NCBI GenBank assembly: GCA_938074605.1
Contig: CALJEI010000016.1
Location: 1-34,178, forward strand
Length of the DNA: 34,178 nt
Direction: 5' to 3'
Source of the DNA: an uncultured Ignisphaera sp.
GTDB lineage: Archaea; Thermoproteota; Thermoprotei_A; Sulfolobales; Ignisphaeraceae
Within the stretch, counting starts at the first letter, position 1, and every line of letters starts with the position of its first letter. Of this stretch, positions 1 to 34,178 are shown one piece after another. The translations under genes and the position numbers were made by a program. The notes below the pieces were generated by a model, which saw nothing but the letters and a program-made list of their open reading frames with translations, made no database searches and was not told the DNA's origin.

Positions 1-416
1 GTAAGAGTACCTTTACCAACTCCCTTAGTAACCTTAGCTATAGATTCATCAGGTGTACCAGCAATGGGATTCGCAGGATTTATAGTTAGGTCAACTCCTT
101 CTCCTCCTAGATAGGCTATATATCTTCCTGGAGCTATTTTATAGGCATAGAAGACTGTTTTTTCTACAGTTTCACCCTTCCACACAAGTTTGACGGGCGT
201 GCCGGCTGGATCTAGTACTCTTAGCATTGGTTCATCGCCTAGATCTCCTCGAATGTCTTGGGCTATGACTTTAATTGGGTTGAGGTTTGTTGATGATGGT
301 GTTATTGTTCCTTGTGCATAAGCTGGTTTGATTAGAAGTGTTGTAGCTGGTATTATGCTTAGTATTAGTAGTGTTAGTAGTATTGTGGATGTGGTTTTTA
401 TGTGTATGGATTTCAT
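1..416 (-). CDS. Secreted surface (S-layer-like) protein, C-terminus beyond window
   Basis: Seen: an open frame runs on the minus strand from an ATG at 416 off the left edge of the window, so only about 138 N-terminal residues are visible. Residues 1-9 are polar and basic and residues 10-29 are strongly hydrophobic. They are followed by KPAYAQG, a good signal-peptidase I site (AYA before Gln35). The mature part is rich in Thr, Pro and Gly with short beta-strand-like stretches and no cysteine. A GGGTGA ribosome binding site lies about 6 bases before the ATG. Known: crenarchaeal S-layer and other cell-surface proteins have this layout. Inference: secreted or S-layer-type protein; the family cannot be fixed without the rest. 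It is divergent from the NMN adenylyltransferase gene and has no functional link to it. Confidence 0.6.
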   Translation of the reverse strand, partial: MKSIHIKTTSTILLTLLILSIIPATTLLIKPAYAQGTITPSSTNLNPIKVIAQDIRGDLGDEPMLRVLDPAGTPVKLVWKGETVEKTVFYAYKIAPGRYIAYLGGEGVDLTINPANPIAGTPDESIAKVTKGVGKGTL

Positions 417-576
417 TAAATTCACCCAATTCCGTATCTCTACCTCTGGGGTATTACTATATTTAGCTGTTTCTGAATGTATGTGAACTCTATGGATTGA
501 ATTGATTTGTTTTGCAAAGACCTTATATTTTTTGTTTAGATTCTATAGTTTGAATGCCTCTATAGTGGTGGTGCTA

Positions 577-1098
577 TTGGTTGTAAGAGGTGTGTATCCA
601 GGTAGGTTTCAACCCCTTCACTGGGGCCATGTATCTGTTGTTAAGTGGTCTCTTGAGAGAGTTGATGAGCTTATTATTGTTATTGGTACTGCTCAAGAGA
701 GTCATACCTTAGCAAATCCATTTACGGCTGGAGAAAGAGTTGCTATGGCTAAATACGGTTTTAGCGATACTGGTATTGATCTTTCTAGAATTTACATAAT
801 TCCAGTACCAGATATATTGATGAATGCTGTATGGGCTAAATATCTCTCAATGTTTGTACCCCCATTTAGATATGGTATTGCTAGAAATCCTCTTGTCGTT
901 AGACTATTTAAGGAAGCAGGCTATGAAGTACTTATACCCCCAGCCTACAATAGAGAACTCTATAGCTCAACAAAAATTAGGGCAATGATGCTAACTGGTG
1001 ATGATAGCTGGAGGGAGCTTGTACCACCATCTGTAGCAAAATTTATTGATGAAATTAAAGGTGTTGAAAGAATTAGGGAGATTGCTAGAAGGGATTAG
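577..1098 (+). CDS. Nicotinamide-nucleotide adenylyltransferase (NMNAT), archaeal type
   Basis: It transfers AMP from ATP to nicotinamide mononucleotide to form NAD+, in the cytoplasm. Seen: GRFQPLHWGH near the N-terminus carries the nucleotidyltransferase HxGH signature, and SSTKIR near the C-terminus is the conserved phosphate-binding motif. The frame is open from an ATG at 502, but that would add 25 hydrophobic residues that the family lacks. I chose the TTG at 577 because the family normally begins a few residues before RG-x-YPGRFQP and because GGTGGTG lies just upstream at a good distance. GTG codons at 565, 568 and 571 are alternatives. The resulting 173 residues match the family's usual length. 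The next gene starts 3 bases after the stop, so the two are likely co-transcribed. Confident in the family; moderately confident in the start. Confidence 0.92.
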   Translation: MVVRGVYPGRFQPLHWGHVSVVKWSLERVDELIIVIGTAQESHTLANPFTAGERVAMAKYGFSDTGIDLSRIYIIPVPDILMNAVWAKYLSMFVPPFRYGIARNPLVVRLFKEAGYEVLIPPAYNRELYSSTKIRAMMLTGDDSWRELVPPSVAKFIDEIKGVERIREIARRD

Positions 1099-1101
1099 CA
1101 T

Positions 1102-2160
1102 ATGATAGTTGTTGATGGAAGTATTGGTGAGGGTGGTGGCCAGATACTAAGATTTGCCATAGGGCTTGCTGCAGCTATTAAAAAACCAATTAAGGTTATA
1201 AATATAAGGGCTGGTAGAAAAAATCCTGGAATTCAACACCAGCATCTAACGGCGGTAAAAGCAGTTGCAACGCTATCAAATGCATATATAGAGGGTTGCT
1301 ACATAGGCTCTACACAACTTATATTTAAACCACAAGAGCTTGTTGGTGGAAGACATACATTTGATGTTGGAACTGCTGGTAGCATAACACTCGTTCTACA
1401 AGCTCTTACACCACTACTACCACTACTTCCACAGAGGACATATATAGAGTTAAGGGGTGGTACAGATGTTCCCTGGAGCCCACCTATAGACTACATAAGA
1501 TATGTCTTTATACCAATAGCTAGAAGATTTGGTTTTAAAATGTCTTTAGAGCTTATTAGAAGAGGTCACTACCCAAGGGGAGGAGGTATTGTGAGAGTTG
1601 AAGTAGAGCCAGAAAATCTAAAATCTGTAGAGCTTATTGAGAGAGGTATGCTTAAAGCTATAGGTGGAGTATCACATGCTGTAAAACTCCCTAGACATGT
1701 AGCTGAAAGACAGGCTAAAGCAGCTAAAGAAACACTTCTTCAACACAAAATCAATGTACCTATAGATGTAGTTATTGAGAGCTACAACCCTGAAAAAGAT
1801 CCTCATCTAGGCCCTGGTAGTGGTGTTACACTTTATGCAGAATTTGATGAAAGTATAATAGGTGCTGATGCCCTTGGCGAAAAAGGAAAACCTGCAGAAA
1901 CTGTTGGTAGAGAAGCTGCAGAAAAACTTATAGATGAAATCAATAGTGGGGCTACACTAGATAGCCACATGGGGGATATGCTAATAGCTATAGCCTGTCT
2001 TGCAGAAGGTAAAACAAGATACACAACATCTAAATTAACAACACATATAGAAACAGCATTAAAAGTTGCAGAAATAGTAGCAGGCTGTAAAACAAAAATA
2101 GCTGATACAAAGGGTAGGGCTATGCTCATAGAAATAGAGGGTATAGGACAATACATTTAA
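1102..2160 (+). CDS. rtcA: RNA 3'-terminal phosphate cyclase
   Basis: It converts RNA 3'-phosphates to 2',3'-cyclic phosphates using ATP through an enzyme-AMP intermediate. Seen: 352 residues, the usual length. The N-terminus has the GEGGGQILR motif (residues 9-17). GIQHQHLTAVKA follows, and GGTDVPWSPP and PRGGG lie in the middle. DSHMGDML near the C-terminus places His289 where the adenylated catalytic histidine of the family sits. The ATG at 1102 is 3 bases after the NMNAT stop, suggesting one transcript. Nothing unusual was seen. Its physiological role in archaea is not settled; RNA end repair is the usual suggestion. Confidence 0.95.
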   Translation: MIVVDGSIGEGGGQILRFAIGLAAAIKKPIKVINIRAGRKNPGIQHQHLTAVKAVATLSNAYIEGCYIGSTQLIFKPQELVGGRHTFDVGTAGSITLVLQALTPLLPLLPQRTYIELRGGTDVPWSPPIDYIRYVFIPIARRFGFKMSLELIRRGHYPRGGGIVRVEVEPENLKSVELIERGMLKAIGGVSHAVKLPRHVAERQAKAAKETLLQHKINVPIDVVIESYNPEKDPHLGPGSGVTLYAEFDESIIGADALGEKGKPAETVGREAAEKLIDEINSGATLDSHMGDMLIAIACLAEGKTRYTTSKLTTHIETALKVAEIVAGCKTKIADTKGRAMLIEIEGIGQYI

Positions 2161-2511
2161 AATAGATACCATCTTTAAACAGAGGATAGCAATATATAGC
2201 ATCAATATTATTGCTGAAATTATCTTGTTTCTATTTAAGAAAAATCTATGGATTTCTACCTAAAAATAGCTAGTCTATCATCTATTTAAATATCTATAGA
2301 CTTGGATTGAGTGTTGGTAGCCATAAATATATGTAAATTTAAAGGGCTATAGACTGTTTTACTACATAGCTTTTGTAGAAGTGTGTCGATGGATTTTATC
2401 TAGGGGCTATGTATAGCAGTTTCAAGTATTTTACTTGTATTTTTAAAGTATTACTCAACATATATATTTTAAGTGTGTGCCTGCATATAGATACTCTATG
2501 GTGTTACTCTC
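2161..2511 (+). other. Intergenic region holding the gar1 promoter
   Basis: About 350 AT-rich bases without a convincing gene. Several short palindromic CTATAG hexamers occur (for example near 2288 and 2345). The only functional signal I can support is the TATA element at its right end, listed separately. No tRNA-like fold, convincing C/D or H/ACA box RNA, or transposon remnant was recognised. Confidence 0.4.
2460..2471 (+). promoter_or_regulatory. TATA box for gar1-tfb
   Basis: ATATATATTTTA lies about 45 bases before the TTG start of gar1. The expected transcription start near 2490 would give a short leader holding the GGTG ribosome binding site at 2500-2503. Inferred from sequence resemblance to archaeal TATA elements only. 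Confidence 0.5.
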
Positions 2512-2784
2512 TTGACGCTTCGTGTATTGGGGACTATCTATACGGTAACTAAATCAAATTTAGTTATTGTAAAAATAGAGAATGTTGAGAAAATCCCTAG
2601 GATTGGTGATCAAGTTTTTAATGCTAATAATGATTATATTGGTAGGATTATAGATGTTATAGGCCCTATATCATCGCCATTTGCAGTTTTAAGACCTGTA
2701 AAACAGTCTATTCTATCAATGCTAAAACCCTCTACACTACTCTTCTATAAACCTAGAAGATCCGTGGAGAGGGGGCGTAGATGA
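2512..2784 (+). CDS. gar1: H/ACA ribonucleoprotein subunit Gar1
   Basis: Gar1 binds Cbf5 and helps substrate loading and release in the H/ACA guide complex that makes pseudouridine in rRNA. Seen: 90 residues with a beta-barrel pattern. An RVLGTIYTVTKSN start is followed by IPRIGDQVFNANNDYIGRI and VIGPISSPFAVLRP, the conserved Gar1 core. The C-terminus is basic (KPRRSVERGRR). The start is TTG at 2512, preceded by GGTG at 2500-2503; no in-frame ATG is suitable. The stop overlaps the ATG of tfb by 4 bases (ATGA). The gar1-tfb pairing is a known crenarchaeal arrangement, which supports both calls. Confidence 0.92.
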   Translation: MTLRVLGTIYTVTKSNLVIVKIENVEKIPRIGDQVFNANNDYIGRIIDVIGPISSPFAVLRPVKQSILSMLKPSTLLFYKPRRSVERGRR

Positions 2785-3653
2785 GTAAAGTAGACTGTAG
2801 TGAGCTTATTTTTAATCAGGAGAGGGGTGAGGTTGTTTGTGCTGATACAGGTGAGGTTGTTGATGAGGATAAAGTATCTCTAGGCCCTGATTGGAGAGCT
2901 TATACACCTGATGAGTGGAGTAGAAGGGCACATGCTAGTGTAGTAACGCATACTGTTCATGATTCAGGTCTTTCTACAGAAATAGATCTTTCTATCCGTA
3001 GATATAGGGAGACAGTAAAAAATAGAAAGCTAGCTTTACTCCAAAGAAAAATTCGTGTAAATAGAGGTGAGAGAAAAATTGTTGAAGCACTTACATACCT
3101 CAACCAAATTTGCTCCCACTTCAATCTACCAGATCAGGTTAAGGAAACAGCAGCAATGATACTAAAGAGAATATTTTCAACACTACATCCAAAAGTAAAT
3201 AGGCTACAGGTTTTAGCAGCAGTATCAATAGTGCTAGCAGCTAGAAAGCATGGTGTACCAATTAGGATAAGGGAGGTTGTAGCTAGATTTAATATAGATG
3301 AGGAGGAGTACTGGAAGCTGATATCAGAAATAAACTTTAAGGTGGATTTAAGTGAGTTTAAGGCTTATATAGATCCACGTAAATTCCTTCCACAAATAAT
3401 ATCTAATCTAGGACTAAGTCAGCAAGCCTATATGCTAGCAGCTAAATTAATAGATGTTCTTAAAAGAAATGGGTTAACGGAAGGTAAAGATCCAGCTGGT
3501 ATAGCTGCAGCTAGTGTATATATAGCCTCAATTATACTTGATGAAAAAAGAACTCAAAAACAAGTAGCTCAAGCAGCTAATGTTACAGAGGTAACCATAA
3601 GGAATAGATATAGAGATATACTAGATAAAGTAACCATAACAGTATACATATAG
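2781..3653 (+). CDS. tfb: Transcription initiation factor B (TFB), zinc-ribbon cysteines reduced
   Basis: TFB bridges TBP bound to the TATA box and RNA polymerase. Seen: 290 residues. The N-terminal ribbon region keeps the family pattern ERGEVVCADTGEVVDED but has only two cysteines (Cys6 and Cys20) instead of four, so it probably cannot hold zinc in the usual way. The B-reader/linker region GPDWRAYTPDEWSRR follows. Two cyclin repeats fill roughly residues 95-185 and 190-290; the second ends in a helix-turn-helix (TQKQVAQAANVTEVTIRNRY), the BRE-recognition part. The ATG at 2781 overlaps the gar1 stop and is preceded by GAGGGGG. A similarly reduced ribbon is, as I recall, present in Sulfolobus TFB1, so the protein is probably functional. 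It lies tail to tail with the TFE-beta gene, 1 base apart. Confidence 0.95.
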   Translation: MSKVDCSELIFNQERGEVVCADTGEVVDEDKVSLGPDWRAYTPDEWSRRAHASVVTHTVHDSGLSTEIDLSIRRYRETVKNRKLALLQRKIRVNRGERKIVEALTYLNQICSHFNLPDQVKETAAMILKRIFSTLHPKVNRLQVLAAVSIVLAARKHGVPIRIREVVARFNIDEEEYWKLISEINFKVDLSEFKAYIDPRKFLPQIISNLGLSQQAYMLAAKLIDVLKRNGLTEGKDPAGIAAASVYIASIILDEKRTQKQVAQAANVTEVTIRNRYRDILDKVTITVYI

Positions 3654-3654
3654 C

Positions 3655-4062
3655 CTAAAGTTTTGCAGCATGTAGTCTTTCTATTAAAAACCTTGTTAGA
3701 TATGGGCACTTCAATGGGTTATAGGATCTACCTACACCACACATATAGAGATTTCTACATCCATAGCATGGAATTGTGAAAACATCTAAATCTAGTGTCT
3801 GTTTCTCTTCAGCCCACTCATTTCGATTAATTGCCTGTAAAAGATATGTCTGCTGCCCATTATTATCAACAGCTATTCTCTTAACCAACTTAGCTCTAAC
3901 AAGTTTATTTACTATTGTAGAGAGTCTTCTAGGCTGTATACCTCTAAGCTCATCCTTCTCCCCTAATCTAGACTGGAGTATCCCACCAGAAGCTTTAGTC
4001 TCTTGCTTAATAACATTATAGACAAGATTCTCCTCATCACTAAGGCGTAGAGAGTCCTCCAT
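3655..4062 (-). CDS. Transcription factor E beta subunit (TFE-beta, RPC39-like)
   Basis: TFE-beta partners TFE-alpha and helps RNA polymerase open promoter DNA; it is the archaeal relative of RNA polymerase III subunit RPC39/RPC34. Seen: about 135 residues. The first 80 form a winged-helix domain (DEENLVYNVIKQ, then RGIQPRRLSTIVNKLVRAK). The C-terminus has four cysteines, C99, C102, C108 and C119, spaced CX2CX5CX10C, fitting the cubane 4Fe-4S cluster of crenarchaeal TFE-beta. I prefer ATG at 4062 over the in-frame TTG at 4071: AGGGG then lies 9 bases upstream, whereas it would abut the TTG. The neighbouring convergent tfb gene suits a general transcription factor. Confidence 0.88.
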   Translation of the reverse strand: MEDSLRLSDEENLVYNVIKQETKASGGILQSRLGEKDELRGIQPRRLSTIVNKLVRAKLVKRIAVDNNGQQTYLLQAINRNEWAEEKQTLDLDVFTIPCYGCRNLYMCGVGRSYNPLKCPYLTRFLIERLHAAKL

Positions 4063-4335
4063 AGCCGCCAACCCCTAGGCAGTCAGCACAATTTAGCTTA
4101 GTAGATACACTCTGTGTAAGTTAATAAGAGTGTATGCATTTAGCTATGGGGCTTAGAAGCATCAACTAGTAGAAAATCCAATACTCTAAACCGCTATAGC
4201 ATAAAACCCTTTCAACAACTTAAGAATTTACATTTTTAATCTAGATGCTACAAATCTATGGCGATTTCAATTGGTATAGCTATGGCTTTAAAAAGCTAGT
4301 ACCCTATTTCTATTTTTTACTTAACTACATGAAGT

Positions 4336-5541
4336 TTAAACTTTTGGTGTTCTACTTTTTACACACTCTATAATTTCATTTATTGAAGCATTTGTTGCTA
4401 TACCATCGCTATACGTATAGCTTTTAGCTGCTATAAACCCTTTTTGTATAAGACAATCTACAACACTTTGAATTGATGGTACATTTGTTTTAATGGCTTT
4501 TGCAATATGTGTAAGTCTAGTTGATAATGTGTTTAGTGTTGATGTTCTATAGATATTCTCTAGTAGTTTTCTTGAGTTTTCCCTTAGCCAATACATTTCA
4601 TTGGCGGTTTTTAAAAGCTTCTCAAGATATTCTCTATTTGCTGTAGGACATATCCATATTGGGTATATAGGCTCAAGCTTTTCCCCACATACTGGGCAGT
4701 GTATAGCTTTTTCTACCACACCATCAATTTGATGCATATAGCTATAACTACACTTAGTACAGCTCCATAAAGCCCCTAGACAGTTGTTAAGAATTTCACT
4801 AGCCTTCATACCCCCTCTATATACTCTAACATAAACCCTTACATAATGGCTCATAGCGTAAGATAGTAGTGGCTCAATATATCTATCGTATATAGCGGCT
4901 ACTTTTGCTACAAATGATAGTAGAACCCTTATTGCAACATCTCTAGATTGTAGCACTTTAGTGCCGGCTACACCATATCTTCTAAAAAGCTTAACCCTAT
5001 ACCTACCCCCAAGAACAGCTAAATCTGTTGCAGTTAGTGCAACAATACCATATCTCTTAACACTATCTATAGCTGTGTGTATAAAGGGTGCAGGACTGCC
5101 AAAGGGGTCTACATCTATATAGCCTAAAGCTATACCCTCCCTCTTTGCGAGTCTATATATAAGCTCATTAGCATCAGCATGCACTATAGTGATATACTCC
5201 TCTAAATTATTTAGCTTTACATTATGCTCCATAATTTTAATAGCAGCTAAAGATAAATCACTCATATATATAGCTACCCCCTTGGGGAGGTTAGCTTCAA
5301 GAGCTATCCTTATACCTCTTACACCTGTAGCTGCAAGTGGGTCTACTATAGCTGCATCTCCACTATCTGTTTTTAGAAGCGCTACACAGATATCTCTATT
5401 TTCAACCATCCTAGGGTTGTAGAATACAGGTGCCCATGATGGTTCGTAGACACCATCATCCCTTTTGTATAGATTTGGGTTTGGGATACATATTTTTGCA
5501 AGTCCTTCAACAGCTAGTATATATCCATTGGGGCAACTCAT
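4336..5541 (-). CDS. trm1: tRNA (guanine26-N2)-dimethyltransferase Trm1
   Basis: It methylates G26 of tRNAs twice, using S-adenosylmethionine. Seen: 401 residues, usual for the archaeal family. The SAM-binding motif DPLAATGVRGIR is at 67-78, the acidic motif at about 95, and the catalytic DVDPFGSP at 143-150. C261, C264, C282 and C285 form two CxxC pairs in the C-terminal part, the expected zinc site. A start at ATG 5541 gives the conserved N-terminal region directly. A gap of about 270 bases separates it from TFE-beta downstream, and the THEP1 gene ends and starts its own unit 21 bases upstream. Nothing odd was seen. Confidence 0.95.
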   Translation of the reverse strand: MSCPNGYILAVEGLAKICIPNPNLYKRDDGVYEPSWAPVFYNPRMVENRDICVALLKTDSGDAAIVDPLAATGVRGIRIALEANLPKGVAIYMSDLSLAAIKIMEHNVKLNNLEEYITIVHADANELIYRLAKREGIALGYIDVDPFGSPAPFIHTAIDSVKRYGIVALTATDLAVLGGRYRVKLFRRYGVAGTKVLQSRDVAIRVLLSFVAKVAAIYDRYIEPLLSYAMSHYVRVYVRVYRGGMKASEILNNCLGALWSCTKCSYSYMHQIDGVVEKAIHCPVCGEKLEPIYPIWICPTANREYLEKLLKTANEMYWLRENSRKLLENIYRTSTLNTLSTRLTHIAKAIKTNVPSIQSVVDCLIQKGFIAAKSYTYSDGIATNASINEIIECVKSRTPKV

Positions 5542-5562
5542 CTTCAGTCAATTAACAGTAGA

Positions 5563-6126
5563 TTAGCTCTGTATAAATTTCTTAATAATCTCCATATGTA
5601 TATACCCTCTATTCTCTTCAGTAATACTTATTATCTCAAACCCCTTCCGCCTAAGTATACCAGTAATTTCAGTATCACCTAAACTTCTATGAACTACAAT
5701 AATACATTTTGTAGTAGTTTCTAGAGCTTTTATAATCTCTAGGCGTAGTCTATCTATAGATAGCTCCATTGGGCCAACTTCATCTATTCCTAAAATAGAC
5801 TTTTCTCCAAAGCCCCTCGATAAAGCTGCTACACCTATTCTCTCAGCTTCACTTTCTATAACAACATATCTCCCTATCCTCCTACCGCTAACCCTATAGC
5901 CCATTTGCCTAGCCCTTAGAATTTCTAGAGCAAGCCAGCCAGACTCACCACTCATAATATCAATTATTTTAAACCCTATCCTCCTCCCACGCTCTCTAAC
6001 CTCAGGACAGTAAAAGCCATATACATTAAAGCCTAGTGAATTTAGCTTATTAACAACCCTCATAAAAACTGTACTCTTACCTACACCCGGTCTACCTGTT
6101 AAAGCAATTAAAGCTATTTTATCCAC
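5563..6126 (-). CDS. THEP1-type nucleoside-triphosphatase
   Basis: Small P-loop enzyme of the THEP1/NTPCR family, which hydrolyses nucleoside triphosphates; its cellular role is unknown. Seen: 187 residues with Walker A GRPGVGKS at 11-18 and the family motif RRIGFKIIDIMSGESGWLA at about 48-66. Walker B ILGIDEVGPMEL follows at about 111-122. The start is GTG at 6126, which follows the TAG stop of the upstream gene with no gap; GAGG inside the end of that gene serves as ribosome binding site. The two genes are therefore almost certainly one transcript. Family call firm; substrate unknown. Confidence 0.92.
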   Translation of the reverse strand: MDKIALIALTGRPGVGKSTVFMRVVNKLNSLGFNVYGFYCPEVRERGRRIGFKIIDIMSGESGWLALEILRARQMGYRVSGRRIGRYVVIESEAERIGVAALSRGFGEKSILGIDEVGPMELSIDRLRLEIIKALETTTKCIIVVHRSLGDTEITGILRRKGFEIISITEENRGYIHMEIIKKFIQS

Positions 6127-7146
6127 CTATTTCCTCAACGATTTTGCAACCTCTTTTACAAAGTCCTCTACATTAGATAGTACTCTAACCTCACCAACAT
6201 CCTCAGCAACATCTATACTATCCCTACTCTGCACATCATCTATAATAGATATCGCTAGCCCATTAAATGTAGTTGCAAAAGACTTATTGTCTCTACACTT
6301 TAGCTTTATTGAGGAGCTGCTATATCTACCATTTATATATGTTATAAACATCCTCACATTGTTATGCTGTAAAAGTATATCTGTGGGTATTGTTGTAAAC
6401 ACCTCTACATCTACCCCAAGGTCTAAGAGCTTAAGGGCTAGTTTATACCTTTTATCACTAGGCTTTATCTCTCTATACTTCTCCTTACCATGCATTTTAA
6501 GCTCTGACTTAACTATTCTATCCCTAAATATATTGATATCCCTTACAACATCTTCAAACAGCTCGCCAAATAGCTCCATAAATCTATACGCCTTCTCAAC
6601 AGACATATCCATTTTATCCTCTTCATACTTTTGAAGAGCTTTTGAAGATATTCCAATAATATTTGCTAGTTCGTGGAGGCTATACCCCATTTTTATCCTA
6701 AGTCTCTGTAGCTTTTTTCCATCTATTTTCACATAGTACATACCGCTATACTCATATATGTATATCTTTCCACCTCTTGCAACATTGTCTAGTGTTTCTC
6801 TAGAGATTACACCAACCCTATCTCTAATGTATAGAACGTCTTCTAGAGTTTCTTCACTATTAAATCTATTTGCAATAAGTAGGGCATTTACATTTAGTGC
6901 TCTACTCAACTTTTTTAACTCTTGAAATACTCTATCTTTACTTGAGATTACCCTCTCTATCTTTAGAAGAATCTTGTCCCTATTATGCATAGCTATATAG
7001 TCAACACTTTTCTTCTCCCCTACTGGAAAGGACATTTTATGTAGAATTTTTATGTTGGAGCCCAATAGAGGGTGTAGTGTAGAGTCTCTTTCATCCACAT
7101 ACTCTTCACTAGTATTATCTACACCCTCCATCTCTATATGGGGCAT
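6127..7146 (-). CDS. Archaeal HTH-type transcriptional regulator (Cro/C1-type HTH)
   Basis: Seen: 339 residues. Residues about 40-125 resemble a nuclease-fold-like or sensor domain of mixed alpha/beta (SVDYIAMHNRDKILLKI onward). Residues 146-193 form a clear Cro/C1 helix-turn-helix (MGYSLHELANIIGISSKALQ, then KYEEDKMDMSVEKAY). The C-terminal 120 residues are mixed alpha/beta and end in a basic tail. This matches the single-copy archaeal family annotated as putative HTH-type transcriptional regulatory protein. Its targets are unknown. A TATA-like element sits about 30 bases before the ATG, implying a very short leader. It is the first gene of an apparent pair with the THEP1 NTPase. Confidence 0.85.
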   Translation of the reverse strand: MPHIEMEGVDNTSEEYVDERDSTLHPLLGSNIKILHKMSFPVGEKKSVDYIAMHNRDKILLKIERVISSKDRVFQELKKLSRALNVNALLIANRFNSEETLEDVLYIRDRVGVISRETLDNVARGGKIYIYEYSGMYYVKIDGKKLQRLRIKMGYSLHELANIIGISSKALQKYEEDKMDMSVEKAYRFMELFGELFEDVVRDINIFRDRIVKSELKMHGKEKYREIKPSDKRYKLALKLLDLGVDVEVFTTIPTDILLQHNNVRMFITYINGRYSSSSIKLKCRDNKSFATTFNGLAISIIDDVQSRDSIDVAEDVGEVRVLSNVEDFVKEVAKSLRK

Positions 7147-7173
7147 TTGCTATACCCATTCAATATTATTATG

Positions 7174-7183
7174 GTTTTAAAGG
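7174..7183 (-). promoter_or_regulatory. TATA box for the HTH regulator-THEP1 pair
   Basis: On the minus strand CCTTTAAAACC lies about 30 bases before the ATG at 7146, so the transcript would begin only a few bases before the start codon. Called from sequence resemblance. Confidence 0.5.
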
Positions 7184-7233
7184 TTCAAAAACCTTATTGC
7201 TGGGACTGTATTTTAATTAAATAAATTAAAAAT

Positions 7234-7944
7234 CTACTTTCTACGATATATGGCATAGACCATTGCATGATCTCTATCGAATGGCTCTAGGTGAACTACA
7301 TCAGCTATTTCAAATCCTCTTGCCTGTAGCACATTCATTTCATGCTTATATACCTCACTAGGCTCTGCTGTAACATCTATGCTTCTAGCTTTTATTGCTA
7401 GTAGAAGCCAGCCTCCATCCCTAAGAAACATATCGGCATTATCTGCTACAATAGAAGCTTGTTCAGGTTGAGCAACATCTGCATATAGTCCATCTACTTC
7501 TTCAACAACGAATCTATATCTCCTAGGCATTCTTGCATCCTCTAGAATAGGCACTATATTCCTTCTATCATCTGCAACAACTATAAGCTCCCTCATAACC
7601 CTTGGGGCAAACTCAACAGCATATATTCTCCCCATAAGCCCTACTATATCAGATATATGACTTACAGTTGTACCTGAACCTGCCCCTAGATAGAGGATTC
7701 TCTGAGCTTCTTTTATAGGTAGCTCCCTTAAGCCTTTAACTAAAGCTGCTGCTAACTTACTTCTATATGCATTCCACTCCCTATACTCTACATCTCCAAC
7801 CCTAAATAGATGTTCTCCATAAACCTTTTTACCAGGTGTTAAATTTCTTGTTGCTAATTTTGTACTACCATCCTCTAATTCTACAACATATACCCCCCTA
7901 TACCTCCCATGCTCATAAACTCTAGCTAAAGATGTGTATGACAC
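7234..7944 (-). CDS. flpA: Fibrillarin-like rRNA/tRNA 2'-O-methyltransferase
   Basis: Catalytic subunit of the C/D box guide complex; it methylates ribose 2'-OH groups in rRNA and tRNA. Seen: 236 residues, typical. The SAM-binding motif [12 protein letters not shown] starts at about 85, [13 protein letters not shown] follows, and [12 protein letters not shown] and the conserved C-terminal [13 protein letters not shown] are present. The start is GTG at 7944, with GAGGTG about 10 bases upstream. It lies directly downstream of nop5 (gap of 68 bases), the usual archaeal operon of the two partner proteins. Confidence 0.96.
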
Positions 7945-8012
7945 TATCTATACACCTCTTACATCCTATACTTTAAATGGAATATAAATGTGTATAGCGT
8001 CATTAGTAGACA

Positions 8013-9245
8013 CTACTGCTTCTTCTCCCTCCTACCCTCTCTGCGGGGTGGTTTCGTCTCCCTTACCTCCTTCTTTGGTGGTGGCTTTGGATAAAGCTGC
8101 TTAACCTCCTCAATTCTCTCCATAAGCTTAGTCCTAAGCTCATCGCCAACATATCTACCCGTAAAGAAGTCTATTCTAGCAGCTATTGATAGCTTTGTGG
8201 CTAGCGCCCTTGATATTTTGCCCCTCTGCCATCTAGGTGCTTTTCTAATCTCTGAAAACTGGAAAATAACACCATGTTTTGGAGGTCTACCACCAGTTCT
8301 TAAAGCTCTAAATAAAGCTTTTTCAGCACCCAACACCTGTACTGTACTTGCAGGAAGTTTTGCAAGCTCCTCAAGACTACCTGCAAGACTTAAAAGCCTT
8401 GCCCCTAGTAGGGGGCCTACTAAAGCTGTTATGTTTGGTGCTACCTCCTTCATAACATGTGATATATAGTCTGTTAGTTTTTCTCTAAGCTCATAGAGTT
8501 CTAGCCATATATTTGCAACTGTTTGAATTATAGACATATCCATTTCAGAGAGATCAGCCCCTATACTCTTTCTAGCAGTCTCATAGATTCTCTTAGCCCT
8601 ACCCTCTGAAAGACCTAGCTTCAATAGGGTGTCTACATCCATAGACTCTCTAAACCCTATACCTGCAACAATCTTAACATATTCATCGTGCTCCTTAGAT
8701 AGATCGTCAAGCTCTGGAAAGTGTACACTATACCACTCTCTAAGTCTAGTTGCAAGTAGATTTAGAGTTTTATCAATATCGTCTATAGCTCTAATTGCCT
8801 GTACAGCCAGTAGATCTCTCTTTTGGGCATATCTTCTAAGCTTTCTTCTTGTAAGCTCTAGAGATACACTATGTACATACTCTAGAAACTCCTGCTCATC
8901 ATTAAATAGCCCAAGCTTTATAGCTAGCTCTGGTAATTCTCTACGCAATCTATATACAGGACTGCTCGCTACAACAACATCTGTTAAAAACCCCTTTTGA
9001 GCAATCTCTCTAGCTATATCAGGATCCTCAAAAACGAGTATCGACTTCCCCACATCAATTTTTGTTTTTAGAGCCTCTATCAACTGTAGTAGTGAAGGGC
9101 TTGCCCTTCCCTCAGCAAGGGGTAGAAGCTCCTCTACAATCCTACCTAAATCCTTTGGATACAGCACCTTCTCAACTATCTCCCCAGCCTCATTTAGAGC
9201 AAATATGCCTAAAGCTGTATCAGCTATAAATATCTTATTGCTCAT
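8013..9245 (-). CDS. C/D box RNP scaffold protein Nop5 (Nop56/58 homologue)
   Basis: It bridges fibrillarin to L7Ae and guide RNA in the C/D ribonucleoprotein. Seen: about 410 residues. The N-terminal domain (about 1-120) is fibrillarin-binding, and a long helical coiled-coil region lies around 130-260. The Nop domain (about 260-375) contains ALVGPLLGARLLSLAGSLEE, then STVQVLGAEKALFRAL, then RTGGRPPKHGVIFQ. A lysine/arginine-rich tail ends the protein. GTG (9248) and ATG (9245) are adjacent starts; AGGTG upstream favours the ATG. It is transcribed divergently from S30e. Confidence 0.96.
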   Translation of the reverse strand: MSNKIFIADTALGIFALNEAGEIVEKVLYPKDLGRIVEELLPLAEGRASPSLLQLIEALKTKIDVGKSILVFEDPDIAREIAQKGFLTDVVVASSPVYRLRRELPELAIKLGLFNDEQEFLEYVHSVSLELTRRKLRRYAQKRDLLAVQAIRAIDDIDKTLNLLATRLREWYSVHFPELDDLSKEHDEYVKIVAGIGFRESMDVDTLLKLGLSEGRAKRIYETARKSIGADLSEMDMSIIQTVANIWLELYELREKLTDYISHVMKEVAPNITALVGPLLGARLLSLAGSLEELAKLPASTVQVLGAEKALFRALRTGGRPPKHGVIFQFSEIRKAPRWQRGKISRALATKLSIAARIDFFTGRYVGDELRTKLMERIEEVKQLYPKPPPKKEVRETKPPRREGRREKKQ

Positions 9246-9282
9246 CACACCACACCTACTGTAGAGAGAAATACGGCTGGAG

Positions 9283-9292
9283 AAATATAAAC
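9283..9292 (-). promoter_or_regulatory. TATA box for nop5-flpA
   Basis: TTTATATTTC on the minus strand lies about 40 bases before the nop5 start, in the 126-base divergent region shared with the S30e gene. Sequence resemblance only. Confidence 0.5.
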
Positions 9293-9321
9293 TATGCTAA
9301 ACTCTATATTAGAACTAACTC

Positions 9322-9337
9322 TATAAAGATTTAAAAA
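9322..9337 (+). promoter_or_regulatory. TATA box for S30e
   Basis: TATAAAGATTTAAAAA lies 35-50 bases before the ATG at 9372. A ribosome binding site GGTG is at 9361-9364. Called from sequence resemblance to archaeal promoters. Confidence 0.5.
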
Positions 9338-9371
9338 GCTCTATATATCTAACTAGATAAGGTGTCTAGAC

Positions 9372-9569
9372 ATGCCATCCCATGGATCGCTAACAAAGGC
9401 TGGAAAAGTTAGAAGCCAAACCCCAAAAATAGCACCAAGACCAAAGAGAAACCTAGTTCCACGTGTAAGAAATAAACGTGAATACTGGATAGCCCAAAGA
9501 AAAATGCAGGGTCTACCAATACCCGCAGTTGTTCCACCATCATCTATACCGAGAAAGTCTAAGAGTTAA
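9372..9569 (+). CDS. rps30e: Small ribosomal subunit protein S30e (eS30)
   Basis: Small basic protein of the 30S subunit. Seen: 65 residues beginning [18 protein letters not shown], the diagnostic archaeal S30e N-terminus, followed by a run of Lys/Arg and the conserved Pro-rich C-terminus. ATG at 9372 with GGTG 7 bases upstream. Unlike the eukaryotic gene it has no ubiquitin-like fusion, as expected for archaea. It stands alone, divergent from nop5. Confidence 0.93.
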
Positions 9570-9708
9570 GCTATTGATAGAGGGTATATACCCTATACAA
9601 AGTTTTTCCTAGCAGTAAACCAATCACACAGTAGACACATTGTAGATTGAAGCTAGGTTAGTCAATGTTTGGCTAGCTATAAAGCTATTTTTAGTTTTGA
9701 GAATAGTT

Positions 9709-9728
9709 CTACCATATAGCTGTGGTAG
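9709..9728 (+). promoter_or_regulatory. Hairpin over the gatE ribosome binding site
   Basis: CTACCA (9709-9714) and TGGTAG (9723-9728) are perfect reverse complements separated by 8 bases. The right arm carries the only Shine-Dalgarno-like bases before the gatE ATG at 9735. If the leader includes this element it could mask the binding site. A regulatory role is only an inference. Confidence 0.25.
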
Positions 9729-9734
9729 ACTGGT

Positions 9735-11678
9735 ATGAGGGCTGCATTTAAAGTCCCTGAAAGGTTTGACTATAGAGCTCTAGGGCTTAAGGTTGGTCTT
9801 GAAATTCATCAGCAGCTAAATACAAGGTTTAAGCTTTTCTGCAATTGTGCTACATCTATTGTTGGTGATGAGTCTCTTAAGGAGTCACCATCCTTTACAA
9901 GATTTTTAAGGGTTACCAGGAGTGAGCTTGGTGAAATTGATGTTGCAGCAGCTTTTGAGTTTCAGAGACAGAGAGTCTTTGAATATATTACTCCTATTGG
10001 TGCTTCATGTCTTGTTGAGCTTGATGAAGAACCTCCCCATCCACTTAATAGAGAGGCTATAGCTATAGCTATAGCTATTGCGCGTGCAATGAACTCTATG
10101 ATTGTTGATGAAGTTCATGTAATGAGGAAGATTGTTATTGATGGCTCTAACACCACAGGGTTTCAGAGAACTGCTATTATTGCTCTAGGTGGCTATATCG
10201 TTGATGAGGAGGGGCCTATAGGTATACAGACTATAGCCCTTGAGGAGGATGCAGCAAGGAAGATTTCTGAGGGTAGTAATATTGTTACATATAGTCTAGA
10301 TAGACTTGGTATTCCACTTATAGAAATTTCAACAGCTCCAGATATAAGAACTCCACAGCAAGCTAGACGTGTTGCTGAAAAAATTGGTCTTATGCTTAGA
10401 CTTACTGGTAAAGTTAAGAGGGGTATAGGCACAATTAGACAAGATCTTAATCTATCTATAGAGGGCTCACCAAAAATTGAGGTTAAGGGTGTTCAAAGGC
10501 TTGAGTTAATACCAAAGGTTATTGAGGAGGAGGTGAGGAGGCTTGTTGGCCTAAGGATGATACAAGAGGAGCTTAGTAGAAGGGGTGTTACAGAAGATGA
10601 GATAGTGGTGCAAAGACCTATAGAAATCACAGATATTGTTACTAATAGTAGGAGTAGAATTATTTTAGAGGTTATAAGGGGTGGTGGAAGGGCATATGCT
10701 TTAAAACTTCCAAAGTTTTCAGGTATACTTGGTGTTGAGCTACAGCACAATCGCCGCTTTGGTACAGAGCTAGCAGACTATGCTAGGCAATGGGCTGGTG
10801 TAAAGGGTATTATACACAGTGATGAACTGCCTGCATATGGTATAGATGAGGATATGGCTAAAGATATATCAAAGACTCTAGGTGTAGGAGAGCTAGACGC
10901 CTTTGTAATTATTGTTGATACTCCTGATAAAGCTTTAAGGGCGCTAGATGTTGTTAAGAGGCGTTGTATTGACGCCCTTAAAGGCATACCTAAAGAGACG
11001 CGTGGAGCAAATGAAGATGGCACTACCCGCTATCTAAGGCCACAGCCAGGAGCAGCTAGAATGTATCCTGAAACTGATGTTCCACCAACAAGAATTGTTG
11101 ATACTCTTCTTAGAGAGGCTGAAAAGTTTATCCCACCTTCTATAGATGAAAAGCTTCATAGGCTTGAAAAAATCTATGGGTTAAGTCGTGAGCTTGCCAA
11201 TCAGCTTCTACAGAGTGAGTATCTCAGTATATATGAGGAGGTCGTTGAACTCTATGGTATTGATCCAAGGCTTATGGCAGCTATATTTACATCGCTTGTA
11301 GGTGAACTTAGAAAGGAGGGTATAGATATAGGTGTTTTTGAGGATAGGCATATCCACATGCTTGCAAGAGCTGTAAAGGAGCTTGGACTAGATAAGGATT
11401 CAGTTAAAATAGCTATAGTTACACTTTATCAAAATCCCTCTATAGATTATCCAACCTATATATCACTATTATCAAGACATAGAGTTAGTGAGGAGGAGGT
11501 TCGGAGGGTTGTAAGGATCAAGATAGAGGAGAATATAGATGAAATTCTAAAGAGAGGTGATAAAGCTTTTCAATACATAATGGGTAGGGTTATGGCTGAA
11601 CTAAGGGGTCGTGTAGATGGAAAAATTGTAGCTGCTATAGTTAGGGAGGAACTTTTAAGGGTTGCTAAATCCGGTTAG
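9735..11678 (+). CDS. gatE: Glutamyl-tRNA(Gln) amidotransferase subunit E
   Basis: With GatD it converts Glu-tRNA(Gln) to Gln-tRNA(Gln), the archaeal route for glutamine charging. Seen: 647 residues, slightly above the family's usual 620-640. GLKVGLEIHQQLNT near the N-terminus, then SNTTGFQRTA and GTIRQDLNLSI, form the kinase-like domain shared with GatB. An AspRS-like insertion (about 260-420) and RMYPETDVPPTRI follow, then a helical tRNA-binding tail. The ATG at 9735 fits the family start. GatD, the partner, is not in this window. The tyw3 ATG follows 4 bases after the stop. Strong call. Confidence 0.96.
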   Translation: MRAAFKVPERFDYRALGLKVGLEIHQQLNTRFKLFCNCATSIVGDESLKESPSFTRFLRVTRSELGEIDVAAAFEFQRQRVFEYITPIGASCLVELDEEPPHPLNREAIAIAIAIARAMNSMIVDEVHVMRKIVIDGSNTTGFQRTAIIALGGYIVDEEGPIGIQTIALEEDAARKISEGSNIVTYSLDRLGIPLIEISTAPDIRTPQQARRVAEKIGLMLRLTGKVKRGIGTIRQDLNLSIEGSPKIEVKGVQRLELIPKVIEEEVRRLVGLRMIQEELSRRGVTEDEIVVQRPIEITDIVTNSRSRIILEVIRGGGRAYALKLPKFSGILGVELQHNRRFGTELADYARQWAGVKGIIHSDELPAYGIDEDMAKDISKTLGVGELDAFVIIVDTPDKALRALDVVKRRCIDALKGIPKETRGANEDGTTRYLRPQPGAARMYPETDVPPTRIVDTLLREAEKFIPPSIDEKLHRLEKIYGLSRELANQLLQSEYLSIYEEVVELYGIDPRLMAAIFTSLVGELRKEGIDIGVFEDRHIHMLARAVKELGLDKDSVKIAIVTLYQNPSIDYPTYISLLSRHRVSEEEVRRVVRIKIEENIDEILKRGDKAFQYIMGRVMAELRGRVDGKIVAAIVREELLRVAKSG

Positions 11679-11682
11679 TGCA

Positions 11683-12273
11683 ATGGCTGTTGTTAACTTT
11701 ACTGAGTGGTCTAGGAGGAGGGAGGAGGCATATAGGAGGTTTGTAGAGGATATAGAGATTGGTTACACTGATAGAGATATAGTTGATTTTATAAGACTTG
11801 TTTTCTCAAAAAGAAGAGTATTTACAACAAGTTCTTGCAGTGGAAGAATAACTATTGTAGATACCCTATATCCATGGCTTAGAGATGAGGCTTATATACT
11901 CTTTAAAAAGCATAGTAGTATAGAGCTCTCTGAAATTGAGTCCATCATTATATACAGACCCATCTATAGATACTGGCTTATTGTAAATGGCCCCATTATA
12001 CACTTTAATCTAGCCTCTCTAGAGGATGTACAGAAGCTTCTTACACTACTTAGGGAGGCTGGATTTAAACATAGTGGTATTATATCTATTGGTAGCTCTG
12101 GTATAGTTGTTGAAGCTGTTAGTGGTGTTTGGACATCATTTCTAATAAGAGATGGTGACCATATTGTTGTAACTAACCTTCAGCATATAGTTGATATTGC
12201 TAATAGCATTCTTGCAGAGGGGAAGAATAGATTAGAGAGACTATTTAAAGCTTTTAAAGAGCTTGAGATATAG
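11683..12273 (+). CDS. Wybutosine-synthesis methyltransferase Tyw3-like protein
   Basis: Tyw3 methylates the wyosine precursor at G37 of tRNA-Phe, using S-adenosylmethionine. Seen: about 196 residues. SSCSGRI at 50-56 is the family's signature motif. The central part has the conserved YWLIVNGPIIHFNL-like core, and there is an SIGSSGIVVEAVSG stretch. The start is ATG at 11683, just after the gatE stop; an in-frame TTG at 11662 would overlap gatE and is less likely. Close spacing points to co-transcription with gatE and the ATPase gene downstream. Confidence 0.9.
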   Translation: MAVVNFTEWSRRREEAYRRFVEDIEIGYTDRDIVDFIRLVFSKRRVFTTSSCSGRITIVDTLYPWLRDEAYILFKKHSSIELSEIESIIIYRPIYRYWLIVNGPIIHFNLASLEDVQKLLTLLREAGFKHSGIISIGSSGIVVEAVSGVWTSFLIRDGDHIVVTNLQHIVDIANSILAEGKNRLERLFKAFKELEI

Positions 12274-12302
12274 CAGTATCTGATAGAGAATGGCTATTAG
12301 TG

Positions 12303-13463
12303 ATGCCTATGAGTAGTGTGTGGGAAAAGTTAAAGCCTCTTACACCAGGTCAAGAGGACATGGTAAAAGCGCTAATGGATAAAAGTCTAGAGGTTGTAGG
12401 ATTCTTTGGCCCTACAGGTACAGGTAAGTCTCTATTTAGTTTAGCATATGGTATTAGTAGCGTAGTTTCTGGGGAGTACCATAGGTTTATAATTGTTAGA
12501 TCTATTGTTGATGTGGTTACTGGTGAAGAGGTAACTATAGCTAGATCGCCAACAGCATTTATAGATGTTATGAGGAGCTATCTACAGGATATTGTAGCAT
12601 CATTTATAGAGTGGAGTAGTGTTGAATCTCTAATTAATGAAAACAAAATAGTTTTTGCAGATCCCCACTACCTGAGGGGAAGAACATTTGATAACTCTAT
12701 AGTATTTCTAGATGATATACAGGTTATGAAGCCTGAAAGTATTATAGAGGCTATTATTAGGGTTGGGCGTAACAGTAGATTTATAGTTGCTGGAGATCCT
12801 ATTTTTCAAGCACTTAGAGAGGTTGGCCAAGATCCTGCAGCTCTAATTAGAGAGGTTCTACTAAGTGAGGAAAAGTCTAAAGTTGTTGACCTTGGTATAA
12901 AGGATATTGTTAGAGAGGGTGCTAAAAGAGGGCTTAGATTTCTAGTTGAATATAAGCTTAGATCTAGACAGCTATCAGATGAGGAGAAAAGGGTTTATGA
13001 TGCTATAAAGCTTAAGGCGCCAGATGCCGACATTATAACTGTTGTAGATATAGCTCCAATTAAGAAGAGCTTTGAGCTATCCTCAGAACACATACCTGAT
13101 GCTCTAATAGTTGTTAAACAAGGGCATATGGGTAGACTTGTTGGTAGAGGTGGGGAGAGGATAAATGCTGCTGAAAAAGAGATTGGAGTAAAGCTACGGG
13201 GAGTTGAGCTAAATCTAGACTTCAAGGATATTGTAAGAGCCCTCCACCCAACATCATGGATATGGAAACATGTTACAGAGGTTGATTTTGCAGGGCCAAA
13301 CCTACAGATAAATGTCTATGAAGATGCTATAGGTGCTGCTGTTGGTCAGAGGGGCAGCTATGTAAAGTTTCTAGACTCTGTGATTCGAAAACTATTTGGT
13401 GTAGGTGTTCGTATAATAGCTGTAGAGAGACCTAGGCAGGAACGTAAAAGAGAAAGAAGATAG
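12303..13463 (+). CDS. PhoH-like ATPase with two KH RNA-binding domains
   Basis: Seen: about 386 residues. The N-terminal RecA-like ATPase has Walker A GPTGTGKS at 36-43 and Walker B SIVFLDDIQ. The middle is a charged linker (about 195-240). The C-terminal part holds two KH-type domains, recognisable by GRLVGRGGERI and GAAVGQRGSYV. Known: PhoH-family ATPases are linked to RNA metabolism, and archaeal versions fused to KH domains are conserved but uncharacterised. Inference: an RNA-remodelling or RNA-decay ATPase. It lacks an N-terminal PIN domain, so it is not the PINA helicase. The start is ATG at 12303, with a GTG immediately before it; 29 bases separate it from tyw3. The C-terminus is basic. 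Confidence 0.83.
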   Translation: MPMSSVWEKLKPLTPGQEDMVKALMDKSLEVVGFFGPTGTGKSLFSLAYGISSVVSGEYHRFIIVRSIVDVVTGEEVTIARSPTAFIDVMRSYLQDIVASFIEWSSVESLINENKIVFADPHYLRGRTFDNSIVFLDDIQVMKPESIIEAIIRVGRNSRFIVAGDPIFQALREVGQDPAALIREVLLSEEKSKVVDLGIKDIVREGAKRGLRFLVEYKLRSRQLSDEEKRVYDAIKLKAPDADIITVVDIAPIKKSFELSSEHIPDALIVVKQGHMGRLVGRGGERINAAEKEIGVKLRGVELNLDFKDIVRALHPTSWIWKHVTEVDFAGPNLQINVYEDAIGAAVGQRGSYVKFLDSVIRKLFGVGVRIIAVERPRQERKRERR

Positions 13464-13575
13464 GGATTTAACCCACATCTCTATAGCTTTTATAGACTTG
13501 AGCTGATTATAGCGGATTTAATTTAAGTAGTGCTATCTACTATATTTCCTGCTTAAGATGGTTGAAAGCTTAGAG

Positions 13576-13863
13576 TTAAGGATTATGTCTGTGTTTTTCT
13601 TTAATATTTTTTGCTATTAGTTTAATTAGTTCACTTTTCCTACCACTGTAATCTATGAGTATAAGTCCTGTGTATTTAAACCAGTGTTTTGGGTGTTTCT
13701 TATCCTTTATATATTGGCATTTTAAATTTAGTTTTTTGCATACATCTAGAATTATGTCTATAGATGGTCTATCTATACATAGCGTTTTTGGAATCTTTCT
13801 TCCACTGAATCGAGATACTGTACAGTCAAAGTAGTGGGGCCAAATTCTATAGGTTTTATTCAT
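13576..13863 (-). CDS. srp19: Signal recognition particle subunit SRP19
   Basis: SRP19 binds 7S RNA and promotes SRP54 binding, in co-translational targeting of membrane and secreted proteins. Seen: 95 residues. RIWPHYFDCTVSRFSGRKIP is the classic SRP19 N-terminus, and HPKHWFKYTGLILID follows. The C-terminus is basic. The ATG at 13863 lies 2 bases after the S8e stop, so the two genes form one transcript with S8e first. The family identity is clear. Confidence 0.93.
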   Translation of the reverse strand: MNKTYRIWPHYFDCTVSRFSGRKIPKTLCIDRPSIDIILDVCKKLNLKCQYIKDKKHPKHWFKYTGLILIDYSGRKSELIKLIAKNIKEKHRHNP

Positions 13864-13865
13864 AG

Positions 13866-14261
13866 CTACTTTGATGCCTCTTCAATAAGTATGGCGTTAA
13901 CAATACCATCCTGTGATGGTCTAGAGACAATTTTTGCTTTGCCAATTTCTGTTTGAATTATTGTCCCCTTGACAATTATACCTCTTCTTGCATATTCTCT
14001 ATTTGCAGGCGTCTCAATAATGCCTGTAATTCTTGCTTTGGTGAACTGACCTGTCTTTGGATTTAGTATATTTGCATATGCCACATATTTAAGTCTAACC
14101 TTAGTATTGCCCCCATAGACACGCTCAGAGCTTCTAACATCAGTAGAAGAGAGTTTTGTCTCTGTGGGATAGCTTCCAAATTCATATTTTCTAGGCTTTT
14201 TAAATCTATGCCTCCGCCCTCCAGATATTTTCTTTAGATCATTACCTTGAAATACGCCCAT
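13866..14261 (-). CDS. rps8e: Small ribosomal subunit protein S8e (eS8)
   Basis: Basic protein of the 30S subunit. Seen: about 131 residues starting MGVFQGNDLKKISGGRRHR, the standard S8e N-terminus. NPKTGQFTKARITGIIETPA and the C-terminal SRPSQDGIVNAILIE are also conserved. The open frame extends to a GTG at 14270, but homology favours the ATG at 14261. GTGTGA lies upstream at a usable distance. First gene of the S8e-SRP19 pair. Confidence 0.95.
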   Translation of the reverse strand: MGVFQGNDLKKISGGRRHRFKKPRKYEFGSYPTETKLSSTDVRSSERVYGGNTKVRLKYVAYANILNPKTGQFTKARITGIIETPANREYARRGIIVKGTIIQTEIGKAKIVSRPSQDGIVNAILIEEASK

Positions 14262-14785
14262 ATAAATCACACAATAGTTAGGTGTAGAATAGCTAGTAGA
14301 TAATAAAGGTTTATAAGTTTTTTAACATTATCTGTAATATAGCTACATCACCATAGCCCATTCTCAACATAGATTACCCTCCAGAATTCAGGTTAATCTA
14401 GATGAAGCTCTGCAATATTAGATTTGATAGCAGTCCATGACTCTATGGAGATATAAAATCTCTTTAGGTAGAGCCTTCTAGATATAGCAATACAATTAGC
14501 TGTTAGAAGATAGTTGTAGGGTATTGGTTTTATAACAATTGATATAGTGTAGTATTAACTGTGGCTTTTACACGCCTTGGGACTTATTTCATTAAAATCC
14601 AATTCACTAACTTTAACCTATTTAGAGTAACCAAACTACAGCCCCCATTATCCAACGATACAATACTACAAAGAAATTCCATATTTCAACCTCTATACAA
14701 TAATTTTATAAACTCTATGAAATACAAAACAATAGCATTGGATTGAAGGTGGAGTTTTGTGTTGATATTGGTGGGGCCGGTCTGT
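14262..14785. other. Long intergenic region between S8e and the initiator tRNA
   Basis: About 520 AT-rich bases. It holds the S8e promoter at its left end (listed separately). An imperfect palindrome around GAATTC lies near 14367-14392, and a short GAGAT/ATCTC inverted repeat near 14446-14460. A 61-codon open frame at 14561-14746 has no ribosome binding site, recognisable domain or sensible composition, and I do not accept it. No RNA gene was recognised. Confidence 0.4.
14310..14318 (-). promoter_or_regulatory. TATA box for S8e-SRP19
   Basis: ACTTATAAACC on the minus strand lies about 50 bases before the S8e ATG, preceded by an A-rich stretch that could act as BRE. A transcription start near 14285 would leave a leader of about 25 bases. 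Sequence resemblance only. Confidence 0.5.
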
Positions 14786-14892
14786 TGGTAGCGGGGGGTG
14801 GAGTTCCACAGACAGCCATAGTGGCTATCTGTTTTGAACCACCGACCTCGGGGTTATGAGCCCCGCGGGCTACCAGGCTGCCCTACCCCGCT
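14786..14892 (-). tRNA. Initiator tRNA-Met (CAU) with a T-loop intron, CCA encoded
   Basis: The RNA can be folded by eye: acceptor stem AGCGGGG with CCCCGCT, a D arm closed by GGGC/GCCC, and anticodon stem CGGGG/CCCCG with loop CTCATAA (anticodon CAT). A five-base variable loop AGGTC and T stem GGTGG/CCACC follow. The A1-U72 first pair and the run of three G-C pairs above the anticodon loop are initiator features. The T-loop is interrupted after TTCAAA by 30 bases. Removing them gives the standard loop TTCAAAT and a 77-base tRNA including ACCA, which is encoded. The Leu tRNA in this window does not encode CCA. Confidence 0.93.
14803..14832 (-). other. tRNA intron at position 59/60, canonical bulge-helix-bulge
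   Basis: The 30-base insertion and its flanks fold as a full archaeal splicing site. The outer helix is the T stem GGTGG/CCACC. The central 4-bp helix is TTCA paired with TGGA (one G-U pair). The two 3-base bulges are AAA and ACT, and the inner helix is CAGATAGCC/GGCTGTCTG with loop ACTAT. Cutting AA|A and AC|T restores an ordinary T-loop. Crenarchaeal splicing endonuclease is known to remove non-canonical introns of this kind. Excision itself is inferred. Confidence 0.88.
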
Positions 14893-14964
14893 ATTTTACG
14901 GCCCCAATCTATATAGCTATAGTTTCTGGGCTTTTAGGCTTTTTGCCATATCCTAAATTACGTA

Positions 14965-14974
14965 CTTTATATAG
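14965..14974 (+). promoter_or_regulatory. TATA box for the Sm-like protein and L37e
   Basis: CTTTATATAG lies about 60 bases before the ATG at 15030, in the region shared with the divergent initiator tRNA. A transcript start near 15000 is expected. Sequence resemblance only. Confidence 0.45.
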
Positions 14975-15029
14975 GCTTATATTCTGTGTTTTTAGAGGAT
15001 TTCCTTGATAGAGCTTTGGTGTTGCATCT

Positions 15030-15269
15030 ATGAGCCAGAGTAGTGTACCTGTTGATACTGCACATAAGATTTTGGCTGAGGCTCTTGGTCAGGTAGTGCT
15101 CATTAGGCTTAGGGGTGGTAAGGTTGTTAGAGGTAGGCTGAAGAGCTATGATATACACCTAAATATAGTGCTTGACGATGCTGAGGAAGAGGTTGTAGAT
15201 AGTGGCTGGAGGAAGCTAGGCACAGTCCTTATAAGAGGGGAAAACATAGTTGTAATCTCACCTACATAA
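15030..15269 (+). CDS. Sm-like archaeal protein (SmAP/LSm)
   Basis: Forms heptameric rings that bind U-rich RNA. Seen: 79 residues. Sm1 motif region LGQVVLIRLRGGKVVRGRLKS leads into YDIHLNIVLDDAEEE, and Sm2 ends in LIRGENIVVISP. The ATG at 15030 has GGTG 8 bases upstream. L37e follows after 13 bases; the LSm-L37e pairing is common in archaea and suggests one transcript. Confident. Confidence 0.94.
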   Translation: MSQSSVPVDTAHKILAEALGQVVLIRLRGGKVVRGRLKSYDIHLNIVLDDAEEEVVDSGWRKLGTVLIRGENIVVISPT

Positions 15270-15282
15270 CAGGTGGTAGACA

Positions 15283-15468
15283 GTGAAGGGCACACCATCA
15301 ATGGGTAAAAGAAGTAAGAATGTAACACACATTAAGTGTAGAAGATGTGGTAGAGTTGCATACAATGTTGCAAAAGGGTATTGTGCAGCTTGTGGATATG
15401 GTAGATCCAGTAAAATAAGGAGGTATAGCTGGCAGAACAAGAAGTATAATAGAGTTAGAGTTAAATAG
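15283..15468 (+). CDS. rpl37e: Large ribosomal subunit protein L37e (eL37)
   Basis: Small zinc-binding 50S protein. Seen: 61 residues starting [13 protein letters not shown] (the family's MKGTPS signature) from a GTG at 15283, with AGGTGG 6 bases upstream. C19, C22, C34 and C37 make the zinc ribbon. The C-terminus [16 protein letters not shown] is basic. An internal ATG at 15301 is not the start, because the MKGTPS part is conserved. Confidence 0.95.
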
Positions 15469-15796
15469 AAATCAATGGTAGATACCGCTAGATAGCATTC
15501 CACAATATATACTTAATTAATCCATCTCCTTCATAGCCATAAAATCTCTATATATTTGTTTGAGTTAGGAGTACATCCCCCTCTATAGGGTCTAGACCTA
15601 TCTACTCAACCCCAATACATGGCCTAGGCCAACCCTCATTTTAGCATAGAGCCTCCCATAATCTACTTACTGTTTCTCAAGATTTTATTAAATAAAAATC
15701 TCTATAGCTATTGAAATGGCCGGTACTGCTATTCTATTACAGTATGGAATAGCTAATTTCGAGAGTTTATGGGTTTAGAGAAGATTTATAGATGTA
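15469..15796. other. Intergenic region with no recognised feature
   Basis: About 330 AT-rich bases between L37e and the membrane protein gene. AT-rich stretches near 15680-15700 could hold a promoter for the downstream gene, but no single TATA element stands out. No RNA gene, repeat or mobile element was seen. Confidence 0.35.
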
Positions 15797-17224
15797 GTGG
15801 AGCTTAAAGATTTATTATACACTTGGCTGTGCTATGTATTGGAGAATTTGGCTATGGAGCACCAATTTGAATCGTTAAAAGAGGTTTTACCGCTATTAAT
15901 AATAGTTATGTTGAGTGTGTTAACAGCTTCATATTCATATTATCTACATGCACCTAATAGGCCTTCTCCGTTAGATAATCCAGGTTTAAGTTATAGTGAT
16001 ATAGTCTATGGTCTATTTAATCCAATATTTAGAGATATTGTGGGGTATGGTAGTACTCCACAGAGGCAGGCTATTGAGAGACGATGGTTTAATAGTGAGT
16101 TGGCTATAGAGCTATCGACAGCTAGAAGGGTTTGCCCCCTTCCATATAGGGATTACAAGTTTGAGTATCCACCAATAGTAGGGCTTTTATGGATTGGATC
16201 GGTGTGTACATCTATCTATCTACTCCTTCCTGAGAGCTATACAATTTCAAGATATATTGAACTGTCTAGAGTTGTGATGGAGATGCACTATAATATACAT
16301 TCAGCAGTGTTAATTGTATTTCTCATGGTTTTAACTATATATATGTTTAGAATTTCAAAATTAGCAGGCATATCATGGTGGCGTGTTGCACTATTTTTGA
16401 TACTTCCGTCAACTATACTCTACACTATCTATAACTGGGATGTTATTACAGCAGCCTTTATAGTTGCAGCAATATATTATATGATGGTTAGAAGGTATCT
16501 TGCCTCTGGCATTATGATGGGGTTAGCCATTTCAACAAAGCTTTTGCCAATAGTACTAGCCTCTATAATAGTTTATGACATGGTGCAAAAGTGTAGACGT
16601 GGTGAGCTACATATAAAACATCTAATTGAGATGGTGTTAGGTATTTCAATAACAGGTTTAGCTCCATATTTCGCTATTCTAGCATTTTCCTATAATGGGT
16701 TTCTCTACTTTTTAGAGCACCATAGCCAGTGGTATTGTGAAAACTGTATATACTCCATATTTACATGGGATATATGGTCTCCCTACAACCGTATATATGC
16801 TATGGTGTCTATATACATAGCTTTTCTACTTCTGCTAGCCCTAGATGTAAACTACACTAACTATAGACAGATAATGGGTATAGCAATGACGTCAATGGTT
16901 ATAGTAACAGCACTAAACTACGTATTCTCACCACAGATGATACTTATGATAACACCCATAGCTGTATTAGCACTAGAGGCAAAATATCTACCACTTCTAG
17001 TAGTAGCAGATACAGCAAACTTTGGAATTATGGCTCTATTCTACAAGGATTTAGAGGCTAGAAAATGGCTTACTAACAATCTGGGTATAAAAGTAGATTT
17101 AGTATCGTCGCCATGGACGCCAGACTCACCAGTCCAGATGGCTGCATTAGTAAGAAACATAGTGCTGATAATAATTGCAGTTACTACAGTATATGGAGCG
17201 TTTAGAGCTAGAAAACATCTCTAG
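15797..17224 (+). CDS. Integral membrane glycosyltransferase-like protein (GT-C fold, GT87/DUF2029-like)
   Basis: Seen: 475 residues with about ten hydrophobic membrane segments, the first at about 30-50. A large loop follows it, containing the stretch YKFEYPPIVG. NWDVITAAF and a later FSPQMILMITP motif (SPQ before a hydrophobic segment) are typical of lipid-linked-sugar-dependent mannosyltransferase-like proteins (DUF2029). Inference: it transfers sugar from a polyprenyl-phosphate donor to surface glycans or glycoproteins on the outer face of the membrane. Substrate unknown. The start is uncertain: GTG at 15797 or ATG at 15854. It stands alone, convergent with the FKBP gene. Confidence 0.65.
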   Translation: MELKDLLYTWLCYVLENLAMEHQFESLKEVLPLLIIVMLSVLTASYSYYLHAPNRPSPLDNPGLSYSDIVYGLFNPIFRDIVGYGSTPQRQAIERRWFNSELAIELSTARRVCPLPYRDYKFEYPPIVGLLWIGSVCTSIYLLLPESYTISRYIELSRVVMEMHYNIHSAVLIVFLMVLTIYMFRISKLAGISWWRVALFLILPSTILYTIYNWDVITAAFIVAAIYYMMVRRYLASGIMMGLAISTKLLPIVLASIIVYDMVQKCRRGELHIKHLIEMVLGISITGLAPYFAILAFSYNGFLYFLEHHSQWYCENCIYSIFTWDIWSPYNRIYAMVSIYIAFLLLLALDVNYTNYRQIMGIAMTSMVIVTALNYVFSPQMILMITPIAVLALEAKYLPLLVVADTANFGIMALFYKDLEARKWLTNNLGIKVDLVSSPWTPDSPVQMAALVRNIVLIIIAVTTVYGAFRARKHL

Positions 17225-17569
17225 AATATATAGCTGGGTTCAAGTTCCTATACAAGTTTATGATTGTTGATTTCATTGTATTATCTATACCGTATTTCTT
17301 TTCATTTGGTTTAGGGTTATTTGGGCATGCTAAGATTCTTTAGTAATCTTCATAGAATATTTCAGCAGTTCTCCACACCATAGAATAGCTCTAATAATAT
17401 GGTATGTTAATAAAGATAGTGAAATAGATTTTTCTATAGATAGAAAATTGTTTAACAATAGTAATAGGAAGAATAGCTAAATAACATCAAGCCATATAAA
17501 TCTTCATAAAAACAAAAGTAGAAGGCTTATACTTATATTAGTGCTGGGGTAGCACTAACTTCTAGATTT
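17225..17569. other. Convergent intergenic region with a hairpin at its right end
   Basis: About 345 AT-rich bases between two convergent genes. Apart from the inverted repeat at 17538-17558 I see no gene, repeat family or RNA fold. Confidence 0.35.
17538..17558 (-). terminator. Inverted repeat just past the FKBP gene, possible terminator or 3'-end hairpin
   Basis: TTAGTGCT and AGCACTAA are perfect 8-bp complements around the 5-base loop GGGGT. They sit 11 bases beyond the FKBP stop codon. Archaeal terminators are usually plain T-runs, so the role is uncertain; it may protect or terminate the FKBP transcript. Confidence 0.35.
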
Positions 17570-18328
17570 TTAGCTTGTCTGTTGGGGTGCTTCTTCTACC
17601 TTCTCTACTATCTGTTTCTGTTTTTCTGCTTCTGGGGTTCTACTATATCTCTCTACATATGTTACTGTATTATATTTTTCAATATATCTATAGATTTCTT
17701 CAGCTACAAGTGCTTTTACAAGCTGTATATCTTTGTCAAAGTATATTTCCCTTGGTAACTCAATAACAATACTGTTGTCGTTTAGATTTATAGAGATGCT
17801 AAATCTTTCTATAGGTATCCTTCTATATCTTCTGTGTAGGAGAAGCTTTATTTTCTCAATATCGTCTTCAACTATCTTTACTATCCTGTAGTTGCACATT
17901 AGTGTTTTTCCAGCTAATGGATGGTTAAAGTCTATTAGCACTCTACCGCCGGTAATAGCTTTGATTATCCCTATCTGGCCACCTATATCAACCGTTTTAC
18001 CAATCTCTGGAACAATATTGTTTTTTATTAGCTCTCTAATACTAACTATCTTAACTCTTGATGGATCTCTAGAGCCATAGGCTTTCTCAGGAGGTATTTC
18101 TACAGTTAGCTCCTTGCCTATCTCCCCAAAGTTTTCTATATGCTCTTCAAGACCTCTTATAATTCTATTCTCACCAACAATAACTAGTAGAGGTTCATAG
18201 ACCTTCTCAACATCATATTTATTCTCTTTTTTTGCAACTTCCTCTATAGTTGTATCGACTAGCTCATTTGTATCTCTAACTCTAATTACATATTCTATTA
18301 ATATAAAGCTATTTTTAGAGATAGCCAT
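17570..18328 (-). CDS. FKBP-type peptidyl-prolyl isomerase, long SlyD-like form
   Basis: Catalyses cis-trans isomerisation of proline bonds and acts as a chaperone. Seen: 252 residues. The FKBP core is residues 1-150, with VGENRIIRGLEEHI, then IPPEKAYGSRDP, then DFNHPLAGKTL. The insert-in-flap chaperone domain lies between the last two, at about 95-130. A C-terminal extension of about 100 residues ends in a Glu/Gln-rich tail; such an extension is known in the long archaeal FKBPs. No histidine-rich metal tail is present. ATG at 18328. Divergent from the CYTH gene with an 87-base spacer. Confidence 0.92.
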   Translation of the reverse strand: MAISKNSFILIEYVIRVRDTNELVDTTIEEVAKKENKYDVEKVYEPLLVIVGENRIIRGLEEHIENFGEIGKELTVEIPPEKAYGSRDPSRVKIVSIRELIKNNIVPEIGKTVDIGGQIGIIKAITGGRVLIDFNHPLAGKTLMCNYRIVKIVEDDIEKIKLLLHRRYRRIPIERFSISINLNDNSIVIELPREIYFDKDIQLVKALVAEEIYRYIEKYNTVTYVERYSRTPEAEKQKQIVEKVEEAPQQTS

Positions 18329-18415
18329 ATATGCTAACCCTATTCAGAGGCAGAATAGCTGTAGTAGCAAATAAAAGCTTTAGTTAGATATTATTAAGGA
18401 GATAGGTGCACTGGT

Positions 18416-18976
18416 TTGTCTATAGAGTATGAGGCTAAGGTGGGGGTGGAAGATCTTAATATGGTTGAGGAGAGACTGCAGACTCTAGGTGCACAGCTTA
18501 TAGATATAGTTGATGAGGAGGATACCTACATAGATTTAAATCCATGCATAGATATGGCGTTAAGAGATGTGGCGCTAAGGATAAGGATATATAGAAGTGT
18601 TATCTCAAATAGAGAGCGATGTGAGCTTACATATAAGGGCCCTAGAAAATCAAGAGATTTAAAGATTAGAAAAGAGATAACAGTAGCTATAGATAGTGGG
18701 TATAAGGCTATAGACATATTTAGAGAGCTAGGCTTTAGAAGTATAACTATATACAAGAGAAGAAAGATATATAGATATGGAGTAGCAAAAATATTTTTAG
18801 ACGATGTTAAAGGCCTTGGAAAATTTGTAGAAATTGAAATAGAGAATGTTAACTCTATAGATGAGTTTAGAGAAATACTTACAAAAATTCTAGACACCCT
18901 AAACCTACCAAAACAACTTATACCTAAATCCTACCTAGAAATAATGCTAGCAAGGAGTTCAACCGTTTCGCTCTAG
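18416..18976 (+). CDS. CYTH-domain protein (class IV adenylate cyclase CyaB / triphosphatase-like)
   Basis: Triphosphate-tunnel enzyme family; archaeal members may make cyclic AMP or hydrolyse inorganic or organic triphosphates. Seen: 186 residues with the N-terminal ExExK motif (E4, E6, K8 in SIEYEAKV). Further tunnel residues occur at LRIRIYR, ELTYKGPR and LDDVKGLGKFVEIE. The start is TTG at 18416, with GGTG 7 bases before. The last dozen residues (LARSSTVSL) overlap, in antisense, the end of a TnpB remnant, so the native C-terminus may have been altered by an insertion. Enzymatic specificity cannot be told from sequence. Confidence 0.85.
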   Translation: MSIEYEAKVGVEDLNMVEERLQTLGAQLIDIVDEEDTYIDLNPCIDMALRDVALRIRIYRSVISNRERCELTYKGPRKSRDLKIRKEITVAIDSGYKAIDIFRELGFRSITIYKRRKIYRYGVAKIFLDDVKGLGKFVEIEIENVNSIDEFREILTKILDTLNLPKQLIPKSYLEIMLARSSTVSL

Positions 18977-19124
18977 CATTAACTTTCATTGCTTCCCTCC
19001 TCTTGTCATGGGAGGGCTTTCGGGGTGAATAGATGAAGACCCCCATATCTCTCTGCTTTTTCAGGAGATTCTTTACAGCAACCACATCTCTGTCTTCCTC
19101 AATCCCACAAACCAAATACTTCAT
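18924..19124 (-). pseudogene. TnpB (IS605/IS607 family) C-terminal remnant
   Basis: A 66-codon minus-strand frame carries CGIEEDRDVVAVKNLL, the signature of the TnpB C-terminal zinc and RuvC III region (EDRDVVAVKNL). RDMG and a REAMKVNAR tail follow, as in crenarchaeal TnpBs. The first CxxC pair is damaged (KYLVC). No other part of a full TnpB of about 400 residues lies upstream in this strand, so it is a truncated, inactive relic. The frame past REAMKVNAR (below about 18972) runs antisense into the CYTH gene and is probably chance. Orientation is opposite to the TnpA and TnpB N-terminal relics to the right, so it derives from another insertion or from a rearrangement. Confidence 0.75.
18942..18981. 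repeat. 9-bp inverted repeat spanning the CYTH stop codon
   Basis: TAATGCTAG (18942-18950) and CTAGCATTA (18973-18981) are perfect complements with a 22-base loop. The CYTH stop lies in the right arm. It sits at the predicted right end of the TnpB remnant, where IS605/IS607-type elements often carry structured ends. It could equally be a 3'-end hairpin of the CYTH gene. Confidence 0.4.
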
Positions 19125-19182
19125 TAACCTATGCCTCTACAGCAATTTCTAAATAGATAGATTTAAATATATAGTGTAATAG

Positions 19183-19346
19183 GTGTTGGAGGTGGCAGAA
19201 AAGCTATTGACGATAGGAGAAGCAGCGAGGAGGCTTCAGATATCTAGAAGGACTGTAGAGAGGTGGGTTGCGAGGGAATGATTAGGGCTATTAAGTATCT
19301 GAGTGGTAGGTTTAAAGTCCCTGAAAGCAAGGTTGAAAGGATATAG
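19183..19346 (+). pseudogene. IS607-type TnpA remnant: MerR-like HTH only, frameshifted
   Basis: From a GTG/TTG region at 19183 the frame reads LLTIGEAARRLQISRRTVER WVARE then stops at 19279. The next frame resumes at 19278 with MIRAIKYLSGRFKVPES KVERI and stops at 19346. Together these give the complete MerR-like DNA-binding domain of an IS607 serine recombinase with one frameshift. The catalytic recombinase domain (about 130 residues) is missing entirely, and the TnpB start follows almost at once. A TATA-like ATTTAAATATATA precedes it (about 19161-19173). Confidence 0.78.
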
Positions 19347-19348
19347 AA

Positions 19349-19507
19349 GTCGTTAAAAGCTACAAGATCCCAATAGAAGCTCCAAAGGATTTGATCGAAG
19401 AATATTTTTGTAGTTAAGCAAAAAACCTGGAGATTATTCTTTCCCATGTTAAGATTTCAAAGAAAGGATTTTGTATTCACAACTCCTATAAGCAAAATCT
19501 TGAGTAG
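19349..19507 (+). pseudogene. TnpB N-terminal remnant, two frameshifts
   Basis: Three short reading stretches in different frames join into a TnpB-like N-terminus: VVKSYKIPIEAPKDLIEEYF (19349-19408), VKQKT, then LEIILSHVKISKKGF (from 19427). The last runs to a TAG at 19505-19507. YKIP-EAP-DL-EEYF and ILSHVK-SKKG are, from memory, common in crenarchaeal TnpBs. It is in the same orientation as, and directly after, the TnpA relic, as in an IS607 element. No catalytic residues remain. Confidence 0.6.
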
Positions 19508-20125
19508 TGCTAGAGGGTGGTTTTTAACAATACTTCTACACCATCTAGATATATTAGCAAATTGTTTTGAGTTTCGTAAGAGTTTGTATGGGTTGATGTC
19601 ATCAGATATGAAACTTAGTTCTTTGGTTGTTTTTATAAGGTTTACTATTCTTTGTAAATCTATTGTTTTGGGCTATTCTAGGAGGATTGAAATTGTTAAG
19701 GTTGTGAAGATGAAGAAATAAATTAAACGCCTACCATTGATAGAATTGAGGGGTTTTATTGTTAGAGTAACTGTGAGTTAAGCATAAGGGTATGTGGGGA
19801 AGAGAGAAATACGTCTCAATACAGTAAACCTATTCACCAAATACTCAAGAAAATACTTAAGATATGTGGGTTTAGATACCCCTAAACACCCTCAAGCACA
19901 ATGAAAACAGGGGGATGTAGAGGAAATGAGTGATAATGTTGCTCAAATATAAACTAGCATGAAAGTTAAATCCCTATATATTACTATCCACAAAATATAG
20001 AGCTAATTTATTTCATTAGCATTAAACAATAAATACAATTGAGTTATATAGTTGAAGTAATGACATGGATACTATTCTACTGTTTCATATGCCGCTTTTA
20101 ATTTAGTGATATAGTTTACTATGTT
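19508..20125. other. Decayed region after the IS607 relic
   Basis: About 620 bases without a gene I accept. A 91-codon plus-strand frame at 19446-19721 overlaps the TnpB relic and shows no recognisable domain. A stretch in one frame at about 19788-19904 (GYVGKREIRLNTVNLFTKYS onward, ending in DTPKHPQAQ) reads like degraded coding sequence but I cannot name it. The whole interval looks like eroded mobile-element DNA. Confidence 0.4.
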
Positions 20126-20467
20126 TTATGCTACTAGTGCTGAGGACATCAACATCTCACTGTCTATTGTTCCTGCAGGTAGCTGAAGTTCCCTTCCTCT
20201 ATTCTTTAGCTTAATTATCTTTAGCACATACTCCTTTATTTCATTAGCTGTAGGGGCATAGCCTGAAAATGCATTAAAGCCGCCTATTATTATTAGTGGT
20301 AGTGACTTTATTGATGAATTTAGTGGGTCAAGCCACATGTTAACAGGTATTATAACAAGTTTAACTCCATACTCCTTTACAAGTATTTCAGATGCCTTCC
20401 TAAGATTTTCTAGAGCGCTATTGCTAGTTTCATCAAGACCAACAAATACTATGGCTTCTAACAACAT
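20126..20467 (-). CDS. Hypothetical protein, possibly thioredoxin-like fold
   Basis: Not recognised with certainty. Seen: 113 residues, no signal peptide or membrane helix and no CxxC. The pattern (EAIVFVGLD at the start, VKLVIIPVNMW in the middle, LPLIIIGGFNAFSGYAPT then a C-terminal helix EIKEYVLKII) resembles the beta-alpha order of thioredoxin-like proteins. The active-site cysteines are missing. It is divergent from the 86-residue gene at 20545 with a 77-base spacer, suggesting shared regulation or simply a divergent promoter. Confidence 0.6.
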   Translation of the reverse strand: MLLEAIVFVGLDETSNSALENLRKASEILVKEYGVKLVIIPVNMWLDPLNSSIKSLPLIIIGGFNAFSGYAPTANEIKEYVLKIIKLKNRGRELQLPAGTIDSEMLMSSALVA

Positions 20468-20544
20468 TATAAACCACCTAGATTAACTATATACTGGAGA
20501 TATAGTTAAGATATGAACCACATTAATGAAGAGAGTGTAGAGAT

Positions 20545-20805
20545 ATGTGGTATCAATATAGAAAAAGCCCCCTAGGAACAGTTATACGTGAAATAATGAA
20601 AGTAATATTAGGGGTCTATAGTAGAGAAGAGGCAGAGAAAAAGCTAGAACTACTACAAGGTAGAATATCAGCTAAAATAAAGATAGTTGATATTAAGCAG
20701 AATATATATGAGCTTCTCACAATAGATCCAGATCTAAGTGACATCATATGGAGAAACTTAGATAGGGTAGCACTAGTAGCAAGCTGGGATTCAGTAGATG
20801 GGTGA
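20545..20805 (+). CDS. Small hypothetical protein
   Basis: Not recognised. Seen: 86 residues, helical and charged (SREEAEKKLELLQGRIS), with WYQYRKSPLG at the start and IIWRNLDRVALVASWDSV at the end. No membrane segment or cysteine. ATG at 20545; GAGAGTG upstream may act as ribosome binding site. Composition and codon use match neighbouring real genes, so I treat it as coding, but it could be specific to this lineage. Confidence 0.55.
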   Translation: MWYQYRKSPLGTVIREIMKVILGVYSREEAEKKLELLQGRISAKIKIVDIKQNIYELLTIDPDLSDIIWRNLDRVALVASWDSVDG

Positions 20806-20867
20806 AGAACCTAAATCCTATAGTCTATAGCAATCTCCCATCCCACTAGATTTTAGGCTCTAAGTAG

Positions 20868-20880
20868 TTTAAATATTAAA
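20868..20880 (+). promoter_or_regulatory. TATA box for tRNA-Leu
   Basis: GTTTAAATATTAA lies 33-45 bases before the first base of the tRNA, the usual distance for archaeal tRNA promoters. Confidence 0.55.
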
Positions 20881-20912
20881 TAGTATAGTTAGGCTAATAC
20901 ATGTAGTGGTGT

Positions 20913-20997
20913 GCGGGGGTGCCCGAGCTAGGTCAAAGGGGTCGGGCTCAGGACCCGATGGCGTAGGCCTGCGTGGGTTCAAATCCCACCCCCCGCA
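20913..20997 (+). tRNA. tRNA-Leu (CAG)
   Basis: 85 bases. Acceptor stem GCGGGGG/CCCCCGC, D stem CCC/GGG, and anticodon stem TCGGG/CCCGA with loop CTCAGGA (anticodon CAG). A long class II variable arm and T stem GTGGG/CCCAC with loop TTCAAAT complete it; the discriminator base is A. No intron. CCA is not encoded (CTA follows). Confidence 0.95.
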
Positions 20998-21066
20998 CTA
21001 CTGCTTTATGTATATGCCATATTTTTCGATGATATAAGTAGCTTCTATTGCTGCTATAGAATAGCT

Positions 21067-22293
21067 CTATTTCTTTATGAATGTATCTAGTCTTTTGTTT
21101 TTTAGAAGTAGTTGTAGGAGTCTTGATTTTTCTATCCACCTTGTAGTACCAACAGTGCTATATCTACCTACTATTTCTAGTGCCTCCTCTATTGTGTTAG
21201 CCTTTAGCGGTTTCTGTCTATACATTTCCCTTAACTGCTCTCTTACAAACCATACACCTATTGGTATGTTGAAGCCTGGATATATCTCTCTAAGAACTAT
21301 CGCTATAGCTTGCCTTCCTATTTTATCTAGATACTCAGCTGTTGCTAGTCTTGATGCATAGTAGCATCCTCCTATAGAGGCATACTCATCCCTTGGTCTA
21401 ATAATCTCATAGTCTCCCTCTATTGCTATAGTTTTTCCATTTTGATTCCATGTCGATTCTGGAAACCATGCCTCCATCCACTCATAGCTCCATCTACCGG
21501 GTACTAGTATGGTTATAAATAGATTTTTGTGGATATATCTAGTAAACACCTGTATCTCTCCAAGCTCCCCATACCACTTTATCCTATCCTCAATTAGATG
21601 TCTTGAGAGAATATCGTCAACAGCTGTTATGGCCCACCTAGTTGGGACAAGCCTTCTAGATCTTTTTCTTCCAAGTGCACCAACACTTAAAATCTTTTGT
21701 ATTTGTGATACCTCTACCCCAACCCTATAGAGTTCTATAACAGCTTCAAAGGCTCTTACATCAAAATCGTTATAGAGTCTTTCTACAGCTCTATGTGTAG
21801 CTGAAGATCCTACAACCCTTACGTACTCTATAGGAGCTCTAGGCCCTATAGGAGGCTCGTAGTCGCTCATAATATAGCCTCTTGGAGTTTTTGAAAAGCG
21901 CATCTCTATATCTATGGGCCTTAGACCTAAGACTATATGTTGTAGCAATTCAATAAATTTATTGTCAACCATATGTATATTTACAATCTTTCTACCTAGG
22001 ATAAGACTTAGCCTAAGACTCAGTAGATCTTCAAGCTTCATCAACCGCCACTGCTCTGGATAATCATACACCTTTGTATCTCCTGTAGCTGGAGGAGCTA
22101 GAGGACCTGCATATACATAGGGATACCCAAGTCTTCCAATAAATACAGAGGGGGGTGATGAACCAAAGAGGTAATTTGATTCAACTATATTAACAACCCG
22201 CATATCCACATACATTCTAGCAACTATGGGGCAGTAAGCTCTTCCACAAAGATATCTAGCGCCTCTACACAATATGCAGAGTCTACCCTCCAT
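21067..22293 (-). CDS. Archaeal DNA repair protein Nre (NreA/B-like)
   Basis: Nre proteins take part in repair of DNA damage in archaea and interact with PCNA. Seen: about 408 residues. C6, C9, C16 and C21 near the N-terminus form a zinc-finger-like cluster (CILCRGARYLCGRAYC). SSPPSVFIGRLGYPYVYAGP and GRWSYEWMEAWFPEST are the family's conserved stretches. The C-terminus NKRLDTFIKK resembles a PCNA-interacting motif with Asn in place of Gln. ATG at 22293 is preferred over the GTG just before it. The gene is divergent from the DHPS-like gene. Confidence 0.85.
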   Translation of the reverse strand: MEGRLCILCRGARYLCGRAYCPIVARMYVDMRVVNIVESNYLFGSSPPSVFIGRLGYPYVYAGPLAPPATGDTKVYDYPEQWRLMKLEDLLSLRLSLILGRKIVNIHMVDNKFIELLQHIVLGLRPIDIEMRFSKTPRGYIMSDYEPPIGPRAPIEYVRVVGSSATHRAVERLYNDFDVRAFEAVIELYRVGVEVSQIQKILSVGALGRKRSRRLVPTRWAITAVDDILSRHLIEDRIKWYGELGEIQVFTRYIHKNLFITILVPGRWSYEWMEAWFPESTWNQNGKTIAIEGDYEIIRPRDEYASIGGCYYASRLATAEYLDKIGRQAIAIVLREIYPGFNIPIGVWFVREQLREMYRQKPLKANTIEEALEIVGRYSTVGTTRWIEKSRLLQLLLKNKRLDTFIKK

Positions 22294-22538
22294 CACATCC
22301 CAACTCTATAAACCATACCTCTCTACACATAATTACAGCATTAAAATAGGTCGATATATGAATATTAGTATCACTCAAGTTAAAGAAAGTGTTTAAAGTG
22401 GTTATAAACATTTCCACTACAGAGTTCTAAAGGTATAGGAGTAATATCTTTAGCTAATAGTATATAGAGCTATAGAGATTTTCTATATATAAATACCTTA
22501 ATAGCCAATAGTTTTTGATAGCAGTACTGGGGGTATAT

Positions 22539-24122
22539 ATGGCTAGAATACTTGTTGTTACAGGTAGAATGGCTGAAGATATTGTTAGAAAGACTATAGC
22601 TTATAGTAAAACAAAACACTGTGTAAATGTGGTTGTTACCCCAATTCCAGTAGCAGCATTTTTAACGACAGAATATATAGCCCTTTATCTTAAGGAGCTT
22701 GGTGTTAGCTCTAGAGACTATGACTATATTCTGCTTCCTGGATTAGTTAGAGGTTCTGGGAGGATTATTGAGGAAGCTATTGGTGTTAGGACTGTTAAAG
22801 GTACTGTGAATGTCTATGATCTTACCGATATTTTAAGACTTGATGATCTAAGTATACTATCGCCTGATAAACCTGCTGATGAGATTCTTCAGAATGTGGT
22901 ATTTAGTAATGTGAGGAGGGTTTTGATGGAGATAGAGGATAGTCTTAGTGATTCTAATAGTATTGTTGTTAGGGGGCTGAGAATCCCAGTAAGTCCACCA
23001 CCAATTAGGGTTGTAGCTGAAGTTGCTGAAGCCCATACACTTACAGTTGATAGTCTTATTAGAGAGTGTCTAAGGCTTGTTGAGAGTGGGGCAGATATTA
23101 TTAGCCTTAGCTTTGAGACATATAGCCCCCATCCAGATGCTGTAAAGAGGATAGTTTCATTAGTTAGAAGGGAGCTTGATACACCTATAGCTATAGACAC
23201 CTCTATTCCAAGTGAGGTAAACGTTGCTATAGAGTCTGGTGTAGATATGGTGATAAATGTTGATTTAACGAACATTGATAGAATTGAGAGGGTTAACAGA
23301 GATGTGGCTATTGTAACAACTCCTAGAGACCCAAATACAGCTATGGCACCAAGTGATGTAGATGAGAGGGTTTTTCTGTTGAAGAAGGCTGTAGAAGCTG
23401 TTAGGGCAAGGGGTTTTGAGAAAGTGTTTGCAGATGCTATTCTCGATATACCGCTATCTACATTTAGATCCCTGCTAGCATTCTATAGATTTAAGTTGCT
23501 GTATCCAGACATCCCAATGTTTATGGGTGTAGGTAACGTTACTGAGATGGTGGATGTCGATAGCGTTGGTGTAAATGCACTTCTAACAATGTTTGCTCGT
23601 GAGGTGGGTGCAAGCCTTATACTAACTGTTGAAAAGAGTGTAAAGGCTAGAGGATCCACTCTAGAGTGTAAATTGGCTAGTCAGATGACATCTTTAGCAG
23701 ATGTTAAGGGCTGTCCACCAAAGGATATAGGGCTATCTCTACTAATCTTAAAGGATAAAAGGCGATATGATGAACCTTTAGATAAAGCTAATGAGGTTAT
23801 AGAGGCTGTTGAGGAGGAGAGGCCATATATGCCAGACCCAATGGGTGTATTTAAAATTAGGGTAGATCATGAGAATGGATATATAGAGGTACTATATATA
23901 GGTAGAAAGGGAAGGATACTAATTAGAGGTAGATCAGCAAGAGCAATAAGGCATGAAATTGTCTCAAGAGAACTTATCTCCCAAGTATCCCATGCACTAT
24001 ACATTGGACAAGAACTTGCAAAAGCTGAAATAGCACTTAGACTAGGTAAAAACTACATACAGGAGGCACCACTCTTCAAAATACCGCAGCTCATAAAACT
24101 AGATAGAGGGGTAGACACTTAG
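22539..24122 (+). CDS. Dihydropteroate-synthase-like protein (archaeal DHPS-related family)
   Basis: Seen: about 527 residues. The N-terminal region (1-140) is archaea-specific. The middle (about 140-380) is a TIM-barrel resembling pterin-binding enzymes: HTLTVDSLIRECLRLVESGA, DIISLSFETYSPHPDAV, and the strand pattern IAIDTSIPSEVNVAIESGVD then MVINVDLT. A C-terminal domain of about 120 residues ends the protein. Known: this archaeal family is annotated as DHPS-related, but its members replace the bacterial enzyme only by inference; archaeal pterin pathways differ. The start ATG at 22539 has GGGGGT 4 bases upstream; the open frame goes further to 22515. Confidence 0.78.
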   Translation: MARILVVTGRMAEDIVRKTIAYSKTKHCVNVVVTPIPVAAFLTTEYIALYLKELGVSSRDYDYILLPGLVRGSGRIIEEAIGVRTVKGTVNVYDLTDILRLDDLSILSPDKPADEILQNVVFSNVRRVLMEIEDSLSDSNSIVVRGLRIPVSPPPIRVVAEVAEAHTLTVDSLIRECLRLVESGADIISLSFETYSPHPDAVKRIVSLVRRELDTPIAIDTSIPSEVNVAIESGVDMVINVDLTNIDRIERVNRDVAIVTTPRDPNTAMAPSDVDERVFLLKKAVEAVRARGFEKVFADAILDIPLSTFRSLLAFYRFKLLYPDIPMFMGVGNVTEMVDVDSVGVNALLTMFAREVGASLILTVEKSVKARGSTLECKLASQMTSLADVKGCPPKDIGLSLLILKDKRRYDEPLDKANEVIEAVEEERPYMPDPMGVFKIRVDHENGYIEVLYIGRKGRILIRGRSARAIRHEIVSRELISQVSHALYIGQELAKAEIALRLGKNYIQEAPLFKIPQLIKLDRGVDT

Positions 24123-24306
24123 ATTGGTAATACCTTTTGCTCCTATTTTAATCTTCATAAATATTTATAGATTAATGTTGTAGGGAAGCCTATAGCATTT
24201 CTTAATTTACTTATCTAGGCTATTCTATGGGATGGAGAATCTATTGAAATGTTTTAAATGAAGATTTCCCCAAGAGCATTAATATGTGGATTTTAAAATG
24301 CTTTAA

Positions 24307-24384
24307 ACATCCCTAGGTCCAATGAAGCCCTTAAGTGGGGACAGGGGTGAGACGATGAAGTCACTTGATATAAGTCTAGTATAG
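24307..24384 (+). pseudogene. TnpB C-terminal tail remnant
   Basis: The frame TSLGPMKPLSGDRGETMKS LDISLV then TAG matches the tail of crenarchaeal TnpB proteins (a GETMK-type motif near the end). A TAA stands immediately upstream at 24304, so no larger coding frame remains. It lies in the gap between the DHPS-like gene and hsp20. Identified from memory of the tail motif. Confidence 0.5.
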
Positions 24385-24551
24385 GCTGAACCCTCAACTA
24401 TATCGAATAAACATTCTAGATGGCTTAGAATACAAGTATTCGTTACCTAGAGTCTCTATATGGTTTGGTTTTTATCAAAATCAAAAACTAGAAGTTGCTA
24501 TAAAGCTGTAAACATATTAGGTCTAGGAAAAAGGGAGAGAATAACCATCAA

Positions 24552-24562
24552 CATTTATAAGC
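24552..24562 (+). promoter_or_regulatory. TATA box for hsp20
   Basis: CATTTATAAGC lies about 40 bases before the hsp20 ATG, with a purine-rich stretch before it that could act as BRE. The leader would carry AGGTG at 24588-24592. Confidence 0.5.
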
Positions 24563-24598
24563 TTAATAATGGTAGAGTATCTTGCATAGGTGTGGCGT

Positions 24599-25165
24599 AT
24601 GAGTGATGAGGAGAGGTATAGGAGGAGAAGAAGGGATATCTTCGATTTGTTCAATGATTTGTTTAAAGAGCTTCAGGAGGAGATGGAGGAGTTTGAGAAA
24701 CAGATATCTAGATATCTAAGGCTTTCACCGGAGGAGCTGAGGGGTATGGAGAGACTCAATAAGCCTATTCTCTATGGCTTTAGAATAGAGATAGGACCTG
24801 ATGGAGTTCCAAGAATATATGAGTTTGGCAATGTGAGGAGGGCTGAAAGAGGAAGGCCAAGTATTGTTGTTAGTGAAGAGAGGGAGCCACTTACAGATAT
24901 ATACGAGGAGGATGATAAGATTAGGATTGTTGCTGAGATGCCTGGTGTTGATGAGAATAAGATTAAGGTTGAGGCTATAGATGATAGACGTATAGTTGTA
25001 GAGGCTTCAAATCATGATAGAAAGTATAGAAAGGAAATTGACCTACCTGCAGAAGTTGATATAGAGTCTGCAGAGGCTCTCTATAAGAATGGTGTGCTGG
25101 AGATAAAGATTAGGAAGAAGCGTGAAGGTAAGAAGACTAAGGTAATACAAGTTAAGAAGGAGTAG
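24599..25165 (+). CDS. Small heat shock protein Hsp20 (alpha-crystallin family)
   Basis: ATP-independent chaperone that holds unfolding proteins. Seen: 188 residues from ATG at 24599. The N-terminal 90 are charged and helical (FNDLFKELQEEMEEFEKQIS). The alpha-crystallin domain begins at about 97 (DIYEEDDKIRIVAEMPGVDE) and ends with VLEIKI, the I-x-I motif, then a basic tail. GTG at 24590 opens the frame, but AGGTG at 24588-24592 lies correctly for the ATG. It is tail to tail with zpr1 (3 bases). Confidence 0.93.
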   Translation: MSDEERYRRRRRDIFDLFNDLFKELQEEMEEFEKQISRYLRLSPEELRGMERLNKPILYGFRIEIGPDGVPRIYEFGNVRRAERGRPSIVVSEEREPLTDIYEEDDKIRIVAEMPGVDENKIKVEAIDDRRIVVEASNHDRKYRKEIDLPAEVDIESAEALYKNGVLEIKIRKKREGKKTKVIQVKKE

Positions 25166-25168
25166 AAT

Positions 25169-25744
25169 TTAGCAATGTCTATAGTTGTCATCTCTATAGC
25201 TTTTTAAAATCCTTAATGGACTATAGATACTTTTTATTCTTATTGTAGTAGGCTCTATAGCTTCACCTCTAACCACCTTCCCCAGTCTAGCTATAGCCTC
25301 CCTACACTTTACCGCAGTACCACATACACTATTAAGTGAATCTAAAATATACTGCAGTATGGCATCTACAGTAACAATACTACCTATTCTAAGAGACATA
25401 GCCTCAACAGCTATATCAAGCTGAGGCATCTCAATATCTACTTGCGATGGCATGTATATAATAGTATTTAAATCTATACTCCTCTCAATATACACCTCTA
25501 TACATGTACCACCATCAGTTTCCGATAGTGGAATAACGTCTCTAAATCTAAAGCCACAGTAGCTACACATTAGTGTTAGTATAGCAATAGTTTCATTCTC
25601 TGAAATAATATAGCTATATACTGTAACTATGGCGCTACCTCTACAGACAGGACATTCTACATAGTATCTATCAACCTCAGATAGCCTTTCACTAAGATGG
25701 CTATCACCACTACTCATAGGCATTACCACAGCTATAGATTTCAT
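25169..25744 (-). CDS. ZPR1-type zinc finger protein
   Basis: Archaeal relative of eukaryotic ZPR1, which binds elongation factor 1A. Seen: 191 residues with C31, C34, C60 and C63 in one zinc finger (CPVC and CSYCGFRF). A beta-sheet domain (TCIEVYIERSIDL) follows, with a helical C-terminus ending in Cys. Archaeal members carry one copy of the finger plus beta domain, as here. No ribosome binding site precedes ATG 25744; it may be leaderless, or start at ATG 25723. Function in archaea unproven. Confidence 0.85.
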   Translation of the reverse strand: MKSIAVVMPMSSGDSHLSERLSEVDRYYVECPVCRGSAIVTVYSYIISENETIAILTLMCSYCGFRFRDVIPLSETDGGTCIEVYIERSIDLNTIIYMPSQVDIEMPQLDIAVEAMSLRIGSIVTVDAILQYILDSLNSVCGTAVKCREAIARLGKVVRGEAIEPTTIRIKSIYSPLRILKSYRDDNYRHC

Positions 25745-25868
25745 TACTAGAGGGAATAAATGGTTATGATATCTATGGTGTGGCTGTAATGTTTTTAGGT
25801 TTCAATATAGTTAAATTGTGGCTAGAGCTATCTGTATCTCAGGGATTGAATGCTGTGGTGTAGAGACT

Positions 25869-26912
25869 ATGGTTTTAACTAAGCTATTTAGAGTTGATGC
25901 TCTATATCCTGACCCTAGTATTTTGGATGTAGTGTGTAGGGATGTTTTGAGTGGTAAGATTATTGTTTTTCCTACTGAGACTGTCTATGGTTTGGGGGCT
26001 TCTATATATAGGCCTGAGGCTATTAGGAGAATCTTTATAGCTAAGAATAGGCCTATTGATAATCCACTTATTATCCATATATCTAGAAGGGAACATCTAT
26101 ATGAAACTGCTGTAGATATTCCAGATGCCGTATGGAGGCTTATAGAGCTTGTTTGGCCAGGGCCACTAACACTTGTTTTAAAAGGGGGTAGCGCCGTTCC
26201 ACCAGAAGCTACAGCAGGACTACCAACAGTTGCTATTAGAATGCCTGCTCATCCAGTTGCTGAAAAACTTATAGATTGTACAGGACCCTTGGCTGCACCA
26301 AGTGCAAACATATCAGGAAGACCAAGTCCAACAACAAGCCACCACATTCTTACAGATATGTTTGGAAGAACTGATATAATTATAGATGCAGGGGATACTA
26401 TCTTCGGTATAGAATCCACTATAGTAGACTTCTCTATAAAGCCTCCAAGACTATTAAGGCCAGGTGCTATGCCTATAGAGAGAATTACTGAAATTTTAGG
26501 TATAGAGGTTACGGTAACGGATGTCAGTAGAGGATATGTAGAAGCTGAAGAAGCACTAGCACCTGGCATGAAATATAGACACTATGCACCATCAACACCA
26601 TTAATAGTTGTAGAAACACGAAAGCCTGAAGATGTTCTTAAAGTAGCCTTAAGTCTTAGGAGAGAGAGAAAGAGAATAGCAGTCATTACCTGTAGAGAAA
26701 ATGTGGAAATCTATCAAGGGATTGTAGATAAAATTATTACTGTTGGCTCAAGAGAGAATTTATTTGAGGTAGCCAAAAACCTATTCACAACATTAAGAGA
26801 ACTTGATAGACTTGGTGTAGATATAGCTGTAGCAGAAAGCTTTCCAGAAAAGGGAATAGGGCTAGCAATAATGAATAGACTTAGAAAAGCATCAACAAAA
26901 ATAATCCTATAG
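25869..26912 (+). CDS. Threonylcarbamoyl-AMP synthase Sua5 (YrdC plus Sua5 domains)
   Basis: Makes threonylcarbamoyl-AMP from threonine, bicarbonate and ATP for the t6A37 modification of ANN-decoding tRNAs. Seen: 347 residues, the long form. The YrdC domain (about 1-205) has IIVFPTETVYGLGA and LAAPSANISGRPSPTTSHH. The C-terminal Sua5 domain follows after the linker APGMKYRHYAP. I chose ATG at 25869: it fits the family start, and GGTG lies 9 bases upstream. The frame is open from a GTG at 25818, which would add 17 residues including two adjacent cysteines. Confidence 0.93.
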   Translation: MVLTKLFRVDALYPDPSILDVVCRDVLSGKIIVFPTETVYGLGASIYRPEAIRRIFIAKNRPIDNPLIIHISRREHLYETAVDIPDAVWRLIELVWPGPLTLVLKGGSAVPPEATAGLPTVAIRMPAHPVAEKLIDCTGPLAAPSANISGRPSPTTSHHILTDMFGRTDIIIDAGDTIFGIESTIVDFSIKPPRLLRPGAMPIERITEILGIEVTVTDVSRGYVEAEEALAPGMKYRHYAPSTPLIVVETRKPEDVLKVALSLRRERKRIAVITCRENVEIYQGIVDKIITVGSRENLFEVAKNLFTTLRELDRLGVDIAVAESFPEKGIGLAIMNRLRKASTKIIL

Positions 26913-27128
26913 TAGTGTGGATACAATTATATTCTAAACGCATATTACTACAAAATTGTTATATATTATTACAAAACCTTCTACTACATTCTTCCTAACA
27001 ATAATATAGGGCAAACAATATGGCTCTTCTTTAAATCCTAATAGAAGGTGGAAAGTAGTAAATTAAATATGGAGATATATATTGTTTTTAATATTCTGCA
27101 TAGGATACCATACAACCCATCACATATT

Positions 27129-28784
27129 CTACTCCTCTCTAAAGAGAGGTATGGCTCCTATAAACTCCACACCAATAGTGATATCAGAATCATTTCTAGG
27201 TCCTGTGCCGTATGGATCTTGAAAGGCTATAGCCACCCAGTATCTACTTGATGATGGAATTGGTACATATATTGATTGTGTTAATTTTACGAAATAGTTA
27301 TCTCTTTCAAAGTCAGTTATACGTGTTTTGTGATAGTTACATATCTCTTGATATCTATACTCTCTAACAATATATTCGCTACCATCTTCACCTATTAGTA
27401 GGATTCTTAACACCCAATCAGTTCTATCTATATCCTCAAGCTGATTTTCATCTGGATAAGAATTATCGTGGAAGAAGATGTTTACATATAGTGTTATACC
27501 AGCAAATTTCTTTCCATCTATAGAGCCATCTGATGAACCTAGGGATCTTCCAACTTGGAGAAGCTTTAAAATTAATGGAGCTGTACTCCAATCACTTAGG
27601 TCATCATTTCTATATCTGTCATTGATGCTAGAACTACTTCCATAGTATGCATCTTCAGTTATAAAAACTATATCATTAATGCCATTTCCATCAACATCAC
27701 CTATAAATAGATATGGGTAATAACTTGTTTCACCAGTTGGCGACTCCCCCGAGGCCATTCTCATAAATTTAGCCAAGTAGCCTGCAGTACCATTTAGATA
27801 TATTCTAAGATTGAGGTCTGAATCCGTCGTTCCATAGTACCACGAACCTATAGCTGGTAGTGATACACCGCTACATTGATTAGGTATTGATGAGCTACAG
27901 GCAATAATATTATTTCCACGCTTTATTTGGATTACACCACTAAAGTTATTTATAAGAATTCTAAACCCATTTCCAGACAACGTGTATGTCCTTCTATTGA
28001 TAGTTATCCTCTCCGTCCCTGTGAATGCAGGCCCGCTAATCAATATTGTAAATCTTGGTGGTGTATCGCTACTTTGATTAATAGTTTTTTCCATAATCCA
28101 GCTTGGGTCATAGCCAATAGCTACAACACCAAATGCCAAACCTCTATCATCTGTTGAAACTATAGCATTATAGAACTCACTTTCCTGTCCAGGTGGTAAT
28201 AAAATTAGTTTTTCAGATTTAATTCCTCTATAGCCTATATTTGCACGATCTTTTGTATAAGGCTTTGCTATAAGCTTTAAATCTACGTCAAATTCTGTTT
28301 GAAGCTCTTCTGGATTATTAATCGAGAATGTTATAGGTATGATATGAGTTGCATTAGCTCTCAACGGATAGATCTTTTTGATAGGAGTCTGGGGATATAT
28401 TACAGCACCATCTAATGTTACAACAGCTATATATTCATAGCCTGGATCACAGGCAATAGCAGTATAGACGGGTATAAGGCTTGAGCTACATAGCTCAAAA
28501 CTCTTTTTGGCTTCTATACGATTCGCCTGATCTATAACAATTATCTGGTCTATAACAATATCGCTTGGCCCTAGATTGAACATGTAAACCATGTCTATAG
28601 TTCTATTCATTATAAGCTGTGATACTTCGTGTAGCTGTGAGTATCTAACAATATTTCTAAAGTGTAGAGAACCGCTATATATTGATGTAGCTAAATTAAT
28701 TAATATATATGTGAATATCGATAGAATTGTTATAGATATTATAAATGATATTAAGAGTGTCGATATTCCTCTAACTACTGGCAC
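27129..28784 (-). CDS. Large pilin-like surface protein A with DxDxNG motif
   Basis: Not in a named family I recognise. Seen: 551 residues. Residues 1-6 (MPVVRG) are a short class III leader with a probable prepilin-peptidase cut after Gly6. A hydrophobic helix covers about 7-34. The rest is beta-rich and extracellular in character, with several Asn-x-Ser/Thr sequons and a few cysteines. Residues 362-374 (GDVDGNGINDIVF) match FG-GAP/dockerin-like calcium-binding loops. A C-terminal domain (about 355-551) ends with YWVAIAFQDPYGTGPRND, then GVEFIG. That domain recurs in the next two genes. The GTG start shares a base with the stop of the upstream gene, after GGTGGT. Last gene of the run. Inference: minor or tip subunit of a filament. 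Confidence 0.68.
   Translation of the reverse strand: MPVVRGISTLLISFIISITILSIFTYILINLATSIYSGSLHFRNIVRYSQLHEVSQLIMNRTIDMVYMFNLGPSDIVIDQIIVIDQANRIEAKKSFELCSSSLIPVYTAIACDPGYEYIAVVTLDGAVIYPQTPIKKIYPLRANATHIIPITFSINNPEELQTEFDVDLKLIAKPYTKDRANIGYRGIKSEKLILLPPGQESEFYNAIVSTDDRGLAFGVVAIGYDPSWIMEKTINQSSDTPPRFTILISGPAFTGTERITINRRTYTLSGNGFRILINNFSGVIQIKRGNNIIACSSSIPNQCSGVSLPAIGSWYYGTTDSDLNLRIYLNGTAGYLAKFMRMASGESPTGETSYYPYLFIGDVDGNGINDIVFITEDAYYGSSSSINDRYRNDDLSDWSTAPLILKLLQVGRSLGSSDGSIDGKKFAGITLYVNIFFHDNSYPDENQLEDIDRTDWVLRILLIGEDGSEYIVREYRYQEICNYHKTRITDFERDNYFVKLTQSIYVPIPSSSRYWVAIAFQDPYGTGPRNDSDITIGVEFIGAIPLFREE
27134..27149. repeat. Short inverted repeat at the end of surface protein A
   Basis: CCTCTCT and AGAGAGG (7 bp) flank AA inside the last codons of the gene. 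A hairpin with a 2-base loop would be strained, so the role is doubtful. Confidence 0.25.
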
Positions 28785-30268
28785 TACCTACCACCTAGCA
28801 CTATTCCTATATACTCTAAACCTATTATTAAATCTGCATCATTTCTATTAAGATTTCCACTCGCATCAAGATAGTATGGATCTAAAATTTCTATAGCCAC
28901 ATAATACGTCCTACCCGTATTTGGGATATACATTATAAAATCTTTAGTTATATATGATACAGAAAACGGTTTTACATGTCTATACCTGCAGAGTTCATAG
29001 TAGCTTAGATATGTGCTGTAGACAAATGATTTAGTTGTATCGTCATAGAGACCAACTCTCATAATAACCCTATTATCATTATCACTAATATCGTCTTCTG
29101 AATTATCCCAGAAGAACATTCTTATAGTAAGTATGGCTGTTGAATATTTACTGCTATCAATACCATTCTCTGAAAACACTATCCTCATAGGTACAACATT
29201 TGCATCAAGTAGATCAACAGATGATATTATATCGTTTTTAGAAGTTTTGCTGCCTATTGAAAAATCCTGGGTAACAAAAACCATCTCTGTATTACCATTA
29301 TTGTTCAAATCGCCAATAAATATATAGGGGTCTAGCCCCACAATTCCTTCTCTTCGTGATGTAGTATTTGTGTAGAGTAGAACTTTATCTGCTTGACCAT
29401 CAAGTTCAACTCTACACGTCCTTCCATTATCTATATAACAAGGATATATCCCAGGCTGTGGCTGAATACCGCTAATTGTGATAATGCCAGTGAAATTCTC
29501 TATCTTTAACCTATATCGATGTAGCCCAACCCTACTAATATCTATGCTTTCTCCTGCTACATTTATGCTTGATTCCTCTGTACCCCTTCCTATTATCATT
29601 ATATTTAATTTATTGTTTACCGGATTGTTACCTATAATGATTAGCGAAGCAGTTAATTCGGCGTTAACCTCCCCAGATACATTTCTATATAGCGTTAATT
29701 CTGTAGATGTCTTTATGGCTCCATCCACCACTAGCAATCTATTCTCTAAATATTTGAGCAACTCTGATGTAGTGGTAATATTCATGCCTCCAAAAAGTGT
29801 TATCATAGGAATCCAATTAACTCTTTCTACTATACTAGCATAGAGTTGTGGATCTATAGAGAAAACCCTTCCACTTTCAGTAATAACAGCTATGGGTATG
29901 TAGCCAACTCTACACGTAATAGCTATGATGTCCCCTGGTAGCACGATTCTTGATGGCGATGTATTGCATAGGGTATTTCGTCTAGCATCTATAACAATTT
30001 TATCCATATCCATATCTATAGCAACTATATAGGATACATATGTTGTTACGGATCCTATGTTCTTTACATTGAGGGAGGTTTCAATAGGGTATAGGATAAG
30101 CTTTTCACCAAAGTATCCACTAGAAATTGATGTAATTGGCTGTGAATACATTATAGTGGAGTATATATTTGTTATAGTGAATATTATGGCTAAAGAGATT
30201 ATAGCAAATGCAATTATTACTCCAACAACTTCAGCAATACCCCTCTCTATAAACTTTTTATAGTGCAT
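28784..30268 (-). CDS. Large pilin-like surface protein B with degenerate DxNxNG motif
   Basis: Seen: 494 residues. The leader MHYKKFIERG ends in Arg-Gly before IAEVVGVIIAFAIISLAIIF, a class III signal with Glu at mature position 3 as in type IV pilins. The middle is beta-rich with Asn-x-Thr/Ser sites. Residues 319-331 (GDLNNNGNTEMVF) align with the calcium-like loop of protein A but have Asn for Asp. The C-terminal region (FFWDNSEDD, then YYVAIEILDPYY, NRNDADLIIGLEYIG) is homologous to that of protein A. ATG at 30268 has GGTGGGG just upstream. The stop overlaps the start of A by 1 base. Confidence 0.68.
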   Translation of the reverse strand: MHYKKFIERGIAEVVGVIIAFAIISLAIIFTITNIYSTIMYSQPITSISSGYFGEKLILYPIETSLNVKNIGSVTTYVSYIVAIDMDMDKIVIDARRNTLCNTSPSRIVLPGDIIAITCRVGYIPIAVITESGRVFSIDPQLYASIVERVNWIPMITLFGGMNITTTSELLKYLENRLLVVDGAIKTSTELTLYRNVSGEVNAELTASLIIIGNNPVNNKLNIMIIGRGTEESSINVAGESIDISRVGLHRYRLKIENFTGIITISGIQPQPGIYPCYIDNGRTCRVELDGQADKVLLYTNTTSRREGIVGLDPYIFIGDLNNNGNTEMVFVTQDFSIGSKTSKNDIISSVDLLDANVVPMRIVFSENGIDSSKYSTAILTIRMFFWDNSEDDISDNDNRVIMRVGLYDDTTKSFVYSTYLSYYELCRYRHVKPFSVSYITKDFIMYIPNTGRTYYVAIEILDPYYLDASGNLNRNDADLIIGLEYIGIVLGGR

Positions 30269-30277
30269 AGCCCCACC

Positions 30278-31888
30278 CTATCTAAATGGTATTATAGCTA
30301 GAGACTCTATGTATAATGTAAAATCAAGGTCATCTAAATTACCATTATAGTGGTACGGGTCTTGAAATGCTATAAAGACGTAGAATAGCTTTTCACTAAT
30401 ATTTCTTGGTGGAAGAGGTATGAAAATTAGGCTACTTTGAGCTTGTGCTGTTGGCGGATAGGTATCTTCATATCTTGTTAATTCCCTAAATGTATAACTT
30501 CTATAGCTATATATAGTGCCACCTTCATCTACAAGACCTACAAACATTATTGGCCTATCGATAGATGTCCCCTGGGCATCACTACCCTCATTATCATGAA
30601 ATCTATAGTTGATAGCAATAACAACACTACTATAGTTATTATTAGATATAGCAAAGCCTCTATACACTAGTGCAAGGGGTGCTACTGAATAGTCAAGTAG
30701 TTGATTATCATTTTCATTTCTACTGTTGTAGAAACCCCATGTTCTATCTATTGCAGTGTATAGTATTCCAGCATAGCCTTGACTTCCATCTGTATTCATG
30801 AATATAGTATATGGGTTGTAGCTTGATTCATCACCAGTTCCACGACAATATATTTCAACTCTATCGGCAGAGCCTAGTAACATAAGTTGTGTAGTGATAG
30901 AGGAAGTTGTAAGAAATGTGTATTTCGCTACATCAGGATCTGGTTTAGTAATCCAATTTATAGTTGAACCTTGTCGTAATCTTATAATCCCTTGTGCATA
31001 CAGGCTTTCAAAGCCATATATTTTCACTTTGCTAGCAGTTGAGCACCCTTGAGTAGATGAACCAAGGGTCATACTGATTCTATCTGCTGTTATAATTATG
31101 TTGTATCTAGATTTATTTCTTGGATCATAGCCTATCCAAAGTGAGCGAATTGCTTGATCATTTATATTTACATTTATATTGTTTTCAACTCTATTCAACC
31201 TCCATATATATGATGTAGTTGTTCCTCCCTTCATACCTTTGTCTATAGCTAGTCTTGGGTATGGCAATACTTTTGTTGGATTGTCCATTCTATCCAATGT
31301 CTCTATTGTAAATCCCTTTTGTTCTAACAAGGATATGCTCCAAATATTATCTGTTATTCCTACGCTTATTGGTATAACCCTTGTAGCATAGGGCACTACT
31401 ATAGGTATTGATATATTGCTGGTATAGGGTATGTTGCTAAGTTCTTCAATTGTTATAACTGTGCTGCTTATAACCGCCCCCTCTACTGTTATTATGTACA
31501 ATGTCTTTACTTCTAGATTTTCACATAGACTTTCAGATATCTTTAGATCTAGTGAAGTTCGCTGACCTGATACCAATTTAGCGACTCTATCCATATTTAG
31601 ATAGTGGTTCTGATTATTACAGCTAATATACACTACAACTTTCTCAACTTCTATATCAGATCCACCTATATTGACTACTTCCAGTATTGAATTTGATGCA
31701 TTGAAGAATGCTATAATTTCTCTACTTGTGACCTTCATTGTAAGTTCAGCAGCTCTATACATGGGATTTTCATATATGGGTGTTTTCGCTAGTGAACTGT
31801 GGTATATATTTAGTATTAGGGGTATTATTGCTAGTAGAAGTATCGAAAAGAATATAGTTGCTATAATTATGTTTCCCTGCCCCCTCAT
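30278..31888 (-). CDS. Large pilin-like surface protein C
   Basis: Seen: 536 residues. The leader is MRG, then QGNIIIATIFFSILLLAIIP, a class III signal with a minimal leader. The beta-rich middle includes WIGYDPRNKS, which aligns with AIGYDPSW of protein A. The calcium-like loop is degenerate (FMNTDGSQGYAG at 363-374). The C-terminal domain is retained: YRFHDNEGSDAQ, FYVFIAFQDPYHYNGNLDD, DFTLYIES. ATG at 31888 overlaps the stop of the upstream gene (ATGA), so the genes are translationally coupled. Function inferred only from the company it keeps. Confidence 0.67.
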   Translation of the reverse strand: MRGQGNIIIATIFFSILLLAIIPLILNIYHSSLAKTPIYENPMYRAAELTMKVTSREIIAFFNASNSILEVVNIGGSDIEVEKVVVYISCNNQNHYLNMDRVAKLVSGQRTSLDLKISESLCENLEVKTLYIITVEGAVISSTVITIEELSNIPYTSNISIPIVVPYATRVIPISVGITDNIWSISLLEQKGFTIETLDRMDNPTKVLPYPRLAIDKGMKGGTTTSYIWRLNRVENNINVNINDQAIRSLWIGYDPRNKSRYNIIITADRISMTLGSSTQGCSTASKVKIYGFESLYAQGIIRLRQGSTINWITKPDPDVAKYTFLTTSSITTQLMLLGSADRVEIYCRGTGDESSYNPYTIFMNTDGSQGYAGILYTAIDRTWGFYNSRNENDNQLLDYSVAPLALVYRGFAISNNNYSSVVIAINYRFHDNEGSDAQGTSIDRPIMFVGLVDEGGTIYSYRSYTFRELTRYEDTYPPTAQAQSSLIFIPLPPRNISEKLFYVFIAFQDPYHYNGNLDDLDFTLYIESLAIIPFR

Positions 31889-32535
31889 CTTAGCGATACC
31901 TCATAGACGCCAACTATATAGGGTTTACCGCTATAGAATGTAGCTATAAATATCCTTGCTTTTAATGCTTCTGAAGGAAGCCGTATTTTAACAATGTTAT
32001 TCTCACTACATAGGCCAGATGCTTGGGAATATCTACATATATTCTCTATACTACATATATAAATTGTATCACTAATAGTGTAGCCTACCGTTCTTGCATA
32101 CTGTAGAAAGCTACGTATAACGCCCTCCCACGGAATATATACTCCATCCATAGAGCCTACATATATGGATGTAGATCTTATACAGTCTGTGGGAGAATTA
32201 CAGAGAATACCATCATCATCGTTATGAGGATTGTAGACGTAGATTGCATTACAGCTTATATAGTTAATACCACTATCAATAGCTACAAAGAAGTTGTTCT
32301 GCGAACCATCAACTCTCTTGAGGAGTATCCACAGTGTAGAGCTTTTATCATCAAATGAAATTGTGTTTACAAGTATGCTAGAAGCCTCATTAGTTAAATG
32401 ATTTGAGAGAAGAATATTATCTCTGTATCCAGAAATGACGAAGGCTACATAGCTAAGCATGGATATACCAATAAGTAAAGCAAATCCTATGTATATAATT
32501 GTAGACAATAGCTCGCTCTGACCCCTTTTAACCAC
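31885..32535 (-). CDS. Pilin-like surface protein D
   Basis: Seen: 216 residues. MVKRG then QSELLSTIIYIGFALLIGIS is a textbook class III signal: basic leader ending Arg-Gly, Glu at mature position 3, long hydrophobic helix. The head is beta-rich with seven cysteines. ILLKRVDGSQNNFFVAIDSG then INYISC aligns with the corresponding part of protein E upstream, and the C-terminal GKPYIVGVYEV aligns with NKPYLIDTHEY of E. Start is GTG at 32535, with GAGGGG about 11 bases before. It follows a T-run after gene E. Confidence 0.68.
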   Translation of the reverse strand: MVKRGQSELLSTIIYIGFALLIGISMLSYVAFVISGYRDNILLSNHLTNEASSILVNTISFDDKSSTLWILLKRVDGSQNNFFVAIDSGINYISCNAIYVYNPHNDDDGILCNSPTDCIRSTSIYVGSMDGVYIPWEGVIRSFLQYARTVGYTISDTIYICSIENICRYSQASGLCSENNIVKIRLPSEALKARIFIATFYSGKPYIVGVYEVSLR

Positions 32536-32574
32536 AACTTATCTACCCCTCTAGAAAAACTTGCTAAACTAGAT

Positions 32575-32581
32575 AAAAAAG
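32575..32581 (-). terminator. T-run after surface protein E
   Basis: On the minus strand a run of six T bases follows the stop of gene E by about 10 bases. Plain T-runs are typical archaeal terminators. It could separate E from D-A, or only reduce read-through. Confidence 0.35.
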
Positions 32582-32591
32582 TTTCACAATG

Positions 32592-33725
32592 TTAAGAAGT
32601 ATAGCTAGAGCTAAATCTATATTCATGTGTATCAATCAAATAGGGTTTATTATTGATTATAGCAACAATATATAGCCTTAGTTTAGCTAAAAAAGCTTGA
32701 GCTAAAGACCCACCTTGAACGATATATATAGTGTTAGCTACACCCTCTGAATATAGAGTATCTTGACTTAACTGTATAGCTAGCCCCTTCACGCTATCTA
32801 CACTCCATCCAACCACCCTTATATAGCTGCTATCATTATCATCTTCAATATTAAGCTGAGGCTGACCTTGGTACACCAATTTTATGTAGCCTGGCGGATT
32901 TGGTAGAATCTCTATGGATAGTGAGGAGCTTATAATGTCTATAGCTACATCGCCTATGATACTAACATGTACATTTTTAGCCAATAGAGCATCATCTATA
33001 TATATAGCTTTAGCAAAAACATTCAACTCCTCTATTTGTTTCATCTGATTTAGTTTTACCACACCCTCCCTACTATCTACATCTATTCTTATACTTTGCC
33101 CCACTCTAAGCGGATACATTGTGTCATTGACATATAGATAGGAGTTTATGTCAACATCAATAACTCTAAATCTTAGTGAGCCATATAGTCTCCACAGACG
33201 ATTATAGGACCTCAATACAGTATAGCTATATCCACGTACAACCGGCTTTATGAGAGCTAGAGTTACCATAGAATTTTGATCAACCTCTACAGCACAGATT
33301 TTCACCACTCCACTATCTGGCAACCCTCTTGCTTTCACATAATATCTATAGCTATAGACACCATCTCTAGAAACCACCACTATATCGTTAACACTATATT
33401 CACCCACCGATACCACAGCCCCACTACTTACGTCTTCAACTACATCCATACAATCTATATACTCAGCCCCATTATCTAGAAAAAACATCACCCTACCTCC
33501 ACCATCAAACCTTCTAAAAAGAAATACAGCAAACTCCTCTGTAGCATGAACAAGCCTTACAACAACGCCCATCTTCTCAGACTCTATAACCCTCTGAAGA
33601 ACAGCTAAATCCTGCTTCACACCATAGTCACTCTGCATATATACAATAAATGCAATTGAAAAACTTATAGCAAGACCTATTAAAACCACTATAGCAACAG
33701 TCTCAGATAGGCCCCTATACACCAT
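32592..33725 (-). CDS. Pilin-like surface protein E
   Basis: Seen: 377 residues from ATG at 33725. MVYRG then LSETVAIVVLIGLAISFSIA is a class III signal with Glu at mature position 3. The frame is open to a TTG at 33800, but GGAGTGGTG directly upstream of the ATG, and the short leader it gives, decide for 33725. The head shares FLFRRFDGGGRVMFFLDNGA and EYIDC with protein D, and the C-terminal NKPYLIDTHEYRF with D's end. Otherwise a long beta-rich region, unrecognised. It sits between two T-rich stretches and may be a separate unit. Confidence 0.66.
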   Translation of the reverse strand: MVYRGLSETVAIVVLIGLAISFSIAFIVYMQSDYGVKQDLAVLQRVIESEKMGVVVRLVHATEEFAVFLFRRFDGGGRVMFFLDNGAEYIDCMDVVEDVSSGAVVSVGEYSVNDIVVVSRDGVYSYRYYVKARGLPDSGVVKICAVEVDQNSMVTLALIKPVVRGYSYTVLRSYNRLWRLYGSLRFRVIDVDINSYLYVNDTMYPLRVGQSIRIDVDSREGVVKLNQMKQIEELNVFAKAIYIDDALLAKNVHVSIIGDVAIDIISSSLSIEILPNPPGYIKLVYQGQPQLNIEDDNDSSYIRVVGWSVDSVKGLAIQLSQDTLYSEGVANTIYIVQGGSLAQAFLAKLRLYIVAIINNKPYLIDTHEYRFSSSYTS

Positions 33726-33797
33726 ATACACCACTCCATAGAATAGCTGTACCACTAACAAACTCCACCATCCATCCCTAGATACTCTATCGACTAA

Positions 33798-33828
33798 CAA
33801 AAATAAAAAATATTTTGAAAAAATAAAT
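33798..33828 (-). terminator. T-rich terminator after the truncated pilin gene
   Basis: The minus strand reads TTTATTTTTTCAAAATATTT and then TTTTATTTTTG within 50 bases of the stop codon, with two runs of six Ts and one of five. This is a good archaeal intrinsic terminator and suggests that the upstream pilin-like gene is highly expressed on its own transcript. Confidence 0.55.
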
Positions 33829-33845
33829 TAACTTAATCATTATAT

Positions 33846-34178
33846 TTAAGGCTTAGCCTCTGTAACGGCTGAAATAACATTACCAGCCTTAGTATATATT
33901 TTAATAGTATACTTAGCACCAGCAATAACAGTAACATCTTGTAGGTTTAATTCATATTCTTCTTCTTTACCAGGTGAAAGTGTGAGTTCCTCTTCTAATG
34001 GATATACTCCTACTCCTGCTATCTCGATTTTGTATATGACTGCAGCTGCTGAACCTTCGTTCTTTATGTGGAGAACTAGTTTAGGTGGAGAAGTGCTAGC
34101 GCTGATGTAGCTGTCTGGGTATACCTTTATACTCTCTGTTCCTCCTAGTGTTGCCCACCAGCCCATTATCCATCCTAT
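33846..34178 (-). CDS. Small pilin-like protein, N-terminus beyond window
   Basis: Seen: the last 110 residues of a frame that continues upstream past the window edge. The visible N-terminal residues IGWIMGWWATLGG look like the end of a hydrophobic helix. The head is a compact beta-domain (KLVLHIKNEGSAAAVIYKIE, then VYPLEEELTLSPGKEEEYEL) typical of archaeal pilins or archaellins. No cysteine. The ATG at 34166 is inside the helix and is not the true start. Inference: the major subunit of the filament whose minor subunits follow. Confidence 0.6.
   Translation of the reverse strand: MGWIMGWWATLGGTESIKVYPDSYISASTSPPKLVLHIKNEGSAAAVIYKIEIAGVGVYPLEEELTLSPGKEEEYELNLQDVTVIAGAKYTIKIYTKAGNVISAVTEAKP

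Follow-up and report, generated by a model that had tools for sequence, protein, structure and literature searches.

The pilin-class gene cluster at the right end of the window (the entire 34,178-bp contig C16 of the 1.63 Mb genome, in 17 contigs, of a heat-loving Ignisphaera archaeon) probably encodes the minor-pilin complex, for priming or for the tip, of one crenarchaeal type IV pilus. As judged by sequence comparison, the products A, B and C are paralogues, each consisting of an ordinary archaeal pilin module (approximately residues 1-130) and a large beta-rich region. These regions end in a conserved head of about 215 residues, and it is this common, unnamed end piece that makes the three proteins unusually large.

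Genes of the cluster and their products

The genes lie on the minus strand in the order F (cut), E, D, C, B and A (Table 1). The original prediction of six pilin-class genes, which included the leaders, the tight packing of A to D and a partial sixth gene, agreed with our check of coordinates, leaders and ORF sizes (551, 494, 536 and 216 amino acids for A, B, C and D). A and B have 1 base in common, B and C are separated by 9 bases, and C and D overlap by 4 bases. F is cut by the contig end, and a complete near-copy of it begins contig C6. In all five complete genes a short leader ends in Arg-Gly and is followed by a hydrophobic helix (VPVVRG/ISTLL, MHYKKFIERG/IAEVV, MRG/QGNII, VVKRG/QSELL and MVYRG/LSETV for A, B, C, D and E, respectively), and the Ser/Ala-Glu pair at mature positions 2 and 3, predicted for three genes, is present in B, D and E. 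The E leader MVYRG/LSETVAIV belongs to a 377-aa product starting at the ATG 25 codons past the listed TTG, and this ATG (position 33725) is the likelier start. A simple scan for class III (prepilin) signals was positive for 5/5 complete cluster genes and for 0/21 other genes of the window; in the loci of relatives it detected 99 of 121 members of these families as compared with 20 of 424 background ORFs, a background rate that takes in other pilins too. The leaders are of class III, which speaks against lipoprotein or Sec signals.

Table 1. Location of the cluster genes, the head-coding segments and the putative assembly genes (aa, amino acids)
Feature	Position	Strand	Remarks
A, modular large pilin, 551 aa	27129..28784	-	leader VPVVRG; pilin module ~7-131, beta-rich region, C-terminal head
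Head of A	about 27129..27812	-	contains DVDGNGINDIVF, DxDxNGxxD calcium-loop-like motif
B, modular large pilin, 494 aa	28784..30268	-	leader MHYKKFIERG; A paralogue
Head of B	28784..29416	-	
C, modular large pilin, 536 aa	30278..31888	-	leader of three residues, MRG; paralogue of A and B
Head of C	30278..30895	-	degenerate calcium-loop-like motif NTDGSQGYAG
D, small pilin, 216 aa	31885..32535	-	near-constant partner of large pilins
E, D-related pilin, 377 aa	32592..33725	-	from ATG 33725; 402 aa from TTG 33800
F, small UpsA-like pilin	33846..34178	-	5' end lost at contig end
Complete pilin, near-copy of F	C6 22-432	-	
PilC (platform)	C6 863-2695	-	73.9 bits
PilB (ATPase)	C6 2710-4317	-	117.7 bits
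Surface-type protein, 1193 aa	C6, beyond PilB	opposite to PilB	C-terminal transmembrane stretch
Peptidase_A24 (PibD-type)	C2:192090-192416		E 1.2e-5, 25.9 bits (28.5 with neighbours in frame), cut-off 26.5

A aligned over most of its length with B (E 7e-26) and C (E 2e-17); the relation between D and E was weak (1e-6). The first ~130 positions of the A/B/C profile matched the type IV pilus pilin of Pyrobaculum calidifontis (8fk7, E 1.2e-4), and these positions alone retrieved small pilins from all parts of the phylum sample. For A, AlphaFold2 (mean pLDDT 83) predicts a helix (residues 3-52) followed by a pilin-type beta domain (57-123) and by strands continuing to residue 548, the ~400 residues past the pilin module being beta-rich. 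The model of D (pLDDT 88.6) consists of a helix of 52 residues (2-53) and a beta domain. The N-terminal helix plus beta domain of a pilin was therefore found in the models of D and A as well as in the 8fk7 match of residues 7-131. Foldseek searches with D returned mainly immunoglobulin-like sandwiches, which were taken merely as 'helix plus beta domain'. No homology was found between D and the head.

Assembly genes at the contig break and linkage in relatives

Searching the whole genome for T2SSE and T2SSF revealed an ATPase (PilB) and a platform protein (PilC) at the left end of contig C6, so that both genes whose presence just outside the window had been proposed for checking were found past the contig break. 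A coiled-coil protein comes after the 1193-aa protein on C6. The last 354 bp of the window and the first 348 bp of C6 were 91% identical and in dovetail orientation, indicating that both contigs end within a repeated pilin gene. Because C6 continues with the pilin, PilC and PilB genes, the assembly machine very probably adjoins the cluster. As read from the repeat, the simplest join would be PilB-PilC-pilin-F-E-D-C-B-A on a single strand, where the two pilin copies could be either tandem genes or strain variants. The PibD-type peptidase gene, likewise proposed for checking near the window, is present in the genome but lies on C2, away from the cluster. Thus, the genome contains a prepilin peptidase, and the C6 scores, the dovetail and the linkage in relatives point to an ATPase linked with a TadC/PilC-type platform. 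With the UpsA profile NF046073, F scored 32.8 bits and the C6 pilin 53.3 bits. In this likeness and in the PilB/PilC core the system resembles the Sulfolobus Ups and Aap pili; it differs from them in that both scores are far under the equivalog cut-off of 130 bits, and in that the head was not found in the genomes of family f9, taken as Sulfolobaceae from PilC distance.

In relatives, the large head-bearing pilin (the giant) adjoined a D-like gene in nearly every locus. It shared a transcription unit with PilB and/or PilC in five loci (L067, L068, L072, L152 and L153), and faced or lay beside them in four others (L051, L055, L056 and L063). In L152 and L153, which represent the two genomes outside the order, the head occurs within a complete pilus operon comprising a pilin, PilC, a coiled-coil-like protein of 132-138 aa, a membrane protein, PilB, a further gene, a small pilin-like gene, the giant and a large secreted-type protein. 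A PilC orthologue was detected in 32 of 45 head-positive and in 51 of 169 head-negative genomes (Fisher p 9e-7, ignoring kinship). Counting against the minor-pilin reading, the remaining 13 head-positive genomes, some of which are incomplete, had no close PilC orthologue, and in five genomes (G091, G116, G117, G130 and G133) the block was far from PilB/PilC.

Such unlinked blocks, the class III signals on large proteins and the weak BasB matches of a few alignment members could be accommodated by a non-filamentous surface complex similar to the Sulfolobus bindosome, in which pilin-type anchors hold large heads for substrate capture. We consider this unlikely, since family-library searches of the cluster proteins detected no solute- or sugar-binding protein domain, small UpsA-like pilins of the shaft type adjoin PilB/PilC and the block, and in two distant lineages the giant is located inside a complete pilus operon. 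Pilus and secretion machines have a common core, and D, E and A-C might accordingly be pseudopilins of a short pseudopilus or secretion piston, by which the heads or other proteins would be pushed out or set free. Having several minor pilins per operon does recall HIJK-type sets (PMC9934059), but the cluster contains no candidate secreted enzyme, the heads are covalently joined to the pilins and the small pilins resemble shaft pilins, which makes a piston quite improbable.

The head family and its gene neighbourhood

The head is characterized by the pattern PY..IGDxDGNGxxEhhFxTED ... FHDN ... DPY ... ND.D.T. Its DxDxNGxxD motif (DVDGNGINDIVF in A), of which D363 and D365 were invariant among 14 orthologues, resembles a calcium loop and may bind calcium. 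Nothing in Pfam or NCBIfam reached the cut-off with the head of A, B or C, and a sequence search of solved proteins (PDB) gave no match. On these grounds the possibilities that the heads are known soluble enzymes or known adhesins were rejected. An FG-GAP/integrin-type beta-propeller, suggested by one stretch, was likewise dismissed (15.6 bits, gathering cut-off 26.9), and family-library searches of the cluster proteins found no DUF2341 (PilY1-type) match. When the model of A was compared with PDB and BFVD by Foldseek, the best E-values belonged to very large proteins whose TM-scores were 0.03-0.2, and these matches were discarded as meaningless. Short matches of high probability (Eph ligand-binding domains, CBM4-type cellulose-binding domains and phage tail proteins; TMt <=0.47) suggest, weakly and partially, a jelly-roll-like beta-sandwich somewhere in the model, and do not identify a fold or a ligand.

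Mean pairwise identity among the 14 A orthologues was 0.57 for the head, 0.35 for the helix, 0.26 for the pilin module and 0.39 for the middle region. Of all parts of A the head is thus conserved best. This is unexpected for an adhesin that meets varied targets, and a purely structural cap would explain it as well. Conservation this strong speaks for a ligand that stays constant, or for contacts between heads in the cap, rather than for an arms race.

Within the order, 45 of 214 genomes, belonging to 23 of 78 genera, had the head; outside it, only two genomes of the phylum sample of 398 did. These counts were obtained with the head alone, because the full-length A2 profile (203/398 genomes) mostly catches the generic pilin N-terminus. 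The relatives are mostly draft genomes, whose ORFs were called by a simple script. For the cluster genes the closest named relative was Ignisphaera sp. SKYB63 (G113; same genus, 72% identity in A). Another Ignisphaera genome, G109, which we take to be I. aggregans, is a single contig of 1,875,953 bp.

Contrary to what scattering of the genes in relatives would give, the order E-D-C-B-A or D-C-B-A was kept in at least 14 genomes. E-D-C-B-A was found in six other genomes, namely G118, G116, G117 and G112, and G091 and G087 of another family; E is inverted in G087, and in G113 the locus is cut before E. E was seen in Ignisphaera and in two genomes of a neighbouring family. D-C-B-A without E occurred in six genomes of family f7 (G133, G134, G130, G135, G152 and G154), in one each of f5 (G102) and f1 (G119), and in G109, where a second D stands at the end. 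A maximum-likelihood tree was built from 72 heads, each taken together with its middle region; in it A, B and C formed separate clades (UFBoot 100 each), each spanning these families. The triplication is therefore old: it would predate the split of the families, or else the block was passed on whole. In all three clades G091 grouped with G118 within Ignisphaera, although the fork was weakly supported for A and C; the block may thus have been transferred as a whole.

Other relatives have a single giant of 538-878 aa; the D-like gene that adjoins it is oriented either in the same direction or divergently. That one giant is enough in many relatives counts against the notion that A, B and C make up the shaft itself, as a heteropolymeric thick filament. 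The retention of three paralogues together would suit such a filament, but each subunit would bring a bulky region of ~400 residues, and small UpsA-like pilins are already there; we regard this arrangement as highly improbable.

A locus with a coiled-coil protein, a large C-anchored protein (BigX), PilB, PilC and pilins was kept in G118, G109, G097, G098 and others. Eight genomes (G115, G088, G089, G145, G146, G142, G151 and G153) have this core and no head. Simple loss of the large pilin was rejected for these eight, since in them a D-like gene precedes a different large pilin (387-409 or 710-732 aa). The pair adjoins the core or lies in its vicinity; in G115 alone it occupies a different contig. 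Pilins of the 710-732 aa type carry a head remotely related to the present one (hhalign 91.5%, E 8.5e-7). For those of 387-409 aa no such relation was detectable (hhalign 1.4%); a DxDxN-like motif was present in both types. The D-plus-large-pilin pair is thus what stays constant, and the head varies. In four other core genomes (G155, G037, G022 and G011) no such pair was found near the core.

A proposed modular pilus end

In the minor-pilin reading, a PibD-type peptidase would cleave the leaders of A-E, and PilB and PilC would polymerise the UpsA-like small pilins (F and its C6 neighbour) into the shaft. D and E would be accessory pilins, and A, B and C ordinary pilin modules with a large head grafted on each. 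Once cleaved, the pilin modules would pack against one another, the large ones having D as their constant partner, and A-E would assemble into one complex, the first-assembled end of the fibre, by analogy with the minor pilins of Streptococcus sanguinis and Myxococcus. We lean slightly towards placing this complex at the pilus tip, where the bulky heads would cap the fibre and might adhere to a surface, to another cell or to the S-layer. The predicted surface filament with small major and large minor subunits is supported by these results, as the heads matched no known enzyme, the leaders were of class III, the gene order was kept in relatives and PilB/PilC adjoin the contig break.

The prediction had added that the system was perhaps not described, which holds only in part. 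A literature search for Ignisphaera pili found no paper, and the head family and the modular paralogous pilins are resolved here, but Makarova, Koonin and Albers (2016, PMC4858521) had already noted 3-4 extra components in Desulfurococcales type IV pilus loci, the origin of which 'could not be traced', and proposed that they form a minor pilin set. The same authors described large proteins of Thermoproteales as possible minor pilins or adhesins, and called the pilus diversity of hyperthermophiles a major enigma (PMC4858521). Matched by the description in that paper, A-E probably include some of the extra Desulfurococcales components. The loci of ATPase subclade 4A (PMC4858521) are alike in having a PilB/TadC-type core, PilA-type pilins and 3-4 extra components; where the origin of the latter was untraced, a D-type pilin and paralogous modular pilins with one common head are recognized here. 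The PilY1-type adhesins (DUF2341) that have been put forward for archaeal clade 1 pili (PMC4858521) are similar as large components thought to be at the tip and in a calcium-loop-like motif, but PilY1 is not a pilin.

A comparable architecture is that of the PilA-PilB-PilC tip of S. sanguinis (PMC9934059), in which a bulky module is likewise grafted on a pilin module, with a small partner pilin and several modular pilins per set; its heads are of the lectin and vWA types, whereas the present head is unnamed, triplicated and archaeal. The tips of the Myxococcus Kil Tad pili (PMC12075869) also consist of minor-pilin sets whose exposed extra domains functionalise the pilus end, although these are bacterial TadEFG-type pilins, likened to ours by architecture. 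As a tentative generalization, archaea may possess a tip complex of their own class, a two-part cassette in which a small D-type pilin is paired with a large modular one whose head is absent from the libraries. In Ignisphaera-type lineages the cassette would have expanded to three heads, D and E; elsewhere the PilB/PilC core would be unchanged but fitted with quite different heads, the tips being swappable between lineages.

If the minor-pilin reading is true, the extra components of Desulfurococcales include a definable set of minor pilins of modular build, whose head family can be traced, and the proposal of 2016 (PMC4858521) gains sequence content. The experimenter would learn which proteins to label, delete or solve. 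Archaea would then vary the end of the pilus by grafting domains on minor pilins, as S. sanguinis and Myxococcus do.

Surroundings of PilC and PilB on contig C6

The interval between PilC and the pilin at the start of contig C6 of the same genome (locus L009; see table) is occupied by a second small pilin in two relatives (L051 and L056). In the own genome the frame read is interrupted by stops and a pilin-like fragment, EIYKIEIHGIEEIILNPPKTVEPGQ, is present, indicating either a pseudogene or an assembly error. The PilB of this pilus type has two constant neighbours, with loci given in the table: BigX (approximately 1000-1240 aa, with a C-terminal membrane stretch) and a coiled-coil protein of 140 aa. 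The only match in the domain search with BigX was CarboxypepD_reg, below threshold. Possibly, the two proteins are an S-layer anchor and a cytoplasmic accessory protein.

Features on contig C6 and in the window
Feature	Position	Strand	Basis or occurrence
Stretch between PilC and pilin	C6, L009:433-862		Frame reading and comparison with relatives
BigX	L009:4448-8029		Also in L157, L158, L164, L177
Coiled-coil protein	L009:8073-8495		Also in L157, L158, L164, L177
Partial tRNA match	window, 14820-14885	minus	Rfam, 30.7 bits, model positions 8-63

The partial tRNA match from Rfam is absent from the ARAGORN listing of the window; perhaps it is an intron-bearing or degenerate tRNA. Elsewhere in the window, almost 2 kb (~18980-20900) contain no ORF longer than 113 aa, and a tRNA-Leu follows immediately at 20913.

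Large pilins and possible block transfer in relatives

The 710-732 aa pilins of G145, G146 and G142 (L167, L168 and L173) carry, beyond the head-like region, an additional C-terminal domain of ~200 residues with the sequence TVYLLALNNYAAQGIGGG...INLHG.... In the tree, A, B and C of G091, a genome of another family, each nest within Ignisphaera next to G118, which points to horizontal transfer of the block as a whole. In G091 PilB/PilC and the A/B/C block are on separate contigs.

Other ATPase loci of the strain

The whole-genome search revealed three further T2SSE-type ATPase loci (C5:48360, C1:232524 and C6:124604), two of them with T2SSF genes nearby; thus the strain encodes several related machines. 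By position, the A-E pilin set is paired with the ATPase at C6:3109.
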